From: an uncultured Clostridia bacterium
GTDB taxonomy: Bacteria; Bacillota; Clostridia; Christensenellales; Borkfalkiaceae
Assembly (NCBI GenBank): GCA_944341075.1
Contig: CALVLV010000002.1
Location: 53,973 to 117,972 of the forward strand
Direction: 5' to 3'
Length of the DNA: 64,000 nt
Below are positions 1 through 64,000 of the stretch, piece by piece (the first letter of the stretch is position 1; each line of letters starts with the position of its first letter). A program made the translations under genes and the position numbers. Below the pieces are notes generated by a model that saw nothing but the letters and a program-made list of their open reading frames with translations, did not search any database and was not told where the DNA came from.

Positions 1-2
1 AC

Positions 3-1283
3 GAAGTCGCCGAAACGGGGCAGAAGAAGGGCATAGCCCTGGCCGCCGAAATGACGCAGTACATCCACACCATGGACGACCGCCCCGTCACCTGCGGCAT
101 AAACATATTCTTCAACCTTCTGTATTCGCTCGGCTTCGGCATCTACAGCGACAAAAAGGCCGACGCCGAAGTTGCCGCCAATAAAAAGAAAAAGAAGTCT
201 GTAGGCAGCGAATTTTTCAACGACCTTGCAGGCCTTCTGGGCGCCACTACCATGAAGGTGGGCGCCACCATGCCCGGCTGCAACGCCAAAACAAAGGACG
301 CCTTTGCCGCAATGGACGTGGCGGGCTATAACTACGGCATACTGCGCTACAAGGGCGACTTTAAGCGCCACCCTGACCGCGTTATACTGGGCAGCGAAAC
401 CTTCTGTTCGGACGCGCGCAAATTCTGGCTGACCGCTAAGGAGCACAACGCGCTCATCGGCGACTTCGTGTGGGCGGGCATCGACTACCTGGGCGAAGTT
501 GCCGTGGGCTCGTGGGAACATGCCGACTACGCCCCCGACTTCACCGGCGGCGCGGGCTGGGTGTCTGCCGGCAGCGGCAGGCTCGATCTTAACGGCAGGC
601 CGCTTGCAGAGGCGCTGTACACCCGCGTGGCGTTCGATATGGATCCCATCCGCGTAGGCGTCGTCCGCGCAGACAAGGCGTTTGAAAAACATTCGCCCTC
701 CGCGTGGAAGCTCTCGGGCGCGTGGGAAAGCTGGTCGTGGGACAACTGCGACGGCAAAAAGACGGTGGTGGAAGTTTACACTGCCTGCCCGCGCGCGGCG
801 GTATACATCAACGGCAAAAAGGTGGGCGAAAAGCGCGTAGGCAAAAACGCCCGCGCATACTTCAAGGTGACATATTCAAGCGGCGAGCTTGTTGCCGTCG
901 GACTGGATAAGTCTGGCAAAGAGGTGTGCCGCACCGCGCTCAAAAGCGCCGAAAAGCAGACAATGCTTTGCGCAAAGCCCGAACTTGACAGCATAGGTAG
1001 GGACGACCTTGCGTATGTAAGGCTGACTTATACCGATAAAAACGGCGTGTGGAAGCCGCTTGCCCGCGGCGACATAAAGGTAAGCGTTGAGGGCGGCGAG
1101 CTTTTGGCGCTCGGCCATGCATGCCCCTATAACGAAAATGGGTATTTGAACGACTACACCGATACTTACTTCGGCGAGGCGCTTGCCATAGTCCGCCCCG
1201 CACGTGACGCGGCCGAAATAGTGCTCAGCGCCGAAAGCCCCTACGGCAACGCCGTGGCGCGCGTGGGCATACAGGACAAATAA
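3..1283 (+). CDS. GH2 beta-galactosidase, C-terminal part (partial, runs off the left edge)
   Basis: This is the last 426 residues of a glycoside hydrolase family 2 enzyme that would release galactose from beta-galactosides. The reading frame is open from base 3, so the start lies outside the window. The catalytic nucleophile motif ILGSETFCSD is followed by IGDFVWAGIDYLGE, an arrangement typical of the DUF4982-containing GH2 beta-galactosidases. The next part (WESWSWD to about residue 300) matches the DUF4982 beta-sandwich with its YINGKKVGEK strand pair, and a further Ig-like domain closes the protein. No signal peptide can be assessed. Three Leloir-pathway genes follow on the same strand, so the released galactose is probably phosphorylated and converted immediately. 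Family call is firm; the substrate is inferred. Confidence 0.85.
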   Translation, partial: EVAETGQKKGIALAAEMTQYIHTMDDRPVTCGINIFFNLLYSLGFGIYSDKKADAEVAANKKKKKSVGSEFFNDLAGLLGATTMKVGATMPGCNAKTKDAFAAMDVAGYNYGILRYKGDFKRHPDRVILGSETFCSDARKFWLTAKEHNALIGDFVWAGIDYLGEVAVGSWEHADYAPDFTGGAGWVSAGSGRLDLNGRPLAEALYTRVAFDMDPIRVGVVRADKAFEKHSPSAWKLSGAWESWSWDNCDGKKTVVEVYTACPRAAVYINGKKVGEKRVGKNARAYFKVTYSSGELVAVGLDKSGKEVCRTALKSAEKQTMLCAKPELDSIGRDDLAYVRLTYTDKNGVWKPLARGDIKVSVEGGELLALGHACPYNENGYLNDYTDTYFGEALAIVRPARDAAEIVLSAESPYGNAVARVGIQDK

Positions 1284-1286
1284 AAC

Positions 1287-1348
1287 ATATATAGCGGCGG
1301 CGTTTTTATGCCGCTGTATAGCCGGGTGTTAAAATTACAGCACTCGGC
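1287..1348 (+). terminator. two adjacent hairpins after the GH2 gene
   Basis: An imperfect hairpin (TATATAGCGGC with GCCGCTGTATA) is followed directly by a second one (GCCGGGTGT with GCACTCGGC). Neither has a clear T-run, so they may be weak terminators, processing sites or mRNA 3'-end stabilisers rather than a full stop. No promoter is evident between here and galT. Confidence 0.4.
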
Positions 1349-1407
1349 TAAGGCCGTTATGCGCGGTTTTTGCATGGCGGCAACAAATAAACTTCAACGG
1401 AGCAGGC

Positions 1408-2868
1408 ATGAACGATTTAAGTGTTATTGTAGATAAGCTAACATGTTACGCCCGCAAAAATCTGGGCCTTTCCGCGGCGGACGAAATTTACGCCCGCAAC
1501 GCCGTGCTCGACGTGCTCGGCGCGCCCGACTATGCCTATACGGGCGCAACCTGCAGCGACAAAACGCCCGAAAAGTTGCTTGAAGAGCTGTCTTCCGTGT
1601 GCGAAAATATGGGCATATTTACCGCGGACGAGCGGGAGGAGTATGCCGACAGGGTGATGAACGCCCTTTCGCTCTCCCCGCAGAATGTGCGCATGCGGTT
1701 TGCGTGGCGCCTTAAAAACAGTTCAAAGTCGGCCACCGACTGGTTCTACGACTACTGCGTAAAGTGCGACTACGTAAAAAAGAGCAAGCTCGATAAGAAC
1801 CCCCGCTTTGAAGAGGGCGGGCTCATAGTCACCATAAACAAGGCCAAGCCCGAATTCCGCGACCCCAAAAAGGCGGCAAGCGGAAACGCGGTAAAGGGCG
1901 GCTACCCCAAGTGCGCCATCTGCCGCGAAAACGAGGGCTGCCCCGTGCGCAACAAGCGCACGCTGCGCACGGTAGATCTTACGCTGGATGGCGAAAAGTG
2001 GTTCTGGCAGTATTCGCCCTACGGCTACTTTTACCAGCACGGCATTGCAATAAACTGTCAGCACACCCCCATGCATGTGGACAGGAGCACCTTTGTAAAG
2101 CTTGCCGAATTTGTGGATATATTCCCGCACTACTTCATCGGCTGCAACGCGCCCCTTCCCCGCATAGGCGGCAGCGTGCTTGCGCACGACCACTTCCAGG
2201 GCGGCGGCGAGATCCTGCCCATGCACAGGGCCGTCGCGTGGCGCCGCATGGAGCGCAGCGGCTTTGAAGGCTTTGTTGAAATACTCGATTGGCCGGGCAC
2301 GGTAATACGCTTTATAAGCCGCAACAAACAGGCGCTCGCCGACGAATGTGAACGGCTGCGCGCAAAGTGGGTGGCATACTCCGCCCCCGAACTCGGCATA
2401 ATTGCGGAGGACGAACAGGGCGTGCACAACGCCGTAAGCCCCACCGTGATAAAAACGGGCCGCGGGTACGAAATGAACGTTATACTGCGCAGCAACATAA
2501 CAAGCGATACATATCCCGACGGCGTGTTCCACGCCCACCCCGAATTCCACTCCATAAAAAAGGAGTCCATCGGCCTTATAGAGGCGCAGGGGCTGTTCAT
2601 TCTCCCTGGCAGGCTGGAGGGCGAGCTGAAGGAGGTAGAGGGGTACATAGAGCGCGGCGAGGCGCTGCCCGAAGGGCTTTTACAGTTCTCGCTGGTGTAT
2701 GAAGAGGCAAAGCAGCTCTACAATGCGTCCCCTGCAGAGGGCGCGGCTGCGGCCATCAGGCGCGAACTGGGCAGCATCTGCGGCCGCATACTTGAAAACA
2801 CCGCCGTGTTCAAGGACAGGCAGCTTACTGTAAACTTTATGGAGGAGCTTGGCTTTTACTTAAAATGA
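1408..2868 (+). CDS. galT: UTP-hexose-1-phosphate uridylyltransferase, Firmicutes type
   Basis: At 486 residues this is the long GalT type of low-GC Gram-positives, which exchanges UMP between UDP-glucose and galactose 1-phosphate. The nucleotidyl-transfer region around IGGSVLAHDHFQGG (near residue 255) has a His-x-His arrangement typical of the family, and a Cys-rich stretch (YPKCAICRENEGCP, near residue 167) is also seen. The ATG at 1408 follows GGAG within ACGGAGCAGGC. The stop overlaps the galK start by four bases (ATGA), which indicates translational coupling. With galK and galM it forms a Leloir operon behind a GH2 enzyme; the fourth Leloir gene, galE, is not in this window. Confidence 0.93.
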   Translation: MNDLSVIVDKLTCYARKNLGLSAADEIYARNAVLDVLGAPDYAYTGATCSDKTPEKLLEELSSVCENMGIFTADEREEYADRVMNALSLSPQNVRMRFAWRLKNSSKSATDWFYDYCVKCDYVKKSKLDKNPRFEEGGLIVTINKAKPEFRDPKKAASGNAVKGGYPKCAICRENEGCPVRNKRTLRTVDLTLDGEKWFWQYSPYGYFYQHGIAINCQHTPMHVDRSTFVKLAEFVDIFPHYFIGCNAPLPRIGGSVLAHDHFQGGGEILPMHRAVAWRRMERSGFEGFVEILDWPGTVIRFISRNKQALADECERLRAKWVAYSAPELGIIAEDEQGVHNAVSPTVIKTGRGYEMNVILRSNITSDTYPDGVFHAHPEFHSIKKESIGLIEAQGLFILPGRLEGELKEVEGYIERGEALPEGLLQFSLVYEEAKQLYNASPAEGAAAAIRRELGSICGRILENTAVFKDRQLTVNFMEELGFYLK

Positions 2869-3986
2869 ATACTCAGGACTACATGTACAAAGTCGCCGCG
2901 TCGGGGCGCGTTAATATAATAGGCGAGCACATAGATTACTGCGGCGGCAAGGTCATGCCCGCGGCGCTTTCGCTAAAAAATACGGTATATATCCGCCCCA
3001 ACGGCACCAACAAAATAAATTTAAGCTGGACTACCCTGCCCGATACCGTCAGCCTCGATATAGAAAACCTTGAAAATTACAGGCACCTTAAATACGGCAA
3101 CTACCAGGCGGGCAGCGCGCTTTTGTGGCGGCAGGCGGGGCACAAACTTGTCGGCTGCGACATGCTGCAGGACTGCAAGGTGCCATTCGGCAGCGGGCTT
3201 TCGTCCTCTGCCGCCATAGAAGTTTCCACCATAGCCGCGCTGGCAACGGTCGCGGGCGAACAGTTCGACAATGCAGAGGTGGCGCTCGTCGCCCAGAAGG
3301 CGGAAAGGGAGTATGCCGGCGTAAACTGCGGCATAATGGATCAGTATGCCTCGGCGTGCGGCAAAAAGGGCATGTCAATGCTGCTCGACTGCAAAACGCT
3401 TGAGTGCGAGTACCTGCCTATGGAGCTTGGCGGCTATTCGATGGTGCTCACCGACTGCTGCAAGCCGCACAGCCTTGCGGACGGCAAATATAACGAACGC
3501 CGCAGCGAAACGGAGGAGGCGCTTAAAATACTGCAGAAGAGCCTTAACATAACCTGCCTTGCCGACCTTACCCCCGTGCAGTTTGCGCAGTGCAGCCACA
3601 TGCTGCCAAAGGTGCTTAAAATGCGCGCCGAACACGTGGTAAACGAATGTGCCCGCGTAAAAACGGCCGAACAGGCACTACGCGCGGGTAACATAGAGCT
3701 TTTGGGCAGGCTTATAAACCAGTCGCACGCCTCGCTCAAAAACCTGTACCAGACCACGGGCTTCGAGCCGGACGTGCTTGCGGAGGCGGCGCAGAATTAC
3801 CCCGCCTGCATAGGTTCGCGCCTCACGGGCGGTGGCTTCGGCGGGTGCACCATCTCGCTTGTAAAAACAGAATGCGTGGACGAATTTACCGACTATCTGC
3901 TCAAGGTCTACGAGCGCCGCACCGGCTATCACGCCAAGTGCTACAGCGCCGACATAGACGACGGCATAACGATAGAAAAGTTATGA
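2865..3986 (+). CDS. galK: galactokinase
   Basis: This GHMP-family kinase of 373 residues phosphorylates galactose at C1 using ATP. The substrate signature near the N terminus reads GRVNIIGEHIDYCGG (family consensus GRVNLIGEHTDYN), the phosphate-binding GHMP motif is PFGSGLSSSAAIE near residue 110, and the C-terminal glycine-rich motif is TGGGFGGCTIS near residue 328. Length and motif order are normal. It overlaps galT by four bases at its start and galM by four bases at its end, so the three genes are almost certainly one mRNA. The only small oddity is Ile for the usual Thr in GEHTDY. Confidence 0.93.
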   Translation: MNTQDYMYKVAASGRVNIIGEHIDYCGGKVMPAALSLKNTVYIRPNGTNKINLSWTTLPDTVSLDIENLENYRHLKYGNYQAGSALLWRQAGHKLVGCDMLQDCKVPFGSGLSSSAAIEVSTIAALATVAGEQFDNAEVALVAQKAEREYAGVNCGIMDQYASACGKKGMSMLLDCKTLECEYLPMELGGYSMVLTDCCKPHSLADGKYNERRSETEEALKILQKSLNITCLADLTPVQFAQCSHMLPKVLKMRAEHVVNECARVKTAEQALRAGNIELLGRLINQSHASLKNLYQTTGFEPDVLAEAAQNYPACIGSRLTGGGFGGCTISLVKTECVDEFTDYLLKVYERRTGYHAKCYSADIDDGITIEKL

Positions 3987-4972
3987 TGAACGGCACATAC
4001 TGCGGGCGCAATGCGTCCGTTACCGAGCTCAAGTCGCAAAAACTGCGCGTGGGGCTCACCGACTTCGGCGCGGGCATAAACTATATATCCGTTAACACCC
4101 CCTCGGGGTGGGTTCAGGTCTGCCTCGGGTTCGACGATATCGCCGAATACGTTGCAAGCGGCACATACAGCGGCGCAACGGTGGGCAGGGTGGCAAACCG
4201 CATAGGCGGCGCACGCTTTGTTTTGGGTGGCAGAAAATATTCCCTTTCGCAAAACGACGGCGGCAATTGCCTTCACGGCGGCGAATACGGCTTTGATAAA
4301 AAATTTTTTGCCGCACAGTCGTTTGATAGTGCTGTGGAGTTTGTCTGCACGAGCGCCGACGGCGAAATGGGCTTTCCCGGCAACCTCACGCTGCGCGTGC
4401 GTTACGAACTTGATGGCGGCGCCCTTACCGTAAGGTATACAGCTTGGAGCGATAAAGATACGCTGTGGGCGCCTACATGCCATGCGTACTTTAATTTAAA
4501 CGGTGCAGGCAGCGGCGATTGCCTGGGCAATATGCTTAAAATAAATGCAGACAGCTACACACCTATAGGCGACGGCCTTGTGCCCACGGGCAAAGTTGCC
4601 CCCGTTGCCGGCACGCCGTTTGACTTTACATCTTTTTCTCCGATAGGCGCGCGCATAGGTGCGGAGGACGGGCAGCTCAAGCTTGCGGGCGGCTACGACC
4701 ACAACTTTGTGCTCCGCGGCGGACATGCCGCCACCGCGCGCGGCGATAAAAGCGGCATAGTGCTGGACGTATACACCGATATGCCGGGCCTTCAGCTTTA
4801 CAGCGGCAACTTTTTAAAGGGCCGCGCGGCGTGCGGTGAGCTCTTCCCCCGCTCGGGCTTTGCGCTCGAGCCGCAGTATTTCCCCAACGCAGTCAACACG
4901 CCCGGCTTTGATGCCCCCGTTCTGCGCGCGGGCGAACAGAAGACGCACTATATAAGGTATATATTCGGGTGA
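3983..4972 (+). CDS. galM: aldose 1-epimerase (galactose mutarotase)
   Basis: The protein (329 residues) interconverts alpha and beta anomers of galactose so that beta-galactosidase product becomes a GalK substrate. Family marks are the GATVGRVANRIGGARF region, the NDGGNCLHGG segment and WAPTCHAYFNLNG, which carry the arginine and histidines used in catalysis and sugar binding. I place the start at the first ATG of ATGATGA, overlapping the galK stop; a longer frame upstream lies wholly inside galK and is not plausible. The tga stop sits inside a hairpin with a T-rich tail (4961-4993), so transcription may drop after galM. Confidence 0.9.
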   Translation: MMNGTYCGRNASVTELKSQKLRVGLTDFGAGINYISVNTPSGWVQVCLGFDDIAEYVASGTYSGATVGRVANRIGGARFVLGGRKYSLSQNDGGNCLHGGEYGFDKKFFAAQSFDSAVEFVCTSADGEMGFPGNLTLRVRYELDGGALTVRYTAWSDKDTLWAPTCHAYFNLNGAGSGDCLGNMLKINADSYTPIGDGLVPTGKVAPVAGTPFDFTSFSPIGARIGAEDGQLKLAGGYDHNFVLRGGHAATARGDKSGIVLDVYTDMPGLQLYSGNFLKGRAACGELFPRSGFALEPQYFPNAVNTPGFDAPVLRAGEQKTHYIRYIFG

Positions 4973-4993
4973 TTTTGCCCGAATATTTTAATA
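4961..4993 (+). terminator. hairpin terminator spanning the galM stop codon
   Basis: ATATTCGGG and CCCGAATAT form a nine-base-pair stem around an eight-base loop and are followed by TTTTAATA. The stop codon of galM lies in the loop. Three bases further starts the dehydratase gene, which lacks a Shine-Dalgarno sequence, so the hairpin could reduce expression of that gene relative to galTKM. Confidence 0.6.
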
Positions 4994-4996
4994 GTC

Positions 4997-6022
4997 ATGG
5001 AAATTTTAATAACGGGCGGCGCGGGTTTTATAGGCAGTCATTTTGCAGACTACATGTTGCGCAGTTACCCCAATGACCGCATAGTATGCCTTGATAAACT
5101 AACTTATGCGGGCAATATGCATAACCTTGAAGGCGCGCTTGAAAATAAAAATTTTACCTTTGTGTGCGGCGACATCGCCGATGAAGGGGCGGTGGAAAAG
5201 CTGTTCTGTTCGCACAGCTTCGGCATGGTTATAAACTTTGCCGCCGAAAGCCATGTAGACAGGAGCATTGCAGACGCCGCGCCCTTTATACGCACCAACG
5301 TTGCGGGCGTGCAGACCCTTCTTTCGGCATGCGTGCGCCACAATGTCGCGCGCTTTCATCACATCTCCACAGACGAGGTGTACGGCGACATGCCGTTTGA
5401 TGACGAGGTTACAAAGTTCGGTGAAAACAGCCCCCTCAGGCCCTCCAGTCCGTATGCGGCAAGCAAGGCGGCCGCCGACCTGTTGGTTGGGGCATATTGC
5501 CGCACGTACGGACTTTTTGCCACCCTTTCGCGCTGTGCAAACAACTACGGCGGCAGGCAGTTTCCCGAAAAGCTCATCCCCGTATGCATATCGCGTGCCC
5601 TGAATAATTTGCCTGTCCCCGTATACGGCAGCGGCCAAAACGTGCGCGAATGGCTTGACGTGTACGACCATTGCCGCGCCATAGATCTCATTCTGCAAAA
5701 GGGAACGGCGGGGCAAGTTTACAACGTAGGCAGCGGCGAGTGCCTCAGCAACAATGCGCTTGTGGGCGATATCCTCGGCATCCTCGGCAAAAGCCGCTCG
5801 CTCATAGAATACGTCCCCGACCGCATGGGGCACGACAGGCGCTATTGCACAGACAGTTCAATGCTCCGCGCCCTCGGCTGGCGTCCGCAGGTAACGCTTG
5901 CGCAGGGGCTTGCCCGCACGGTGCGCTGGTATGTTGAAAATAAACGTTGGCTGGAGTGCGTTTTAAGCGGCGAATATTTAAAAAACAACGCGCACTATGC
6001 CGCAACCAACAGCATTAAGTGA
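4997..6022 (+). CDS. rfbB: dTDP-glucose 4,6-dehydratase family (RmlB-like)
   Basis: An extended SDR enzyme of 341 residues with N-terminal TGGAGFIGSH Rossmann motif, DKLTYAGN after beta-2, and the active-site set HHISTDEVYGD plus SPYAASK (Tyr and Lys). The Thr-Asp-Glu triad in STDE is what separates 4,6-dehydratases from the epimerase GalE, and GHDRRY near the C terminus also fits RmlB. It would dehydrate a nucleoside-diphosphoglucose to the 4-keto-6-deoxy sugar. It follows galM by 24 bases without a recognisable ribosome-binding site. No rmlA, rmlC or rmlD is nearby, so the donor sugar and the end product are open. It sits where a galE might be expected. Confidence 0.85.
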   Translation: MEILITGGAGFIGSHFADYMLRSYPNDRIVCLDKLTYAGNMHNLEGALENKNFTFVCGDIADEGAVEKLFCSHSFGMVINFAAESHVDRSIADAAPFIRTNVAGVQTLLSACVRHNVARFHHISTDEVYGDMPFDDEVTKFGENSPLRPSSPYAASKAAADLLVGAYCRTYGLFATLSRCANNYGGRQFPEKLIPVCISRALNNLPVPVYGSGQNVREWLDVYDHCRAIDLILQKGTAGQVYNVGSGECLSNNALVGDILGILGKSRSLIEYVPDRMGHDRRYCTDSSMLRALGWRPQVTLAQGLARTVRWYVENKRWLECVLSGEYLKNNAHYAATNSIK

Positions 6023-6051
6023 ATAAAAATGCTCTTTTTTGCCGTCGGGCG

Positions 6052-6080
6052 TTGACCCGTCGGCTTATTTGTTGTATTAT
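6052..6080 (+). promoter_or_regulatory. sigma-A-type promoter of the aldo/keto reductase gene
   Basis: TTGACC (6052-6057), 17 bases, TATTAT (6075-6080). The predicted transcript begins near 6087, which supports the ATG at 6126 rather than an upstream in-frame start. Confidence 0.75.
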
Positions 6081-6125
6081 ATTTGTAGTCGGGCGACCGA
6101 GTGTATAACGATTACGGGTGTCACC

Positions 6126-7085
6126 ATGCAATACGGAAAAATAGAGGGGCTTGAAAAGCCCGTTTCAAAAATAATATGCGGCACGGCCTCCGCGCCGCTC
6201 AACGGCGGCAAAGACTGCACCGCGCTGCTCGAAGGCATTTTTGCCCTTGGCGTAAACACCTTCGATACCGCAAGGGTATACGGCGGGGCAGAGCGCACTC
6301 TGGGCAGGTGGCTGCAAAACAGCGGCAGGCGCAACGGGGCGGTAATAATTTCAAAGTGCTGCCATCCCGACATTTTCGGGCGCAAAAGGGTCAATGTGCG
6401 CGCAATGCGCGCCGACCTCGGCCGCACCCTGCGCATGCTTTGCACTGACTATGCAGACGTGTACCTTCTCCACCGCGACGACCGCGGTGTGCCCGTCGGC
6501 CCGCTCGTGGAGGAGTTCAACGCCATGCACGCGGCGGGCAAAGTGCGCGCCTTCGGCGGCTCTAACTGGTCGCATGAACGGGTGGAGGAGGCCAACGAAT
6601 ACGCCTATGCGCACGGCCTTGTTCCGTTTACGGTTACATGCCCCAACTTCAGCCTTGCCGAACAAGTGGGCGACCTGTGGGGCGGCGGAGTAAGCATTTC
6701 GGGCGCGGCGGGCGCGGAAGCGCGCGTTTACTATGCTCAAAGGAGCGTCGCCGTGGTGGCGTACTCTTCGCTGGCGCGCGGGCTGCTCTCGGGCAAAGTC
6801 GTGCCGGACGGCTCCAACGCGCTTAAGGTGCTTGATAAGTTTGCCGTAAAGGGCTATTACAGCAAAGAAAATCTCGCCTGCCTTGAAAGGTGCGCAAAGG
6901 TGGCTGAAAACCGCGGCGCGTCGGTTGCACAGGTCGCGCTTGCCTACGTTATGTGCAGCGGCATGAACGCCTTTGCCGTGGTAAGCTGTTCGTCCGCCGC
7001 GCGCATGCGGCAAAACTGCGCCGCGGCGGAGATATCTCTCTCCGCGGAAGAGATAGCCTTCCTTGAAGGCGTTCAGTCCCGATAG
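6126..7085 (+). CDS. aldo/keto reductase
   Basis: A 319-residue NADPH-dependent oxidoreductase of the AKR (beta/alpha)8 family. The catalytic Asp and Tyr are in FDTARVYGG (near residue 46), Lys in IISKCCHP and His in YLLHRDD (near residue 114). FGGSNW and VVAYSSLARGLLSG continue the barrel and cofactor site. Start chosen at 6126 because the promoter at 6052-6080 would place the transcript start after the only upstream alternative. The SDR gene follows after 37 bases and is probably cotranscribed. The physiological substrate cannot be told from sequence. Confidence 0.85.
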   Translation: MQYGKIEGLEKPVSKIICGTASAPLNGGKDCTALLEGIFALGVNTFDTARVYGGAERTLGRWLQNSGRRNGAVIISKCCHPDIFGRKRVNVRAMRADLGRTLRMLCTDYADVYLLHRDDRGVPVGPLVEEFNAMHAAGKVRAFGGSNWSHERVEEANEYAYAHGLVPFTVTCPNFSLAEQVGDLWGGGVSISGAAGAEARVYYAQRSVAVVAYSSLARGLLSGKVVPDGSNALKVLDKFAVKGYYSKENLACLERCAKVAENRGASVAQVALAYVMCSGMNAFAVVSCSSAARMRQNCAAAEISLSAEEIAFLEGVQSR

Positions 7086-7122
7086 CGGCGCCTTCTGCTT
7101 TTTATACCATGTGGTGGTTTGT

Positions 7123-7917
7123 ATGAATAAGTTTAAAGATAAAGTAGTTGTTATAACGGGTGCAACTTCGGGCATAGGCAGGGAGTGCGCCGCGCAGTTT
7201 GCCGCACGGGGCGCAAAGGTAGTCAGTCTTGCCCGCCATGAAAGCGGCGAATATTTCAGCGTGTGTGCAGACATTTCTGACGAGGCCGCGGTAAACGCCG
7301 CCGTCGCCCGCGTTACAGAGCAGTTCGGCACTATAGACATACTTGTAAACAACGCCGGGTTCGGCATATCGGGCGCCATAGAAAATACTTCCGACGAAGA
7401 CGCCCGCCGCATATTCGACGTAAACTTTTTCGGCACGCTCAACCTTATAAAGGCGGTGGTGCCCGTAATGCGCAGGGGCGGTGGCGGCAGCATAGTCAAC
7501 ATAAGTTCGGTCGCGGGCGAACTTGCCATACCCTTCCAGTCGTTTTACTCTGCCACCAAGGCGGCGGTATGTTCGCTGAGCGCCGCCCTCCGCAACGAGG
7601 TTGCGCCCTTCAACATAAGGGTAAGTGCCGTGCTCCCCGGCGACGTAAATACGGGGTTCACCTCCGCGCGCCGCAAAAACAGCGCCGACGACCCCGCCTA
7701 TGGCGACAGGGTTGCCCGCGCCGTGGCAGCCATGGAGCGCGACGAGCAGAACGGCATGCCGCCTGCAGTGGTGGCGCGCGCCGTGCTCAGGTGCGCGGCG
7801 GCCAAGCGCCCTCCCGTACAGGTCTCTGCGGGCGTTAAGTACGGGCTGTTCCTCTTTCTCGCCAAACTGCTGCCCCTCCGCCTTGTAAACTACATACTAG
7901 GAAAAATGTATTCCTGA
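7123..7917 (+). CDS. short-chain dehydrogenase/reductase
   Basis: A classical SDR of 264 residues: TGATSGIG cofactor motif near residue 12, NNAGFG near residue 83, catalytic Ser in NISSVAG and the YSATK Tyr/Lys pair near residue 147. The C-terminal part (GLFLFLAKLLPLRLVNYILG) is hydrophobic and could touch the membrane. Start is the ATG preceding NKFKDKVVVITG. The reaction is an NAD(P)-linked alcohol/ketone interconversion of unknown substrate. The gene is followed by the strong promoter of the next unit. Confidence 0.85.
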   Translation: MNKFKDKVVVITGATSGIGRECAAQFAARGAKVVSLARHESGEYFSVCADISDEAAVNAAVARVTEQFGTIDILVNNAGFGISGAIENTSDEDARRIFDVNFFGTLNLIKAVVPVMRRGGGGSIVNISSVAGELAIPFQSFYSATKAAVCSLSAALRNEVAPFNIRVSAVLPGDVNTGFTSARRKNSADDPAYGDRVARAVAAMERDEQNGMPPAVVARAVLRCAAAKRPPVQVSAGVKYGLFLFLAKLLPLRLVNYILGKMYS

Positions 7918-7964
7918 ACGCGGCCCTCTGCGCCAACCCTTACGCCTTTGTACCCCTGTCGGGG

Positions 7965-7993
7965 TTGACAAATTTTTTGCCGTTTAATATAAT
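7965..7993 (+). promoter_or_regulatory. consensus sigma-A promoter for the LOG-family gene
   Basis: TTGACA (7965-7970), 17 bases, TATAAT (7988-7993): a perfect match to the vegetative consensus, suggesting strong expression of the two genes downstream. Confidence 0.85.
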
Positions 7994-8063
7994 AAAAGGG
8001 TAGTGTGTTTAAAATAATATTAAAGGTGGTTTTGACTATCCACATTTCAAGGAATCACAGGTT

Positions 8064-8648
8064 ATGAAGATCTGCATTTTCGGCGCGTCCAGCGCCGGTA
8101 TAGAAGATGTGTATATAAAGGCGGTTGAAAGCCTTGCCGAAAATATGGCAAGGCGCGGCCATTCGCTGGTGTTCGGTGCGGGCGCAACGGGCGCAATGGG
8201 CGCGGCGGCGCGCGGAACAAAGCGCGGCGGCGGGTATATCCACGGCGTCATCCCCGATTTTTTCCGTGAAGAGGGGGTGGAAAAGATATACGACGGCTGC
8301 GATCTGCTCACATTTACAGATACAATGGCCCAGCGCAAGACCATGATGGAAGACCTTGCCGACGCCTTTATAATCGCCCCCGGCGGCATAGGCACGCTGG
8401 AAGAGTTTTTTGAAGTTATAACTTTAAAGCAGCTTGGCAGGCACAATAAGGCCGTGGCAATGTACAACGTGAACGGATATTTCGACACCATGGAAAAGTT
8501 TATGGCAGAAATGGCGCAAAAAAATTTCCTCGCCCAGGCGTGCCGCTCCATGTATAAGTATTTCACCGATGAAGACGAGCTTTTAGACTACATTCAAAGC
8601 TACAGCCCCGAGTCCACGCCCTGGCGCGTGCTTAAAAGGGTAGACTGA
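8064..8648 (+). CDS. LOG-family protein (TIGR00730 Rossmann fold), putative nucleoside-monophosphate phosphoribohydrolase
   Basis: The 194-residue protein carries the family signature PGGIGTLEEFFE near residue 110, preceded by the MAQRKTMMEDLADAF helix. Members were long misnamed lysine decarboxylases; characterised ones cleave N6-modified AMP to the free base and ribose 5-phosphate. The N-terminal ICIFGASSAG strand-loop is the nucleotide-binding start of the fold. It lies behind a consensus promoter and 11 bases before a phosphatase gene, so the two form a small operon. The in vivo substrate in bacteria is uncertain. Confidence 0.85.
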   Translation: MKICIFGASSAGIEDVYIKAVESLAENMARRGHSLVFGAGATGAMGAAARGTKRGGGYIHGVIPDFFREEGVEKIYDGCDLLTFTDTMAQRKTMMEDLADAFIIAPGGIGTLEEFFEVITLKQLGRHNKAVAMYNVNGYFDTMEKFMAEMAQKNFLAQACRSMYKYFTDEDELLDYIQSYSPESTPWRVLKRVD

Positions 8649-8659
8649 GGGGCCGCGCG

Positions 8660-9124
8660 GTGATATCGGTCATATTTGTCTGTCTTGGCAATATCTGCCG
8701 CTCGCCAATGGCAGAACTTGTGTTTAAGGATATGCTTAAAAGGCGCGGGCTGGAAGATAAGTTCGAGGTCATCTCCCGCGGGACTTCCGATGAGGAGGAA
8801 GATAACCCCATATACCGCCCCGCCGCAGATGTGCTGCGTGCGCACGGCATAACGGGTGAACATCTGGCCCGCCAGCTCACCCGGCGCGAAGTGGTAAACG
8901 CAGACTATGTTCTCGTCATGGATTCGGACAACCTGTTCGACGTGTTAAGGCTTGCGGGCACCGCGCACAGCGACAAGGTGTTCAAATTGTGCTCGTTCAC
9001 AGACGACCCGCGCGACGTGGCCGACCCATGGTATACCCGCAACTTTGAGCGCGCCTATCGGGATATTCTTGATGGTTGCAACGGCTTTTTAAACTATGTT
9101 ACAAAAAAGCATAAGCTTGCCTGA
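8660..9124 (+). CDS. low-molecular-weight protein tyrosine phosphatase
   Basis: A 154-residue cytoplasmic phosphatase. The P-loop is right at the N terminus, VCLGNICRSPMAE (catalytic Cys near residue 8, Arg six residues later), and the general-acid Asp is in the DVADPWY segment near residue 120. It starts at a GTG preceded by GAGGGG (8647-8652). Such enzymes often reverse tyrosine phosphorylation linked to polysaccharide export or arginine phosphorylation; no kinase partner is adjacent. Length is normal. A rho-independent terminator follows immediately. Confidence 0.9.
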   Translation: MISVIFVCLGNICRSPMAELVFKDMLKRRGLEDKFEVISRGTSDEEEDNPIYRPAADVLRAHGITGEHLARQLTRREVVNADYVLVMDSDNLFDVLRLAGTAHSDKVFKLCSFTDDPRDVADPWYTRNFERAYRDILDGCNGFLNYVTKKHKLA

Positions 9125-9146
9125 AGTTTTACTTCGGGCTTTTTTA
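9119..9146 (+). terminator. rho-independent terminator of the LOG-phosphatase unit
   Basis: GCCTGAAG and CTTCGGGC (one G-U pair) form a stem that overlaps the phosphatase stop codon and is followed by TTTTTTATT. Confidence 0.8.
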
Positions 9147-9170
9147 TTATCTGTATTTATTTTGTTGTTT

Positions 9171-9188
9171 GCGGCATATATGCGTGCC
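9171..9188 (+). repeat. copy of the GCGGCATATATGC motif
   Basis: GCGGCATATATGCGTGCC lies between the phosphatase terminator and the next promoter. It is one of about ten related sites in the window (see findings). Confidence 0.6.
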
Positions 9189-9242
9189 AACTCAGTATTT
9201 TTTTGCATAAAAATATTTTTTAATTAAATTTTTTTATACATC

Positions 9243-9272
9243 TTGACTTTATTGTGACAGTAGTTGTATAAT
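9243..9272 (+). promoter_or_regulatory. promoter of the small membrane protein gene
   Basis: TTGACT (9243-9248), 18 bases, TATAAT (9267-9272), 75 bases before the start codon. Confidence 0.75.
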
Positions 9273-9347
9273 ATATACAGAGTTGCTCCGGTAATTACGG
9301 TGCATGAATGTAACAGCCGTGCATGTACGGCTGAAGGGAGGATTTTT

Positions 9348-9884
9348 ATGTCAAGAAAAAGCAAAAGCAAAGGCGGCAACAAGACGGGCTTTATCGTGCT
9401 TGCAGTGATCCTGGTAATGCTCATTCTTGCAATAGTGGGCGTCTGCATAAATTGGATAAGCCGTACGACTTATCTGAACGATAACAGCGATACGGTGTTC
9501 TCCAAACTCGGCGATCTGTTTGAAAGGTATAAAGACAGTACCGACAGCGAAGATGCGGGCGCGTTCCGTCTGATGGCGGCGTTCGGCATACTCACGGTAA
9601 TACTTGCCGCAGCTACTGCAGTGCTTGCCGGCATAACAAAAGTGCTCGGCTGGAAACTGTTTAAGTTCCTTCTTATTATAGTTTCCGTAGTCTGCGTAAT
9701 AAGCGGCGTTGTAAGCATTATCACGTCGTTCACATATTGCGATACGCTCGTAAATGTAAGCGGCGGAATAGACGGCTGGTTCGAAGCCGGAAGCAAGGCT
9801 GCTCCCGCGGCAGGCGCATGGCTGACTGCAATAGGCGGCGCGCTTGCTGGTCTTGGAGGCGTGTTTGCTGCCATAAAAAGCTGA
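9348..9884 (+). CDS. small membrane protein with about four transmembrane helices, unknown function
   Basis: I do not recognise this 178-residue protein. A basic N terminus (SRKSKSKGGNK) precedes a first hydrophobic helix (about 14-35), then a soluble loop rich in Asp/Ser, a second helix (about 75-95), a third (about 100-122) and a C-terminal small-residue-rich stretch ending AIKS. The start is the ATG after GGGAGGATTTTT, a strong ribosome-binding site; an in-frame upstream ATG lies at the promoter and is excluded. The gene has its own promoter and terminator, so it is monocistronic. No catalytic motif is visible. Confidence 0.75.
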   Translation: MSRKSKSKGGNKTGFIVLAVILVMLILAIVGVCINWISRTTYLNDNSDTVFSKLGDLFERYKDSTDSEDAGAFRLMAAFGILTVILAAATAVLAGITKVLGWKLFKFLLIIVSVVCVISGVVSIITSFTYCDTLVNVSGGIDGWFEAGSKAAPAAGAWLTAIGGALAGLGGVFAAIKS

Positions 9885-9923
9885 TATGCCTGCTTAAAAC
9901 TTGATACATAACATTCTTTTACG

Positions 9924-9960
9924 GGCCGCCCGCGCATTTGATTGCGCGGGCGGCCTTATT
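9924..9960 (+). terminator. GC-rich terminator hairpin
   Basis: A perfect 13-bp stem (GGCCGCCCGCGCA with TGCGCGGGCGGCC), loop of six, then TTATT. One of the recurrent GC-rich hairpins in this window. Confidence 0.8.
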
Positions 9961-10036
9961 ATAGGCCTTATTATATATGACCGAACGGCGGGACGGAGAC
10001 CTCTTGTAAATATTTTAAAAATTCACGCTCAAACGG

Positions 10037-10065
10037 TTGACAACAACAAAACAAAATATTATCAT
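10037..10065 (+). promoter_or_regulatory. promoter of the metal-resistance operon
   Basis: TTGACA (10037-10042), 17 bases, TATCAT (10060-10065). The -10 element overlaps the inverted-repeat operator. Confidence 0.8.
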
Positions 10066-10084
10066 ATGATTAATCATTCATATG
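10063..10084. promoter_or_regulatory. ArsR/SmtB-type operator
   Basis: The perfect inverted repeat CATATGA-N8-TCATATG overlaps the -10 box and the expected transcription start. Dyads containing ATATGA/TCATAT are typical operators of CadC, CzrA and SmtB-like repressors, so the adjacent arsR-type gene is probably autoregulatory: apo-repressor bound, metal releases it. Confidence 0.75.
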
Positions 10085-10100
10085 TAGGGAGACAGGCAAT

Positions 10101-10454
10101 ATGAAAAATGCTTGCGAAACGCCCGAAGAGCACGAGGGCGTAATAAAAACCGCGCTGGCCGATATGCCGTCGGACGGGGCCATTGCCACAATGGCGGCGC
10201 GCTTTAAGGCGATAAGCGAACCTTCCCGCCTTAAAATACTTCTTGCGCTTTCGGCGGGCGAACTGTGCGTGGAGCACATCACGGCGGCAGTCGGCGGCAA
10301 TCAGAGCGCCGTTTCTCACCAGCTTAAAACGCTTAAAGATAACCGCATAATCAAAAGCCGCCGCGCCGGCAAAAACATACTCTATTCGGTGGACGACGAC
10401 CATATCATGACCATGATAAAAGTGGCAAAGGAGCACCTGCACGGCGATGAATAA
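10101..10454 (+). CDS. ArsR/SmtB-family metal-sensing repressor
   Basis: A 117-residue winged-helix protein. The recognition helix region is NQSAVSHQLKTLKDNRIIKSRRAG, preceded by ELCVEHITAAVGG. The C-terminal helix shows Asp-x-His and then His eleven residues on (DDHIMTMIKVAKEH), the spacing of the alpha-5 zinc site of SmtB-type sensors; the usual fourth ligand Glu at His+3 is Gly, with Asp and Glu slightly later. The alpha-3 Cys site of CadC is only partly present (one Cys in ELCV). It starts after AGGGAG and overlaps the ATPase gene by eight bases. Likely ligand is Zn, Cd or a related divalent ion. Confidence 0.88.
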   Translation: MKNACETPEEHEGVIKTALADMPSDGAIATMAARFKAISEPSRLKILLALSAGELCVEHITAAVGGNQSAVSHQLKTLKDNRIIKSRRAGKNILYSVDDDHIMTMIKVAKEHLHGDE

Positions 10455-13161
10455 GGTATTTAAGTTAGAGGGGCTGGACTGTGCGGCGTGCGCGGCCGAG
10501 CTTGAAGACATAGTTTCAAAGGTAAAGGGCGTAAGCGGGGCGTCTGTAGACTTCATAGCGCAGAAGGTGTGCTTTGAATGTGAAGATGAAGACGCCGCCC
10601 GCGAGGTGGCCCGCCGCTGCAACTCGTTCGAGGACGTAAAGGTAGTTGCGGAAGAGGGCGCCGCCCCTTCTGCGGCAGAGGAACGCGGCCATGAACGCGA
10701 ACACGTCCACGCCGAATGTTGCGGCCACGGTAACGAACACGCCTCATGCGGCTGCGGGCATAGCCACGAGCATGGACACGACCATGAAAGTTGCAGTTGC
10801 GGACATAAACACGAACACGCCGTATGTCAGGCAAACGGCGGCAATATGCGCGAGCTTCAGCTTGAAAATATAGACTGCGCTTCATGCGCGGCCGAGCTGG
10901 AGGAGATGGTCGCCGCCGTCAAGGGGGTAAAAAACGCGTCGGTGGACTTCATAGCGCAGAAGGTGCGCTTCGAGTGTGACGACGAAGATACCGTAAACGC
11001 GGTCATCAGGTGCTGTACCGGCTTTGAAGAGGTCAGGGTGGTCGGCCTTCAGCCCTCGCCCTCTGCCGGCGGCGAAAAGATAAAAATCAAGGGGCTGTGC
11101 TGCGCAAACTGCGCCCGCGAGCTTGAAGAAATACTCAACAAAATACAGGGCGTTTCCGCGACGGTGGACTTCATGAATATGTCCGTCACGCTCAAGGCAG
11201 ACTCCCCCGCCGCCCGTGAAAAGGCCGTATACGAAATTACCCACTTCGAAGACGTAAAAATAGTGGAGGAAAAGCCCGCGGCCGCGCGCGCAAAGGGGCT
11301 TTTAAGGCAGCATTTAAGGGAGATAATACAGGTAATAATATCTGTGGTCGCCTTTGTGCCCGCACTGCTTTTAAACCTTTTGGGCGGCGACGTTGGCGTG
11401 ATTATCTCCTATCCGCTGTTTGCAATTTCATACCTCTCCGTCGGCTGGGAAGTGCTTGTAAACACCGGCAAAAACATAGCCAAGGGCCGCATTTTCGACG
11501 AAAACTTTTTAATGACTGTCGCCTCTGTGGCGGCCATAGTGCTGGGCATTGTGTCTGGCGACGGCCTGTACGAAGGCGTCGCCGTAATGCTGCTTTACCA
11601 GATCGGCGAACTGCTGCAGTCCATAGCGGTGGGCTCGTCGCGCAACTCCATAACAAAGCTGATGGATCTCAAAAGCAACTCCGCCACCCTGCTCAAGGAT
11701 GGCAGGCAGGTCGTCGTTAAACCCGAAGAGCTTGCCGTCGGCGATATCATACTTATTAAGGCGGGCGAGAAAGTGCCCGTAGACGGCATTATAGTAAAGG
11801 GTGAAACTGCGCTGGATATGCGCTCATTAAACGGTGAATCTCTGCCCGCAGAAGTAAAGGAGGGGCAGGAGATACTGTCGGGTTCCATAAACGTTTCAAG
11901 GGCCATAGAAGTAAAGGTATTGCGCCGCTACTCCGATTCCGCCGTGGCAAAAATTCTCGACCTCGTGGAAAATTCCACGGCCAAAAAGGCCAAGCCGGAA
12001 AAGTTCATAACAAAGTTTGCAAAGTACTACACCCCTGCGGTGTGCGCGGCGGCGCTTGTGGTCGCGGCCATAGTTCCCACCATAATATGCGCCGTAAACG
12101 GCCTGTTCGTGTGGCCCACCTATTCGGAGTGGATATCAAAGGCGCTCTCCTTCCTTGTAATCAGCTGCCCGTGCGCGCTGGTCATATCCGTGCCTCTGTC
12201 GTATTTCGGCGGCATAGGCCGCGCGGCAAAATTTGGCATACTCGTAAAAGGCTCTACCTGCCTTGACGAGCTTGCCGCCTGCACCGTTGCGGCGTTCGAT
12301 AAAACGGGCACCATAACCGAAGGTTCGTTCAAAGTGATATCCTCCGACTCGGGCCGCGCCCTGCAGCTCGCCGCGGCGGCGGAAAAATTCTCTTCCCACC
12401 CCATAGCCGTGGCATTTGAGCAAACGGCAACCCCCTACGCGGCGGAAGATGCCGAAGAGGTAGCAGGCAGGGGCGTTGTGTGCAGCGTGCAGGGCAAAAA
12501 ACTGCTGTGCGGCAACGCAAAGCTTCTGCGCGAAAACGGCGTGCAGTTTGCCGAAAAACAGAGCATTTACACGGTGATATACGTGGCGTGGGGCGGCGAA
12601 TACGTTGGCTGCATAGAGATAGGCGACGGCGTAAAAGATGACGCAAAGTGCGCCATTGCGCAGCTCAAAGCGCAGGGCGTAAAATACTGCACCATGCTTA
12701 CGGGCGACAACCCCGCCCGCGCCGAAGTAGTGGCAAGGGAAGTGGGGCTGGACGGCTTCGAGGCAGGGCTTCTGCCCGACGGCAAGCTCGGGCGCGCCGA
12801 ACAGCTCAAAGCGCGCGGCAAGCTGATATATGTGGGCGACGGCATAAACGACGCGCCGGTAATGGCTGCCGCCGACTGCTCAGTTTCAATGGGCAAAGTG
12901 GGGTCAGACGCCGCCATAGAGGCCAGCGACATCGTGCTCGTCACAGATAACCTTGAACTGTTGCCCAAGGCAAGGCGCATAGCCCGCGGTACCCGCTCTA
13001 TCGTGTTCCAGAACATAATAGGTTCGCTTGTAATAAAGCTTGCCGTTATGGTTTTAGGCATAGCAATAACAAACTTTCCGCTCATCCTCGCAGTGGTTGC
13101 TGATGTGGGCGTGATGTTGGTGGCCATACTCAATGCAATGCGCACAAAGCTTATAAGATAA
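10447..13161 (+). CDS. P1B-type heavy-metal-exporting ATPase (Zn/Cd/Pb class) with three metal-binding domains
   Basis: A 904-residue membrane ATPase. Three N-terminal HMA domains have CxxC at residues 12-15, 144-147 and 219-222; between the first two lies a His/Cys-rich stretch (about 81-127). Then come the transmembrane CPC motif (SCPCALVIS), the phosphorylation motif DKTGTITEG, the SSHPIA motif and the hinge GDGINDAP. Lys in helix 7 (IGSLVIKLAVM) and Asp in helix 8 (ADVGVML) are the ligand residues of the P1B-2 Zn/Cd/Pb class. It overlaps the repressor gene and so would be induced by the metal it expels. Three HMA copies plus the His-rich segment are more than ZntA usually has. Confidence 0.92.
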   Translation: MNKVFKLEGLDCAACAAELEDIVSKVKGVSGASVDFIAQKVCFECEDEDAAREVARRCNSFEDVKVVAEEGAAPSAAEERGHEREHVHAECCGHGNEHASCGCGHSHEHGHDHESCSCGHKHEHAVCQANGGNMRELQLENIDCASCAAELEEMVAAVKGVKNASVDFIAQKVRFECDDEDTVNAVIRCCTGFEEVRVVGLQPSPSAGGEKIKIKGLCCANCARELEEILNKIQGVSATVDFMNMSVTLKADSPAAREKAVYEITHFEDVKIVEEKPAAARAKGLLRQHLREIIQVIISVVAFVPALLLNLLGGDVGVIISYPLFAISYLSVGWEVLVNTGKNIAKGRIFDENFLMTVASVAAIVLGIVSGDGLYEGVAVMLLYQIGELLQSIAVGSSRNSITKLMDLKSNSATLLKDGRQVVVKPEELAVGDIILIKAGEKVPVDGIIVKGETALDMRSLNGESLPAEVKEGQEILSGSINVSRAIEVKVLRRYSDSAVAKILDLVENSTAKKAKPEKFITKFAKYYTPAVCAAALVVAAIVPTIICAVNGLFVWPTYSEWISKALSFLVISCPCALVISVPLSYFGGIGRAAKFGILVKGSTCLDELAACTVAAFDKTGTITEGSFKVISSDSGRALQLAAAAEKFSSHPIAVAFEQTATPYAAEDAEEVAGRGVVCSVQGKKLLCGNAKLLRENGVQFAEKQSIYTVIYVAWGGEYVGCIEIGDGVKDDAKCAIAQLKAQGVKYCTMLTGDNPARAEVVAREVGLDGFEAGLLPDGKLGRAEQLKARGKLIYVGDGINDAPVMAAADCSVSMGKVGSDAAIEASDIVLVTDNLELLPKARRIARGTRSIVFQNIIGSLVIKLAVMVLGIAITNFPLILAVVADVGVMLVAILNAMRTKLIR

Positions 13162-13309
13162 TATACCCGCCCCGCTTTCCTTTGTATAAACTTCGCAATA
13201 CTTTGTTGCGCTGTGCTTTTCTCGGGTCATTTACGTTTAAGTAAACTCCCCGTCGTAAATGCTCGCACGCCTTGTCTTGCTCGTTTCTTCAAAGGTTAAT
13301 CGAAGTAGG

Positions 13310-13495
13310 TCACGAAATTTTAGTTTTGGCTGAAAACTAAAATTTCCGTGATTTGAGAAACTAAGTTTCTCTTCGCGCGACTTTTAAGGGCCCTCGTTTA
13401 TATAGTCGCGCGAATTCACTTCCAGTGAGCTCGCTTACGCGACAAATTGAGTTGCGCTGGTGCAGGGAAACCCTGCTTGCGCCGTAAATTATTTC
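13310..13495 (+). repeat. structured non-coding element, copy A
   Basis: Successive stems: TCACG/CGTGA with long AT-rich extension (13310-13351); GAGAAAC/GTTTCTC (13355-13371); TTCGCGCGAC/GTCGCGCGAA (13372-13414) closing a 23-base loop that contains GCCCTC and TTATATA; and GCAGGG-AAA-CCCTGC (13462-13476). The right strand GTCGCG can also pair with CGCGAC at 13438-13443. Copy B (19996-20293) has the same order and loops but different stems, with both strands changed together. Confidence 0.65.
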
Positions 13496-13516
13496 AGAAA
13501 AATATTTCCTTAATCG

Positions 13517-13580
13517 TGCCTCCCTTGCCAAAGGGAGGTGGGTAGCACGAACTTTAGCGAGGGCTACCCGGTGGGATTTG
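13517..13580 (+). repeat. interspersed CCTCCC repeat, copy 1
   Basis: TGCCTCCCTTGCCAAAGGG starts the unit, an inner hairpin (GGGTAGC/GGCTACCC) follows, and it ends GGTGGGATTT. Copy 2 at 20334-20389 shares the ends but has a different inner hairpin. Similar units are, as far as I recall, common in genomes of gut Clostridia. Confidence 0.6.
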
Positions 13581-13620
13581 CGCCTGTAATTATCTTGCGT
13601 TTGTAAAAAAATATTCACAA

Positions 13621-13650
13621 AAATGCCGCGCAGGGCCCTGCGCGGCATTT
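13621..13650. terminator. perfect GC-rich palindromic hairpin
   Basis: AAATGCCGCGCAGGG and its exact complement CCCTGCGCGGCATTT. It could end any transcript from the non-coding region before the secA promoter, in either direction. Confidence 0.6.
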
Positions 13651-13730
13651 CAATGTTGTTCGTTAAAGGCGGGCAAAGGGGGCAAAATCCCTTCAAAATA
13701 CAAAATATTTCAATTTTTGCAAAAAAACGA

Positions 13731-13760
13731 TTGTACATATCGCCCTCAATGTAGTAAAAT
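13731..13760 (+). promoter_or_regulatory. likely secA promoter
   Basis: TTGTAC (13731-13736), 18 bases, TAAAAT (13755-13760). A second TATAAT at 13772-13777 lacks a good -35 box. Either leaves a leader of about 100 bases before secA. Confidence 0.5.
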
Positions 13761-13886
13761 ATTAAGCGGATTATAATGCTCGCGGTGCGCATGCGCAGGC
13801 GGGCGCGCACGCACGCTGGGCGCGCGGCGCAACTTAAAAACAGTACAATATTTATTCCTGATAGTTTTCAGGTGTAAGGAGTTTAA

Positions 13887-16800
13887 ATGGGACTTATCAG
13901 CTTTATACTCGGCTCCGACAGCAGGGCGGCGGTAAAAAAACTCAACAAGCTTGCCCTCAAGGTGGAGGAGCTGGAGCCTAAATATCAGCAGATGTCTGAC
14001 GAGGAGCTTAAAGATCAGACGCGCATCTTCAAAGAGCGCCTTGCAAACGGCGAAACGCTGGACGATATCATGCTTGACGCCTTTGCCGCTTTGAGGGAGG
14101 CCAGCTGGCGCGTTCTTAAAATGAAGCACTTCCACGTTCAGATAATGGGCGGCATCTGCCTGCACCAGGGCCGCATTGCGGAGATGCGCACGGGCGAAGG
14201 CAAAACGCTCGTCTCCACCCTTCCCGCATACCTCAACGCGCTCACCGGCAAGGGCGTTCACATAGTAACGGTAAACGACTACCTTGCCAAGCGCGACGCC
14301 GAATGGATGGGCAAGGTGCATAAGTTCATGGGCCTCACCGTGGGCGTAGTTGTGCCCGGCATGGACGACAAGCAGAAAAAGGAAGCTTATGCCTGCGACA
14401 TTATCTACGGCACCAATAACGAACTCGGCTTCGACTACCTGCGCGATAACTTAAAGCCCTCGATTTCCGCCATGGTGCAGCGCGAACTCAACTTCTGCAT
14501 CATAGACGAAGTCGACTCCATCTTAATAGACGAAGCGCGCACGCCCCTCATCATATCGGGCCGCGGCGGCGAAAGCTCAAAGCTGTATGAGGAGGTGGAC
14601 AGGTTCGTCCGCACCCTCACCGGCGGCTTCGACGACGACAAAAAGGACGCCGAAAAAAAGGCGCCCTCCAAGCGCAAAAAGGATCTCACCAAGGAGGAGC
14701 AGGAGGCCAACGACCGCCTTGCCGCCATACTTGAAGAGATGGAAAACTGGGACTATATAATCGACCGCAAGGAAAAGTCCGTCACCATAACCGAAAAGGG
14801 CGCGGAGAAGGCTGAACGCTTCTTCGGCATAGCCAACCTTGCCGATATAGAAAACGCCGACCTCAACCACCACATACAGCAGGCGCTCAAGGCGCACGAG
14901 CTGTTCAAGAGAGATGAAGACTACATCGTTTCAAACGACGGCGAGATACTCATAGTCGACGAATTCACCGGCCGCCTTATGCACGGCAGGCGCTATTCAG
15001 ACGGCCTTCACCAGGCCATAGAGGCCAAGGAACACGTAAAGGTGCGCAATGAAAACAAGACGCATGCCACCGTTACCTTCCAGAACTATTTCCGCCTTTA
15101 CAACAAGCTTTCGGGCATGACCGGTACGGCAAAGACCGAAGAGGCCGAATTCCGCACCATATATTCGCTTGACGTAGTTGAAATTCCCACAAACAAGCCC
15201 GTGCAGCGCAATGACTATGCCGACATGATCTACTCCACGGTAGAGGGCAAAAAGCGCGCCATAGTGAACGAAATTGTAGAGCGCCACGCCAAGGGCCAGC
15301 CCATACTTATAGGTACGGTAACTGTAGACAAGTCGGAGGAAATATCTCGTCTTCTTCGCCGCAACGGCGTAAAGCACAACATCCTCAACGCAAAGAACCA
15401 CGAGCGCGAAGCCGAAATAGTCGCCCAGGCGGGCAGGTACGGCGCCGTTACCATTGCAACCAACATGGCGGGCCGCGGCACCGATATCCTTTTGGGCGGC
15501 AACCCCGAATACCTCGCCAAAAAGCGCATGAGGGAGGAAGGGTACGAGCACGAGATGATAGAAGTGGCCATATCGTATGCAGACAGGCAGTTCACAGAAG
15601 AGGAACAAAAGGCGCGCGACCGGTATGCCGAGCTGTACGATATGTATAAAAAGGAGACCGACGCCGAAAAGGTAAAGGTAATAGAGGCGGGCGGCCTGTG
15701 CATAATAGGCACCGAGCGCCACGAAAGCCGCCGTATAGATAATCAGCTGCGCGGCCGTGCAGGCCGTCAGGGCGACCCCGGCGTTTCAATATTCTATATC
15801 TCGCTGGAAGACGACCTTGCAAAGCGCTTCGGCGGCGAAAAGATAAAGGCCATCTACGACGCCTTCAAGCTGGACGAAGACCAGTGCCTTCAGTCAAAAA
15901 TGCTTTCGCGCAGCATAGAAAACGCGCAGAAGGCTATAGAGGGCCGCAACTTTGCCATACGTAAGCGCACGCTGCAGTACGACGAAGTAATGAACGAACA
16001 GCGCAAGACCATCTACGGCGAGCGCATAAAGGTGCTCAAGGGCGAGGACGTGCACGAACAGATGCTCAAGTATATCCCCGACTATGTGGAAAAGGTGGTT
16101 AACGAGACGGTAAACACCGACGCCATGCCCGAAAAGTGGGACGAGGCCGCCCTCAACGAGGCGCTCCGCGTAAAGGTATACCCCGATGAATGCACATTCG
16201 AGATCACGCGTGAAATGCTTGAGCGCTGGGACTACGAAAAGGCCATAAAGAAGATCTCTAAAGAGGTCATAGCCGCATACGAACAGAAGATAATAAACAT
16301 TAAAAACGAAACTCACGGTCAGGTGGACTACCACCAGATAGAGCGCAACGAACTGCTGCGCAGCGTAGACCGCAACTGGATAGACCACATAGACGCAATG
16401 GACCAGCTCCGCAAGGGCATAGGCCTGCGCGGATATGCCCAGCAGGATCCCGTAATAGCCTACAAGCAGGAAGGCTACGAGATGTTCACCGAAATGATAG
16501 AGCGCGTTCAGACGACCACTATTTCCCGCCTTTTAAAGGGCAGGATAGTGCGCGTGCGCCCCGGCATGCCCATCCCCGGCAGGGCTCCCGCGGCACAGCA
16601 GCCCCGGCCTGCGCAGCAGCCCGCTCCACAGCAGCTGCCCGCACAGCCCTCCGCTGCCCGTTCGGAGGCTACCGAACCCGCTCCCGCTCAGCCCGAGGCA
16701 AAGGCAGAGGAAGCCGCACGCCAGACTCCCGCGGCACAGCAGCCCGCGGCGGCACCTGCTCCCGCTGCAAATATTCAGCGCGTGCCCATGCCCGGCAACC

Positions 16801-16955
16801 TTTCAATGAGGCCGCAGGACTTCACCCCCGACCCCACCGGCAAGCAGGCGCCCTTCGTGCGCACTAAAAAGAAAGAGCCCGGCCGCAACGATCCCTGCCC
16901 CTGCGGCAGCGGAAAAAAGTATAAGGACTGCTGCTACTGGAAGGATCACAGGTAA
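13887..16955 (+). CDS. secA: preprotein translocase ATPase SecA
   Basis: The motor that pushes unfolded secretory proteins through SecYEG. Walker A is MRTGEGKTL near residue 101; DEVDSILIDEARTPLIISG, the preprotein cross-linking region, NMAGRGTDILLGGNPEY and GTERHESRRIDNQLRGRAGRQGDPG (motif VI) follow in order. At 1022 residues it is longer than most Gram-positive SecAs (about 840): extra length comes from a charged, Lys-rich insertion around residues 250-275 and a Pro/Ala/Gln-rich linker (about 900-980) before the C-terminal zinc finger with Cys 1004, 1006, 1015 and 1016. That finger binds SecB or ribosomes in other bacteria. Start ATG follows AAGGAG. prfB is downstream, a common Gram-positive arrangement. 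Confidence 0.97.
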   Translation: MGLISFILGSDSRAAVKKLNKLALKVEELEPKYQQMSDEELKDQTRIFKERLANGETLDDIMLDAFAALREASWRVLKMKHFHVQIMGGICLHQGRIAEMRTGEGKTLVSTLPAYLNALTGKGVHIVTVNDYLAKRDAEWMGKVHKFMGLTVGVVVPGMDDKQKKEAYACDIIYGTNNELGFDYLRDNLKPSISAMVQRELNFCIIDEVDSILIDEARTPLIISGRGGESSKLYEEVDRFVRTLTGGFDDDKKDAEKKAPSKRKKDLTKEEQEANDRLAAILEEMENWDYIIDRKEKSVTITEKGAEKAERFFGIANLADIENADLNHHIQQALKAHELFKRDEDYIVSNDGEILIVDEFTGRLMHGRRYSDGLHQAIEAKEHVKVRNENKTHATVTFQNYFRLYNKLSGMTGTAKTEEAEFRTIYSLDVVEIPTNKPVQRNDYADMIYSTVEGKKRAIVNEIVERHAKGQPILIGTVTVDKSEEISRLLRRNGVKHNILNAKNHEREAEIVAQAGRYGAVTIATNMAGRGTDILLGGNPEYLAKKRMREEGYEHEMIEVAISYADRQFTEEEQKARDRYAELYDMYKKETDAEKVKVIEAGGLCIIGTERHESRRIDNQLRGRAGRQGDPGVSIFYISLEDDLAKRFGGEKIKAIYDAFKLDEDQCLQSKMLSRSIENAQKAIEGRNFAIRKRTLQYDEVMNEQRKTIYGERIKVLKGEDVHEQMLKYIPDYVEKVVNETVNTDAMPEKWDEAALNEALRVKVYPDECTFEITREMLERWDYEKAIKKISKEVIAAYEQKIINIKNETHGQVDYHQIERNELLRSVDRNWIDHIDAMDQLRKGIGLRGYAQQDPVIAYKQEGYEMFTEMIERVQTTTISRLLKGRIVRVRPGMPIPGRAPAAQQPRPAQQPAPQQLPAQPSAARSEATEPAPAQPEAKAEEAARQTPAAQQPAAAPAPAANIQRVPMPGNLSMRPQDFTPDPTGKQAPFVRTKKKEPGRNDPCPCGSGKKYKDCCYWKDHR

Positions 16956-16986
16956 TTCAAACTGAGCCGCGTATGTGCCGTTAATT

Positions 16987-17004
16987 GCGGCATATATGCG
17001 TGGC
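16987..17004 (+). repeat. copy of the GCGGCATATATGC motif
   Basis: GCGGCATATATGCGTGGC in the secA-prfB gap, nearly identical to the site at 9171. Confidence 0.6.
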
Positions 17005-17080
17005 AATAAGCAAATCTGGCAACGGCGGCAAAATTTTTTGCCCGCCCGATATAGCTAAACCATATTATTACAGAGATTTT

Positions 17081-18181
17081 ATGTTCAAAGCAGACGATTA
17101 CAGATTAAGACTGAAGGGCCTTTCGGAGACGCTCTCCGAGGCCAAATATGCCCTCGATATAGACAATATCGGCGAAAAGCTCAAACAGCTGCAGGCCGAA
17201 CAGGAAAAGCCCGAGGTGTGGAACGACCTTGAAAAGTCCAAGCACATCGGCAGGGAAATTTCTGTAATAGAGGGCAAGATAGCCGCATACAAAAAGGGCG
17301 AAAGCGCCCTTAAGGACGCGCAGGCGTTCGTAGACCTTATAGAGGAGGCCGACGACGAAAGCCTTGTGCCCGAGCTGGAAAAGATGATCTCTACGGCAGA
17401 GGCCGACATAGAGGAGATGCGCATAAAGGCGCTTTTAAAGGGCAAGTACGATTCAAACAACGCCATTTTAAGCCTGCATGCGGGCGCGGGCGGCACCGAG
17501 GCGTGCGACTGGACGCAGATGCTCTACCGCATGTACCAGCGCTACTGCGAAAAAGTCGGCTTCAAAGTCACCGAGCTCGACCGCGAGGACGGCGACGAGG
17601 CAGGCATCAAGAGCGTGAGCTTCAAGGTGGAGGGCGAAAACGCCTACGGCTTTTTAAAGGCTGAAAAGGGCGTGCACAGGCTGGTGCGCATCTCCCCGTT
17701 CGACAGCAACAAGCGCCGCCACACTTCTTTTGCCTCGCTCGAGGTAATGCCCGAGGTCGACGACGAGGGCGAAGTGGAGATACGCGACGAAGATATAAGG
17801 ATAGACGTATACCGCTCCTCCGGCGCGGGCGGCCAGAAGGTAAACAAGACCGAAACGGCCATACGCATAACGCACTTCCCCACGGGCATAGTCGTCACCT
17901 GCCAGAACGAGCGCAGCCAGCTTCAGAACAAGGCAATGGCCTTCCAGTATCTGCGCGCCAAGCTCATCGAGCGGCAGATCGCCGAGCGAGAGGCGGCCGA
18001 CGCCGAGCTGAAGGGCGAGATAAAAAAGATAGAGTGGGGCAGCCAGATACGCTCATATGTGTTCTGCCCGTATACCCTTGTAAAGGATCACCGCACAGGC
18101 TACGAAAATACCGATATCCAGGCCGTTATGGACGGCGATATCCAGGGCTTTATAATAGACTACCTTAAAAAAGCAGGCTGA
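17081..18181 (+). CDS. prfB: peptide chain release factor 2, without programmed frameshift
   Basis: RF2 (366 residues) releases nascent chains at UGA and UAA. The codon-recognition tripeptide SPF is in LVRISPFDSNKRRHTS and the peptidyl-transferase motif GGQ in SSGAGGQKVNKTETA. Start is ATG 17081, giving the usual N terminus; the frame is open further upstream but that part is not RF2-like. The autoregulatory +1 frameshift site (CTT TGA C near codon 25 in many bacteria) is absent: the equivalent position reads CTC GAT in one continuous frame, so RF2 level is not controlled that way here. Confidence 0.95.
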   Translation: MFKADDYRLRLKGLSETLSEAKYALDIDNIGEKLKQLQAEQEKPEVWNDLEKSKHIGREISVIEGKIAAYKKGESALKDAQAFVDLIEEADDESLVPELEKMISTAEADIEEMRIKALLKGKYDSNNAILSLHAGAGGTEACDWTQMLYRMYQRYCEKVGFKVTELDREDGDEAGIKSVSFKVEGENAYGFLKAEKGVHRLVRISPFDSNKRRHTSFASLEVMPEVDDEGEVEIRDEDIRIDVYRSSGAGGQKVNKTETAIRITHFPTGIVVTCQNERSQLQNKAMAFQYLRAKLIERQIAEREAADAELKGEIKKIEWGSQIRSYVFCPYTLVKDHRTGYENTDIQAVMDGDIQGFIIDYLKKAG

Positions 18182-18231
18182 TATCCTGTCTGCAGGCGCG
18201 GCAGAAAAGTGCCGCCTTGCAATCAATAGTT

Positions 18232-18248
18232 GTGCCATATATGCGGCC
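18232..18248 (+). repeat. variant copy of the CATATATG motif
   Basis: GTGCCATATATGCGGCC in the gap after prfB; same core, with the halves rearranged compared with the 9171 and 16987 copies and close to the site at 53335. Confidence 0.5.
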
Positions 18249-18316
18249 AAATTTAAAGTTTGCTTAAGTTTTGCGGAGTTTTCCGCCCAAAATATCATAC
18301 GGAGGGAATTATTTTT

Positions 18317-18778
18317 ATGGCGTCAAAAACAAACGTCGGCGGAAAGTGCATGGAACTTTCCCTCAAAGTAATGTCGCTCGGCGTGGGCATCAACAGTAAA
18401 AGGGGTGCGCAGGAGCTCTTCAGGGAGCTGTGCGCAAAGACCACCGAACTGGGCGCCGGCATCAGTGCCGTAAATTACCTGCCCACACGCTCTATGCGCG
18501 CACAGCAGGCGGTAGAGCTTGTAAAGTGCTGCCAGCAGGTAATATACCTTCTCAACCTCGCCCTGCGCGAAGGTTCGCTGGAGCAGTCGGGGCTTTCGGG
18601 CGCGCTCACGCTCGCCGTTGATATCGGCAACGAAATAAACAACTTCGTCATGGCATACGTGCCCGGCGTTGCCGCCGCCCAGCCTGAGGAGAAACCCGAA
18701 GAACAGCCCGAGGACGAGCAGCCCCGGCCCGACCCCGATCCCGACGGGTTCGACGCCCCCTACGACGGCACTCTTTAA
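18317..18778 (+). CDS. hypothetical protein, predicted helical bundle with acidic tail
   Basis: Not recognised with certainty. The 153-residue protein has a helical body to about residue 115 (helices around 10-25, 28-50, 58-82, 88-112), then a Pro/Glu/Asp-rich tail (PEEKPEEQPEDEQP) likely to be disordered. The pattern of an internal Ser/Ala-rich helix followed by VELVKCCQQVIYLLNLALREG is faintly like the four-helix-bundle (S23/Avd) family, but I could not confirm it. Start ATG follows GGAGGG at a good distance. It stands alone between prfB and tsaD on the same strand; no partner suggests a role. Confidence 0.7.
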   Translation: MASKTNVGGKCMELSLKVMSLGVGINSKRGAQELFRELCAKTTELGAGISAVNYLPTRSMRAQQAVELVKCCQQVIYLLNLALREGSLEQSGLSGALTLAVDIGNEINNFVMAYVPGVAAAQPEEKPEEQPEDEQPRPDPDPDGFDAPYDGTL

Positions 18779-18919
18779 GTTGTTTCCGCTACATAATATA
18801 CTTTGCCGCCTGTCTGCGGCAGTGCTTCAGGGCATATGCTTTGCGGCGGGTACAGTGCGGCGTTTTTTGCCGCCGTGTGCCGCGCTCAAGACACATTCCT
18901 TCTAAAAAATACAATTAAT

Positions 18920-18949
18920 GTGCGGCGCCGCGGCGTCGCACTTCGGTTT
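18920..18949 (+). terminator. GC-rich hairpin before tsaD
   Basis: GTGCGGCGCC and GGCGTCGCAC pair (one G-U) and are followed by TTCGGTTTT. It sits only a few bases before the tsaD start, so it may be a terminator of the upstream unit or part of the tsaD leader. Confidence 0.45.
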
Positions 18950-18954
18950 TATAT

Positions 18955-19989
18955 ATGTACGATATATCTGCGTTCAGCATAAAGTCCCAGCCCTTGATAC
19001 TCGGCATAGAGTCCAGCTGTGACGAAACTGCCTGCGCCGTGCTCCGCGGCAGAAAGATACTTTCAAACTGCATAATCTCCTCGGCGGCCGAACAGGCAAA
19101 ATACGGCGGAGTGGTGCCGGAAATAGCCTCGCGCATGCACACCGAGGCGGTGGACGAAGTCTGCAGAATGGCGCTTGAACAGGCCGCCGTGCGCCCGCAT
19201 GATATAGACTGCGTGGCGGCAACTTACGGCGCCGGGCTTTTGGGCGCTCTGCTCGTCGGGCTGTCGTTTGCCAAGGCTTTCGCCTATGCGCTCAACGTTC
19301 CATTCGTCGCCGTCAACCACATTCGCGGGCACATATCTGCCGCCTATCTCGACAAGCCCGACTTAAAGCCGCCGTTTATAACGCTGCTTGCAAGCGGTGG
19401 GCATACGGCGATACTGCTCACAGAATCTTTCACGCAGTTTAAGGTGCTTGCCGACACTTCTGACGACGCCGCTGGCGAGGCGTTCGATAAGTGCGCCCGC
19501 GTTCTCGGCCAGCCGTACCCCGGCGGGCCCTCGGTGCAAAAACTTGCTGCGGGCGGCAGGCCGGTAATAAATCTTCCCTCCGCGCTCGTCAAAAATTCAA
19601 CGTCAACGCGCTTTTCGTACAGCGGCCTCAAAACGGCGGTAATAAACACCGTGCACAACGCCGCACAGCGGGGCGAACAGCTCAATCTTGCAGACGTGGC
19701 CGCCTCGTTCCAGCGCGCCGCCATAGACCCGCTTGTAAAAAAGACGGTGGAATATGCTCAAAAGTACGGTATACGCACCGTAACGGCGGGCGGAGGGGTC
19801 ATAGCAAACGACTATCTGCGCTCCTCTCTGTCCGCACTGTGCGCCTCAAACGGCATAAATTTAGTCCTTCCCGAAAAGAAATTCTGCACGGATAACGCCG
19901 CCATGATAGCCTCTGAAGGGCTCAACCAATACATGGCGGGCAATTTTTCGGGGTTGGATATAAATGCCTGCGCCTCGATACCGTTATAA
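18955..19989 (+). CDS. tsaD: tRNA N6-adenosine threonylcarbamoyltransferase TsaD
   Basis: A 344-residue ASKHA-fold protein that transfers threonylcarbamoyl to A37 of ANN-decoding tRNAs together with TsaB and TsaE. Family marks: LGIESSCDETACAV near residue 18, the metal-binding NHIRGHISA (His-x3-His near residue 121), LLASGGHTAI and DDAAGEAFDKCARVLG, PYPGGPSV. The other subunits are not in the window. The ATG at 18955 has no clear Shine-Dalgarno sequence; the N terminus is about ten residues longer than usual, and a later start is possible. Confidence 0.95.
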   Translation: MYDISAFSIKSQPLILGIESSCDETACAVLRGRKILSNCIISSAAEQAKYGGVVPEIASRMHTEAVDEVCRMALEQAAVRPHDIDCVAATYGAGLLGALLVGLSFAKAFAYALNVPFVAVNHIRGHISAAYLDKPDLKPPFITLLASGGHTAILLTESFTQFKVLADTSDDAAGEAFDKCARVLGQPYPGGPSVQKLAAGGRPVINLPSALVKNSTSTRFSYSGLKTAVINTVHNAAQRGEQLNLADVAASFQRAAIDPLVKKTVEYAQKYGIRTVTAGGGVIANDYLRSSLSALCASNGINLVLPEKKFCTDNAAMIASEGLNQYMAGNFSGLDINACASIPL

Positions 19990-19995
19990 AGGGGT

Positions 19996-20293
19996 TCACA
20001 AAATTTGCCGCCTTGCGTGTCGGCAAATTTTCGTGATTTTTAGGGGCGCTGCCCCTCTTTGTGCAATCTTAAGTGCCCTCAATTATATAATTGCGCAAAT
20101 TCACCCTGCTGAGGCGCAGGTATGCGCAAATTGAGACGAGCGGCACGTTCCGTAGAACAGCGGACACCCGCTGTTCGTGTGCCGCGGAGAGACCGCAACA
20201 TGCCGAGCGTTAGCGTGAGGCGTTGCGGAGCCGACCAACGAGGCACGAGGCGAACCTGCTGCGGCGGGAAACCCGCCTTGCGACATTATTTAT
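19996..20293 (+). repeat. structured non-coding element, copy B (with extra hairpins)
   Basis: Stems in the same order as copy A: TCAC/GTGA extended by AAAATTTGCCG/CGGCAAATTTT (19996-20036); AGGGGC/GCCCCT (20042-20056); TTTGTGCAAT/ATTGCGCAAA (20058-20099) around a 22-base loop with GCCCTC and TTATATA; CCTGC/GCAGG (20104-20120); and GGCGGG-AAA-CCCGCC (20263-20277). An inserted part (about 20136-20252) adds GCGGCAC/GTGCCGC enclosing GAACAGCGG/CCGCTGTTC, and CCGCAAC/GTTGCGG. Confidence 0.65.
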
Positions 20294-20333
20294 TTTTTGT
20301 AAGCTCCTTCGCAACATTCCGCACGCTCCTTCT

Positions 20334-20389
20334 TGCCTCCCTTGCCAAAGGGGGGAAGGCTTGCCAAAGGCAAGCCAGGGGGGATTTTT
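20334..20389 (+). repeat. interspersed CCTCCC repeat, copy 2
   Basis: TGCCTCCCTTGCCAAAGGGG, inner hairpin GGCTTGCC/GGCAAGCC, then GGGGGGATTT. It follows structured element B just as copy 1 follows element A. Confidence 0.6.
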
Positions 20390-20475
20390 GCTTGCATCTC
20401 CAAAGTTTTAGCTCCGCGTGTTTTTTGCGTTTGTTTGCATATCCGGCTATTTGCCGCGTTGCGGGCAAAAAATGC

Positions 20476-20504
20476 TTTACTTTCGTCGGGCGTTCGGGTA
20501 TAAT
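20476..20504 (+). promoter_or_regulatory. promoter of the ileS leader
   Basis: TTTACT (20476-20481), 17 bases, TATAAT (20499-20504). Confidence 0.65.
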
Positions 20505-20510
20505 ATTTAC

Positions 20511-20780
20511 ATAATTTAATATCAAAGGCTATCACGGAGGACAACCGCCCTTTCGCCAACCCTTTAAGAGAGCTTTCGGCAGGTGTAAGAAGGCAGGCGC
20601 GCGACGGGGATATCACCTCCCAGCTTATTTTCCCAAAGCGGGCGGGCTGAAAAAGCGCGCACGCCGCGTAAGAAAATACGGTTTCATAACCCGTTACAAG
20701 TTATGGCAAATAATAGTTTGTTTTGGTGGTTTACAAGCACTCGTTTTCGGTGTCCGAAATAACGGGGGCTTTATTTTTTT
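20511..20780 (+). ncRNA. T-box riboswitch, isoleucine-specific
   Basis: The leader contains AGAGAG (20567-20572) with the following GGTGTAAGAAGG of stem I. The specifier triplet is most likely ATC (Ile) followed by A at 20612-20615. The antiterminator is GTTTGT/ACAAGC (20716-20721 with 20733-20738) around a bulge holding TTTGGTGG, whose TGG(T) can pair with the tRNA acceptor end. The competing terminator is TCGTTTTCGG/CCGAAATAACG (20741-20764) with TTATTTTTTT. Uncharged tRNA-Ile would favour readthrough into ileS. The 3' strand lacks the usual ACCGCG. Confidence 0.85.
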
Positions 20781-20799
20781 ACCGCCGCAAGGAGCTTCA

Positions 20800-23700
20800 A
20801 TGTATAAAAAAGTGGATACCGCCCTCGACTTTGTGGGCAGGGAGCAGGAAGTCATCGACTTCTGGAATCAAAACAACATCTTTGAAAAGTCTGTAAAGCA
20901 GAACGAGGGCGCTGAAGAGTTTTCCTTCTACGACGGCCCTCCCACTGCCAACGGCAAGCCGCATATCGGCCATATTTTAACGCGCGTAATGAAGGATATA
21001 ATCCCCCGCTACCAGACCATGAAGGGCAAGCACGTTTTGCGCAAGGCCGGATGGGATACGCACGGCCTGCCCGTAGAACTCGAAGTGGAAAAGATGCTCG
21101 GCATGGACGGCAAGCAGGACATTGAAAAGTACGGCATAGAGCCGTTCATAAAGCAGTGCAAGCAGTCTGTGTGGAAGTATAAGGGCGAGTGGGAGCGCAT
21201 GTCTGAGCGCGTAGGCTATTGGGCCGACATGAAGCACCCCTACGTCACCTACGACGACAACTATATCGAGTCGGAGTGGTGGGCCCTCAAGACCATGCAC
21301 CAGAAGGGCCTTTTATACAAGGGCCACAAAATAGTGCCCTATTGCCCCCGCTGCGGCACGGCGCTCTCCTCGCACGAGGTCGCTCAGGGCTATAAGCTGG
21401 TAAAGGAAAATTCGGTGGTCGCCCGCTTTAAGGTGAAGGGGGAAGAGGGCCGCTACATCCTTGCATGGACAACCACGCCGTGGACGCTGCCTTCAAACGT
21501 GGCGCTGTGCATGAACCCCAACGAGCCCTACGTTGAAATAGAGTCCGAAGGCACGCGCTATATACTTGCAAAGACGCTTGTTTCAAACTTCTTTGAAGAG
21601 TACACTTTAGTTGCAGAAAAGCCCGGCAGTGAGTGGGAGGGGCTGGAGTACGAGCCGCTGTTTGAAGAGACGGCCGCCGAAATAAAGCGCATATCCCCCG
21701 CAAACGCGCCCTTAAAGGCGCACTACGTTGTGTGCGATACCTATGTAACCATGGGCGACGGCACAGGCGTAGTTCACATTGCCCCCGCCTTCGGCGAGGA
21801 TGACTACAAGGTGGGCAAGCGCTATAACCTGCCCGTAGTTCAGCTTGTAAACGAGCGCGGCTGCTTCGATAAGCGCTTCCCCGCGGTAGACGGTGTGTTC
21901 GCCAAAAAGGCAGATAAGACGATAATAGACATGCTTGAAAAGCAGGGCAGCCTGTTCAGGGTGGTGCCCTTCGAACACGACTACCCGCATTGCTGGCGGT
22001 GCGATACGCCCCTTTTATACTACGCCCGCTCAAGCTGGTTCATTGAGGTCACCAAGGTCAAGGAGGACATAAAGGCTGCCAACCGCTCGGTGAACTGGAT
22101 GCCCGAGACCATAAAGGAAGGCCGCATGGGCAACTTCCTTGAAAACGTCATCGACTGGGGCCTCTCCCGCGACAGGTACTGGGGTACGCCCCTGCCCGTA
22201 TGGGTATGCCCCGACTGCGGTGAAATAGAGGTCATCGGTTCCAAGCAGGAGCTCAAGGAAAAGTGCGGCCTGCCCGCAGACAGCGACATAGAGCTGCACC
22301 GCCCCTATCTCGACAACCTCACCTGCACCTGCCCCAAGTGCGGCGGCAAAATGAAGCGCACGCCCGAAGTAATCGACTGCTGGTTCGACTCCGGCTCCAT
22401 GCCCTTCGCGCAGTATCACTACCCGTTTGAAAACGCCGATCTTTTCAAAGAGACCTTCCCCGCCGACTTCATCTCGGAGGCCGTCGACCAGACGCGCGGC
22501 TGGTTCTATACCCTTTTGGTGGTAAACACCATACTCTTCGGCGTGGCGCCCTTTAAAAACTGCATAGTTCTGGGGCACGTAAACGATAAAAACGGCATAA
22601 AGATGTCCAAGCACAAGGGCAACGTGGTCGATCCCTGGTCGGTGCTCGATAAGCAGGGTGCAGATGCCGTGCGCTGGTACTTCTATACCTCGTCGGCGCC
22701 CTGGCTGCCCTCAAGGTTCTACGAAGAGGCCGTGTCCGAAGCGCAGCGCAAATATCTGGGCACGCTGTGGAACACCTATGCGTTCTTTACGCTGTACGCC
22801 GAAATAGATAAGTACGACCCCTCAAAGTATTCGCTCAAAGACAGCAAGCTTTCGCTGATGGACAGGTGGATACTCTCCAGGCTCAACAGCCTTGTAAAAT
22901 TAGTGGATGAGCACCTCGCCCGCTACGAGATAACCGAAAGTTCGCGCGCCATTCAGGACTTTGCAGACGTGCTCTCCAACTGGTACGTGCGCCGCTGCCG
23001 CGACAGGTTCTGGGGCAGCGACATGACGGAGGACAAGGCCGCTGCATACACCACGCTGTATACCGTGCTTTTAACGCTTGCAAAGGTGACGGCGCCCTAT
23101 ACGCCCTTCGTTGCGGAGATGATGTACCGCAACCTTGTGCCGCAGTTCTTCAGTGACGCGCCCGAGTCCGTTCATCTCTGCCATTTCCCCGAGGCCGACG
23201 AAAGCCTTATAGACGGCGAGCTTGAGCGCGGCATGGATAGCGTTCTGAACATTGTTGTAAACGGCAGGTCGGCGCGCAACGCGGGCAACCTTAAAAACCG
23301 CCAGCCGCTTGCCGAAATGGTGGTGGTGTCTGAAAAGCCCATGAACCTTTCGGAAGAGGAAGTGCAGATAGTGCTTGAAGAGCTCAACGTAAAGCACATG
23401 ACCGTTGCAGACGACGCTTCAAAGTATATCAGGCATCGCCTCAAGCCCCAGCTCAAAACGCTCGGCCCCAAGTTCGGCAAGCAGCTGGGCGCCATATCAA
23501 AGTTCATAGCCTCGTGCAACGCAGAAGAGGTGCTTGCAGGCATCCGCAGCGAAGGCAGCTATACCATTCCCGACCTGGGAATAAAGCTCATGCTCGAAGA
23601 CCTGCAGGTGTTCTCCGAAAGCGCCAACGGCTATGTGGCGCAGTCAGATAAGGGCATAACCGTCGCCCTCTCTACGGCGCTCACCGAAGAGCTGCTGGAC

Positions 23701-23949
23701 GAGGGTGTGGAGCGCGAAATAATTTCCAAAATACAGAACATGCGCAAGGAGGCGGGTTTTGAAGTCACCGACCGCATAAACGTATATTTCACTGGTGAAG
23801 GCCGCGCCCTCAAGGTGCTGCGCGCCGCAGGCTTTGCCGGGGACGTGCTTGCCGACAGCGTGCAGCAAGGCCCCGCGCCGCAGGGTGCCTTTGTAAAGGA
23901 GCAGAACATAAACGGCGAAAAGGCAGTTATAGCGCTTTTGCGCAAATAA
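20800..23949 (+). CDS. ileS: isoleucyl-tRNA synthetase (type 2, IleS2-like)
   Basis: A class I aminoacyl-tRNA synthetase of 1049 residues. HIGH is at residues 55-58, KMSKH near residue 600, the editing (CP1) domain between them includes TTPWTLPSN, and the C-terminal part is the anticodon-binding region. The length and the DGPPTANGKPHIGHIL start resemble the eukaryote-like IleS2 group, which in other bacteria is less sensitive to mupirocin than IleS1. The zinc-like pairs CPDCG and CPKCGGKMKR are inside the CP1 region. Expression is controlled by the T-box upstream. Start ATG follows AAGGAG. Confidence 0.97.
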   Translation: MYKKVDTALDFVGREQEVIDFWNQNNIFEKSVKQNEGAEEFSFYDGPPTANGKPHIGHILTRVMKDIIPRYQTMKGKHVLRKAGWDTHGLPVELEVEKMLGMDGKQDIEKYGIEPFIKQCKQSVWKYKGEWERMSERVGYWADMKHPYVTYDDNYIESEWWALKTMHQKGLLYKGHKIVPYCPRCGTALSSHEVAQGYKLVKENSVVARFKVKGEEGRYILAWTTTPWTLPSNVALCMNPNEPYVEIESEGTRYILAKTLVSNFFEEYTLVAEKPGSEWEGLEYEPLFEETAAEIKRISPANAPLKAHYVVCDTYVTMGDGTGVVHIAPAFGEDDYKVGKRYNLPVVQLVNERGCFDKRFPAVDGVFAKKADKTIIDMLEKQGSLFRVVPFEHDYPHCWRCDTPLLYYARSSWFIEVTKVKEDIKAANRSVNWMPETIKEGRMGNFLENVIDWGLSRDRYWGTPLPVWVCPDCGEIEVIGSKQELKEKCGLPADSDIELHRPYLDNLTCTCPKCGGKMKRTPEVIDCWFDSGSMPFAQYHYPFENADLFKETFPADFISEAVDQTRGWFYTLLVVNTILFGVAPFKNCIVLGHVNDKNGIKMSKHKGNVVDPWSVLDKQGADAVRWYFYTSSAPWLPSRFYEEAVSEAQRKYLGTLWNTYAFFTLYAEIDKYDPSKYSLKDSKLSLMDRWILSRLNSLVKLVDEHLARYEITESSRAIQDFADVLSNWYVRRCRDRFWGSDMTEDKAAAYTTLYTVLLTLAKVTAPYTPFVAEMMYRNLVPQFFSDAPESVHLCHFPEADESLIDGELERGMDSVLNIVVNGRSARNAGNLKNRQPLAEMVVVSEKPMNLSEEEVQIVLEELNVKHMTVADDASKYIRHRLKPQLKTLGPKFGKQLGAISKFIASCNAEEVLAGIRSEGSYTIPDLGIKLMLEDLQVFSESANGYVAQSDKGITVALSTALTEELLDEGVEREIISKIQNMRKEAGFEVTDRINVYFTGEGRALKVLRAAGFAGDVLADSVQQGPAPQGAFVKEQNINGEKAVIALLRK

Positions 23950-23968
23950 AGTTTGCGTGCCTGATAGT

Positions 23969-24005
23969 GTCATTTCGACCGAGCGTAAGCGAGCGGAGAA
24001 ATCTG
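23969..24005. repeat. small imperfect palindrome, intergenic repeat type
   Basis: ATTTCGACCGAGCG and its near complement CGAGCGGAGAAAT around TAAG. Sequences of the form CATTTCGACC...GGAGAAATC recur in intergenic regions of many genomes; only one copy is seen here. Confidence 0.5.
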
Positions 24006-24041
24006 ATCACCATTTCAGAACAATAATTTAAAACTGTTGTT

Positions 24042-24082
24042 AAGGCGCCGCGCAAGGTATACCTTGCGCGGCGCCTTCATAC
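24042..24082 (+). terminator. GC-rich terminator after ileS
   Basis: AAGGCGCCGCGCAAGGT and ACCTTGCGCGGCGCCTT form a 17-bp perfect stem; only CATAC follows, no T-run. Confidence 0.7.
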
Positions 24083-24091
24083 TTTATATAT

Positions 24092-24313
24092 ATGAATGTA
24101 TGGCAACTCGGGGCGGGCAACATCGCAAAAATAACAAGGGTCTCGGCAGGCGGCGGGGCGGCGGCACGGCTGTATTCGCTCGGCTTTGTCTGCGGCAGCA
24201 CGGTAACGGTGCTCGGCTATTCGCTGCTTAAATCGTCCGTGCTGTTGGGGTGCGGCGCCGTCCGCCTTGCGGTAAGAAAGAGCCTTGCCCTTAAAATAGA
24301 GGTGGAGGCATGA
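24092..24313 (+). CDS. feoA: FeoA-domain protein
   Basis: A 73-residue SH3-like protein: GAGNIAKITRVSAGGGAAARLYSLGFVCGSTVTVLG, then RLAVRKSLALKIEV, the two halves of the FeoA fold. FeoA supports Fe(II) transport by FeoB at the cytoplasmic side. Its stop overlaps the feoB start (ATGA). There is no clear ribosome-binding site ahead of the ATG at 24092, which lies right after the ileS terminator. No feoC or Fur box was identified. Confidence 0.85.
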   Translation: MNVWQLGAGNIAKITRVSAGGGAAARLYSLGFVCGSTVTVLGYSLLKSSVLLGCGAVRLAVRKSLALKIEVEA

Positions 24314-26049
24314 AAATTTTCACCGCGCACACGCGCCCCCGTTTGCGCTTTCGTGGCAAAAGGTCGGCAGATATGGCCGAACAAAGGCGCCTTAAGGTGG
24401 TGCTTGCAGGCAACCCCAACGCGGGCAAGACCACACTTTTCAACGCACTTACAAAAAGCAGGCTTAAAACAGGCAACTGGCACGGCGTGACCACCCGCCC
24501 CGCATACAAAACGCTGGGCGGCGTCACCTATGCTGACGTGCCCGGCATGTACTCATTCAGCGGATATTCCATGGAGGAGGCCTCCGCTGCGGAGGAAATA
24601 AAGGCGGCAGATATCGTCGTCAACGTGGTCGACTCGCTCAACCTGGAAAATTCGCTCAACCTCACGCGGGCAATAACAGATATGAACGCCTGCACAATTG
24701 TATATGTCACCAAGCTCAGGCAGCTAAAGCGGCGGGGCGGCAGGCTGGATAAGGGCGCCCTGTCGGCCATGCTCGGCGTGCCTGTAGTTTCAGATATAAA
24801 ACAGCTTAAAAATGCGCTGGTGCAGGCCGGACATTACGGCCTTTCAGGTGCGGGCCGCCCTCCGCAGAAAATTGCTTTAAATAGGGCATACTATGCGGGC
24901 AATTGCGCCCTTTCGCGCGCAGAAAAGCTGTTCTACAACAGATATTTCGCCCTGGCGTTCTTCATTGCCGCCATACTTGCAATGTTCTTTGTAGCCTTCT
25001 TCCCCGGCATGCCCGGCGATGCTTTGAAATCGCTCACCGAGCGGCTTATTACCGTACGCCTGGGCGGTGCGGTGGGGGCTGCCTTGCCTGAAGGCAAGGT
25101 GCGCTCTTTAGTGTGCGACGGCATAATTGGCGGCGCGGGCGGGGTGCTGTCGTTTGTGCCGCAGCTTGCCGTGCTATATCTCTTTCTCACCGTGCTCGAT
25201 GAAAGCGGCATAATGTCCGCCCTGTCTTTCGTAACAGACGGGCTGTTTTTAAAGGTGCGCCTTTCGGGCAGGGCGGCGTTTTCGCTCGTTTCGGGCTTCG
25301 GCTGCACCGCGGCGGCCATCCTTACCACGCGCGGGCTTACGTCTGCCTCTGCGCAGCGCCGCACCGTGGCGGTGCTTGCCTACATACCGTGCGGAGCCAA
25401 GATGCCTGTGTTTTTAACGCTTCTTTCGCCGCTCTTTTCCAATCCCTTCCCCGCTATAAGCGCGCTGTACTTCGGCGGCATTGCCATTTCGCTCGTCGCT
25501 TGCAGGCTGATGGGCAGGGGAGGGGAGGAACTGCTTTCAGAGGTAACTCCCATAGCCCTTCCGCAGCCCTCGGCGGTGGCAAAAAAGTTGTATTTTTACA
25601 TAAAAGGGTTTATAATTAAGGTGGCAACTTCGGTAATGCTGTTCTGCGTTATAAGCTGGGTGCTTTCAAATTTCACCTTTGCTTTCCGCCCCTGCGGACT
25701 GCAGGACAGCATGCTGGCGTGCGTATGTCGCGCCGTTCTGCCTGTTTTCGCGCCCATGGGCATAGCCGACTGGAGGCTTGCCTACGCCTTTGTGTCTGGC
25801 TTTGCCGCCAAGGAAAACGTTGCCGCAACCATCGCCATGCTCATGCCGCGGGGTGCGGGGCTCAACGTGGCTTCGGGCGTGGCGGCAAGCGTGTTCATAC
25901 TCACCTGCCCCGCCTGCATTTCGGCCTTTTCCGCCTCGGTAAGGGAAGTGGGGCTCAAGTTTACGTTAAAATACACAGCCGTGCAGCTGCTGTTTTGTTT
26001 TCTGGCAGCATACGCGGCGTATTTTGCGTTGAGTTTGTTTTTATTATAG
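24310..26049 (+). CDS. feoB: ferrous iron transporter FeoB-like, short and with an altered G4 motif
   Basis: A GTPase-coupled membrane transporter of 579 residues (most FeoB are 650-770). The G1 motif GNPNAGKTTLFNAL, G2 Thr in GNWHGVTT and G3 DVPG are intact. The segment aligned to G4 (NMxD) reads TKLR in IVYVTKLRQLKRRGG, and the helical domain after G5 is nearly missing. The membrane part is clear: DGIIGGAGGVLSFVPQ, SGFGCTAAAILTTR, PCGAKMPVF and GFAAKENVAATIAML. Start 24310 overlaps feoA; an alternative ATG at 24373 would drop a basic 21-residue tail. Guanine specificity may be reduced; transport of Fe(II) is inferred. Confidence 0.88.
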   Translation: MKIFTAHTRPRLRFRGKRSADMAEQRRLKVVLAGNPNAGKTTLFNALTKSRLKTGNWHGVTTRPAYKTLGGVTYADVPGMYSFSGYSMEEASAAEEIKAADIVVNVVDSLNLENSLNLTRAITDMNACTIVYVTKLRQLKRRGGRLDKGALSAMLGVPVVSDIKQLKNALVQAGHYGLSGAGRPPQKIALNRAYYAGNCALSRAEKLFYNRYFALAFFIAAILAMFFVAFFPGMPGDALKSLTERLITVRLGGAVGAALPEGKVRSLVCDGIIGGAGGVLSFVPQLAVLYLFLTVLDESGIMSALSFVTDGLFLKVRLSGRAAFSLVSGFGCTAAAILTTRGLTSASAQRRTVAVLAYIPCGAKMPVFLTLLSPLFSNPFPAISALYFGGIAISLVACRLMGRGGEELLSEVTPIALPQPSAVAKKLYFYIKGFIIKVATSVMLFCVISWVLSNFTFAFRPCGLQDSMLACVCRAVLPVFAPMGIADWRLAYAFVSGFAAKENVAATIAMLMPRGAGLNVASGVAASVFILTCPACISAFSASVREVGLKFTLKYTAVQLLFCFLAAYAAYFALSLFLL

Positions 26050-26052
26050 GTT

Positions 26053-26871
26053 ATGAAAAAGTTTACCGTGCCGCGCGCAACCGACTTAAAGACGTTTACA
26101 GACCAAACATACCCGCAGGGCAGCTTTGCCTTTGCGGCGCTTTTGCGTGCAAAGGACATAAGGGTGAACGGCGTGCGCACGGGCAAAAACATGCCGCTCT
26201 GTGCCGGTGACAAGGTAACTTACTTCACCACGCCCGCCCAGGAGGCAAGGCCCAGCCACGCGGCGGTGTACGAGGACGACAACGTTCTCATCTGCGACAA
26301 GCCGGACGGGGTGTCGTTCGAAGGCCTCGCCGCCGAGCTTGCGCGGGAGGGGGAGTATTACCCCGTGCACAGGCTGGACAGAAATACTCAGGGACTGATA
26401 GTCTTTGCAAAGACGCGTGCGGCGGAAAAACAGCTGCTTGACGCCTTTAAACACCACGGCGTGCAAAAGACGTACCTTGCGCTGTGCAAAGACCGTTTCA
26501 GCCGCCCCGCGGCCTGCCTTACGGCCTACCTTAAAAAGGACGAGCGTGCCGCCACCGTTACGATAAGCGACGCGCCGCGCGCGGGGTATGTTAAAATAAT
26601 AACCGAATACAGCGTGCTTGAAAGGGGTGAAGGGCTTGCGCTCGTAAAAATAACGCTGCACACAGGGCGCACCCATCAAATACGCGCACACATGGCGCAC
26701 ATAGGCTGCCCCGTTCTGGGCGACGAAAAATACGGCGACAGCGCCCTCAACAAAAAATACGGCGCCCGCCGCCAGCGCCTTGTTGCAAAGTGCCTTGAAT
26801 TCAGCCTCGGCGGCGACCTTGCATACTTAAGCGGCCGCGTATTTCAAAGCTCGTTCACCCCGCAAAAATAA
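26053..26871 (+). CDS. RluA-family pseudouridine synthase
   Basis: A 272-residue RNA-modifying enzyme. The catalytic Asp is in the HRLDRNTQGLIVFAK motif near residue 115; HTGRTHQIRAHMAHIGCPVLGDEKYG completes the RluA/RluC/RluD signature. Residues 1-65 resemble an S4-like RNA-binding module (LRAKDIRVNGVRTGKNMPL). It starts four bases after the feoB stop, so it is probably cotranscribed with feoAB, though function gives no reason for this. Whether it modifies 23S rRNA or tRNA cannot be told. Confidence 0.9.
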   Translation: MKKFTVPRATDLKTFTDQTYPQGSFAFAALLRAKDIRVNGVRTGKNMPLCAGDKVTYFTTPAQEARPSHAAVYEDDNVLICDKPDGVSFEGLAAELAREGEYYPVHRLDRNTQGLIVFAKTRAAEKQLLDAFKHHGVQKTYLALCKDRFSRPAACLTAYLKKDERAATVTISDAPRAGYVKIITEYSVLERGEGLALVKITLHTGRTHQIRAHMAHIGCPVLGDEKYGDSALNKKYGARRQRLVAKCLEFSLGGDLAYLSGRVFQSSFTPQK

Positions 26872-26901
26872 AATCGGCGTTAAAATGTGTGCAAATACAG
26901 T

Positions 26902-26940
26902 GCCGCCCGCGCAGCAAACTTGCTGCGCGGGCGGCTTTTT
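26902..26940. terminator. terminator between convergent genes
   Basis: A 16-bp perfect stem (GCCGCCCGCGCAGCAA with TTGCTGCGCGGGCGGC), two-base loop, then TTTTT on the plus strand. It separates the pseudouridine synthase from the convergent citrate synthase gene. Confidence 0.85.
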
Positions 26941-26961
26941 AAAAGTAAACAAAAACAAAAA

Positions 26962-28338
26962 TCACTTGCGCTCGTCCATGGGTATATACTCCTGGTCGGG
27001 CTTTACGCAGTGGTAAGAGGGCCTTATTATGCGGTTGCCGTTTATAAGTTCCTCCATGCGGTGCGCGCTCCAGCCGCCCACGCGCGATATGGCGAACAGC
27101 GGCGTATACAGGTCGGCGGGCAGGTTTAACATGGAATACACAAATCCCGAATACAGGTCAACGTTTGCGCAGACGGGCTTGGAAAGCTTGTGCTGTTCGT
27201 TTATAAGGCGCTTGGCAGAATTTTCCACCGTTTCGTACAGGTGGTATTCCTCCTCTCTGCCCTTTTCAACGGCCAGTTTTTCGGCATATTTTTTAAGTAT
27301 CTCCGCCCTCGGGTCGGAAAGTGTGTATACGGCGTGCCCCATGCCGTAGATAAGTCCGGCGTGGTCAAACGTCTCTTTCTTGAGTATCTTATCTATATAT
27401 TCGGTTATGGTGGCTTCCTTCCAGTCGGGCACGTTCTCCTTTATGTTCTGCATCATCTGCATTACCTTTATGTTGGCGCCGCCGTGCTTGGGGCCCTTGA
27501 GCGAACCTAAAGATGCCGCCATGGAAGAGTATGTGTCCGTGCCGGAGGAGGTGACAACGTGCGTGGTGAATGTAGAGTTGTTGCCGCCGCCGTGGTCTGC
27601 GTGCAGTATCAGCGAAATATCCAATACCTTTGCCTCTAGGTCGGTGAATTCGCTGTCCTTGCGCAGAATGTGCAAAATGTTCTGCGCCGTAGAGTATTCG
27701 GGCTTGGGCTTGTGTATTATAAGCGAGCCGTCGTTGGTGTTGTAGTAGCGGTATGCCCTGTAGGAATATATTGCTATCATTGGGAACTGCGCAATAAGCT
27801 GCAGACACTGGCGCAACACGTTGGAAATGCTTATGTTGTCGGGGTCTGGGTCGTAGCTGTAAAGGTTTAAAACGCAGCGCGCCAGCATGTTCATCATGTC
27901 GCGGCTGGGCGACTTCATAATAACGTCGCGCACAAAGTTGCGCGGCAGCACCCTGAATTCTGCCAGCATCTGCGAAAACTCTTCAAATTCCGCCCGAGTG
28001 GGCAGCTTGCCGAACAGCAGAAGGTAAACGGTCTCTTCAAAGCCGAAGCGGTTTTCGGCAATGCAGTTTTTAACAATGTCTTTTACGTCGTAGCCCTGGT
28101 AGCGCAATATGCCCGGTATTTCCCTGCGCTTTCCGTCCTTTTCCTCCCAAGACGTCACGTCGGAAATTTCCGTAAGCCCGCACAGCACACCCTTGCCGTT
28201 CTTTTCCCTCAGCCCGCGCTTTACATCGTATTTAACGTACAGTCCGGGGTCTATTCTGTTGGAAAGCGCGCTCTTTTCTGCCAGCTCGGAAATGGCGTAT
28301 GAGTATTTTACCAGCAGGTTGGCTTCATTGAAATCCAA
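26962..28338 (-). CDS. gltA: citrate synthase family protein
   Basis: A 458-residue enzyme that condenses acetyl-CoA with oxaloacetate (or propionyl-CoA in 2-methylcitrate synthases). Active-site marks: LHADHGGGNNST, GPKHGGANIKVMQMM, and GMGHAVYTLSDPRAEILKK. The N terminus is some 60 residues longer than in short citrate synthases. I choose TTG at 28338 because AAGGGAG lies nine bases upstream; the frame is open to 28377 but without a ribosome-binding site, and no ATG is available. It has its own promoter and is monocistronic. No aconitase or isocitrate dehydrogenase is in the window, so it may serve glutamate synthesis. Confidence 0.9.
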   Translation of the reverse strand: MDFNEANLLVKYSYAISELAEKSALSNRIDPGLYVKYDVKRGLREKNGKGVLCGLTEISDVTSWEEKDGKRREIPGILRYQGYDVKDIVKNCIAENRFGFEETVYLLLFGKLPTRAEFEEFSQMLAEFRVLPRNFVRDVIMKSPSRDMMNMLARCVLNLYSYDPDPDNISISNVLRQCLQLIAQFPMIAIYSYRAYRYYNTNDGSLIIHKPKPEYSTAQNILHILRKDSEFTDLEAKVLDISLILHADHGGGNNSTFTTHVVTSSGTDTYSSMAASLGSLKGPKHGGANIKVMQMMQNIKENVPDWKEATITEYIDKILKKETFDHAGLIYGMGHAVYTLSDPRAEILKKYAEKLAVEKGREEEYHLYETVENSAKRLINEQHKLSKPVCANVDLYSGFVYSMLNLPADLYTPLFAISRVGGWSAHRMEELINGNRIIRPSYHCVKPDQEYIPMDERK

Positions 28339-28416
28339 AATTATCAACTCCCTTGTTCCGCGCCGCAGGGCGGGCAAAAGCCATGCAGCGCGTTATTTTT
28401 TGCGACTATTTTATTT

Positions 28417-28445
28417 ATAATACCACAATTTGCCGGCTTTGTCAA
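28417..28445 (-). promoter_or_regulatory. citrate synthase promoter
   Basis: On the minus strand TTGACA (28445-28440), 17 bases, TATTAT (28422-28417). Confidence 0.8.
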
Positions 28446-28575
28446 ATGCTGATTTTTTTGCGGCGTTTCTTAAAGGCGTTTATTTCTCTCCGCATATACA
28501 AAATGCCGTACTTTGTTTTTAATGCCCGTATTTTGTTTATAAATAAATATAAGATGCTTAAAGGAGAATACTTCC

Positions 28576-28881
28576 ATGCAGTACGTTAAGCTCATTTCCG
28601 CTGAAGATAAGCTGGTCATCGCGCTCTACGGCGAAATCGACTCCGCCGTATCAGACGATTTTTACGCGCAGGTAAGCGCAATTTACAACCACGATAAAAA
28701 GGACATTGTGTTCGATTGCTCGGCACTGACTTTTATAGACAGCACAACGCTTGGCACCTTTGTTAAAATATTCAAGCATTTAAAGCAGGACGGGCACACC
28801 TTCTCGCTCAAAAATGTGCAGCAGCGCATAAAAAAGCTCTTCCAGATATGCGCGCTTGACACCATTATGGAGATAGACTGA
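28576..28881 (+). CDS. STAS-domain anti-sigma-factor antagonist
   Basis: A 101-residue SpoIIAA/RsbV-like protein. After the first strands (LVIALYGEIDSAV) comes DIVFDCSALTFIDSTTLGTF, in which Ser/Thr of DSTTLG is the residue phosphorylated by the cognate kinase in this family. When unphosphorylated it would bind the anti-sigma factor and free the sigma factor. It leads a four-gene operon whose members overlap by one to four bases. AAGGAG precedes the ATG. The promoter is not obvious; no clear SigB- or SigF-type box was seen. Confidence 0.9.
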   Translation: MQYVKLISAEDKLVIALYGEIDSAVSDDFYAQVSAIYNHDKKDIVFDCSALTFIDSTTLGTFVKIFKHLKQDGHTFSLKNVQQRIKKLFQICALDTIMEID

Positions 28882-29228
28882 TGAAAGAGTTGTTTTTGAA
28901 GTTCGATCTTTCTGAAAGTGAATTCAATACCGCGCTCAGGCTGGTTGCGGGTGCAATGTGCTCGCTTGCCGAAAAAGACGTGGACGCCGCCGAAGATTTT
29001 AAAGTGTGCGTGACTGAAAGTGCGCTAATACTAAAAAACTGCGGCTTTAAATCGCTGTGTGCAAACTTTAATGTGCAAAACGGTGTAAAGGTCACGCTCA
29101 GCGGCGAGGGCGGGCAGCCTGCCGCCGCCGACAACGAGCTTTCGCTTGCGCTTATAGGCGCGCTGGTGGAAAAGTGCCTCATTCAAAGGCAGGGCGATGT
29201 AATAAGTTCGGTAACGCTTGAATTATGA
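28881..29228 (+). CDS. degenerate RsbW/SpoIIAB-like protein (putative)
   Basis: A 115-residue protein not firmly recognisable. Its first half (SEFNTALRLVAGAMCSLAEKD, then AAEDFKVCVTESALIL) follows the helix pattern of the GHKL anti-sigma kinases, where the second helix carries the N-box Glu...Asn; here Glu is kept but Asn is Leu, and the glycine-rich G1 and G2 boxes are absent. It overlaps the STAS gene by one base and the sigma gene by four. A catalytically dead anti-sigma-like adaptor is the likeliest reading; an unrelated regulator is possible. Confidence 0.7.
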   Translation: MKELFLKFDLSESEFNTALRLVAGAMCSLAEKDVDAAEDFKVCVTESALILKNCGFKSLCANFNVQNGVKVTLSGEGGQPAAADNELSLALIGALVEKCLIQRQGDVISSVTLEL

Positions 29229-29953
29229 TGACGAATGAACAGGCAAACGAGCTGTTCCGCGAATACCGCCGCACAGGCGATAAAAAGCTGCGCAACAAGC
29301 TTGTTGAAAACTACATGTACATAGCCGAAATACTTGCAAAAAAGTTTGCCGGCAGGGGGGGGGAGTACGACGACCTGTTGCAGGTCGCGTCTGAAGCCCT
29401 CATTCTCGGCGTGGAAAAGTTCGACCCCGACCTCGGCAATCAGTTCACAACATATGTTACGCCCACCATAACGGGCATGATAAAGAATTATTTCCGCGAT
29501 TATTCGCGCTCGGTGCGCCTGCCCCGCAGGATATACGCACTCGGCTCTAAAATCAAGGATGAAACCAACGAATACTATAAACAGTACGGCGTAAAGCCAA
29601 CGGTAAAACAGCTTGCCGAAAAGCTCGGGGAGAGCGAAGAGGCTGTGATGGAGGCAATGGAGAGCCGCCACCCCGTAAGTCTTGACGGCACAGTTCAGAA
29701 CGAGGACGGCGAGGGCATGCTGTACGACGTGATACCCGACCCCGTCGATTCCTTCGAAAAGTTCGACGACGCCCAGTCGCTCAGGGATGAGATAAAAAAG
29801 CTCAGCCCCATAGAACAGAAGGTAGTCGCGCTCCGATTCGTGCAGGGTAAGTCGCAGTCAGAGGTGGGCAAAATACTCGGCGTAAGCCAGATGTTCGTTT
29901 CGCGCGCAGAGCGCAAAATAGTTGAAAAATTAAAGGACGCACTTTCGCAATGA
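29225..29953 (+). CDS. RNA polymerase sigma factor, SigB/SigF/SigG group
   Basis: A 242-residue group 3 sigma-70 factor. Region 2 shows ENYMYIAEILAKKFAGRGGEYDDLLQVASEALILGVEKFDP and FTTYVTPTITGMIKNYFRD; region 3 is PRRIYALGSKIKDETNEY...VKQLAEKLG; region 4 ends IEQKVVALRFVQGKSQSEVGKILGVSQMFVSRAERK. It lacks region 1.1, as usual for this group. It lies between two anti-sigma-like genes and overlaps both (ATGA junctions), so its activity is very likely set by partner switching. Whether it serves general stress or sporulation cannot be decided. Confidence 0.93.
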   Translation: MMTNEQANELFREYRRTGDKKLRNKLVENYMYIAEILAKKFAGRGGEYDDLLQVASEALILGVEKFDPDLGNQFTTYVTPTITGMIKNYFRDYSRSVRLPRRIYALGSKIKDETNEYYKQYGVKPTVKQLAEKLGESEEAVMEAMESRHPVSLDGTVQNEDGEGMLYDVIPDPVDSFEKFDDAQSLRDEIKKLSPIEQKVVALRFVQGKSQSEVGKILGVSQMFVSRAERKIVEKLKDALSQ

Positions 29954-30321
29954 TAACGTTCAAGGTGGACAATTTAAAGAATATGAATGCCTGCCTGAAG
30001 CCTTTTTTGGAGTATCTTCAGGGGCTCGGGGTGGACGACGACGTCGTATTCGAAAGCCGCCTTGTTTCCTGTGAGCTGATTTCCAACGTTCTGCGTCACC
30101 TCGGCGAAGAGGCGTGCTTTGAAGGCACTTTAAAGGGCGACAGCATAGTAATCACCGTGTCTTCCGAAAGCACCGACGGCAAAAACCTGTGTGCAAAGCT
30201 GCCCGACGTGTTTGCCGAAAGCGGCAGGGGCCTTTATATAATCAAGGCCATCTGCAGCAACATAACATCTGAAGGCTGTTCGGTAAAGGTGTGCATCAAA
30301 AGCGGCAAGCAACCTGATTGA
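29950..30321 (+). CDS. HATPase-fold anti-sigma factor, RsbW-like
   Basis: A 123-residue GHKL-fold protein with a good N-box (ESRLVSCELISNVLRH, Glu...Asn) and a glycine-rich lid segment AESGRGLYIIKAI. The G1 region that should hold Asp-x-Gly is weak (VITVSSESTDG). It is expected to bind the sigma factor encoded just upstream and to phosphorylate the STAS protein. It is shorter than typical RsbW (about 160). Placed after, not before, the sigma gene, unlike spoIIAA-spoIIAB-sigF. Confidence 0.8.
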   Translation: MITFKVDNLKNMNACLKPFLEYLQGLGVDDDVVFESRLVSCELISNVLRHLGEEACFEGTLKGDSIVITVSSESTDGKNLCAKLPDVFAESGRGLYIIKAICSNITSEGCSVKVCIKSGKQPD

Positions 30322-30393
30322 TTTGCCTGTTATATGCCCCGCATGTTGTTTTGCCCGCCGCAAACGCCGGCAAGCATTAAATCAATAAACATT

Positions 30394-30428
30394 ACGCCGC
30401 CCGCGTTTTAAACTGCGGGCGGCGTTTT
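30394..30428 (+). terminator. terminator of the sigma-factor operon
   Basis: ACGCCGCCCGC and GCGGGCGGCGT pair across a ten-base loop and TTT AT follows. Confidence 0.75.
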
Positions 30429-30466
30429 ATGTGTGTATGGCATGTTGCAGTGTTGCAACACAAAAT

Positions 30467-30493
30467 AAAAGCCCTGCAGCAGCAGGGCTTTTT
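30467..30493. terminator. bidirectional terminator
   Basis: AAAAGCCCTGC and GCAGGGCTTTTT flank a four-base loop, giving U-tracts on both strands; it ends the minus-strand membrane protein gene. Confidence 0.85.
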
Positions 30494-30500
30494 GCTTACC

Positions 30501-32009
30501 TTAGTTCAAAAGGTTGAGTTCGTTGTAGATCTTGTTCATAAGGCCGTCTGAAAGCAGCGAGCGGAACTTGCCGAGATAGATGAATATCGAGGCGAAGAAG
30601 TCCTTGTTGTCGCCGCCTACAACGTAGTCGGGAACGTTTGCGTACGAGCCGTTTATCTTTTCAAGGAACAGTTTTGCAAATTCTATCTTTTCGCTGTCGG
30701 TGAGCCTTGAAATAAACGCGTCGGTGGGGCCGTTGTAAATTTCCTTTGCCGTATAAACGATTTCAGGAGTATGCGCTGCGGGAGCGGGAGCAGGTGCAGG
30801 AGCAGGGGCCGCTGCGGGAGCGGATGCAACTGCAGGCTGCGTAACTATGGGCTGGATTACAACGGGGATGGTCGTCGCTACGGGAGCGGGTGCAGGCTGC
30901 GAAACTGCGGCGGGAGCAAGAGGAGCCACGTTTACGGTATCATCTACAAACGATGTGGGCATTGTTGCATTTTCTGCCGTCTCTTCAGGTTTCTTGTAAA
31001 CTGCACACCTTATCGACGCAATCACAAGCTGTATAATGGCAACTGCAAGCAGTATATACATAAGCAGGCCGGGCTTTACGTCGTTGTTGAGCACGAAGAT
31101 CATTATAACGGCAAGTATAACAAGCAGGGTCTCTACAAGATACCTGATCACGTCCACAATGTGCGTACCCTTATTTGAAGATGCGCCGATTGCAAAAATA
31201 TCTATTGCAAAGTTTACAAGCGCCATTACAACAGAAAGTCCTGCAGCAGCCATTGCTACTTTTGCAAGCGTGTCTGCACTGCCGAACAGTGTTTCAGATG
31301 CTGCCATGCCTTCCTTGAATATCGTGCCGGTCGCATTTATGCCGAATGTATCGCCGAAGAAGGAGATCCAAAGTTTTCCGTCGAGAATAGTGGTTGTTTC
31401 AAGTCCGAAGAGTTTGGGAATATTGAATATTGTAAGCACGCCTGCCGCGCCGAAAATGAAGAGGAAGAACTTCATCACGCCGGATTTGCCCTTGTATTTG
31501 AACGACTGGAGTATGAGCATGAGGAGCGTGCCGCCGAGGGCGATGCCTATAACGCCGTAGTCCCAGTTGAATTCGGCCGTAGCGGGCGAAAGGGAAATGA
31601 ACCAGTGTATTTCAAGTACGGTATAGGCAACAAGTATTACGCCGGCGATCGTTTCTACCAGATATGCGCATACGTTTGCCGTCTTTTTGTCGGACTTTGC
31701 TGCTATGACGGGTATGAGCATTACCACGCCTATTGCGGTTATCAGGCCGTAAAGCGTAATAAGTATCGCGGCAAGGTCGATCGATTTGTCTACGAACGGA
31801 AGGGTGAAAGACTGTGTACGCGTAAGCTCTTCACCGAGCATATCGTTCATGGTGATGCCGAACGTAGTGCAGAACGCATCGGGCAGTGCCATAAACAACA
31901 GGGACTTGCCGTTAAAAACGGGCAGGAACAGTCCCAGCAGGAGGCAGATGAGCGCCAAGCAGTACGTAACTACAGAAAAATACTTTTTGCTTTGATTGTT
32001 AGAACTCAT
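30501..32009 (-). CDS. eight-helix membrane protein with Ala/Pro linker and unassigned C-terminal domain
   Basis: Unknown function, 502 residues. About eight hydrophobic helices (near 12-32, 75-98, 110-135, 150-168, 180-200, 245-272, 290-310, 315-338) are followed by a linker rich in Ala and Pro (about 355-425). The soluble C terminus (about 430-502) has DAFISRLTDSEKIEFAKLF and VPDYVVGGDNKDFFASIFI, a compact module that I believe recurs in uncharacterised Clostridia proteins; I cannot name it. The gene has its own promoter and terminator. The architecture suggests a membrane anchor displaying a small binding domain. Confidence 0.8.
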   Translation of the reverse strand: MSSNNQSKKYFSVVTYCLALICLLLGLFLPVFNGKSLLFMALPDAFCTTFGITMNDMLGEELTRTQSFTLPFVDKSIDLAAILITLYGLITAIGVVMLIPVIAAKSDKKTANVCAYLVETIAGVILVAYTVLEIHWFISLSPATAEFNWDYGVIGIALGGTLLMLILQSFKYKGKSGVMKFFLFIFGAAGVLTIFNIPKLFGLETTTILDGKLWISFFGDTFGINATGTIFKEGMAASETLFGSADTLAKVAMAAAGLSVVMALVNFAIDIFAIGASSNKGTHIVDVIRYLVETLLVILAVIMIFVLNNDVKPGLLMYILLAVAIIQLVIASIRCAVYKKPEETAENATMPTSFVDDTVNVAPLAPAAVSQPAPAPVATTIPVVIQPIVTQPAVASAPAAAPAPAPAPAPAAHTPEIVYTAKEIYNGPTDAFISRLTDSEKIEFAKLFLEKINGSYANVPDYVVGGDNKDFFASIFIYLGKFRSLLSDGLMNKIYNELNLLN

Positions 32010-32078
32010 AATAAATCTCCGTCAGTATTGTTTTGTCCTTAAAGATTTTTGTGCGCCTTTGGCGCACCGAACAATGCG

Positions 32079-32092
32079 GCGGCATGTATGCC
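32079..32092 (+). repeat. variant copy of the GCGGCATATATGC motif
   Basis: GCGGCATGTATGCC, one substitution from the core, in the leader of the minus-strand membrane protein gene. Confidence 0.4.
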
Positions 32093-32116
32093 TGTCAACC
32101 ATGTTGTTCATAATAT

Positions 32117-32145
32117 ATTCTAATACAAAATTGCTGTTATGTCAA
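32117..32145 (-). promoter_or_regulatory. promoter of the eight-helix membrane protein
   Basis: TTGACA (32145-32140), 17 bases, TAGAAT (32122-32117). The leader is about 100 bases and contains the GTGCGCC/GGCGCAC hairpin. Confidence 0.8.
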
Positions 32146-32442
32146 GGGCAAAATCAACATTAAAAAGTAAAAAAATTTCACTTTTTGAGTTTGTTTAAAG
32201 TGCCGGGGCGGTACAGCCGTAAATTTGCCCCGGCGTTGCTGCGGCGGCGTTAATTGTTTTCAATTTTTTTGTGCGCGGGTTTGCCCGTTCATGCGTGCGT
32301 GCCTTTGCGTGCGTATGCCGCTTCAGCTGCAATACACGGCGCTTGTGCGGCGTTTTTACCCCTGCGCATGCCTTTTAAGGGCGCATGCGGCAAAAATTCA
32401 CGTTATTTTCAATACTTTTTCGCGCATATTTCGCATTGACTG

Positions 32443-32471
32443 TTGCCTGCCGGCGAGTTCCGTAGTATAAT
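32443..32471 (+). promoter_or_regulatory. promoter of the PucR-HTH / S41 pair
   Basis: TTGCCT (32443-32448), 17 bases, TATAAT (32466-32471). An upstream TTGACT at 32436 has too long a spacer. Confidence 0.65.
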
Positions 32472-32518
32472 TGAAGTGTAAATGATCGGCAAGCATCATT
32501 TGTTAAGGAGATACAGCA

Positions 32519-32884
32519 ATGGAAGAAGAAAAACGCAACCAGTCCAGATCCCATTCGGACGCAGAAATAGGTGCCGTACTTAAAGAGGCCGTCTCCTGCC
32601 TCGGGGAAAAACAGGCCGAGCGCATTGCCGCGTTCGGCGATATACGCGGTCTTAAAAAGGTCTTTGCCGACGCAGAGCTGATGCGCACGGCAGAGCGGTT
32701 CATAGAGTGCAGCCTGAATATTTCGGCTGCCGCACGCGAACTGTATATGCACAGGAACACCATGATGTACCGCCTTGACAAGATCAAGCGGCTCACGGGG
32801 CTGGATATACGGCTGTTTTACGACGCGGTCGCATTCAGGCTGCTCTACGAGGTATATTCGCGCGAACGCGGGGGAGATAAATGA
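32519..32884 (+). CDS. solo PucR-type helix-turn-helix protein
   Basis: A 121-residue protein whose C-terminal half, FIECSLNISAAARELYMHRNTMMYRLDKIKRLTGLDI, is the HTH module found at the end of PucR/CdaR regulators. The large sensory part of those regulators is missing; only an N-terminal helical segment (about 1-60) remains. It would act as a small DNA-binding protein, perhaps needing a partner. The stop overlaps the S41 protease start (ATGA), so the two products are made together. AAGGAG precedes the ATG. Confidence 0.85.
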   Translation: MEEEKRNQSRSHSDAEIGAVLKEAVSCLGEKQAERIAAFGDIRGLKKVFADAELMRTAERFIECSLNISAAARELYMHRNTMMYRLDKIKRLTGLDIRLFYDAVAFRLLYEVYSRERGGDK

Positions 32885-34191
32885 AGTCTGAAAAGAGCAG
32901 AAAAATTTTTATAGGGATAGCTTCGGGCGTGTGCGCCCTCGCCGTGGCGGTGCTGGTATTTTTTGCCGGATATTGGGTGCGCGGCATAGTGGGCGTAAAT
33001 TCTTACGACTGGGTGCTTGGCATAATCAACGAGCACTATTATAAACAGGTGGATACCCAAAATGCCGACCGCGTCTCCATAGACGCGCTCGTAAAGGAAT
33101 ACCTGGACATCTATTCGGCATATTACACGGCGGAAGAATACGCCGCCCTGCAGAACTCCAACGCCGGCAACGCAAGCGGGCTGGGCATAACCGTCACCTA
33201 TATAGACGGCGTGGGCCTGCTCGTTTCGCAGTGCGTGGGCAATTCCCCCGCATACCTTTCTGGCCTGCGCACGGGCGACATGCTCGACTACGGCGTGAGC
33301 GGCGGGCAGAGGACTGATTTCGACAGCCTTTCAGATTTTTCTGCCTTTGCGGACGCCGCCGACGGTGAAATAGAGTTTGTAACCACCCAAGGCGAGAGAT
33401 TTGTGGCAGAACGTGCGCAGTACGCCACTTCATACGTGTTCATGGCCACGGCAGACAGCACGTGGTCGTTTACGGGGTCGGATGCGCTCACGCTCACCGA
33501 AAACGATGCCGACAGAATAGAGTACCTGCCGGAGGGTACAGCGTATATCAGCCTTTCGCAGTTCTACGGCAACGCGCCCGAACAGTTCGGCAAAGCGGTG
33601 GAGCAGTTCAATGCCGAAGGGTGCACCTCGCTTATACTCGATCTCCGCAACGACGGGGGCGGATATGTGGACGTGATGCAGAAGATTTCTTCTTACTTTG
33701 AAAACTGCGCCGGGGGCAGCGTGGCAATGACGGCCGTCTACGGCGACGGCTCTGCCGAAACTTACCCCATAAAAAGCATGTCGGGCGGGCGCATTTCTGC
33801 CGATACCGACGTATACGTGCTGGCAAATTCCAACACAGCCAGCGCATCCGAAGCGCTCATCGGCTGCCTTGTAAGCTATGAAGTCACCGATTACGACAAT
33901 ATATACATTTCGCAGTATTCGCAGAGCTACCTCGACGCCACGGGCTACACTGCCGAACAGCTCAAAAGCGGAAAAACGTACGGCAAGGGCATAATGCAGA
34001 CTACGTTCACAAACCCGCTCACGGGCGAGGCGCTCAAGCTGACGACCGCGCAGATATACTGGCCGAACGGCAAGACCATTCACGACGTCGGCCTCACCGC
34101 TGAAGACGGCTGCCGCATCGCAGAGGCCCCCTACCCCATAAGCGGAGCAGGGGAGGAGCTGCGCTCCGTGGTTTCGGCAATATTCGGCTGA
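32881..34191 (+). CDS. membrane-anchored S41 (C-terminal processing) protease
   Basis: A 436-residue CtpA-like serine protease. An N-terminal transmembrane helix (about 10-34, IGIASGVCALAVAVLVFFAGYWV) anchors it outside the membrane, a PDZ-like domain follows (GLGITVTY ... SPAYLSGLRTGDML), then the protease core with SLILDLRNDGGGYVD, the nucleophile Ser in ANSNTASASEALIG (near residue 320) and the Lys in SGKTYGKGIMQ (near residue 365). Expected role is trimming or degrading extracytoplasmic proteins. Translational coupling to an HTH protein suggests shared regulation. Confidence 0.92.
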   Translation: MKSEKSRKIFIGIASGVCALAVAVLVFFAGYWVRGIVGVNSYDWVLGIINEHYYKQVDTQNADRVSIDALVKEYLDIYSAYYTAEEYAALQNSNAGNASGLGITVTYIDGVGLLVSQCVGNSPAYLSGLRTGDMLDYGVSGGQRTDFDSLSDFSAFADAADGEIEFVTTQGERFVAERAQYATSYVFMATADSTWSFTGSDALTLTENDADRIEYLPEGTAYISLSQFYGNAPEQFGKAVEQFNAEGCTSLILDLRNDGGGYVDVMQKISSYFENCAGGSVAMTAVYGDGSAETYPIKSMSGGRISADTDVYVLANSNTASASEALIGCLVSYEVTDYDNIYISQYSQSYLDATGYTAEQLKSGKTYGKGIMQTTFTNPLTGEALKLTTAQIYWPNGKTIHDVGLTAEDGCRIAEAPYPISGAGEELRSVVSAIFG

Positions 34192-34244
34192 TTAAACGCC
34201 GGCATTTTTGCGGCGGCGTAAATTTATGCAATTTGAGTGAACAG

Positions 34245-34275
34245 CATCCCGCGTTTTTACCGCGGGATGTTTTTT
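34245..34275 (+). terminator. terminator after the S41 protease
   Basis: CATCCCGCG and CGCGGGATG pair around TTTTTAC and TTTTTT follows. The minus-strand minE-like gene ends within it (34257). Confidence 0.85.
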
Positions 34276-34475
34276 ATGTATTTTATTCGCCGCGCGTGCA
34301 ACAGTATGCATACCGAATAGCCGTCTGTCGTGCGGGTCACGTCGGCGTCGGCGGCTCCGTCAAGTTCAAAATACTCATCTGCCACGGCAGCCACGTCGCG
34401 GCATAAAAGCGTGCGTTCGGTCTCGGGCATGGCCTCGCGCTCGAAGGCGGGCGCCGCCGTTCTGTGCGCCCTCAT
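34257..34475 (-). CDS. MinE-like topological specificity protein (putative)
   Basis: A 72-residue protein. TLLCRDVAAVADEYFELDGAADADVTRT parallels the MinE core (LRKDILEVICKYVQID...V), with a following beta-strand (GYSVCILLHARRI) in place of the MinE ILELNVTLP strand. The N-terminal membrane-targeting helix of MinE is not evident. It overlaps the MinD-like gene by four bases in the order minD-minE, which supports the assignment. Similarity is by eye and moderate, so confidence is limited. Confidence 0.6.
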   Translation of the reverse strand: MRAHRTAAPAFEREAMPETERTLLCRDVAAVADEYFELDGAADADVTRTTDGYSVCILLHARRIKYIKNIPR

Positions 34476-35203
34476 ATCCTGCTCCTCATCTTTCTTCTGA
34501 AGTAGCCGCCCGCGCCCGAATACTCGTTCTCGATATACGGTATCTTCGTCTGCCTGCCGGCAAGCCTCTGTGCCGCAATTTTAAAGTACGCCCCGCTGTA
34601 CCTGCGCCACACGCCCACGGTAAGGCTAAGGTCTTCGGGTATCACGCCCGTAAGCGGCGCGTTTACTGCGGCGGCTATGTCTTCGGGGTAGGGTATGTCG
34701 CCGCCGAGTATAAGCCCGCCGTTCACCTTATTTATTATAATGCCCGTATTTTTCATTCCGCCGTCCTTCAGCCGGCTCACCGCAACGTCGCATGCCTTTA
34801 CGCAGGGGGAGTACGGCTCGGTGATTACCACCGCGCGCCCGCATGCGCCAGCCGCCGCGCCGTCACACAATATATAGTCGAACAGCCCGTCAAGCTCCCC
34901 TATAGCGCTCTTAAGCGCGGTCTTGTCGGCAAGCCCCATGGTGGGCATTATGTACATGTTGCGGTACCTGGGGTGCTGCACCGTCGCCTGTTTTGCACGG
35001 CACTTTCCCTCGGCGTAATCCTCCGCGGTGAACACCTGCATGCCCGCGCAGCCGCATATCTCCAGCCCGCAGCCGCACGCATTGTCGCCGTCTATCACAA
35101 GCGTGCGCTCGCCCGCGGCCGCAAGCGCAAAGGCGACGCCCGTTACCACCGTGGTACAGCCCGCCCCGCCCTTGGCGGGCGTAAAAAATATTTTATCGGC
35201 CAT
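34472..35203 (-). CDS. MinD-like ParA-family ATPase with Walker A lysine replaced
   Basis: A 243-residue protein of the MinD group: FTPAKGGAGCTTVVTG (deviant Walker A near residue 8), LVIDGDNACGCGLEI, FDYILCDGAAA, IIINKVNGGLILGG and the MinD-type segment YPEDIAAAVNAPLTGVIPED. The signature lysine at the start of the P-loop is present, but the second, phosphate-binding lysine (GK[T/S]) is Cys (codon TGT). I chose the ATG at 35203 because GGAAGGA lies eight to ten bases upstream. A basic C terminus (FRRKMRSRI) could be a membrane-targeting helix. No minC is adjacent. Confidence 0.8.
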   Translation of the reverse strand: MADKIFFTPAKGGAGCTTVVTGVAFALAAAGERTLVIDGDNACGCGLEICGCAGMQVFTAEDYAEGKCRAKQATVQHPRYRNMYIMPTMGLADKTALKSAIGELDGLFDYILCDGAAAGACGRAVVITEPYSPCVKACDVAVSRLKDGGMKNTGIIINKVNGGLILGGDIPYPEDIAAAVNAPLTGVIPEDLSLTVGVWRRYSGAYFKIAAQRLAGRQTKIPYIENEYSGAGGYFRRKMRSRI

Positions 35204-35218
35204 ATCGTTCAGTCCTTC

Positions 35219-35255
35219 CGGCCGCTCAGGCACCGTGCCGTGCGGCCGTTTTTTT
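35219..35255 (+). terminator. plus-strand hairpin with T-run inside the minD-like leader
   Basis: CGGCCGC/GCGGCCG encloses GGCAC/GTGCC and TTTTTTT follows on the plus strand. On the minus strand the same hairpin ends right at the minD-like ribosome-binding site. It could stop antisense transcription or stabilise the minD mRNA. Confidence 0.55.
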
Positions 35256-35421
35256 ATTAATTGTACCGCCCGCGGCAAAAACTAATCTGAAATTTTTTGT
35301 CGGCTTATGCCGCCTGCTGCCGCAAAAATAAAAAGCGTTTGTATCGGCTTAAAAATTTAAAGGCGGTCTTTTGCGCTCACCGCCGCTCATATATTGCGCA
35401 TGTGCGCGCATATCATTCTAT

Positions 35422-35727
35422 ATGAAACTCATTGCAGAAATAATAGACGAACTTGGCGGAGAATATAAAAATTCATTCACGGTGTGCCCGGGCAGGCTTG
35501 CGTACTTCAAAAACGTAAGGGCGGTGGCGGAGCTTTCGCCCGAAAAAATAACGCTCGTCTGCGGCGGATATACTGTCGACGTAAACGGCGCAGGACTTAC
35601 GGTACGCGAATATTACCGCGGCGACATGGCGGTGGAGGGCGACGTTTTCGGCGTTGCCGTGCAACGCGGCGAAAGCGGAAGGCTGTTCCGTAAAAGGGGA
35701 GCCGACGGGCGGGAGGGCAAAGAATGA
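35422..35727 (+). CDS. yqfC: YqfC-type sporulation protein (YabP family)
   Basis: A 101-residue protein of the YabP/YqfC family, small all-beta proteins made in sporulating Bacillota. Marks are the strands FTVCPGRLAYFKNVRAVAELSPEKITLVCGGYTVDVNGAGLTVREYY ending in GDVFGVAV; only this pattern, not a catalytic site, defines the family. It heads the block yqfC-yqfD-phoH-yqfF-ybeY-era-yqzL-recO. The ATG at 35422 has no good Shine-Dalgarno sequence. Stop and yqfD start overlap (ATGA). Confidence 0.85.
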   Translation: MKLIAEIIDELGGEYKNSFTVCPGRLAYFKNVRAVAELSPEKITLVCGGYTVDVNGAGLTVREYYRGDMAVEGDVFGVAVQRGESGRLFRKRGADGREGKE

Positions 35728-36617
35728 AAAATCACACCCGCATAAAGGTGGTGGCGGCGCCTTCCGCCGCCATGGCAAAACTCGCGCGCGCGGGAGTGCC
35801 CGTGTACGGCTGCGCAAAGCAGGGGGCGTACTTTGCCTTTTCCGTGCCCGATTATTTTGTAAAAAAAGTTTTTGCAATTTTTGCAAGTCCGTGTTATAAT
35901 ATCTGCGTGGAGCATGCAAGCCGGCTTGCAAGGCTTAAAAACTTTGTTTTCGGCAGGGTTTTCCTGCTTGTCGGCTGCATTTTATTTGCGGCATGCGCCT
36001 GCATTTCCAACGCCTTTGTGCTACGCATAAAGGTCACGGGCAGCGGGGCGTACCTTGCAAATACCGTAAAGGGCATGGCGTACTCCCTCGGCCTGCGCGA
36101 AAACAGGCCGTATTCAGATTGCGGGGCGCAGCTTATTCCACGCGTGCTGGGGCTGCCTTCCGTCACGTTCTGCTCAGTCTGCAAGCGCGGCAGCGTTGTG
36201 TATATAGACGTGCAGGCAGAGGAGGAGAGCGCCGCACCCGCAGAGGGCGTCCCCCTCACGGCGGACGTTTGCGGCAGGCTTGCAAAACTTGTCGCTGTGT
36301 GCGGCACCCCGCTTGTTGCAGAGGGCGACGCGGTGTCGCCCGGCGATGTGCTCATCGGGGCATATTATGCGGTCAATGAGCGCACCATACCCTCACTGGC
36401 GGTGGGATATGCGGCCATAGAGGCCGAGGCGGGCTTAAGCTTTGCCGCCGATTGCGAAAGCGAGCAAAATCTTGAAAACGCATATGCGGCAGTGCTCGCC
36501 TATACGGGCGGCGAACAGATACTTTCCCGCAGCCATACAGTAAAAAAATACGCCGAAGGCGTTGTTTATCAGGTTAATTTTACATATCTGCACACAATAA
36601 GTATAAATTTTGATTGA
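35724..36617 (+). CDS. yqfD: YqfD-type sporulation membrane protein
   Basis: A 297-residue protein. A soluble N-terminal part (to about 70) precedes one transmembrane helix (about 75-97, VFLLVGCILFAACACISNAFVL) and an extracytoplasmic domain beginning RIKVTGSGAY, with several short beta-rich repeats (IPRVLGLPSVTFCSVCKRGSVVYIDVQ; GDAVSPGDVLIGA). The order after yqfC and before phoH is the same as in Bacillus. In that genus the gene is needed for efficient late sporulation. The overlap with yqfC indicates coupling. Confidence 0.88.
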   Translation: MKNHTRIKVVAAPSAAMAKLARAGVPVYGCAKQGAYFAFSVPDYFVKKVFAIFASPCYNICVEHASRLARLKNFVFGRVFLLVGCILFAACACISNAFVLRIKVTGSGAYLANTVKGMAYSLGLRENRPYSDCGAQLIPRVLGLPSVTFCSVCKRGSVVYIDVQAEEESAAPAEGVPLTADVCGRLAKLVAVCGTPLVAEGDAVSPGDVLIGAYYAVNERTIPSLAVGYAAIEAEAGLSFAADCESEQNLENAYAAVLAYTGGEQILSRSHTVKKYAEGVVYQVNFTYLHTISINFD

Positions 36618-36626
36618 GTTTTTTAT

Positions 36627-37613
36627 ATGGCGGACATCATAAGAGAGGTGAACGCAGGTTCCGTGGACAAGCTCAGGGCTATCCTTGGCAGCTTTGACGA
36701 AAACGCCAACGTCATCATGCACGAACTCGGCGTGACGCTGCGCGTAGAGGGGCTGGACATACTCATTCTCGGCCCGGAGGACAAGGTTTCGGTGGCGGCC
36801 GACGTGATAGAGTGCCTTGTGGAGCTTGCCGCCGAAGGCGAACCTGTAGATAAAAACAGAATAAGCTACTGCATAGAACTTTCAAAAGAGGGCAGGGCGA
36901 AGGATATTCTCAAACTTTCGGGCAGCACGGTGGGGGTAACGCACCGCGGCAAGCCCATAAAGTGCAAAACGGTGGGGCAGAAGCGCTATGCCGACGCCAT
37001 CAGGCATGATACCGTGGTATTCGGCGTGGGGCCTGCGGGCACGGGCAAAACGTACCTTGCCGTGTGCCTTGCCGTTCAGGCGTATAAATCCAAGCAGGTT
37101 GAGCGAATAATCTTAACGCGCCCCGCCGTGGAAGCGGGCGAAAAACTCGGCTTTCTCCCCGGCGATCTGCAGACAAAGGTAGACCCCTACCTTCGCCCTC
37201 TGTACGACGCTTTGCAGGAGATGCTCGGCCTTGAAACATACACAAAGCTCATGGAGCGCGGCTCTATAGAGATCGCGCCCCTTGCATACATGCGCGGCAG
37301 AACGCTTTCAAACGCCTTCGTCATTTTAGACGAGGCGCAGAATACCACGCGCGAACAGATGAAAATGTTTTTAACGCGCATGGGCGAAGGCAGCAAAATT
37401 GTAGTCACGGGCGACGTCACCCAGATAGACCTGCCCGAAGGCAAAAAAAGCGGGCTTACGCACGCCATCCACGTTTTAAGGGATATAGAGGGCATCGCCA
37501 TATGCCGCCTTACCGATAAAGACGTGGTGCGCCATCCGCTTGTAATGAAGATAGTGCGCGCATACGAACAAGACAGTAAAAGGAGCCAGAGCGAAAACGG
37601 TGAAAAACAGTAA
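36627..37613 (+). CDS. phoH: PhoH-family ATPase
   Basis: A 328-residue cytoplasmic P-loop ATPase; Walker A is GPAGTGKT at residues 135-142, then ILTRPAVEAGEKLGFLPGDLQTKVDPYLRP and the Walker B region FVILDEAQNTTREQMKMFLTRMG, with KIVVTGDVTQIDLP as the third signature. The first 100 residues form a KH-like RNA-binding region. PhoH proteins are linked to RNA metabolism together with YbeY, whose gene is two positions downstream. It overlaps the next gene by 14 bases. Confidence 0.95.
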   Translation: MADIIREVNAGSVDKLRAILGSFDENANVIMHELGVTLRVEGLDILILGPEDKVSVAADVIECLVELAAEGEPVDKNRISYCIELSKEGRAKDILKLSGSTVGVTHRGKPIKCKTVGQKRYADAIRHDTVVFGVGPAGTGKTYLAVCLAVQAYKSKQVERIILTRPAVEAGEKLGFLPGDLQTKVDPYLRPLYDALQEMLGLETYTKLMERGSIEIAPLAYMRGRTLSNAFVILDEAQNTTREQMKMFLTRMGEGSKIVVTGDVTQIDLPEGKKSGLTHAIHVLRDIEGIAICRLTDKDVVRHPLVMKIVRAYEQDSKRSQSENGEKQ

Positions 37614-39051
37614 AAAAGCATATACTTTGGGTGCTTTCGTATATATAGTGGGCACGGCGGCGCTGTTTGCCATATTCCTGCTCATGATAGCCATAAACGT
37701 GGGCGCGGGCACCGTTCAGCACATAAGGGAAAATACCAACAGCATAGTGCTTATCTGCATTTCCTTCTGCATAGTTTCGGGCATAATGTACTGCTACTTC
37801 TATTTTGAAAACAAAAAGTACATTCTGCAGGCAAGCAAAATAGTTGAAATTTTCCTTCTGCTCGCCATAGGCCTTTTAGCCTGCTTTCTCATAGGCAAGT
37901 ACGTCAATTCCGCGGCCCGCCCCATGGTAATGCTCGCCCTCATGGCGGTCACTCTTCTCGGCCGCCGCGAAGCCATATTCCTCAATATAATATTTGCCCT
38001 GCAGATGTTCATACTCGATAACTTCTCCGATGTCACCGGCCTCAATTCGCTTGAAACGTCTGAAAGTTACAACTTCCTCATCTTAACGTTCTGCACTGGC
38101 ATGATAGGCATATTCGTGACCCCCCGCGTAAAGACGAGGATAGGCAGCGTGCTCATCGCTTTCGTGCTGCTCATCCCCATAGAGGTGATATCCGTGCTGC
38201 TCGGCACTGTGGACGCCGAACAGTTTGAAAAGATGCTCAACCTGCTGCTTTACGGGGCGCTCAACTCCTTCTTCTCGGTGCTGCTGTATATGTTCCTGCT
38301 GCCTATCTTCGAGGTGATGTTCTCCGAGCTGACCATTTTCAGATTGCGCGAGCTGGCCTCCGAACAGGCAAAACTTATAAAAAGGCTCAAAAACAACGCC
38401 CCCGGTACCTATCACCATTCCATGACGGTGGCGCAGATAGCCGAAGCGTGCGCGCAGGCCATAGGCGAAGATTCCGAACTCGCCCGCGCGGCGGCGTATT
38501 ACCACGACGTGGGCAAGCTCAAAAACCCCGAAATGTTCACCGAAAACCAGACGGACTACAACGTTCACGACGAACTCACCCCCGAACTTTCGGTGGATAT
38601 AATCCGTTCGCACACGCGCGACGGCGCCAGCCTTATACGCAAGGCTCACCTGCCCGAATTTTTTGCCGATATCGCCATACAGCACCACGGCACAATGCCC
38701 ATAAAGTATTTCTATGCCAAGGCGCTGAAGATGAGCGACGGCGAGCTGAATATAGAAAATTACTCCTATGCAGGCCCCAAACCGACCTCTAAGATAGCGG
38801 CTATAATAATGATAGCCGACGCGTCGGAGGCGGCTGCGCGCTCGCTCACAAGCCGCACCCCCGAAAAGGTGGAGGAGCTTGTGCGCAACATAATAGAGGA
38901 GAGGCTCGATCTGGAGCAGTTCGATAACTGCAACATAACCATGAGCGAGCTGACCACCATAAAGCTCACCATAGTGTCACAGCTCACGGGCGTCTACCAT
39001 TCGCGCGTGGCCTACCCCAAACTTAAGGTAAGCAAAAAGAATCATGGATAA
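37600..39051 (+). CDS. HD-domain membrane phosphohydrolase, short YqfF/PgpH type
   Basis: A 483-residue protein with about seven transmembrane helices (residues 10-255) and a cytoplasmic HD domain: HHSMTVAQIAEACAQ, AAAYYHDVGKLKNP, IIRSHTRDGASLI and IQHHGTMPIKYFY supply the metal ligands. Homologues such as PgpH hydrolyse c-di-AMP. Those proteins (about 700 residues) also have a large extracytoplasmic N-terminal domain, which is absent here. The GTG at 37600 lies within phoH; AAAGGAG is 15 bases upstream, rather far. Position between phoH and ybeY matches Bacillus yqfF. Confidence 0.88.
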   Translation: MKNSKKAYTLGAFVYIVGTAALFAIFLLMIAINVGAGTVQHIRENTNSIVLICISFCIVSGIMYCYFYFENKKYILQASKIVEIFLLLAIGLLACFLIGKYVNSAARPMVMLALMAVTLLGRREAIFLNIIFALQMFILDNFSDVTGLNSLETSESYNFLILTFCTGMIGIFVTPRVKTRIGSVLIAFVLLIPIEVISVLLGTVDAEQFEKMLNLLLYGALNSFFSVLLYMFLLPIFEVMFSELTIFRLRELASEQAKLIKRLKNNAPGTYHHSMTVAQIAEACAQAIGEDSELARAAAYYHDVGKLKNPEMFTENQTDYNVHDELTPELSVDIIRSHTRDGASLIRKAHLPEFFADIAIQHHGTMPIKYFYAKALKMSDGELNIENYSYAGPKPTSKIAAIIMIADASEAAARSLTSRTPEKVEELVRNIIEERLDLEQFDNCNITMSELTTIKLTIVSQLTGVYHSRVAYPKLKVSKKNHG

Positions 39052-39514
39052 ACTCAACATATATTGCGACCAATTTGATTTTTCACCCCTTTCAAAGGCC
39101 TTTGAAGGCGAGTTTGAAGCTGACGCCCCCGCCGCCGCGGAGATAGTGTTTGTCTCTGCGGAGGAGATAAGGGAGCTCAATAAGGCTCACCGCGATAAGG
39201 ACGCCGTCACCGACGTGCTCTCCTTTCCCTCGTTAGACGGCATACGCGGCAAAGTGATCCATAAGGCAGACTTTCCCTTCGATGCCACCGAGGAGGGCGA
39301 AATTTTCCTCGGCTCCGTAGCCATATGCGAACAGCGCGCGCACGAGCAGGCCGAAGAGTACGGCCACAGCTACAACCGCGAGCTGCACTACCTTGCGGTG
39401 CACGGCCTGTGCCATCTTCTCGGATACGACCACATAGAGGAGGCGGACAGGGTGCAGATGCGCGCCAAGGAAGAGCGGGTGCTTTCAAAAATTGGCATAA
39501 CGCGCGCCGACTGA
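39044..39514 (+). CDS. ybeY: endoribonuclease YbeY
   Basis: A 156-residue metallo-endoribonuclease in 16S rRNA maturation and ribosome quality control. The zinc site is HGLCHLLGYDH (His-x3-His-x5-His) near residue 122; ELNKAHRDKDAVTDVLSFP is the other conserved block. It overlaps the HD-domain gene by eight bases. The next conserved gene era follows after a hairpin and a gap of 141 bases; the dgkA and cdd genes that sit here in Bacillus are missing. Confidence 0.95.
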   Translation: MDKLNIYCDQFDFSPLSKAFEGEFEADAPAAAEIVFVSAEEIRELNKAHRDKDAVTDVLSFPSLDGIRGKVIHKADFPFDATEEGEIFLGSVAICEQRAHEQAEEYGHSYNRELHYLAVHGLCHLLGYDHIEEADRVQMRAKEERVLSKIGITRAD

Positions 39515-39531
39515 AAAATAGCGGTAATTCT

Positions 39532-39566
39532 GCGCCCGCGCCGCATGTGCTTTGCGGCGCGGGCGC
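39532..39566 (+). terminator. GC-rich hairpin between ybeY and era
   Basis: GCGCCCGCGCCGCA and TGCGGCGCGGGCGC, 14-bp stem, loop of seven, followed by TTAAAAA. Confidence 0.65.
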
Positions 39567-39617
39567 TTAAAAATCATTTATAAACATTTAAAAAATATAT
39601 AAAATTTATTGTTGGTT

Positions 39618-39633
39618 GCGGCATATGTGCCGC
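39618..39633 (+). repeat. variant copy of the GCGGCATATATGC motif
   Basis: GCGGCATATGTGCCGC, a near-perfect 16-bp palindrome 23 bases before era. Confidence 0.5.
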
Positions 39634-39655
39634 CCGATGGCAATTCAAGGAGAAT

Positions 39656-40549
39656 ATGATGCGCAGCGGCTTCGTAGGAGTTATAGGCAAGGCCAACGCA
39701 GGCAAAAGCACGCTTATAAACGTGCTCGTGGGCGAAAAAATTTCGATAGTTTCCCCCAAACCGCAGACCACGCGCGACGCGGTGATGGGCATACTCACAA
39801 GGGACGATTACCAGCTCGTGTTCGTGGACACGCCCGGCATATACAAGAGCAAGACTTACCTCACCGACGTGATGATGAAGACCACCGAAACGGCGGCAAA
39901 GGGGGTGGATGTTATTTTGTTCGTGCACGACGGCCACGGCGGCGTTTCAGAGAGCGATATCGCCCTCATGAAAAAGTATCTTGCACTCAACATCCCCATG
40001 ATCATCGCGTATACAAAGACGGATATAATGCCCAAGGAAAACATTCCCGCCGACGCAAAACTGCTTTACGAGGCGGGCGTCACCTGCGACGTGTACCCCG
40101 TATCGGCGCGCAAGGGCACAAACATGCGCAAGCTTGAAGCCGCCCTCGTTTCAATGGTGCCCGAAGGCGAAAAGGTGATAGCCGAAGACATAGTTTCCGA
40201 TAAGAGCGAAAAGTTCATGCTCGCCGAAATAATGCGCGAAAAAATACTTTTAAAGTTCGATAAAGAGATCCCTCACGGCATAGCCATAGTAATAAACGAA
40301 TTTAAGCGCAACGAAAACGGCGTGTATGAAGTCAACCTTGACATCATCTGCGAAAAGGCCTCACACAAGGCCATACTCATAGGCAAACAGGGCGCCGCAA
40401 TAAAGGAAGTTTCTTCCTTTGCCCGCAAGGATATGGAAAAGTTCCTGGGCGCAAAGGTGTTCCTCACTACATATGTAAAGGTCAAAGAGGACTGGCGCGA
40501 TAAACCCGGCCTTGTGCGCGATTACGGCTACGACATAAAGAAGGACTGA
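39656..40549 (+). CDS. era: GTPase Era
   Basis: An essential 16S rRNA/30S assembly GTPase of 297 residues. G1 GKANAGKST (GxxNxGKS), G2 region TTRDAVMG, G3 DTPGIY, G4 YTKTD and G5 VSARKGTN are all in place; the C-terminal KH domain shows ILIGKQGAAIKEVSSFARKDME. AAGGAG lies five bases before the ATG. Usual length. It starts a new segment of the conserved block together with yqzL and recO. Confidence 0.96.
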   Translation: MMRSGFVGVIGKANAGKSTLINVLVGEKISIVSPKPQTTRDAVMGILTRDDYQLVFVDTPGIYKSKTYLTDVMMKTTETAAKGVDVILFVHDGHGGVSESDIALMKKYLALNIPMIIAYTKTDIMPKENIPADAKLLYEAGVTCDVYPVSARKGTNMRKLEAALVSMVPEGEKVIAEDIVSDKSEKFMLAEIMREKILLKFDKEIPHGIAIVINEFKRNENGVYEVNLDIICEKASHKAILIGKQGAAIKEVSSFARKDMEKFLGAKVFLTTYVKVKEDWRDKPGLVRDYGYDIKKD

Positions 40550-40607
40550 GGCCCGCCCTTCGCATTAAAGGCGCTTTTCTGCGCATACTGCCGTAAAGGG
40601 GGTGTGC

Positions 40608-40715
40608 ATGAAGGAGCGCGATAAAGACGCCGCCGAGCTTGCATGGAAGATGTTCGAAAAGACGGGCAGCATAAGCTATTACATGTTGTATAAACAGCTT
40701 TCGGGCAGGGGTTAA
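40608..40715 (+). CDS. yqzL: YqzL-like small protein
   Basis: A 35-residue reading frame preceded by AAAGGGGG. The sequence AELAWKMFEKTGSISYYMLY closely follows the Bacillus YqzL pattern (DFTWKVFSQTGNVETYLL) and the position between era and recO is the same. YqzL has no assigned biochemical role. The short length makes it easy to miss. Confidence 0.85.
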   Translation: MKERDKDAAELAWKMFEKTGSISYYMLYKQLSGRG

Positions 40716-40737
40716 AACTGCATTGCAGCAAAAATGG

Positions 40738-40751
40738 GCGGCATATATGCC
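40738..40751 (+). repeat. copy of the GCGGCATATATGC motif
   Basis: GCGGCATATATGCC in the yqzL-recO gap. Confidence 0.55.
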
Positions 40752-40783
40752 TTAATCAAAGCAAAAAACATAATAAAACACGG

Positions 40784-40815
40784 TGCGGCGCGTTGCAGGT
40801 TTGCAACGCGCCGCA
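40784..40815. terminator. GC-rich hairpin before recO
   Basis: TGCGGCGCGTTGCA and TGCAACGCGCCGCA pair across GGTT; AAAACGG follows on the plus strand, so it is not a typical intrinsic terminator for recO's own direction. On the minus strand it is followed by CCGTGTTTTATT. Confidence 0.45.
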
Positions 40816-40844
40816 AAACGGAAAAGTATAATCGGGAAATATAT

Positions 40845-41561
40845 ATGGAAGTAAAGGTGAACGCCCTTGTGTTGCGGGCGGCCGACTACGGCGAAAACGA
40901 TAAAATACTCACCCTGCTCACCGCCGAGCGCGGCAAGCTTTCCGCGGGCATAAAGGGTGTAAAAAAGGCGGGGGCAAAGCTTAAGTTTGCCGCGCAGCCA
41001 TTCTGCCTTGCCGAATATATCCTCGCCTGCCGCGGCAGCCGATATACCGTGGTGCAGGCCTCTGAAAGCGAGAGTTTTTACGATATCCGCTGCGATATCT
41101 CAAAATTTTATGCCGCCAGCGCCCTGTGCGAAGCCGCCGCCGCGCTCACTTACGAGGACGATCCCTCGCCGCAGATGTTTTTATATGCAGTGGAGGGGCT
41201 GCGCGACATGTGCGCGGGTGATGAAAGTTTTGCGCTTATAAAGTTCTTGGCGCGCGCCCTGTCGCTGTCGGGCTACGGCTTTTCGGCGGGTGCATGTTCG
41301 GAGTGCGGCAAAGACTTGTGCGGCGAAGGCAAGCTCCGCTTCGATATGTCTTCCGGCTCGTTCACCTGCTGGGACTGCGGCACCGGCTACGGGGTCAGCG
41401 GCTCAACCTACGCCGTGCTGCGCGCCGCCGAAGGCAGGCCGTGCGGAGAGATTACGGATGACGGAAAAAAACGCGCCCTGCGCCTTCTGCGCGAGTTTTA
41501 CGCCTTAAAAACCGATAACCGCTGCGTGGGCCTTTCTGAATTCATCCGTCTGGGCGAGTGA
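40845..41561 (+). CDS. recO: DNA repair protein RecO
   Basis: A 238-residue recombination mediator that loads RecA together with RecR. The N-terminal OB fold starts KVNALVLRAADYGENDKILTLLTAERGKLSA; the zinc finger has CSECGKDL and CWDCG. I take the ATG at 40845, just before EVKVNALVL; a longer frame starting in the hairpin region is not RecO-like. A TATAAT at 40827-40832 could be part of a promoter but without a -35 box. Confidence 0.92.
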   Translation: MEVKVNALVLRAADYGENDKILTLLTAERGKLSAGIKGVKKAGAKLKFAAQPFCLAEYILACRGSRYTVVQASESESFYDIRCDISKFYAASALCEAAAALTYEDDPSPQMFLYAVEGLRDMCAGDESFALIKFLARALSLSGYGFSAGACSECGKDLCGEGKLRFDMSSGSFTCWDCGTGYGVSGSTYAVLRAAEGRPCGEITDDGKKRALRLLREFYALKTDNRCVGLSEFIRLGE

Positions 41562-41695
41562 TCGGCCGCCGCATGTGCAAAACTGATATATTTTTATCGA
41601 AAAATACCGTCAAACGCTTGCAAAAAAATGACATTTATTATAAAATATAATAGGTTAAAGAAAATATCAATTTTTAGTTGGAGGAAAAGTATATA

Positions 41696-44347
41696 ATGGC
41701 TAAAAAGTATTGCTATCTTTTTACCGAAGGCAACGCCAAAATGCGCGAGCTCCTCGGCGGTAAGGGCGCAAACCTTGCAGAGATGACCAGGATAGGTCTT
41801 CCCGTACCCCAGGGTTTCACCATCTCTACCGAAGCGTGCACCCAGTATTATGAAGACGGCAGAAAGATCAATCCCGAGATCCAGGCCGAGATCATGGAGT
41901 ACATCGACAAGATGGAAAAGGTGTGCGGCAAAAAGTTCGGCGACAAGGTAAATCCCCTGCTCGTTTCCGTGCGCTCGGGCGCAAGGGCATCCATGCCCGG
42001 TATGATGGATACCATACTCAACCTCGGCCTCAACGAGGACGTTGTAAATACCATAGCCGCAAAGTCGGGCAACCCCCGCTGGGCATGGGACTGCTACAGA
42101 AGATTCATCCAGATGTTCTCCGACGTCGTAATGGAAGTGGGGAAAAAGTACTTTGAAAAGCTCATCGACAAGATGAAGGCCGAAAAAGGCATCGAATACG
42201 ACGTTGACCTCACGGCAGAAGACCTCAAGTCCCTTGCACACCAGTTCAAGGACGAATACAAAAAGCAGCTCGGCAAAGACTTCCCCGACGATCCCAAGGA
42301 ACAGCTGTTCGAAGCCGTAAAGGCCGTTTTCCGCAGCTGGGACAACCCCCGCGCAAACGTATACCGCATGGATCACGACATCCCCTACAGCTGGGGTACT
42401 GCCGTAAACGTTCAGATGATGGCGTTCGGCAACATGGGCAATACATCGGGCACCGGCGTTGCGTTCACCCGTAACCCCGCCACCGGCGAAAAGGGCCTCA
42501 TGGGCGAGTTCCTTGTAAACGCACAGGGCGAAGACGTTGTTGCAGGCGTGCGCACCCCTCGTCCCATACAGGAAATGGCCACCACTCCCGGCCTTGAAAA
42601 TGCATACAAGGAGTTCGTAAAGGTTTGCGAAACTCTTGAAAATCACTACCACGACATGCAGGACATGGAGTTCACCATCGAAGACGGCAAGCTCTACATG
42701 CTGCAGACGCGTAACGGCAAGCGCACCGCTGCCGCCGCTATAAAAATCGCCTGCGACCTTATAGACGAAGGCATGATCACCGAACAGGAAGCGCTCATGC
42801 AGATAGACGCCAAGTCGCTCGACATGCTCCTTCATCCCCAGTTCGACGCCGCCGCTTTAAAGGCTGCCGATAAAAATAACATAGTCGGCAAGGGTATTGC
42901 CGCTTCCCCCGGCGCAGCCGCAGGTACCATCGTGTTCACCGCAGAAGACGCCGTAAAGGAAGGCAAGGCAGGCAAAAAGGTCGTTCTCGTCCGTCTTGAA
43001 ACCTCCCCCGAAGATATCGAGGGCATGAAGTTCGCCCAGGGCATCCTCACCGTCCGCGGCGGCCAGACTTCGCACGCGGCAGTAGTTGCCCGCGGCATGG
43101 GCACCTGCTGCGTATCGGGCTGCGGCGATATAAAGATGGATGAAGAGAACAAGCAGTTCACCCTTGCAGGCAAGGTATTCAAGGAGGGCGACGCGCTCTC
43201 TCTCGACGGTTCCACCGGCAACATCTACGACTGCCTTATAGCCACCGTTCCCGCAGACCCCAACAGCGGTTACTTCGGCAGGATCATGGCTCTTGCAGAT
43301 AAATATAAGGCACTCGGCGTGCGCACCAACGCAGATACCCCCAACGATGCCAAGCAGGCAGCTGCATTCGGCGCACAGGGCATCGGCCTCTGCCGTACCG
43401 AGCACATGTTCTTCGATCCCGCGCGCATCGGCGCATTCCGCGAAATGATCTGCTCCGACACCAAGGAGGAGAGGGAGGCAGCCCTTGCCAAGATCGAACC
43501 CATGCAGCAGGCAGACTTCGAAGGCCTCATGGAGGCGCTTGAAGGCCAGCCCGTCACCATCCGTTTCCTCGATCCCCCTCTTCATGAGTTCGTTCCTACG
43601 GAGGAAGAGGACATCAAGGCTCTTGCAAAGGCCCAGGGCAAGACGGTCGCTCAGATCAAGCAGATAATCTCTGACCTGCACGAGTTCAACCCCATGATGG
43701 GTCACCGCGGCTGCCGCCTTACGGTAACATATCCCGAAATCGCCGTCATGCAGACCAACGCCGTCATCAAGGCAGCCATCGCCGTTCAGAAGAGGCACCC
43801 CGACTGGAAGGTAGTTCCCGAAATAATGATTCCCCTCGTTGGCGAAATAAAGGAACTTGCATACGTTAAAAAGACGGTGGTTGAAACGGCAGATAAGGTC
43901 ATAAAGGAAGCCGGCGCTGATCTCAAGTACGAGGTAGGCACCATGATAGAGATACCTCGTGCCGCCCTCACCGCCGACGAGATCGCAAAGGAGGCAGAAT
44001 TCTTCTGCTTCGGCACCAACGACCTCACCCAGATGACCTTCGGCTTCTCGCGCGACGACGCAGGCAAATTCCTGCCTTCGTACTACGGCGCAAAGATATA
44101 CGAATTCGATCCGTTTGCCAAGCTCGATACCAAGGGTGTTGGCAAGCTCATGGAAATGGCTGTCAAGCTCGGCAAGAGCACCCGCAAGGATCTTCACTGC
44201 GGTATCTGCGGCGAGCACGGCGGCGATCCTTCGTCCATCGAATTCTGCCATGCCATCGGCCTTGACTATGTTTCCTGCTCGCCTTTCCGCGTGCCCATCG
44301 CAAGGCTCGCCGCAGCGCAGGCCAACATAAAAAATCCCCGCAAGTAA
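41696..44347 (+). CDS. ppdK: pyruvate, phosphate dikinase
   Basis: An 883-residue enzyme that interconverts pyruvate, ATP and phosphate with phosphoenolpyruvate, AMP and pyrophosphate, typical of anaerobic glycolysis. The ATP-grasp domain begins GGKGANLAEM, the phosphocarrier His is in RGGQTSHAAVVARGMG (near residue 459), and the PEP-binding barrel has GIGLCRTEHMF and CFGTNDLTQMTFGFSRDD. Start ATG 41696, with GGAGG 11 bases upstream; an upstream TTG would overlap that site. Codon use looks cleaner than in neighbours (ATC, CTC, GTT preferred; little ATA), consistent with high expression. A terminator follows. Confidence 0.97.
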   Translation: MAKKYCYLFTEGNAKMRELLGGKGANLAEMTRIGLPVPQGFTISTEACTQYYEDGRKINPEIQAEIMEYIDKMEKVCGKKFGDKVNPLLVSVRSGARASMPGMMDTILNLGLNEDVVNTIAAKSGNPRWAWDCYRRFIQMFSDVVMEVGKKYFEKLIDKMKAEKGIEYDVDLTAEDLKSLAHQFKDEYKKQLGKDFPDDPKEQLFEAVKAVFRSWDNPRANVYRMDHDIPYSWGTAVNVQMMAFGNMGNTSGTGVAFTRNPATGEKGLMGEFLVNAQGEDVVAGVRTPRPIQEMATTPGLENAYKEFVKVCETLENHYHDMQDMEFTIEDGKLYMLQTRNGKRTAAAAIKIACDLIDEGMITEQEALMQIDAKSLDMLLHPQFDAAALKAADKNNIVGKGIAASPGAAAGTIVFTAEDAVKEGKAGKKVVLVRLETSPEDIEGMKFAQGILTVRGGQTSHAAVVARGMGTCCVSGCGDIKMDEENKQFTLAGKVFKEGDALSLDGSTGNIYDCLIATVPADPNSGYFGRIMALADKYKALGVRTNADTPNDAKQAAAFGAQGIGLCRTEHMFFDPARIGAFREMICSDTKEEREAALAKIEPMQQADFEGLMEALEGQPVTIRFLDPPLHEFVPTEEEDIKALAKAQGKTVAQIKQIISDLHEFNPMMGHRGCRLTVTYPEIAVMQTNAVIKAAIAVQKRHPDWKVVPEIMIPLVGEIKELAYVKKTVVETADKVIKEAGADLKYEVGTMIEIPRAALTADEIAKEAEFFCFGTNDLTQMTFGFSRDDAGKFLPSYYGAKIYEFDPFAKLDTKGVGKLMEMAVKLGKSTRKDLHCGICGEHGGDPSSIEFCHAIGLDYVSCSPFRVPIARLAAAQANIKNPRK

Positions 44348-44398
44348 TTGCAAATTTCGCGATTGACCGCATAGTATGCGGTAACGAATATAAGAATC

Positions 44399-44434
44399 AA
44401 GCGCGCAAGGCAACGCCCTGCGCGCTTATTTTAT
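44399..44434 (+). terminator. ppdK terminator
   Basis: AAGCGCGCAAGG and CCCTGCGCGCTT (one mismatch) with a five-base loop, then ATTTTAT. Confidence 0.75.
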
Positions 44435-44518
44435 AACTGCAATAACCAAACCTTTGCCTGTTAAATAAACAGAAACTTATTTAAAGATATTGCCTGGTAT
44501 TTATGTTTGTTCATGCTC

Positions 44519-44547
44519 TTGACTGCATGCGCGTAATAATATATAAT
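44519..44547 (+). promoter_or_regulatory. promoter of the zinc-ribbon membrane protein
   Basis: TTGACT (44519-44524), 17 bases, TATAAT (44542-44547). Confidence 0.8.
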
Positions 44548-44596
44548 ATAACCATATATATAACCATGAGTTAATCATGAATATCGGGAGGAAAAT

Positions 44597-44947
44597 ATGA
44601 AGTATTGCAAAAATTGCGGAGCTCAGCTTGACGACTCCGCCGCGTTCTGCACGCATTGCGGCTGTGCGACTGACAATTTTGCCGCGCCGACGCATGCGCC
44701 TGCTGCAACAGAAAGCGACGATACCCTGAACACCGTTGCAAAGGTGTTTATGGTTCTTGGGTGTCTGTCTGTAGGGTGGACGCTGATCCCGCTCATATGG
44801 TGCATCCCCATGACGGTGAGCTTTTTCGGCAAAGTCCGGGATCGCCGCAAGGTAGGTACCGGATTTAAGGTATGTACGCTGTTGTTTGTCAACGTTGTTG
44901 CCGGCATAGTTATGCTCTGCAGAAACGAAGACAAATATTATGATTAA
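44597..44947 (+). CDS. zinc-ribbon membrane protein, unknown function
   Basis: A 116-residue protein. CKNCG at residues 4-8 and CTHCG near residue 22 form a zinc-ribbon of the kind placed at the N terminus of many small Clostridia membrane proteins. A short disordered linker (APTHAPAATES) leads to two transmembrane segments (about 45-68 and 90-108). GGGAGG precedes the ATG and the gene has its own promoter. No enzyme motif is present. Confidence 0.8.
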   Translation: MKYCKNCGAQLDDSAAFCTHCGCATDNFAAPTHAPAATESDDTLNTVAKVFMVLGCLSVGWTLIPLIWCIPMTVSFFGKVRDRRKVGTGFKVCTLLFVNVVAGIVMLCRNEDKYYD

Positions 44948-45028
44948 GCCTGTTAAGCAAATATGTAATTTATGCACGGTTCATGTATGATCGGCAGGGT
45001 TCTTTTATAAGGTAACTTATTGTTTCGG

Positions 45029-45058
45029 TTGACTTTTATATCATTGCGGCTATATAAT
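45029..45058 (+). promoter_or_regulatory. promoter of the 159-residue membrane protein
   Basis: TTGACT (45029-45034), 18 bases, TATAAT (45053-45058). Confidence 0.75.
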
Positions 45059-45098
45059 AATCAATAATCGCATAAGTTTTCACAGAGGATAAAAAATT

Positions 45099-45578
45099 AT
45101 GGTCGCTTTGATATTCTGTACTATCGTACCGTGTGTGCTCGGCGCGTTTCTTACGTTGTTTACAGTGTTCGGCATTCATTATACCGTGACGGGGAAGGAG
45201 CTTTTACCCTTTATCTGCCGCATAACAGATTGGCTCGATACCGCTTCAGATGCTGTTACAGTCATTACGATAATAGCAATGGTTCTTATTGCCGGTTATT
45301 GTGTATATGCCGGGCTGGTATACTTGGGTAACTTTAAGTTTTTTATTGGCGAGCCGGAAGAAAGTACAATAACGTTCAATATTGTGGAGCTTTACGATAA
45401 TAAACTTAAAGTAGATGTTTCAGAAAGCAGCAGTTTTTCGCTTTTGCAGATACTTATGGGAGTATGGAACTATTTTCTTCTGCCTGTGCTTGCCTTTGTT
45501 TTGATCACTGCTTTCGGGTGGCTTGTTTTTATCATACAGCTGATAAGATATCTGACAGGGGCAATAGATCTTGACTGA
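45099..45578 (+). CDS. membrane protein of unknown function
   Basis: I do not recognise this 159-residue protein. Hydrophobic segments lie near residues 3-27, 52-78 and 120-150, with a soluble stretch (about 80-112, EESTITFNIVELYDNKLKVDVS) between the second and third. GAGG precedes the ATG. It has its own promoter and a terminator further down, so it is a single-gene unit. Its base composition looks lower in GC than the flanking genes, which may hint at recent acquisition. Confidence 0.7.
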   Translation: MVALIFCTIVPCVLGAFLTLFTVFGIHYTVTGKELLPFICRITDWLDTASDAVTVITIIAMVLIAGYCVYAGLVYLGNFKFFIGEPEESTITFNIVELYDNKLKVDVSESSSFSLLQILMGVWNYFLLPVLAFVLITAFGWLVFIIQLIRYLTGAIDLD

Positions 45579-45658
45579 GTTTTGATTGCATTGTCAGAAT
45601 TTTATTCTGGCAGGTATCGTGTCTGGAATAAACGGCATTAGCTGAATAAACATGTCTG

Positions 45659-45692
45659 CGCCTGTGCCCTATGCGGCACAGGCGTATATTTT
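45659..45692 (+). terminator. rho-independent terminator
   Basis: CGCCTGTGCC and GGCACAGGCG pair across CTATGC, followed by TATATTTTTTT. Confidence 0.85.
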
Positions 45693-45796
45693 TTTGCATG
45701 AATGTCTGAAACGGCGCTATATATGCAATATGCATATTTATTGCCAGTGCTATAGCCATGTTCCCGCGTATAAAAAGGCATATGCCCTTTTATTGC

Positions 45797-45826
45797 TTGC
45801 AAAGCCGCCGTGCGGTATGCTATAAT
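45797..45826 (+). promoter_or_regulatory. promoter of the polymerase/ligase gene
   Basis: TTGCAA (45797-45802), 18 bases, TATAAT (45821-45826) with an extended -10 (TGCTATAAT). Confidence 0.7.
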
Positions 45827-45912
45827 CCTGTTGTGATTTGAAGCGTTTCAAAACAGCTTCGTTCCGTCCCGAGGCATGTTGCGCGGGACTGTAAAATTAA
45901 AGCGGTGCGGTT

Positions 45913-47484
45913 ATGTCCGCCCCGCACGGAGTAACGGATTTGAATATATTAAGGCAAAGAATAAAAGCGGTGGCGCAATTGCCGGTGCTCAGGCATGTGG
46001 CATGGTTTTTCGATAGTTACTATTTCCCCGCCGTATATGCGGTGCTCGTTTTCCTGTGTTCCGTTCTTGGCTGGGAAATAGCTTTTTTTGCGCTGACTGC
46101 GCTGGCAGTGGTGTTTATATGCGTCTTTTCGCGCGATTCCCGCCCCATGCTGGCGTTTGTATTCCTCACAACCTACTGCATAAGCTGGAAGCACACACCT
46201 CAGCCGCCCTTTTCTTCCGATTTCTTCTACGATAAAGGCGTGCAGACATACCTTCTGTGTCTTGGTATACTGCTTATCGTGTGCATGCTGTTCCGTTTTA
46301 TAGTTTTCCCGCAGGACAGAAATTTTTTCAAGGAGAGCAAATTGCGCCTGGGCATCGCGCTCATGGTCGCCGCCCTGCTTTTGAACGGCGTATTCTTCGG
46401 CGGATATACCATCGCCGACCTGCCGTTCGGCCTGCTCATCGCGCTTTCGCTGTTTGTATTCTATATATTCTTTTTCCATACCATGCGCACCGATGAAAAT
46501 ACTGTCCGATATGTTGCGTATATAATGGTGCTTGCAAGCGGCGTGATATTCCTGCAGCTTGCAAAGATATATATCTTTGACGATATCATAGTCGAAGGCT
46601 CGGTGAACAAAGACATCCTCGTGTCGGGCTGGGGCATGAGCAATAACGTGGGCGGCATGTTAGGAATGTTGTTCCCCGCATGCTTTTACATGGCGGTAAA
46701 AAGCCGCCGCGGCGGTTGGGCGTTCTATGTTCTCGCGTTTGTGTTCTTCGGCGGTGTATGTCTCACTCTCAGCCGCACCTCGGCGCTGGTCAGCGGCATT
46801 GTGCTGGTCGCGTCGGCCATATATCTCAGTATCTCAAAGTCCAACATACGCAAATTTGTGCGCATATTCAACTGCGTGGTGCTTGTGGGCGGCATTGTGT
46901 TCCTTATAGTAATGTGGGACTTTATCCGCGAGCTTCTGGCAGTCTATTTCGACCGCGGTTTCAGCGATTCGGGCAGGTTCTTCATCTGGGAGAGCGGCAT
47001 CAAAAATTTCCTGCGCGCGCCCGTCTTCGGCGTGGGGTTCTACGAACCTATCGCCCCGGACTGGTCTTATAACATTGAAAATTGGATCTTCCCGGACATG
47101 TACCACAACCTGTTCATACAAATGCTGGCAAGCTGCGGCATATTCGGCATAATAGCGCTGTGCGTGCATCTTGTGCAGGTGCTGTTCGCAATAAAAAAGA
47201 GTCCAAACACTCAAAGCCTTTTCTGCCTTATAATCTTTGCGGGCATATTCGGGATGTCATTGCTGGATAACCACATTTTCCATATCTTCCCGGCATTTAT
47301 ATACTCGGTGTTTCTTCTTCTTTCCGAAAGGGAGGGTGAAAGCGGGCCGCTCGTGCTTCTCCGTCCGTTGCTCATCGGCCGCAAAAAGGCGGTGCAGCAG
47401 GGTTCGGGCGAAGTTGCCGCCACAGCAGGGAATACGGGCATGGATAACATCTCCGGCGCAAACGGCGCGGATGACCGCGCCTGA
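45913..47484 (+). CDS. O-antigen ligase/polymerase-like membrane protein (Wzy_C type)
   Basis: A 523-residue protein with about twelve transmembrane helices. The conserved extracytoplasmic block of the Wzy/WaaL group is visible: LTLSRTSALVSG (near residue 280), then RGFSDSGRFFIWESGIKNFL, VFGVGFYEPIAP and MYHNLFIQMLASCG. Such proteins polymerise or attach surface glycans outside the membrane. The C-terminal 40 residues are polar and probably cytoplasmic. It converges on the wzt/wzm operon and so probably belongs to the same surface-polysaccharide locus. Confidence 0.85.
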   Translation: MSAPHGVTDLNILRQRIKAVAQLPVLRHVAWFFDSYYFPAVYAVLVFLCSVLGWEIAFFALTALAVVFICVFSRDSRPMLAFVFLTTYCISWKHTPQPPFSSDFFYDKGVQTYLLCLGILLIVCMLFRFIVFPQDRNFFKESKLRLGIALMVAALLLNGVFFGGYTIADLPFGLLIALSLFVFYIFFFHTMRTDENTVRYVAYIMVLASGVIFLQLAKIYIFDDIIVEGSVNKDILVSGWGMSNNVGGMLGMLFPACFYMAVKSRRGGWAFYVLAFVFFGGVCLTLSRTSALVSGIVLVASAIYLSISKSNIRKFVRIFNCVVLVGGIVFLIVMWDFIRELLAVYFDRGFSDSGRFFIWESGIKNFLRAPVFGVGFYEPIAPDWSYNIENWIFPDMYHNLFIQMLASCGIFGIIALCVHLVQVLFAIKKSPNTQSLFCLIIFAGIFGMSLLDNHIFHIFPAFIYSVFLLLSEREGESGPLVLLRPLLIGRKKAVQQGSGEVAATAGNTGMDNISGANGADDRA

Positions 47485-47533
47485 AGGCGTTTGCAATTAC
47501 TTTTTGGCATAGCCGAGTGCTAAAAAATAAAAG

Positions 47534-47566
47534 GGGCGCCGCGCAACATAATGTTGCGCGGCGCCC
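47534..47566. terminator. GC-rich bidirectional hairpin
   Basis: GGGCGCCGCGCAACAT and ATGTTGCGCGGCGCCC, 16-bp perfect stem, placed between the convergent polymerase and wzt genes. Confidence 0.8.
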
Positions 47567-47580
47567 TGCATATTTAAAGT

Positions 47581-48396
47581 TTATTTAATATTGCCCGTGG
47601 GTATGCCTGCCGCGGGTTTTTCGGGTGCGGGCGTCTTGGGCTTGGGTTTGGTCATCGCCTCTGTATAGTGTTTGAATACGGTGTTTATGTCGCCGTCCTC
47701 GCGCACTACGCCGCCGTCCAGCCATATTGCGCGCTTACAGTATCTTTTGACCGCTTCACCGTGCGAAACTATCAGAAAGGTCAGCCCCTTGCGCTGCAGT
47801 TCGGCAAGTTTTTCGTGGCATTTTTTATTGAACGCGATGTCGCCTACCGATAATATTTCGTCTATCAGCAGTATTTCAGACTCCATATTTATGGCAATGG
47901 AAAAGCCCAGCCTTGCCAGCATACCCGAAGAGTACGTCTTTATAGGCGAGTAAATAAAGTCGCCGAGTTCGGAGAACGAAAGTATTTCGGGCAGTTTTTC
48001 GTCTATCTCTTTTTTAGTATAGCCGAGTATGGCGGCGTTAAGGTATATGTTTTCAAGCCCCGTGGCGTTGCCGTCGAACCCTGCGCCAAGGCGCAGCAAC
48101 GGCGTTATCCTGCCGAAGCGCTTTGCATAGCCGGTTGTCGGCTTGAGTATGCCCGAAACTATCTTTAAAAGCGTAGATTTTCCCGCTCCGTTCTTGCCTA
48201 TAAGCGCCACTGCCTCGCCGCGGTGCACGTCAAAACTTACGCCCTTAAGACATTCGAACTTGCTTTTTTTAAGGTCGCGTTTAAAGGCGCGCACAACAAG
48301 TTCCTTCATGGAATTAACGCCCACTTCGTACTTGTTGAACTTCATGGTAACGTCGCGCACTTCCAGCACAACGTCGTTTCTGCTGTTGTCCATCAT
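47581..48396 (-). CDS. wzt: ABC transporter ATP-binding protein for polysaccharide export
   Basis: A 271-residue ATPase of the Wzt/TagH group: Walker A GKNGAGKST, signature KTYSSGMLARLGFS (instead of LSGGQ, typical for this group), Walker B ILLIDEILSVGD. The N-terminal NKYEVGVNSMKELVVRAFKRDLKK region is typical of polysaccharide exporters. It lacks the C-terminal carbohydrate-binding domain of long Wzt proteins and instead ends in a Pro/Lys tail. ATG at 48396 follows GGGAGA. It pairs with the permease gene 23 bases upstream. Confidence 0.92.
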   Translation of the reverse strand: MMDNSRNDVVLEVRDVTMKFNKYEVGVNSMKELVVRAFKRDLKKSKFECLKGVSFDVHRGEAVALIGKNGAGKSTLLKIVSGILKPTTGYAKRFGRITPLLRLGAGFDGNATGLENIYLNAAILGYTKKEIDEKLPEILSFSELGDFIYSPIKTYSSGMLARLGFSIAINMESEILLIDEILSVGDIAFNKKCHEKLAELQRKGLTFLIVSHGEAVKRYCKRAIWLDGGVVREDGDINTVFKHYTEAMTKPKPKTPAPEKPAAGIPTGNIK

Positions 48397-48419
48397 AAGC
48401 AAAATCTCCCCTCTGCGCG

Positions 48420-49235
48420 TTACAGGTACGCGGCAATTTTGTTTTTAAGCGCCTGCAAAAACAACCAGCCTATCACAAGCGATATCGCGGCAAAACCGTA
48501 CATCGCCACCCACGACATGGCGGAGGGAATAGTGCCTTCGAGCAGCGCGCGGAAGCCTTCTACGTAGTGGTACATGGGGTTGAACACCATTATTTTTGAA
48601 ACAAGTTCGCTTTTGAGTGCGGAAACGGTGTAAAAAATAGGGGTAAGGTAGTTCCATAGTGTTAAAAGCACGGTGTATATGTGCTTTATATCGCGGAAGA
48701 ACACATATAAAGCGCTTAAAAAGTACGAAATACCCAGCGAAAACAATATAAGCGCGGGGAGTATCGCAACGGTAAGCACTATCTGCCAGTGGAACGTAAA
48801 CAACGAGGCCCCCGTGCCGTTCCATATCGGCAGGGCGCGGAAGCCCGCAACTATCAGCAGCGCCACAAACGAAAAGGCGAACGTGACAAGCGCGGAAAAC
48901 ACGTTTGATGTGGGGAATATCTCTATAGGCACGCGCGTCTTCTGCAGCATGTCCCTCTGCCCGACAAGGCAGGTAAGCGAGGTGGAGGTGGAGCTGCGCA
49001 TTACAGCGAATATAATATTGCCCGAAAGTATGAATATCGGGTAGTCAAGCTCGGACCCGTTTCTGCCGAATATTGCCGAAAACACAAACGCCATTACGAT
49101 CATGTTCAGCAGCGGGTTGAGCACCGTCCACAACACGCCTATGACCGAGCGGTAATATTGGTTTTTTATGTTTCTGCGCACCAGAAGGCGCAAAAGATAT
49201 AATCTTTGACTAAGGTTGCCCGTCTTTTTATTCAT
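48420..49235 (-). CDS. wzm: ABC transporter permease for polysaccharide export
   Basis: A 271-residue ABC-2 type permease with six transmembrane helices. SVIGVLWTVLNPLLNMIVMAFVFSAIFGR in the first part and YFLSALYVFFRDIKHIYTVLLTLWNYLTPIFY in the second are the typical Wzm/TagG signatures. Start is the ATG at 49235 after GGAGAAAAAC; a longer frame upstream is basic and not family-like. Together with Wzt it exports an undecaprenyl-linked glycan. Confidence 0.92.
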   Translation of the reverse strand: MNKKTGNLSQRLYLLRLLVRRNIKNQYYRSVIGVLWTVLNPLLNMIVMAFVFSAIFGRNGSELDYPIFILSGNIIFAVMRSSTSTSLTCLVGQRDMLQKTRVPIEIFPTSNVFSALVTFAFSFVALLIVAGFRALPIWNGTGASLFTFHWQIVLTVAILPALILFSLGISYFLSALYVFFRDIKHIYTVLLTLWNYLTPIFYTVSALKSELVSKIMVFNPMYHYVEGFRALLEGTIPSAMSWVAMYGFAAISLVIGWLFLQALKNKIAAYL

Positions 49236-49362
49236 TGTTTTTCTCCGTGGTTGCCGTGCATGTGTTTTGCATGCGCGGAGCACAGTATTATTATAGCCCT
49301 TCCGGCGACGGTTTGTAAAGCCGTATAAAACTATTATTGCCCTGCGCCAGGTTTGTTAATAC

Positions 49363-50454
49363 TTATCGTAATTCGCGCAGCGCGTTTTCATAAAAGTCTG
49401 TAAGTCTGTGAGCTTCTTGCGTTATTTCGTAGTGCGCTTTTTCTATGCACTGTCTTGTATCGTAACTGTGCGCGGCAGGTTCAAGCAGCGCTGCCGCCCA
49501 TTGTTCAACGCCGCCGTCTATAAATTTGCATTTGCCGGTTATGTCGGCCTCTTTGGGAACGTTGACTGAAAGCAGGCATTTTAGTCCCGCCGCCTGAGCC
49601 TCTATGGCAACCATGCCAAGCCCTTCGTAGCGCGAAGGCAGACAGAAAATATCTGCAGCCTTGTACCACGGCGCGGGGTCGCACGGGGGAATAATCTTTA
49701 CCTTGCCGGCTATGCCGCAGCTACTTATTTCTTCTATAATGGTGTGCCGCTCTTTACCGTCGCCCACAAGCACAAGCGTCATTTCCTGTTTTTTTGACGC
49801 TGTTGCAAATGCACGCACCAGCAGCGGTATATCTTTCTGGTATTCAAATCTTCCTACAAACAGCACAACTTTGCCTTCAAGCCCCAGTTCCCGCCTGTAT
49901 TCGGCGTACTGCTTTTCTTCAGAATAAAATCTGCTTCCTTCTATCGCATTAGGCAGAATATATGCTTCGCCCGCACGCTTGCCGAATAAATTTTCGGCGG
50001 CGTACCTGCTGCATGCCATAAGGTGTGTGGCTTTGTCGCACGCAAACGGGCGCAACATTTTTTTAAAAAGATAGTGGTCTGAATATCTGTCGAACGCGCT
50101 GTGGGCGTGGCAGATGCGTATGGGAACGGCGCTGTGCGCCGCGGGGGTAAGGGCAAATGCCGAAAGGGTGGTAAGGTGCGAATGTACTATTTTGTAGTCG
50201 TTGTCAGCGCACACCTTTTCCAAATCAAAGATTCCTTTAATAAAGTTGCGTTGAAAGGGAGATATATAGTATATGCGCGCGTGCGGGTCTGTTTTCCATA
50301 CTTCTTCGTCAAAGGAAGAGGGCGCGTACGTGACAAAATCGAACCTGAACCCTGAAAGGTCGGAGTGTCTGTAGTAATTCAGTAAACAAGCGGCAACGCC
50401 GCCTATGCGCGCGTTGCCGACTATCTGTAAAACATTTATTCTATCGTCACGCAT
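49363..50454 (-). CDS. glycosyltransferase, GT4 family
   Basis: A 363-residue GT-B enzyme. NARIGGVAACLLNYY near the N terminus, VLFVGRFEYQKDIPLLVRAF at the start of the donor domain and LPSRYEGLGMVAIEAQAAGL (the E-x7-E motif) fit retaining GT4 transferases. It overlaps the initiating sugar transferase gene by eight bases, so it may add the second sugar to the lipid carrier. Donor and linkage are unknown. Confidence 0.9.
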   Translation of the reverse strand: MRDDRINVLQIVGNARIGGVAACLLNYYRHSDLSGFRFDFVTYAPSSFDEEVWKTDPHARIYYISPFQRNFIKGIFDLEKVCADNDYKIVHSHLTTLSAFALTPAAHSAVPIRICHAHSAFDRYSDHYLFKKMLRPFACDKATHLMACSRYAAENLFGKRAGEAYILPNAIEGSRFYSEEKQYAEYRRELGLEGKVVLFVGRFEYQKDIPLLVRAFATASKKQEMTLVLVGDGKERHTIIEEISSCGIAGKVKIIPPCDPAPWYKAADIFCLPSRYEGLGMVAIEAQAAGLKCLLSVNVPKEADITGKCKFIDGGVEQWAAALLEPAAHSYDTRQCIEKAHYEITQEAHRLTDFYENALRELR

Positions 50455-51166
50455 TTTTGTTTTCTTTCTCCCCGCGTTCTTCAGGCGGAGTAAGCCCGAA
50501 GTTTATGTAGGTTTCCCTGCTTATACTGTGTCTGGCATTTACGTCTTCGCGTGCACGGGCATATTGTTCGGGAGAAACATGCCGCAAAAAGCGGCGCTCG
50601 CCCAAAAACAATACGGCAACCGTTTTTATGATTATTTTGATATCGAGTATCGGTGATGCGTGCGTAACATAATATGCGTCGTAATACTTGCGCGCCTTGA
50701 TAGAAAGGTAGCCGTTTCCGCATACTTGTCCCAGTCCCGTCATGCCGGGACGCATTTCAAATTTTATAAGCTCCCAGTCCTCATAATCGGTGTCGTACAC
50801 GGGCAAAAGCGGGCGCGGGCCTATTATGCACATGTCGCCCTTGATAACGTTTACCAGCTGGGGCAGTTCGTCAATCTTGAATTTGCGTATAAATTTGCCT
50901 ACCCTGGTAAGGTTCGGGTTGCTGTCCTTTATAACTCTTTTGTGCTTGTCATATCCCACGTCGGCGCTCTTCATCGAGCGGAATTTGTAGCATGTAAACT
51001 TTCTGCCGTGCAGTCCGGTACGGCTCTGCCTTATAAGCACGTCGCCGCCGTCCTCGGCCTTTATCGCTATGGCGACGACGGCAAGCAGCGGCGAAACTAT
51101 CACTATGCCAAAGAGGGCTATAACAAAGTCAAAGGCGTATTTGGTTTTAAGATAAAATTTCACCAT
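50447..51166 (-). CDS. undecaprenyl-phosphate sugar-1-phosphate transferase (initiating enzyme)
   Basis: A 239-residue monotopic phosphoglycosyl transferase. One N-terminal membrane helix (FDFVIALFGIVIVSPLLAVVAIAI) is followed by the conserved RQSRTGLHGRKFTCYKFRSM, GKFIRKFKIDELPQLVNVIKGDM (catalytic Asp-Glu) and GPRPLLPVY, RPGMTGLGQV. It starts glycan assembly by placing a sugar phosphate on undecaprenyl phosphate. The ribosome-binding site is weak (GGGAC). Confidence 0.93.
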   Translation of the reverse strand: MVKFYLKTKYAFDFVIALFGIVIVSPLLAVVAIAIKAEDGGDVLIRQSRTGLHGRKFTCYKFRSMKSADVGYDKHKRVIKDSNPNLTRVGKFIRKFKIDELPQLVNVIKGDMCIIGPRPLLPVYDTDYEDWELIKFEMRPGMTGLGQVCGNGYLSIKARKYYDAYYVTHASPILDIKIIIKTVAVLFLGERRFLRHVSPEQYARAREDVNARHSISRETYINFGLTPPEERGEKENKNA

Positions 51167-51497
51167 ATAAGCGTCCCGGAAAAAAGCGGTGAGTATGCAG
51201 GCATTCCCCCGCCGTGAAATATTTATACGCCGTTCTTATGCGGCGAAAATGCAAAAATGTAAAAATATTATAGTACAAATCAGCCCACAAATCTACCAAT
51301 TAAGTAAAAAACAGGTAAAAATTGTGAAAAAAAATTTTCAAAATTAAATTGCCCCGCATATATGCCGCAACTAATATAAAAATATAAAATAGTTTTATTT
51401 GTCCATTATTTTATATTCTGCAAAAAGGGCTGCATATATGTGTAAAATAAAGAGAATATTTCATGGTTCCGCGATATATTCCGCGGTCTTATTTCTC
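51167..51497. other. 331-bp AT-rich gap in the polysaccharide operon
   Basis: Contains a minus-strand TATAAT (51272-51267) without a clear -35 box and a copy of the GCGGCATATATGC motif (51354-51368). A promoter for the sugar-transferase-to-wzt genes is likely somewhere here. Confidence 0.45.
51354..51368 (-). repeat. copy of the GCGGCATATATGC motif
   Basis: On the minus strand GCGGCATATATGCGG, followed by GGCAATTT, as in other copies. Confidence 0.6.
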
Positions 51498-53246
51498 TTA
51501 TTTTGTGTCGGGGAAGAACATGCGCTCCCAATTCCGGGCCGAACACATTGCCGCCATATTTTTTTTGTATTGTTTTTTGATTTTTCTGTAGCCGAACAGC
51601 ATGCCGAAAAATACCCTGAACGTAAGCCTGCGCAGCTTTCTTCTGCGCTTTTTGTCCAAAGTGAAAACCAGTCCTCGGCCGGTCACTTCATCGTATTGCA
51701 CGCAGGTGCGTTTCATAAAGCAGTCGCGCGTGCGCGGCAATCCCGCGCTTGTCACTCCCGGCTTTGCAGAAAATAAAAAGGCGGGCATGTAGTTTTCAAT
51801 TATTATAAGCATGCAGTCAAAAAGGCTGTGCCGCTTGTGCACCTTCGGTTTTTTAAGCTGCGGTTTGCCGCCGCATATCGCTTCAATTTCGGCGGGTTCG
51901 GCAAATTTCTGTGAATGAGCCCGCAACTCTTCGTTTACTTTCTCGCTGTCGGCAGTCAGAAAGAACTCCCCGCCGGACTTAAAGTCGCGGTAGGCGCGGT
52001 ATATAAGCTCCACGCAGTCGTAATTTTTAAGCGCAAGGTTTTTGAACATAAAATAGGCAAAGCGTATTGCCGCCTTCAGTCCGCCCGATTGCGACCCCAG
52101 CGCGGCAACTACCGCGCCGTTGCGCTTTATATAGTATTCAAGCGTGCCGGTGTATTTGTTTTCAAAGCTTTGGTGCCACACGGCTATGCCGCTTGTAAGT
52201 ATCAGTTCGTCTATCGTGCGCAGGCCGTATTCCACGTCGTCGCCCTTTATAAAAAAGGGCATGGGCAGCCCGTACTTTTTAACACAGTCCGCCGGCATGC
52301 AGCAATACCACCACGCATTGTAGTTGGGGGTGGGGGCATGCTCGTTTTTAATAAGGCTTTCGGGCTTGCGCACGTCTAAATCGCAGTTTAATGATCGGAA
52401 TATCAGCCCGTCGAACCTGCCGCCGAATTCGTACTGCATCCACGGCCGCTCCAGAACAAGCATCGCCCCGCCTACAGAGGCGTTTTTATGTTCCTCGGTC
52501 AGCAGTGCAAGCATATTGCAGGTGCGCTCCAGAACGTTGAAGTCAAAGTAAATATCGTCGTCCATCAGCAGCAGATGGGTGTAGGAGGGGTCTTTGGCGG
52601 CCTCGTACATGCCGCGCGCAAACCCGCCGCTGCCGCCAAGGTTGCGGTTTTTTATTACCGTATAAAAGCCGCCGGACTCAAGTTCCAGCGTGCAGGCGTT
52701 GTCTACAATAAAAAAGTGCAGCTTTTCGCGCCATTCGGGCTGTGCCGCCAGGGCGTCTGCCATGCGCATCATGTTTGCACTCACATAGCCCTCGCGCCTG
52801 TATGTGCAGATTATCACGGCTGTTTTTACCTGTCTTTCGGCAGGCTTTCCGGCGAGCCATGCACCCGAATGCAGGGTGCAGTCGGTCAGGGCCGTTATTT
52901 TAAAAAAAGTATAGTCGCCGCGCGCGTTTGCGGTAAGGTCAACTTCGGTAAGGCTGTCGCCGTCACATTCGCATGAACATATCGTGCGGCATTCGCCGCC
53001 CTGCAGCCGTTCAAAGATATCCGTGCGGTATTTGCCGTCTGCCTTTATTTCAAGCACGGCTTTGTTCAGCCCGCAATATTTTGTGTATTCGGGGTGCGGA
53101 AGCAGGTTAAAAAAACTTTCAAAGTCAGCCGCATCCCCTGCCGCAACATAAAGCTGTTCGCTCTTCGGGTCATATCTGCCGCCCTTTACAAACAGCTTTT
53201 CGGCACCGCTTAAATTGTTTCCGAATTTTACTGTAAACACTTTCAC
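51498..53246 (-). CDS. GlfT2-like galactofuranosyltransferase (GT2)
   Basis: A 582-residue enzyme laid out like mycobacterial GlfT2: an N-terminal beta-sandwich (to about 140), a GT-A domain starting KTAVIICTYRREGYVSANM, with NRNLGGSGGFARGM, the metal-binding DDD in LLLMDDDIYFDF, WWYCCMP, FIKGDDVEYGLR and the His of GIAVWHQSF, then a C-terminal helical domain. The glf gene just upstream makes its donor UDP-galactofuranose. The start is GTG at 53246 without ribosome-binding site and only six bases after a TATAAT box, so the mRNA may be leaderless. Confidence 0.88.
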   Translation of the reverse strand: MKVFTVKFGNNLSGAEKLFVKGGRYDPKSEQLYVAAGDAADFESFFNLLPHPEYTKYCGLNKAVLEIKADGKYRTDIFERLQGGECRTICSCECDGDSLTEVDLTANARGDYTFFKITALTDCTLHSGAWLAGKPAERQVKTAVIICTYRREGYVSANMMRMADALAAQPEWREKLHFFIVDNACTLELESGGFYTVIKNRNLGGSGGFARGMYEAAKDPSYTHLLLMDDDIYFDFNVLERTCNMLALLTEEHKNASVGGAMLVLERPWMQYEFGGRFDGLIFRSLNCDLDVRKPESLIKNEHAPTPNYNAWWYCCMPADCVKKYGLPMPFFIKGDDVEYGLRTIDELILTSGIAVWHQSFENKYTGTLEYYIKRNGAVVAALGSQSGGLKAAIRFAYFMFKNLALKNYDCVELIYRAYRDFKSGGEFFLTADSEKVNEELRAHSQKFAEPAEIEAICGGKPQLKKPKVHKRHSLFDCMLIIIENYMPAFLFSAKPGVTSAGLPRTRDCFMKRTCVQYDEVTGRGLVFTLDKKRRRKLRRLTFRVFFGMLFGYRKIKKQYKKNMAAMCSARNWERMFFPDTK

Positions 53247-53252
53247 ATATTT

Positions 53253-53282
53253 ATTATATCATAAAGCAGCAATTTAAATCAA
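53253..53282 (-). promoter_or_regulatory. promoter abutting the glfT2-like start codon
   Basis: TTGATT (53282-53277), 18 bases, TATAAT (53258-53253) with TG one base upstream (TGATATAAT). The GTG start codon is where transcription should begin. Confidence 0.6.
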
Positions 53283-53334
53283 CTGTTTGACAACTTGTCG
53301 AAAAATATGAATAAATGTATTAAATGCCGATTGG

Positions 53335-53350
53335 GTGCCATATATGTGGC
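53335..53350 (+). repeat. variant copy of the CATATATG motif
   Basis: GTGCCATATATGTGGC, like the copy at 18232, in the glf-glfT2 gap. Confidence 0.5.
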
Positions 53351-53390
53351 AAATATTCAGTTTCTGCTACACCTGTGCAGCAAAATAAAT

Positions 53391-53422
53391 TTGCGGGCGG
53401 CGCAATTTTGCGCCGCCCGCAA
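53391..53422 (-). terminator. GC-rich hairpin after glf
   Basis: TTGCGGGCGGCGCAA and TTGCGCCGCCCGCAA, perfect 15-bp stem with a two-base loop, between glf and the glfT2-like gene. Confidence 0.75.
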
Positions 53423-53446
53423 GCCATAAATATATTATTTTTCAGT

Positions 53447-54562
53447 TTATTTTAAGTTTATTTTCAGTTCGCCTTCGGCGCAGTCAAGCGCTGCCGCTAT
53501 CACCTTGTCCATATCGTAATACTTATACTGCCCCAGCCTGCCGCCGAATATAACGTCGGGGCGGCTTTTTGCAAGCTCTGCATACTTTGCATACAGGGCA
53601 TTGTTCTTTTCGTCGTTTACGGGGTAATAGGGCTCGTCACCCTTGTGCCACTCCGCGGGGTATTCGCGCGTTATATACGTCACGGGGCTCTGCGCCCTTT
53701 CAAAGTGCTTGTGCTCTATTATGCGGGTATAGGGCACTTCGCGCTCGGTGTAGTTTACAACGGCGTTGCCCTGGTGGTTTTCCTCTTCCAGCCTCTCCGT
53801 TTCAAAGCGGAGCGAGCGGTATTCCAGCTCGCCGTACCTGTAGCCGAAAAATTCGTCTATCATGCCGGTGTAAAGCGTCTTTGCGGCAATGTCGGGGTTT
53901 TGCTTTATAAATTCAAAGTAGTCTGTTTCAAGCATCACTTCGGTGCCTTCAAGCAGTTTTTCGGCAAGCTTTGTATAGCCACCCTCGGCTATGCCCTGGT
54001 AGCGGTCGTTGAAGTAGTTGTTGTCGTAAACAAAGCGCAGGGGCAGCCTCTTTATTATAAATGCGGGCAGGTCTTTGCAGCTCTTGCCCCACTGTTTTTC
54101 GGTGTAGCCCTTTATAAGTTTTTCAAAAACATCCCTTCCCACAAGCTTAAGGCCCTGTTCTTCAAGATTTTTGGGCTCGTCTATTCCAAGCTCGGCAATC
54201 TGTTCGGCTATCTTGGCCTTTGCCTCTGCGGGCGTAACAACGCCCCACATCTTTGAAAAGGTGTTCATGTTGAAGGGCAGGTTATACAGCTCGTCCTTGT
54301 AGCGCGCTATGGGCGAGTTTACAAAGTTGTTGAAGGTTATAAAGCCGTTCACATATCTCCATACGCGTTCGTCAGAGGTATGGAAAATATGCGCGCCGTA
54401 CACGTGAATATTTATGCCGTCTTTGTTTTCGGTGTAGATGTTACCGCCTATGTGGCTGCGCTTGTCTATAACAAGGCACTTTTTGCCCGCCTTTTTTGCT
54501 TCGTGCGCGAACACGCAGCCAAACAGACCCGCGCCCACAATAAGGTAATCGTATTTCTGCAT
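53447..54562 (-). CDS. glf: UDP-galactopyranose mutase
   Basis: A 371-residue flavoenzyme that converts UDP-galactopyranose to UDP-galactofuranose. The FAD-binding start YDYLIVGAGLFGCVFAHEA, KRSHIGGNIYTENKDGI, HVYGAHIFHTSDERVW and GYTEKQWGKSCKDLPAFIIKRLPLR are diagnostic. Length normal. GGAGG precedes the ATG and a consensus promoter lies upstream. Galactofuranose is absent from most Clostridia surfaces described, so the neighbouring GlfT2-like enzyme gives the meaning of this gene. Confidence 0.96.
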   Translation of the reverse strand: MQKYDYLIVGAGLFGCVFAHEAKKAGKKCLVIDKRSHIGGNIYTENKDGINIHVYGAHIFHTSDERVWRYVNGFITFNNFVNSPIARYKDELYNLPFNMNTFSKMWGVVTPAEAKAKIAEQIAELGIDEPKNLEEQGLKLVGRDVFEKLIKGYTEKQWGKSCKDLPAFIIKRLPLRFVYDNNYFNDRYQGIAEGGYTKLAEKLLEGTEVMLETDYFEFIKQNPDIAAKTLYTGMIDEFFGYRYGELEYRSLRFETERLEEENHQGNAVVNYTEREVPYTRIIEHKHFERAQSPVTYITREYPAEWHKGDEPYYPVNDEKNNALYAKYAELAKSRPDVIFGGRLGQYKYYDMDKVIAAALDCAEGELKINLK

Positions 54563-54604
54563 CGTAGTAGTCCTCCATAATTTAAAGGCATTCCACCTTG
54601 ATAT

Positions 54605-54633
54605 ATTATACCACCTCGCCGCCGCAAGGTCAA
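54605..54633 (-). promoter_or_regulatory. glf promoter
   Basis: TTGACC (54633-54628), 17 bases, TATAAT (54610-54605). Confidence 0.8.
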
Positions 54634-54692
54634 GGGGCTTTTTCCGGCTGAAGCCGTTTTATTCGGAAAATTATATTCCGTGCCGCCGTTTC

Positions 54693-54721
54693 TTGACATT
54701 TGCGTGTGTTGCGGCTATACT
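54693..54721 (+). promoter_or_regulatory. promoter of the ABC-F gene leader
   Basis: TTGACA (54693-54698), 17 bases, TATACT (54716-54721); it starts a leader of about 310 bases. Confidence 0.8.
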
Positions 54722-54727
54722 GTATGT

Positions 54728-55039
54728 AGTGCCGTGTACGGCATATAAATTTTAATGGAGGTAAACTGCGTTGCGCATATGATTTTCTGCTGGTACTCTA
54801 TCCTCTCCGCGGGGCAAAGTTTTGTTGCGCCCTTCGGAACATGCAGAAAATCGGCTGTAATTTTACGGCAAAGGCCGCAACGCCCTCAAACCGTGCTCTT
54901 TTTGCGTATTTTTGCGCAGGCAGTACCTTTATGCCAAAGTGGCCTGTTTATGGCCATACAGGCAGGGCGCGCTCTCCACGGCTATACTGTCCGCAGTCTG
55001 TTTTCTGCGGGCTTTTTTATTTTCAAGGAGGAAACGCCT
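54728..55039 (+). promoter_or_regulatory. attenuator-like leader of the ABC-F gene
   Basis: The leader has a ribosome-binding site GGAGG (54758-54762) nine bases ahead of a possible three-codon reading frame TTG CGC ATA TGA (54771-54782), and an intrinsic terminator (54991-55018) just before the ABC-F ribosome-binding site. A stalled ribosome early in the leader could refold it and let transcription pass. The long frame that runs from 54755 into the gene is probably fortuitous. Confidence 0.5.
54991..55018 (+). terminator. leader terminator (attenuator) before the ABC-F gene
   Basis: CCGCAG and CTGCGG pair around TCTGTTTT and GCTTTTTTATTTT follows. It lies after the promoter and before the start codon, so it must be bypassed for expression. 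Confidence 0.75.
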
Positions 55040-56545
55040 GTGTCTGTTATAAAATTCCAAGGGGTAGATTTTTCCTACCCCGCCTCGCTCGTCCCCGTGT
55101 TTTCAAACTTAAGTTTCACGGCGGACGAAACGTGGAAAATCGGGCTGGTCGGCGCAAACGGAAGCGGCAAGACCACGCTGTTTAAAATACTCTGCGGCGA
55201 GGAAAAGTGCGGCGGAAAAGTCATCTCTTCCGCACACTTCTGTCGCTTTCCGCAGAATGTGAATGTGCGCGAACCCGTCGCCGCGCTCATGGGCATGTGC
55301 CCCGAAGCCGATGACTGGCAGTTCATGCGCGAACTCAGCCTGCTCGGCTTTAAAGAAGATATCCTCGGCCGCCCGCTCTCCTCGCTGTCGGGCGGGGAGA
55401 GGACAAAGGCCATGCTCGCCGCGCTGTTCTGTTCGGGCGGCTTTCCGCTGATAGACGAACCCACCGACAGCCTGGATCTTGCGGGCAGAAGGCGGCTGGC
55501 CTCCTATCTTAAAGATAAGAGCGGCTATATCGTCGCCTCGCACGACAGGGCATTTTTAAACGCCTGCACCGACCATACGCTCTTTCTCTCAAAAGGAAAA
55601 GCAGAGGTGATATGCGGCAACTATTCGGTGTGGAAAGGGGAGAGGGACGCATACCTTGCCTCCGCCGCGGCCGAAAAGCGCAGGCTGGAAGGCGAGGCCG
55701 AACGGCTGTATGCTGCCGCCCGCCGCACAAAAGATTGGGCGGTAAATGCCGAGCGGGCAAAGTTCGGCATACAAAAAAGCGGCCTCAAGGCGGACAAGGG
55801 GTTTGTAAGCGCAAGCGCGGCAAGGGTGATGAAGCGCTCTGTATCTGCTGCCGCCCGCCGCACGCAGGCTGCCGAAAACGCAAAACGGCTGGCAGCCGAA
55901 CTCCCGCAACAGTCGGCAAAACTTACATTTCCCCCGCATATATGCCGCAGGCAATATGTGTTGTCGCTGAATAATGCAGATATATTTCTGCAGGGTAAAA
56001 AACTTTTTGGCGGGCTGACCTTCTGCGTGCGGCCGGGAGAACGCGTGGCGGTAACGGGCAGCAACGGCTGCGGCAAAAGCACGCTTTTAAAGGCTGTCGT
56101 CGCCCTGGCGGGCGGCATGCCGAACGATGCCTTCGACCTCAGCGGAGCTACTGCGGAGGGGGTATCGGGTGCCGAGGGTTTAAAGGTTTCGTACGTTTCG
56201 CAGAACTGTGAAGATGTATGCGGCACCCCCTCGCAATATGCTGCAATGTGGAAAATCGAGGAGGCGGCCTTTAAAGGCATGCTGGCAAAACTTGGCTTTG
56301 CTTCTGCAGATTGGAGCAGGGATATGTCTCTTCTAAGCACCGGTCAGCGCAAAAAAGCCGCGCTTGCCCGCAGCATGCTTACCTCTGCCGCGCTGTATGT
56401 ATGGGACGAACCTTTCAACTATCTCGACGTAGACGTCCGCGAGCTGATAGAGGCGGCAGTTCTGTCCTCTTCGCCGGCAATGTTGTTTGTCGAGCACGAC
56501 GAAGAGTTTGTAAACAGGGTGGCCACATTCACTGTTAAGCTGTAA
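55040..56545 (+). CDS. ABC-F ATPase, Lsa/Vga-like (ribosome-protection type)
   Basis: A 501-residue protein with two ABC domains and no membrane part. First Walker A GANGSGKTT near residue 38, signature LSSLSGGERTKAMLAALF, Walker B FPLIDEPTDSLDLAGRRRLASYL, SHDRAF; second Walker A TGSNGCGKST, signature STGQRKKAALARSM, Walker B VWDEPFNYLDV and FVEHDEEF. The FPLIDEPT and WDEPFNYLDV motifs are like Lsa(A)-type proteins that dislodge lincosamides, streptogramin A and pleuromutilins from ribosomes. The inter-domain linker carries one GCGGCATATATGC copy in its DNA. GTG start at 55040 has AAGGAGG eight bases upstream. Resistance is inferred. Confidence 0.85.
   Translation: MSVIKFQGVDFSYPASLVPVFSNLSFTADETWKIGLVGANGSGKTTLFKILCGEEKCGGKVISSAHFCRFPQNVNVREPVAALMGMCPEADDWQFMRELSLLGFKEDILGRPLSSLSGGERTKAMLAALFCSGGFPLIDEPTDSLDLAGRRRLASYLKDKSGYIVASHDRAFLNACTDHTLFLSKGKAEVICGNYSVWKGERDAYLASAAAEKRRLEGEAERLYAAARRTKDWAVNAERAKFGIQKSGLKADKGFVSASAARVMKRSVSAAARRTQAAENAKRLAAELPQQSAKLTFPPHICRRQYVLSLNNADIFLQGKKLFGGLTFCVRPGERVAVTGSNGCGKSTLLKAVVALAGGMPNDAFDLSGATAEGVSGAEGLKVSYVSQNCEDVCGTPSQYAAMWKIEEAAFKGMLAKLGFASADWSRDMSLLSTGQRKKAALARSMLTSAALYVWDEPFNYLDVDVRELIEAAVLSSSPAMLFVEHDEEFVNRVATFTVKL
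55934..55948 (-). repeat. copy of the GCGGCATATATGC motif inside the ABC-F gene
   Basis: Minus-strand GCGGCATATATGCGG, encoding Pro-His-Ile-Cys-Arg at the end of the inter-domain linker: the only coding copy seen. Confidence 0.55.
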
Positions 56546-56608
56546 ATTGCCGAGCTTTTTAGGGGCGGCTCAGGTCACCTGCAAATATAGGCTGTATACG
56601 CAAAAACG

Positions 56609-56643
56609 GGCGGGCGCCGCGCAAAATGCGCGGCGCCCGCCTT
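56609..56643. terminator. GC-rich bidirectional hairpin
   Basis: GGCGGGCGCCGCGCA and TGCGCGGCGCCCGCC, 15-bp perfect stem, between the convergent ABC-F and cytidylate-kinase-like genes. Confidence 0.8.
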
Positions 56644-56667
56644 AAACTTCTGTCAGTAATTTAAGTG

Positions 56668-57315
56668 TTATTCTTTATTGCTAAAGTCCTGCCGCGCCTC
56701 TTTCATCTTTCTTTCAAGTATTATGGCAAGTTCGGCAGCGGCCTCTTTGGGCGTTATGTGCGCCGTGTTTATGCACAGGTCGTAGTTGGTGCGCTCGCCC
56801 CATTTTCTGTCTGTATAAAAGGCATAGTACTTTGCGCGCTCCTTGTCTATCTTCAAAATGTGGCGCTTTAATGCCGAATCGGAAAGATGTTCGTGTTCGG
56901 GCGCCTTTTCGCGGCAGCGCTTAAGCCTTGCGCCTATTTCGGAATATACAAATATGCGCAGGGGGTGCAGGTCGCGCAGAATATAGTCGGCGCACCTGCC
57001 CACTATAACGCAGTCCGATTTTTCAGCCATTTCGCGTATTATGTTGTGCTGTTCGTTGTATACCGAAAGGGTCTGCTCCACAACGGGGTCGGTCAACGGA
57101 TAAAACGATCTGCCCGTGGTTATGGGGAAGGGCATATAGGGCTTGCGCTCTATTATCTGGTGTACATATTCCTCTGAAAGCGAGGTGCGCTTTGCAATCT
57201 CGCTTATTATCTGCCTGTCGTAATAGGCGATCTTCAGGTCGTCGGAAAGTCTTCTGCCGAATTCCCTGCCGCCGCTACCGAATTCTCTGCCCACGGTAAT
57301 AATAAGGTTTCCCAT
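56668..57315 (-). CDS. cytidylate kinase-like family protein
   Basis: A 215-residue P-loop kinase-like protein. It begins LIITVGREFGSGGREFGRRL, where GSGGR is the phosphate-binding loop of this group (without the classical GK[ST]), then YYDRQIISEIAKRTSLSEEYV and CVIVGRCADYIL. Such proteins (PF13189) are common in Clostridia; their substrate is unknown and may not be CMP. Start ATG 57315 after AGAGGTG. An 18-bp palindrome lies inside its promoter. Confidence 0.85.
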   Translation of the reverse strand: MGNLIITVGREFGSGGREFGRRLSDDLKIAYYDRQIISEIAKRTSLSEEYVHQIIERKPYMPFPITTGRSFYPLTDPVVEQTLSVYNEQHNIIREMAEKSDCVIVGRCADYILRDLHPLRIFVYSEIGARLKRCREKAPEHEHLSDSALKRHILKIDKERAKYYAFYTDRKWGERTNYDLCINTAHITPKEAAAELAIILERKMKEARQDFSNKE

Positions 57316-57347
57316 ATTTTCACCTCTATGGTTTTGTTTGTAATAAA

Positions 57348-57376
57348 AGTTTAGCACAGCGGCGCGCCGCTGTCAA
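57348..57376 (-). promoter_or_regulatory. promoter of the cytidylate-kinase-like gene
   Basis: TTGACA (57376-57371), 17 bases, TAAACT (57353-57348). Confidence 0.75.
57356..57373. promoter_or_regulatory. perfect 18-bp palindrome in the promoter spacer (operator candidate)
   Basis: ACAGCGGCGCGCCGCTGT fills the spacer between the -35 and -10 boxes and overlaps the end of the -35 box, a usual place for a repressor. Confidence 0.6.
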
Positions 57377-57593
57377 TACAACTTGTCGTAATAGTGCAAA
57401 TTTAGCCCAATGTCGCTGTGGATGTTGGCAGGTAACGGCAAATTCCGCAGCCGAAGGGGAGTTTTAAAAATTTTTCGGCTATTTGCATAAAATTTTTCTT
57501 ACGGTCACTTAATTTTAACATTTGCGGTTTATATTATAACTGTAAACGGGCGGGAACAGAAATTCATTGCCCGTAAGTGATAAGGAGAAAATA

Positions 57594-57788
57594 ATGCAAA
57601 AACCCCGTGCGGCACGCACAAGCGAGGCTGCACCGCTGATAGGCGGCAGCTACAAAGTTACTTACTTCCGCAATTCGGCGGGCGCGTGCGAAAAGAGCGC
57701 CGCCACCGAAGAGATCGTCCACTTCTACGATATGCACGGCTCGCTGGTGCACTGCGAGTACCATAAACTTGCCTCAAAGGGGGCATGA
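57594..57788 (+). CDS. small hypothetical protein
   Basis: A 64-residue protein that I do not recognise. ATG 57594 is preceded by AAGGAG at good spacing, the main reason to call it. The N terminus is basic and Ala-rich; the rest (YKVTYFRNSAGACEK, EEIVHFYDMHGSLVHCEYHKL) could form a small beta-rich domain with Cys and His residues. A possible -10 (TATTAT, 57532-57537) lies upstream without a good -35 box. A terminator follows. Confidence 0.6.
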   Translation: MQKPRAARTSEAAPLIGGSYKVTYFRNSAGACEKSAATEEIVHFYDMHGSLVHCEYHKLASKGA

Positions 57789-57870
57789 CCTTTTTCGGGC
57801 AACATACAAAGCTCACCGAAGCGGCCTTAAAAAGCCGTATGCAATATACATAAAATTTCCCCTCCAAAAA

Positions 57871-57912
57871 TGCAGCCCGCGGACGCCATGTGCGCCCGCG
57901 GGCTGCATTTTT
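57871..57912 (+). terminator. rho-independent terminator
   Basis: TGCAGCCCGCGG and CCGCGGGCTGCA pair across 13 bases and TTTTTA follows. Confidence 0.8.
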
Positions 57913-57975
57913 ATGCAAAAAACATATAAAAATGCCGTCATATCGCCGCTGCAGGCAAAAATTTTATCAATAAAC

Positions 57976-58004
57976 TTTACATTCGCCCTATTCAGATGTA
58001 TAAT
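57976..58004 (+). promoter_or_regulatory. promoter of the MBL-fold gene
   Basis: TTTACA (57976-57981), 17 bases, TATAAT (57999-58004). A second TATAAT lies at 58010-58015. Confidence 0.65.
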
Positions 58005-58059
58005 GGCTGTATAATATTCTGTATTTTGCAAAGTTATAAAAGGGCGTAAAATATCTGCG

Positions 58060-59082
58060 TTGAAAAAGTCAAAACTTTCAAAAAAGACTGTTGCGGCAAT
58101 AATTTCGGTGGCGGTCGCGGCTGTTATAATAACCGCCCTGCTCATCGTAAACATATTCTTTCCGCTCAAATATTTCACTGCATACCTCGTCGGCCGCAAC
58201 CGTTCGCCGCAGGGCGCGCTTTATTTTCATGTGCTCGACGTGGGGCACGCCGACTGCGCCATAGCCGAACTTCCCGACGGCAAGACCATGCTTATAGACG
58301 GCGGCGACGGTTCTTATACAACAACGCTTAAAATACTCACGCAGCTCAACAGGCTGGACATAGATCATATCGACTACCTTGTATGCACTTCGGTAAAGGC
58401 CGAACACTGCGGCGGGCTTGCGGAAATAATTTCCAACAAGACCGTGGGCGAAATTTTTTACCCATACAGCACAAACAGGTATATCACGCGGGAATTTGCC
58501 GCGTTTATGTCTGCCGCCGCCTCAAGCGGTGCCCGCCTCACGGTGGGCGAATACGGCGCAGGCGCCGTAAACGGCGATTTTTACTTCACATATCTCTCTC
58601 CCGATGTGCACACCGCCCCGGGCGGGGAATATCAGGCAATGAATTCATCGCCCACCGCCGCCAATATAGACGCCGCCTCGGCAATTCTGTGGCTGGAATT
58701 TGCGGGCAGGGGCATGCTCTATGCAGGGGACGCGCCCTCGGCAACGCTTGAAGCGCTTGCAGACGAATACGAACAGCTCTCTCAGATAGAGGACGGATAT
58801 TTTGAATACTGCGGCCACGCCATTGATTTTTCGCGCTGCGCGCTCTACAAGGCGGCAGGCCACGGCGGAGAGGGGTATGCGTCGGCAAAGCTTTCCGATC
58901 TTCTCTCGCCTGACGTGTCTGTAATCTCCGTCGGCGAAGGCAACGGCGAGGGCTGCCCTTCGCTTGAAGCCATGGCCGATCTGCTTGCGCACGGGCAACT
59001 GTACATAACCATGTACCGCGGGGATATCACCTGTACTGTATCGCAAAACGGCGAACTGTCGGTGAGCGCCGCGCGTTCATAG
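58060..59082 (+). CDS. membrane-anchored metallo-beta-lactamase-fold protein with eroded metal site (ComEC C-domain-like)
   Basis: A 340-residue protein. An N-terminal helix (about 10-34) anchors it, and the domain after it follows the ComEC/Rec2 hydrolase: FHVLDVGHADCAIAELPDG, TMLIDGGDGS, HIDYLVCTSVKAEHCGGL, GRGMLYAGDAP and LYKAAGHGGEG. The family motif THxHxDHxGG here reads TSVKAEHCGG, so two His and the Asp are replaced and only the last His remains; hydrolysis is doubtful. It starts at TTG 58060 with a distant AAAGGG. It lies just upstream of the aro genes and may be cotranscribed with them. Confidence 0.8.
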   Translation: MKKSKLSKKTVAAIISVAVAAVIITALLIVNIFFPLKYFTAYLVGRNRSPQGALYFHVLDVGHADCAIAELPDGKTMLIDGGDGSYTTTLKILTQLNRLDIDHIDYLVCTSVKAEHCGGLAEIISNKTVGEIFYPYSTNRYITREFAAFMSAAASSGARLTVGEYGAGAVNGDFYFTYLSPDVHTAPGGEYQAMNSSPTAANIDAASAILWLEFAGRGMLYAGDAPSATLEALADEYEQLSQIEDGYFEYCGHAIDFSRCALYKAAGHGGEGYASAKLSDLLSPDVSVISVGEGNGEGCPSLEAMADLLAHGQLYITMYRGDITCTVSQNGELSVSAARS

Positions 59083-59094
59083 CGGCATATATTC
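59082..59094 (+). repeat. partial copy of the GCGGCATATATGC motif
   Basis: GCGGCATATATTC right after the MBL-fold gene stop. Confidence 0.35.
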
Positions 59095-59145
59095 ATTTAC
59101 ATAATTTATAAAACGGGCGCGCTTGCAGCGCGCAAGGAGCGGCTT

Positions 59146-60270
59146 ATGAAACTTACAACCGCGGGCGAATCTCACGGCAAGGCGCTGGTGGGTATAATAG
59201 AGGGGTTGCCTGCAGGCCTTGAACTGGACTTTGCAAAGATAGACGCCGACCTCGCCCTCCGCCAGAGCGGCTATGGCCGCGGGGGCAGGCAGAAGATAGA
59301 GCGCGACCGCATAGAAGTGCTCAGCGGCGTGCGCGGCGGGCTCACCCTCGGCAGCCCGCTCGCCTTTCAGATAGTAAACGCCGACTATAAAAACTGGCAA
59401 AACGTGATGGGCGCGGACAGCTGCGATTTTACTCAGCGCACGCTTACAAAGGTGCGCCCCGGTCACGCCGACCTTACGGGGCTTTTAAAGTTCGGGCAAA
59501 CGGACGCGCGCAACATTTTAGAGCGCGCAAGCGCAAGGGAGACGGCCGTGCGCGTTGCCGCGGGCGGCATAGCAAAGCAGTACCTTTCCGCGCTCGGCGT
59601 TCAGGTGGGCGGATACGTAAAGTCGGTGTGCGGCATAGCCGACGGGGCAGAATACCCGTTTGAAAAACTTGCGCAGGCCAAGTCCCGCCCGCTGTTCATG
59701 CTTGACGGCGCGCTGGAAGAGCAGGCCATGCGCCTTATAGATAGTCTAAAAGAACAGGGCGACACCGCGGGCGGCGTGGTTGAAATACGCATACACGGCT
59801 TAAAGAGCGGCTTCGGCAGCTGCATGACGTACGGCGAAAAACTCGACGGCCGCCTTGCAGGCGCGTTAATGGGCGTGCAGGCCATAAAGGGGGTGGAAGT
59901 AGGCCTCGGTTTTGCCGCAGCCGACCTCCCCGGCAGCCGCGTGCACGACGAAATTTATGCTCAGGGCGGCATGTTCGTGCGCCGCACCAACAACGCGGGC
60001 GGCATAGAGGGCGGCATGTCTAACGGCGAAGATATAGTTTTGCGCGCCGCCATGAAGCCCATACCCACCCTTATGCGCGGGCTGAACACTGTAGATTTTA
60101 TAACTGGCGAGCCCTGCCGTGCCGCGGGCGAACGCAGCGACGTTGCCGCAATATGCGCCTGCGAAATAATACTTGAAGGCGTTGCGGCGTTCACTGTTGC
60201 GCAGGCCGTTGCCGAAAGGTTGGGCGGCGACACTATGGCGCAGGTGATATCGCGCTATAACGGGCTGTGA
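59146..60270 (+). CDS. aroC: chorismate synthase
   Basis: A 374-residue FMN-dependent lyase for the last shikimate step (EPSP to chorismate). TTAGESHGKALVGIIEGLPAG, RQSGYGRGGRQKIERD, RPGHADLTGLLKFGQTDARNILERASARET and RRTNNAGGIEGGMSNGED are the diagnostic blocks. AAGGAG precedes the ATG. It opens the operon aroC-aroB-aroE-aroQ-aroK. aroA (EPSP synthase) and the DAHP synthase gene are not in the window. Confidence 0.97.
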   Translation: MKLTTAGESHGKALVGIIEGLPAGLELDFAKIDADLALRQSGYGRGGRQKIERDRIEVLSGVRGGLTLGSPLAFQIVNADYKNWQNVMGADSCDFTQRTLTKVRPGHADLTGLLKFGQTDARNILERASARETAVRVAAGGIAKQYLSALGVQVGGYVKSVCGIADGAEYPFEKLAQAKSRPLFMLDGALEEQAMRLIDSLKEQGDTAGGVVEIRIHGLKSGFGSCMTYGEKLDGRLAGALMGVQAIKGVEVGLGFAAADLPGSRVHDEIYAQGGMFVRRTNNAGGIEGGMSNGEDIVLRAAMKPIPTLMRGLNTVDFITGEPCRAAGERSDVAAICACEIILEGVAAFTVAQAVAERLGGDTMAQVISRYNGL

Positions 60271-60288
60271 TATGCAGGGGTACTTGCC

Positions 60289-61356
60289 ATGAAAGAGATT
60301 GATATAAACACCCCCTCCGTAACAAGCAAAATACATTGCGGAGAGGGGGTCTTGGATAAAGTTCTGCCAAAAGTTTTAAGCGGCAGGCACATTTTTACAA
60401 TTACAGACAGCAACGTAAACAGGCTGTACGGCGAATTTATTGCACAAAAACTTGCGCCGCACGGCGAAGTTCACGTTATCCCCGCAGGCGAAAAGAGCAA
60501 AAATTATACCTGCCTTGCGCGTATTTTAAAGCACATGTTGCATAGCGGCTTAAAGCGGTGCGATACGGTAGTTGCCCTCGGCGGCGGCGTAGTCGGCGAT
60601 ATAGCGGGGCTTGCCGCGTCGCTGTACATGCGCGGAGTGCACCTTGTGCAGGTGCCTACCACGCTGCTTGCGCAGGTAGACAGCTCTGTCGGCGGCAAAA
60701 CCGCCATAGACTTCTGCGGGGTCAAAAACATAGTCGGCACCTTCTACCAGCCTGAAACGGTGATAGTCGACCCGCTGTTTTTAAGCACGCTGCCCGCGCG
60801 CGAGATCCGTTGCGGTCTGGGCGAAATAATAAAGTACGGCGGCTTAAGCGCATCCATTCTTGAAAAGCTGGAGAAAAACACAAAAAATCTTTCTTCCGAA
60901 ATATTTTTAAAGGATATTACATACGACTGCATCTCGCACAAGGCCGACGTGGTCACGCGGGACGAAAGGGAGAGCGGGCTCAGAAAGACGCTCAACTTAG
61001 GTCACACCACGGGGCACGCCTTTGAGCTGTACTATAAGCGCAAGTCGCACGGCGAATATGTGCTCATCGGCATGTATTACGAGCTGTTTATTGCCGTTGA
61101 ACGCGGCATATGCCCGCCCGAATATGCAAAAAGGCTGCTTTCTCTCATCAAAAGGGTGGTGAGTGTGCCCGCCTATGCCGATGCCGACAGGGCGTGCGCC
61201 GCGGCGGCTTACGATAAAAAGAATGTGGGCGGGGGAGAAATTTCCATCATCGTTCCCGTCTGCCCGGGCAAGGCTGCAGAACTTCGCCTCGGGGCGGACG
61301 AATATTCCGCACTCATAATGCAGTGCGCACGGTCTTTGGCGGAGGAAAAACAATGA
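60289..61356 (+). CDS. aroB: 3-dehydroquinate synthase
   Basis: A 355-residue NAD- and metal-dependent enzyme converting DAHP to 3-dehydroquinate. DTVVALGGGVVGDIAGLAAS, VQVPTTLLAQVDSSVGGKTAID and LGEIIKYGGL are the cofactor and active-site blocks; the metal-binding His is in NLGHTTGHAFE. It overlaps aroE by four bases. Usual length. Confidence 0.97.
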   Translation: MKEIDINTPSVTSKIHCGEGVLDKVLPKVLSGRHIFTITDSNVNRLYGEFIAQKLAPHGEVHVIPAGEKSKNYTCLARILKHMLHSGLKRCDTVVALGGGVVGDIAGLAASLYMRGVHLVQVPTTLLAQVDSSVGGKTAIDFCGVKNIVGTFYQPETVIVDPLFLSTLPAREIRCGLGEIIKYGGLSASILEKLEKNTKNLSSEIFLKDITYDCISHKADVVTRDERESGLRKTLNLGHTTGHAFELYYKRKSHGEYVLIGMYYELFIAVERGICPPEYAKRLLSLIKRVVSVPAYADADRACAAAAYDKKNVGGGEISIIVPVCPGKAAELRLGADEYSALIMQCARSLAEEKQ

Positions 61357-62162
61357 ACGCTTTCAAACTTGCAGTAATAGGCAAGGACGTATCGCAGTCG
61401 TCAAGCCCCGCAATGCATACATTCATTGCAAAAAAGCTTGGTTACGACGTATCGTACGACAATATAACCGTTCCTCCCGAAGAATTTGCCTCCCGCGCGG
61501 AGGAGTTTTTCGCAGGGTACTACGGGTTCAACGTCACAATACCTTTCAAACTGGACATAATACCATTTTTAAGCTCGCTTGAAGGCGACGCCGCGGCGTT
61601 CGGCGCGGTGAATACCGTGGTAAGCTCAACGCGCAGGGGCTACAATACCGACGGGCTGGGCTTTATGCTCATGCTTGAAAACGCAGGCGTGCAGGCGGCT
61701 GGCAAAAGCGTGCTCATTCTCGGCGCGGGCGGGGCGGGCCGCAGCGCGGCCAAAAAGCTTAAGGATGCGGGCGCTTCCGTCACCGTGTTCGATAAAAACG
61801 CCCAGTCGGCGCAAAGAGTGGCCGCAGAATTTTCCGTTCAGGCGGCGGAGGAGCTTGCATGCGCTCCGTACGATATCATCATAAACGCAACGGGCGTGGG
61901 CATGCACAAAACGGTGGGCGTCTCCCCCGTCGGCGAAGATCTCATTTCGCTGTGCAATACGGCAATAGATCTAATATATGTGCCGCGCAAAAGCAGGTTT
62001 TTGGAAATTGCCGAAGGCCTCGGCAAAAAAATAATCAACGGTATGCCCATGCTCTTTTATCAGGCATACTATGCCGAATGTATATATCACGGCATACAGC
62101 CGCACGCCGCGCAGGCAAAGCAGCTGTTCGAAGAGTTCGGGCGCAGCGGCGCCGACATATAA
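61353..62162 (+). CDS. aroE: shikimate dehydrogenase
   Basis: A 269-residue NADPH-dependent reductase of 3-dehydroshikimate. The N-terminal substrate site is IGKDVSQSSSPAMHT and YGFNVTIPFK (catalytic Lys), NTDGLG carries the catalytic Asp, and SVLILGAGGAGRSAAKKL is the cofactor site. Start ATG 61353 overlaps the aroB stop and has GGAGG eight bases upstream; the longer frame within aroB is rejected. Confidence 0.95.
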   Translation: MNAFKLAVIGKDVSQSSSPAMHTFIAKKLGYDVSYDNITVPPEEFASRAEEFFAGYYGFNVTIPFKLDIIPFLSSLEGDAAAFGAVNTVVSSTRRGYNTDGLGFMLMLENAGVQAAGKSVLILGAGGAGRSAAKKLKDAGASVTVFDKNAQSAQRVAAEFSVQAAEELACAPYDIIINATGVGMHKTVGVSPVGEDLISLCNTAIDLIYVPRKSRFLEIAEGLGKKIINGMPMLFYQAYYAECIYHGIQPHAAQAKQLFEEFGRSGADI

Positions 62163-62202
62163 CGGAGCCATTCATTCGTATATTTTACAAGGGGAACATA
62201 GA

Positions 62203-62616
62203 ATGAAGATTTTATTTATTAACGGCGTAAACCTCAACATGACGGGCAGGCGCGAAAAGGGCGTATACGGCACGCAGACGCTCGACGAGATAAACGCCGA
62301 CATTGCGGCTGCGCTCAAGGGTGTGGACTGTGAATTTTACCAGAGCAACTGCGAGGGCGATATCTGCACAAAACTGCACACCGCCGACTGTGACGGCATA
62401 GTGCTCAACGCGGGCGCGTTCACCCACTACAGCTACGCCATACGCGATGCCATAGCCGCCATATCTGTTCCCGTAGTAGAGGTGCACATGTCCAACGTGT
62501 TCGCCCGCGAACAGTTCCGCCACACCTCGGTAATTTCCGAAGTCTGCTCGGGCAGCGTTGTCGGGTTCGGCAAAAACAGCTATATACTCGCCGCGCAGAG
62601 CTTTCTGCTCAAGTGA
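62203..62616 (+). CDS. aroQ: type II 3-dehydroquinate dehydratase
   Basis: A 137-residue dodecameric-type dehydratase. ILFINGVNLNMTGRREKGVYG has the lid Arg and Tyr, LNAGAFTHYSYAIRDAI the Asn and active-site region, and VEVHMSNVFAREQFRHTS the His and Arg. Start ATG 62203 follows AAGGGG. The gap to aroK holds a GCGGCATATATGC site. Confidence 0.95.
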   Translation: MKILFINGVNLNMTGRREKGVYGTQTLDEINADIAAALKGVDCEFYQSNCEGDICTKLHTADCDGIVLNAGAFTHYSYAIRDAIAAISVPVVEVHMSNVFAREQFRHTSVISEVCSGSVVGFGKNSYILAAQSFLLK

Positions 62617-62622
62617 ATGTCT

Positions 62623-62637
62623 GCGGCATATATGCGG
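62623..62637 (+). repeat. copy of the GCGGCATATATGC motif before aroK
   Basis: GCGGCATATATGCGG, followed by GGTAATTT and the aroK ATG; its GCGGGG end sits at Shine-Dalgarno distance. Confidence 0.6.
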
Positions 62638-62645
62638 GGTAATTT

Positions 62646-63143
62646 ATGAATATTGTGCTTTGCGGCATGATGGGCTGCGGCAAAACCACGGTCGCGGCCG
62701 CCCTTTCGCGGCTTGCGGGGCTTGAGTGCGTGGACACCGATGAAGAGGTGGTAAAAAGGTACGGGCGCATTGCCGACATATTCCAAAAGTACGGCGAAGG
62801 GCGCTTCCGCGAGATAGAAACGCTCACCGTTGAACAGGTATCTGCGCGCGACGGGCTTATAATCGCCACGGGCGGCGGGTGCGTTCTCAGCGAAAAAAAC
62901 GTGCGCCTTTTAAAGCGCAACGGCAAAATATTTTTTCTGCGCACATCCGAAGGCGAGCTTATAAGGCGCCTTGAAGGCGATACCGAAAGGCCTCTGCTTG
63001 CAGGCGGCGCCGCGCAGCGGGTGAAGGAGCTGCTTCCCGCGCGTACGCCCAAATACATTGCCGCCGCCGATTTTGTGGTGGATACAGACGGGCTTTCGCC
63101 CGAAGAGATTGCAAAAAATATACTTTCGCTCTGCAATGCATAG
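62646..63143 (+). CDS. aroK: shikimate kinase
   Basis: A 165-residue P-loop kinase. Walker A GMMGCGKTT near residue 8, VDTDEEVVKRYG with the shikimate-binding Asp, FREIETL with Arg, ATGGGCVL, and the lid TERPLLAGG. Ribosome binding probably uses the GGGG at the end of the repeated motif. Normal length. Confidence 0.95.
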   Translation: MNIVLCGMMGCGKTTVAAALSRLAGLECVDTDEEVVKRYGRIADIFQKYGEGRFREIETLTVEQVSARDGLIIATGGGCVLSEKNVRLLKRNGKIFFLRTSEGELIRRLEGDTERPLLAGGAAQRVKELLPARTPKYIAAADFVVDTDGLSPEEIAKNILSLCNA

Positions 63144-63178
63144 GGCTTGAATTAATTTTATTTTTTAAAGGTGTTTAT

Positions 63179-63904
63179 ATGAAGACGGTGCTTGTTACCG
63201 GCGGAACAAAGGGGATAGGCAAGGCCATTGCCTTTGAATTTTTGCAGCAGGGGTACGAGGTAGTTATAAACTACTCTTCCGATGAAAGCGCGGCCACTGC
63301 CACCCAGGCAGAATTCAACATGCTGGGCTACTGCCCTGTGCTCATGCGCGCCGACGTTTCAGATGAAGATCAGGTTGCCGAAATGTTTGCAGACTTCTTC
63401 CGCCTGTTCGATAAAATAGACGTGCTAGTCAATAATGCGGGTATATCGCGCGTAAACGTGATACAGGATACCACTGCCGACGAGTGGGACAGGGTGTTCG
63501 CCGTAAACGCAAAGGGCGCCTTTCTGTGCAGCCGTGCCGTTACTGACAGAATGATAGGTGCGGGCGGCGGCGCCATAATCAACGTGTCCTCCGTCTGGGG
63601 CGAAGTGGGCGCCAGTTGCGAGGTCGCCTATTCTGCCTCCAAGGCGGCGGTGATAGGCTTTACCAAGGCGCTCGCCAAAGAGCTTGCCCCCTCGGGCATA
63701 CGCGTCAACTGCGTAAGCCCCGGCGTGATAGATACCGAAATGAACGCCCACCTCACCGAAGAGGAGATGGAAGACTTGACCGAACAGATCCCCGTCGGCA
63801 GATTGGGCAGCGGGGAAGACGTGGCAAAGGCCTGCCTGTACCTTGCCGAAGCCCCCTATGTTACAGGCGTGGTGCTGCCCGTGGGCGGCGGTTTCGGCAA
63901 ATAA
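63179..63904 (+). CDS. SDR-family reductase, FabG-like
   Basis: A 241-residue SDR: TGGTKGIGKAIA cofactor motif, NNAGIS, NVSSVWG with the catalytic Ser, and YSASKAAVIGF with Tyr and Lys; NCVSPGVIDTEM and PYVTGVVLPVGGGF close it. It looks like 3-oxoacyl-ACP reductase but sits at the end of an aro operon rather than a fatty-acid cluster, so another ketone substrate is possible. The last gene before a strong hairpin. Confidence 0.88.
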   Translation: MKTVLVTGGTKGIGKAIAFEFLQQGYEVVINYSSDESAATATQAEFNMLGYCPVLMRADVSDEDQVAEMFADFFRLFDKIDVLVNNAGISRVNVIQDTTADEWDRVFAVNAKGAFLCSRAVTDRMIGAGGGAIINVSSVWGEVGASCEVAYSASKAAVIGFTKALAKELAPSGIRVNCVSPGVIDTEMNAHLTEEEMEDLTEQIPVGRLGSGEDVAKACLYLAEAPYVTGVVLPVGGGFGK

Positions 63905-63939
63905 ACGTGCTTGAAAAATGTATTTAAGTATGATGGTAT

Positions 63940-63981
63940 GCGCGGCGCCGCGTGCAGAAAAATTCTGCGCACGGCGCCGCG
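63940..63981 (+). terminator. GC-rich hairpin closing the aro operon
   Basis: GCGCGGCGCCG and CGGCGCCGCGC pair, with a four-base internal loop, then CAGAA/TTCTG. TATGTTTTC follows. Confidence 0.7.
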
Positions 63982-64000
63982 CTATGTTTTCTTTGCGCCG

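Follow-up and report, generated by a model that had tools for sequence, protein, structure and literature searches.

An intergenic repeat family of gut Clostridia with five hairpins and a covarying linker that may act as a third strand

Results

The window, i.e. the whole stretch of 64,000 nucleotides that was analysed, contains two copies, A and B, of an element of about 200 nt, which carries no gene, lies between genes and consists of five hairpins. Copy A precedes the open reading frame (ORF) 13887-16955 and copy B the ORF 20800-23949; judging from their own sequences, we take these to be secA and ileS, respectively. The features of the two copies are:

13308..13507, plus strand: copy A, whole element with five hairpins and an A/T-rich tail (model match 1-201 of 201, 217.4 bits; copy A is itself a member of the model)
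13310..13351, plus strand: copy A hairpin 1, TCACGAAATTTT...TTTCCGTGA with loop GGCTG (sequence; family-wide double changes in 13 of 14 pairs)
13355..13371, plus strand: copy A hairpin 2, GAGAAACTAAGTTTCTC, the 5' arm being a purine tract family-wide; proposed triplex duplex (sequence, family alignment)
13372..13414, plus strand: copy A hairpin 3 with a large conserved loop (sequence, family alignment)
13415..13429, plus strand: copy A linker TTCACTTCCAGTGAG (sequence)
13417-13421, plus strand: copy A covarying, putative third strand of hairpin 2, CACTT (sequence and code)
13430..13443, plus strand: copy A hairpin 4, CTCGCTTACGCGAC (sequence, family alignment)
13454..13482, plus strand: copy A hairpin 5; loop AAA, outer stem GCGC/GCGC (sequence, family alignment)
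19994..20284, plus strand: copy B, whole element including an inserted foreign repeat (model match 19994-20175, 132.1 bits, E 4.3e-32; hairpin-5 remnant 20258-20284 by reading)
19996..20036, plus strand: copy B hairpin 1, starting six bases past the end of the upstream ORF 18955-19989 (sequence, ORF list)
20041..20057, plus strand: copy B hairpin 2, TAGGGGCGCTGCCCCTC, outermost T-C unpaired (sequence, model match)
20058..20099, plus strand: copy B hairpin 3 (sequence, model match)
20100..20113, plus strand: copy B linker TTCACCCTGCTGAG (sequence)
20102-20106, plus strand: copy B putative third strand, CACCC (sequence, alignment row, code)
20114..20127, plus strand: copy B hairpin 4, GCGCAGGTATGCGC (sequence)
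20136..20257, plus strand: unrelated dispersed repeat within copy B, not part of the element (12 matches in its own genome, itself included)
20263..20277, plus strand: copy B hairpin 5 inner stem, GGCGGG-AAA-CCCGCC (sequence)

A first-pass annotation of this DNA had described A and B as diverged copies of one structured element with compensatory stem changes. The arms of hairpin 3, TTCGCGCGAC (13372-13381) and GTCGCGCGAA (13405-13414) in copy A, TTTGTGCAAT (20058-20067) and ATTGCGCAAA (20090-20099) in copy B, were read directly as it had given them: between A and B both sides are exchanged at pairs 3, 8 and 10, pair 5 becomes T·G, and the loops are alike at about 18 of 22 positions. Likewise, the AAA-loop hairpin changes from GCAGGG/CCCTGC (13462-13476) to GGCGGG/CCCGCC (20263-20277). 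That this relationship is not due to chance was confirmed by a covariance model of 30 copies, among them A but not B: a scan of the window recovered both and, for E-values up to 1, only a single further match (E 0.41). Copy B had been taken to extend to 20293; the element is real, but its extra length stems from the separate repeat 20136-20257, which interrupts the element after the hairpin-4 linker and ahead of the AAA hairpin and has one other full-length, identical match in this genome.

Both copies are real, but they are not just a pair: on the evidence of sequence comparison, A and B belong to a large repeat family of uncultured gut Clostridia. The search of the own and related genomes, which had been suggested in the annotation, yielded many further copies. 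In the own genome there are 48 matches at E<=1 (copy A counted) and at least 40 copies. Of 61 sampled genomes of the genus, which is inferred to be Candidatus Coproplasma, 54 contain the family and 7 do not; at least 40 copies are present in 7 of the 61. Two broader draws, of 200 genomes at order level and 299 at phylum level, with few candidates scored per genome, showed it only within the same taxonomic family. Carriage by phages or plasmids was rejected: no match resulted from a search of viral_contigs with one exact pattern or from blastn comparisons of copy A with phages and with plasmids, and we did not find this repeat family described in the published literature. Its dispersed, partly tandem and mobile-looking nature had been missed in the first-pass annotation.

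The modules are separable: at 2 of 4 loci in a sister genus, the element is present in a short form made up of hairpins 1, 4 and 5, and in some copies other repeats interrupt modules or take their place. As to vertical inheritance at orthologous places, some copies have neighbouring genes in common; several of these pairs differ by whole modules and others are alike, so that exchange, repeated insertion and descent cannot be separated. Copies occur in both orientations relative to the neighbouring ORFs, and a tally of 103 of 116 places, in which tandem units and one place fetched twice are included, gave no clear orientation bias relative to the flanking ORFs (++ 41, -- 30). Note that a lagging-strand mechanism might give such a bias; its absence in clear form was counted against the single-stranded DNA explanation discussed below.

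In a sequence-only MAFFT alignment of 30 copies, double changes were found in 30 of 36 predicted pairs. An alignment of 116 matches, fitted to the covariance model, has them in 43 of 46 pairs, and 96.4% of its helix cells are paired; 1135 double-change cells were observed versus 325.6 in shuffles, a number that none of the 500 shuffles reached, and the helix signal collapses when the register is slid by 1-3 columns. As far as alignments can demonstrate it, the five hairpins are kept by compensatory change. The finding that would have refuted the first-pass annotation, namely many copies without supported covariation, was not made: the copies are many and their covariation is very strong. Its stem argument is not decisive alone, because template-switch correction could yield compensatory arms without selection. 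Neutral palindromic repeats, whose arms are kept identical by such (quasi-palindrome) correction at replication and not by selection on a fold, predict Watson-Crick-only stems, G·T about as rare as A·C and a fast stem turnover, much as observed, but they do not explain the conserved linkers TTCAC and AAATTG or the purine bias of one hairpin-2 arm. In 176 copies, the purine share at positions 2-6 of the 5' arm of hairpin 2 is 87-100%; at single arm positions of hairpins 3 and 4 it ranges from 0 to 95%.

A pseudoknot between the hairpin-3 loop and the linker following hairpin 4 looked good in copy B and in L025; it is absent from the 110 best column pairs and was rejected. For a kissing interaction between the loops of hairpins 1 and 3 there is a weak signal, the mean longest complementary run being 3.17 versus 2.93 in shuffles (maximum of 300 shuffles, 3.04).

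The covariation that bears on neutral repeats reaches beyond the stems: the bases of the linker 3' of hairpin 3 follow the hairpin-2 pairs in parallel register, as the following comparisons of copies establish. In a ranking by corrected mutual information, for which 108 of the 116 aligned matches were used (gapped or duplicate rows were left out), the column pair 52-114 is 10th and lies above 37 of 46 helix pairs. The tally of linker letters comprises 176 copies, 10 of 186 distinct copies having been omitted for lack of an intact hairpin 2 or linker. At pair 2, A-T goes with A in 130 copies and G-C with C in 32 (other, 14); at pair 4, G-C goes with C in 100, A-T with T in 44 and C-G with A in 18 (other, 14); at pair 5, G-C goes with C in 96 and A-T with T in 66 (other, 14). 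For pairs 2, 4 and 5, mutual information peaks on the parallel diagonal (0.51, 0.99 and 0.63 bits); pair 6 is off the diagonal, with 0.10 bits there and its largest value, 0.62, elsewhere. The code is obeyed in 489 of 525 cells (3 of 528 were dropped, their letter being outside the code table), compared to a mean of 284 and a maximum of 320 in 1000 shuffles. On a tree built without the hairpin-2 and linker columns tested, both sides changed on the same branch 14, 30 and 16 times at pairs 2, 4 and 5, and 13, 29 and 16 of these changes led to the code letter. Copy A obeys the code at all three pairs (A with A at pair 2, A with T at pairs 4 and 5); from A to B, pairs 4 and 5 of hairpin 2 change from A-T to G-C jointly with TT to CC in the linker.

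Ten letter combinations of hairpin 2 and linker occur, each concordant in 3 to 50 of the 176 copies; in two of them, GGA (3 of 8 concordant) and GGG (3 of 7), departures exceed agreements. Altogether 34 copies depart from the code at one or more of the three positions, among them the TGAGGGC-type copies L104:1003, L189 and L193, which fit with the register shifted by one. A per-genome breakdown covers 146 of the 176 copies, and among 12 copies without a mapped genome only 25 of 36 cells obey the code. A-T takes A at pair 2 (132 of the 133 copies whose 5' arm has A there) and T at pairs 4 and 5 (44 of 47 and 66 of 69); this position rule is not demanded by simple triplex chemistry.

The covariation between linker and hairpin 2 is not explicable by correction within hairpins, and it closes the gap left by the template-switch explanation. 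Neutral repeats have no means of tying the linker to a stem on the far side of hairpin 3; they are largely contradicted by this result, and we consider them very improbable. The first-pass claim of selection on a folded RNA or single-stranded DNA, as opposed to a decaying repeat, is thereby supported.

The third strand is parallel on the plus strand and hence antiparallel on the minus strand. Of 704 triples, 642 follow the purine motif if the minus strand is read (661 with T·C-G added; shuffled maximum, 484), and 505 follow the pyrimidine motif if the plus strand is read. We infer that the tracking reflects an intrastrand triple helix, in which the linker would serve hairpin 2 as its third strand; no experiment has demonstrated triplex formation. 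The alternative is a folded RNA of the plus strand, arising either by transcription from the preceding gene or independently; with the five hairpins and a pyrimidine triple helix in the major groove (U·A-U, C+·G-C), it would act as an untranslated-region element. All helices and the parallel third strand are compatible with the plus strand, and the exchanges at pairs 4 and 5 are mostly between U·A-U and C+·G-C, but the A·A-U of pair 2 (130 copies) and the A·C-G of pair 4 (18 copies) are not pyrimidine-motif triples. Where a neighbouring ORF points at the element (65 places), the distance from its stop codon to the start of hairpin 1 is -1 to 8 nt in 39 cases, as might suit a transcribed element; however, the ORF on the hairpin-1 side points away in 38 of 103 counted places, where the element would lie antisense in a leader. 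The RNA folding z-score of copy A is -5.8, whereas Rfam 15 gave no match in the window at the gathering threshold.

In the helices of functional RNAs, G·U is tolerated far above A·C, and the element does not meet this criterion: G·T makes up 1.05% and A·C 0.55% of its helix cells (50 vs 26 counts), compared to 9.0% and 0.5% in RNase P helices from 28 genomes of the same genus. The comparison was restricted to pairs that are standard in at least 80% of the sequences. RNase P was found in 29 of 41 genomes, and one truncated sequence was left out; a single RNA is a narrow yardstick, but tRNA was not usable for calibration, as 218 of 221 records lack it. G·T is still somewhat above A·C, in hairpin 1 alone 27 vs 6. 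The near-absent G·T and the triplex base code, which fits better as a purine motif on the minus strand, point to single-stranded DNA without proving it; we regard single-stranded DNA as the most likely material of the selected fold, and the RNA alternative appears unlikely to us. Purine-motif triplexes are said not to form in RNA (PMC4666352).

No empty site was demonstrated, so that movement is inferred from the distribution. By inspection, the element lacks the terminal inverted repeats of a MITE, the consensus ends GTTCAC and TTATTTTAAAA not being mutual inverted repeats. The distribution of three candidate mobiliser genes across the genus genomes does not support mobilisation by any of them: Y1 transposase occurs in 18 of 61, but in only 1 of the 7 with at least 40 copies; reverse transcriptase in 25 of 61 and in 3 of those 7; and integron integrase above the cut-off in none of the 61. 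Sub-threshold tyrosine-recombinase matches are found in 59 of 61 genomes and likewise in 14 of 14 control genomes. The Y1 result bears on the possibility that the element is non-autonomous, of the IS200/IS605 or REP type, and that a Y1 (HUH) transposase cuts its folded DNA end: the own genome has no Y1 match, although the assemblies are incomplete and a lost or unassembled source is not excluded. IS608 offers a precedent in its single-stranded DNA hairpin ends, which form base triplets with the flanking strand, but its guide-target pairs A16:T-3 and A17:T-4 are antiparallel and the guide lies 5' of the hairpin (PMC5934647), whereas here the third strand is parallel to a paired stem. We rate this possibility as quite improbable.

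Discussion

Whether cells use and select DNA triplexes is an old question, which, as we see it, has mostly been argued from motif counts. Here, the natural variants constitute a ready-made compensatory experiment, in which hairpin 2 and linker change jointly (176 copies, ten combinations). With moderate confidence, we interpret A and B as copies of a gene-free, mobile-looking intergenic repeat of about 200 nt, which would be selected as a folded single strand, most likely a DNA strand. Read along the minus strand, the third strand would come first, followed by hairpin 3, then by the purine arm and finally by the pyrimidine arm; the triples G·G-C, A·A-T, T·A-T and T·C-G would make this a purine motif. 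We infer that the fold forms when the strand is exposed during replication, transcription, repair or transfer, and that an unidentified factor recognises it during copying or movement of the element. The hairpins may hold the triplex and the conserved linkers in position, and movement together with ectopic recombination would lead to intergenic spread, tandem growth and exchange of modules between copies. The more specific proposal, a mobile DNA element recognised via a single-strand tertiary fold that contains an intrastrand purine-motif triplex, the third strand being assigned by covariation, is tentative and falls somewhat short of an even chance; neither mobiliser nor read-out has been identified. 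If it is true, a natural DNA triple helix has been detected through comparative sequence analysis. Such a triplex becomes directly testable by swap and rescue, and an abundant repeat family that fills intergenic regions of a gut genus has been defined.

Among known systems, the attC sites of integrons are folded single-stranded DNA hairpins of the bottom strand that are recognised by structure; anatomically, an attC site is one imperfect palindrome. The element resembles them as folded single-stranded DNA, but has five hairpins and a triplex code, and no integron integrase above the cut-off accompanies it in the 61 genus genomes. BOX elements of streptococci are gene-free, modular, interspersed and hairpin-forming, with many copies per genome (PMC3049150). 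The element shares these properties with BOX and with RUP, SPRITE and ERIC-like repeats, and meets both BOX-like criteria, i.e. many dispersed gene-free copies and separable modules. It differs from BOX in its length of about 200 nt, its five hairpins, its 43 of 46 double-changed pairs, its covarying third strand and in having been seen only in one Clostridia family; the BOX paper (PMC3049150) never uses the word 'compensatory' in its main text.

The intrastrand triplex repeats PIT, BoxC and TM-ECO (Holder et al. 2015, PMC4666352; Hoyne et al. 2000, as reported there) are likewise intergenic and dispersed without strand bias, and have a purine-motif three-strand fold on one DNA strand. The minus-strand order of the element corresponds to PIT class I, and the criteria of a purine arm in a Watson-Crick duplex and of a third strand with matching code and polarity are met. 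In contrast, the short-loop criterion is not: the PIT scans allow loops of 1-6 nt (0-10 nt in an earlier scan; PMC4666352), whereas in the element the whole of hairpin 3 (median 43 nt) separates the third strand from the duplex. The best-studied PIT motif is short (37 nt), nearly invariant and of class II (PMC4666352); in the element, the third-strand bases covary with the duplex inside a five-hairpin unit. Judged by these analogies, the element is akin to BOX-type and intrastrand-triplex repeats, yet is a differing variant.

The element and its copies in the window

The element under study is a gene-free repeat of about 200 nt with five hairpins. Two copies and two neighbouring features were located:

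13308-13507 (+): copy A, before secA
19994-20284 (+): copy B, before ileS
20136-20257: a different dispersed repeat interrupting copy B (12 matches in the same genome, itself counted)
20522-20719 (+): T-box leader 5' of ileS, ordinary but diverged (48.9 bits, under the Rfam gathering score of 93)

Insert-like sequence resembling 20136-20257 likewise breaks up element copies at two other loci (L013 and L024).

The first-pass annotation had claimed that copies A and B differ by compensatory stem changes. Direct reading of both copies confirmed the stems and loops as described; hairpin 3 differs by three double changes plus one T·G, and the AAA-loop hairpin is altered between the copies as described. 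Both were also recovered by R1, a covariance model whose 30 sequence-aligned members include copy A and exclude copy B: the scores are 217.4 bits for A and 132.1 bits for B, and the third-best match in the window has an E-value of 0.41.

Covariation of the hairpins

In the sequence alignment of the 30 copies, RNAalifold gave double changes in 30 of 36 pairs. The alignment fitted to R1 (115 distinct rows) is biased towards the model, a bias of which the sequence alignment is free; here 96.4% of cells are paired and 43 of 46 pairs contain double changes. A slide by one column cuts pairing to 42.0 or 38.4%. Double-change cells number 1135 versus 325.6 (sd 12.9) after shuffling, and none of 500 shuffles came as high as 1135. 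The DNA fold of the copy A minus strand has a z-score of -8.6, the RNA fold of the plus strand one of -5.8. As far as comparative evidence can do so, these data establish the hairpins.

Coupling of hairpin 2 and the linker

Among 108 distinct copies, the top non-helix pairs by corrected mutual information link hairpin 2 with the linker after hairpin 3, named here the third strand. Alignment columns 52-114 and 62-114 occupy ranks 10 and 11, after nine helix pairs; columns 64-112 and 50-112 couple the same parts lower in the list. The resulting code, from hairpin-2 pair to linker letter, is listed below.

Linker letters accompanying hairpin-2 pairs in 176 copies with ungapped segments (212 matches gave 186 distinct copies, of which 10 lacked intact parts and were left out)
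Pair 2: A-T to A, 130; G-C to C, 32; other, 14
Pair 4: G-C to C, 100; A-T to T, 44; C-G to A, 18; other, 14
Pair 5: G-C to C, 96; A-T to T, 66; other, 14

Pair 3 hardly varies in these copies, and no code governs pair 6. Hairpin 2 and linker are in parallel register: when mutual information is tabulated for hairpin-2 against linker positions, pairs 2, 4 and 5 peak on the diagonal (0.51, 0.99 and 0.63 bits), and the peak of pair 6 falls off it. The code is obeyed in 489 of 525 cells (mean 284, maximum 320 in 1000 shuffles), and ten letter combinations are each concordant in at least 3 copies. Departures at one or more positions occur in 34 of the 176 copies; discordant copies outnumber concordant ones in GGA (3 of 8 agree) and GGG (3 of 7). 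Concordance is 99 of 102 cells in the window's own genome (34 copies) and merely 25 of 36 in copies from unmapped genomes (12 copies).

Branch changes were counted on a tree built from other parts of the element, which is only approximate because copies exchange modules. For pairs 2, 4 and 5, joint changes of hairpin 2 and linker on a single branch numbered 14, 30 and 16, of which 13, 29 and 16 reached the code letter; hairpin 2 changed alone 10, 10 and 13 times and the linker alone 5, 11 and 16 times. We regard the coupling as demonstrated at the level of sequence.

Columns 118 and 123, flanking UGAG-like bases right before hairpin 4, exchange without exception: C-G in 64 of the 108 copies, G-C in the other 44.

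Strand and nucleic acid

The first-pass annotation had argued for selection on a folded RNA or single-stranded DNA. Our committed reading is that the repeat is mobile and has been selected for folding as single-stranded DNA, in a fold that would hold an intrastrand triplex and be recognised by an unknown factor; triplex, DNA nature, minus strand, recognition and movement are all inferred. If the linker of the plus strand is read as a third strand of the pyrimidine motif, canonical triples number 505 of 704 over pairs 2-5 (shuffled maximum 364). On the minus strand, where the third strand would be antiparallel and of the purine motif, 642 of 704 fit (shuffled maximum 484), or 661 (shuffled maximum 492) if T·C-G, which is accepted in this motif, is added. 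Part of this advantage is permissiveness, since the purine code accepts more letters; compared with the shuffled mean, the purine motif gains 189 cells and the pyrimidine motif 167. The purine motif, in which an antiparallel third strand makes the triples G·G-C and A(T)·A-T, is described as unable to form in RNA (PMC4666352).

A separate line of evidence comes from mismatches: in the element's helices G·T makes up 1.05% and A·C 0.55%, versus 9.0% and 0.5% in RNase P (28 genus genomes), a narrow yardstick as it is one RNA. In hairpin 1, G·T exceeds A·C by 27 to 6.

Family size and range

The own genome (1.87 Mb) contains 48 matches to copy A at E ≤ 1, copy A counted. With stricter filters and at most 40 candidates per genome scored, R1 detected the element in 54 of 61 sampled genus genomes, with at least 40 copies in 7, and not in the other 7. 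An order-level draw of 200 genomes (12 candidates scored in each) gave 10 with matches. Six of these belong to the genus; the remaining four, from a sister genus within its family, matched weakly (best E 2.5e-10 to 4.2e-4); three further genomes of that family in this draw had no R1 match. A phylum-level draw of 299 genomes (8 candidates scored in each) added no R1 match beyond the own genome. An exact hairpin-5-region pattern found 39 stretches in a named genome collection, none of them outside two Candidatus Coproplasma genomes and Clostridia metagenome genomes, from which we infer that the genus is Coproplasma. The pattern matched no viral contigs, and blastn with copy A matched nothing in phage and plasmid collections. 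The comparisons establish a family of repeats, as judged from sequence. Elements lie near contig ends in two genomes (G059, contigs C14, C30, C86 and C94; G045, contig C31), and copy numbers from such assemblies may therefore be underestimates.

Two of the four sister-genus loci have a shorter form, hairpins 1, 4 and 5; the form of the remaining two is less evident. Short elements opening with a hairpin-1-like hairpin (TCACGAAAAATCTTTTTGC...) were seen at three loci (L016 downstream of 1651, L003, L105), the first passing to a hairpin-5-like end; they are perhaps the compact relative also met in the sister genus.

Genomic arrangement and search for a mobiliser

By crude ORF calls, without a copy-by-copy test, the copies appear intergenic. 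Both orientations occur: for 103 of 116 places, the hairpin-1-side and hairpin-5-side ORFs are ++ in 41, -- in 30, +- in 24 and -+ in 8. In 65 places the hairpin-1-side ORF points towards the element, and in 39 of these its stop codon is found at a distance of -1 to 8 nt. Head-to-tail tandem copies are present at six loci (L104, L031, L122, L127, L095, L073); two copies, L122:432 and L073:1698, look like chimeras, with hairpin 3 disrupted and the third-strand code along with it. At locus L018 (983-1564), about 400 bp with apparently inverted ends (AAGCCG.GTGCTAATAG) sit inside the hairpin-3 loop and look like a MITE-like insertion into the element.

In the 61 genus genomes, which are incomplete, Y1 transposase occurs in 18 but in only 1 of the 7 with at least 40 copies, integron integrase above the cut-off in none, and reverse transcriptase in 25, including 3 of those 7. 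No mobiliser was found among these three; other recombinases were outside the search. Reverse transcriptase is present in 6 of 7 element-free genomes versus 19 of 54 with the element (small numbers, relatedness uncontrolled).

Comparison with known systems

With most subscription journals outside coverage, we found no literature pairing an intrastrand triplex with covariation and nothing that looked related on repeats in Coproplasma. The closest structural kin identified are intrastrand triplex repeats (PMC4666352). The scans described there permit loops from 1 to 6 nt long, or from 0 to 10 nt in an earlier scan, so that they would overlook a third strand set apart by a hairpin of 43 nt. BOX elements (PMC3049150) have modularity and dispersal in common with the element. 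In IS608, base triplets join guide, target and hairpin flank; by their numbering, its guide-target pairs are antiparallel (PMC5934647), whereas the register of the element is parallel.
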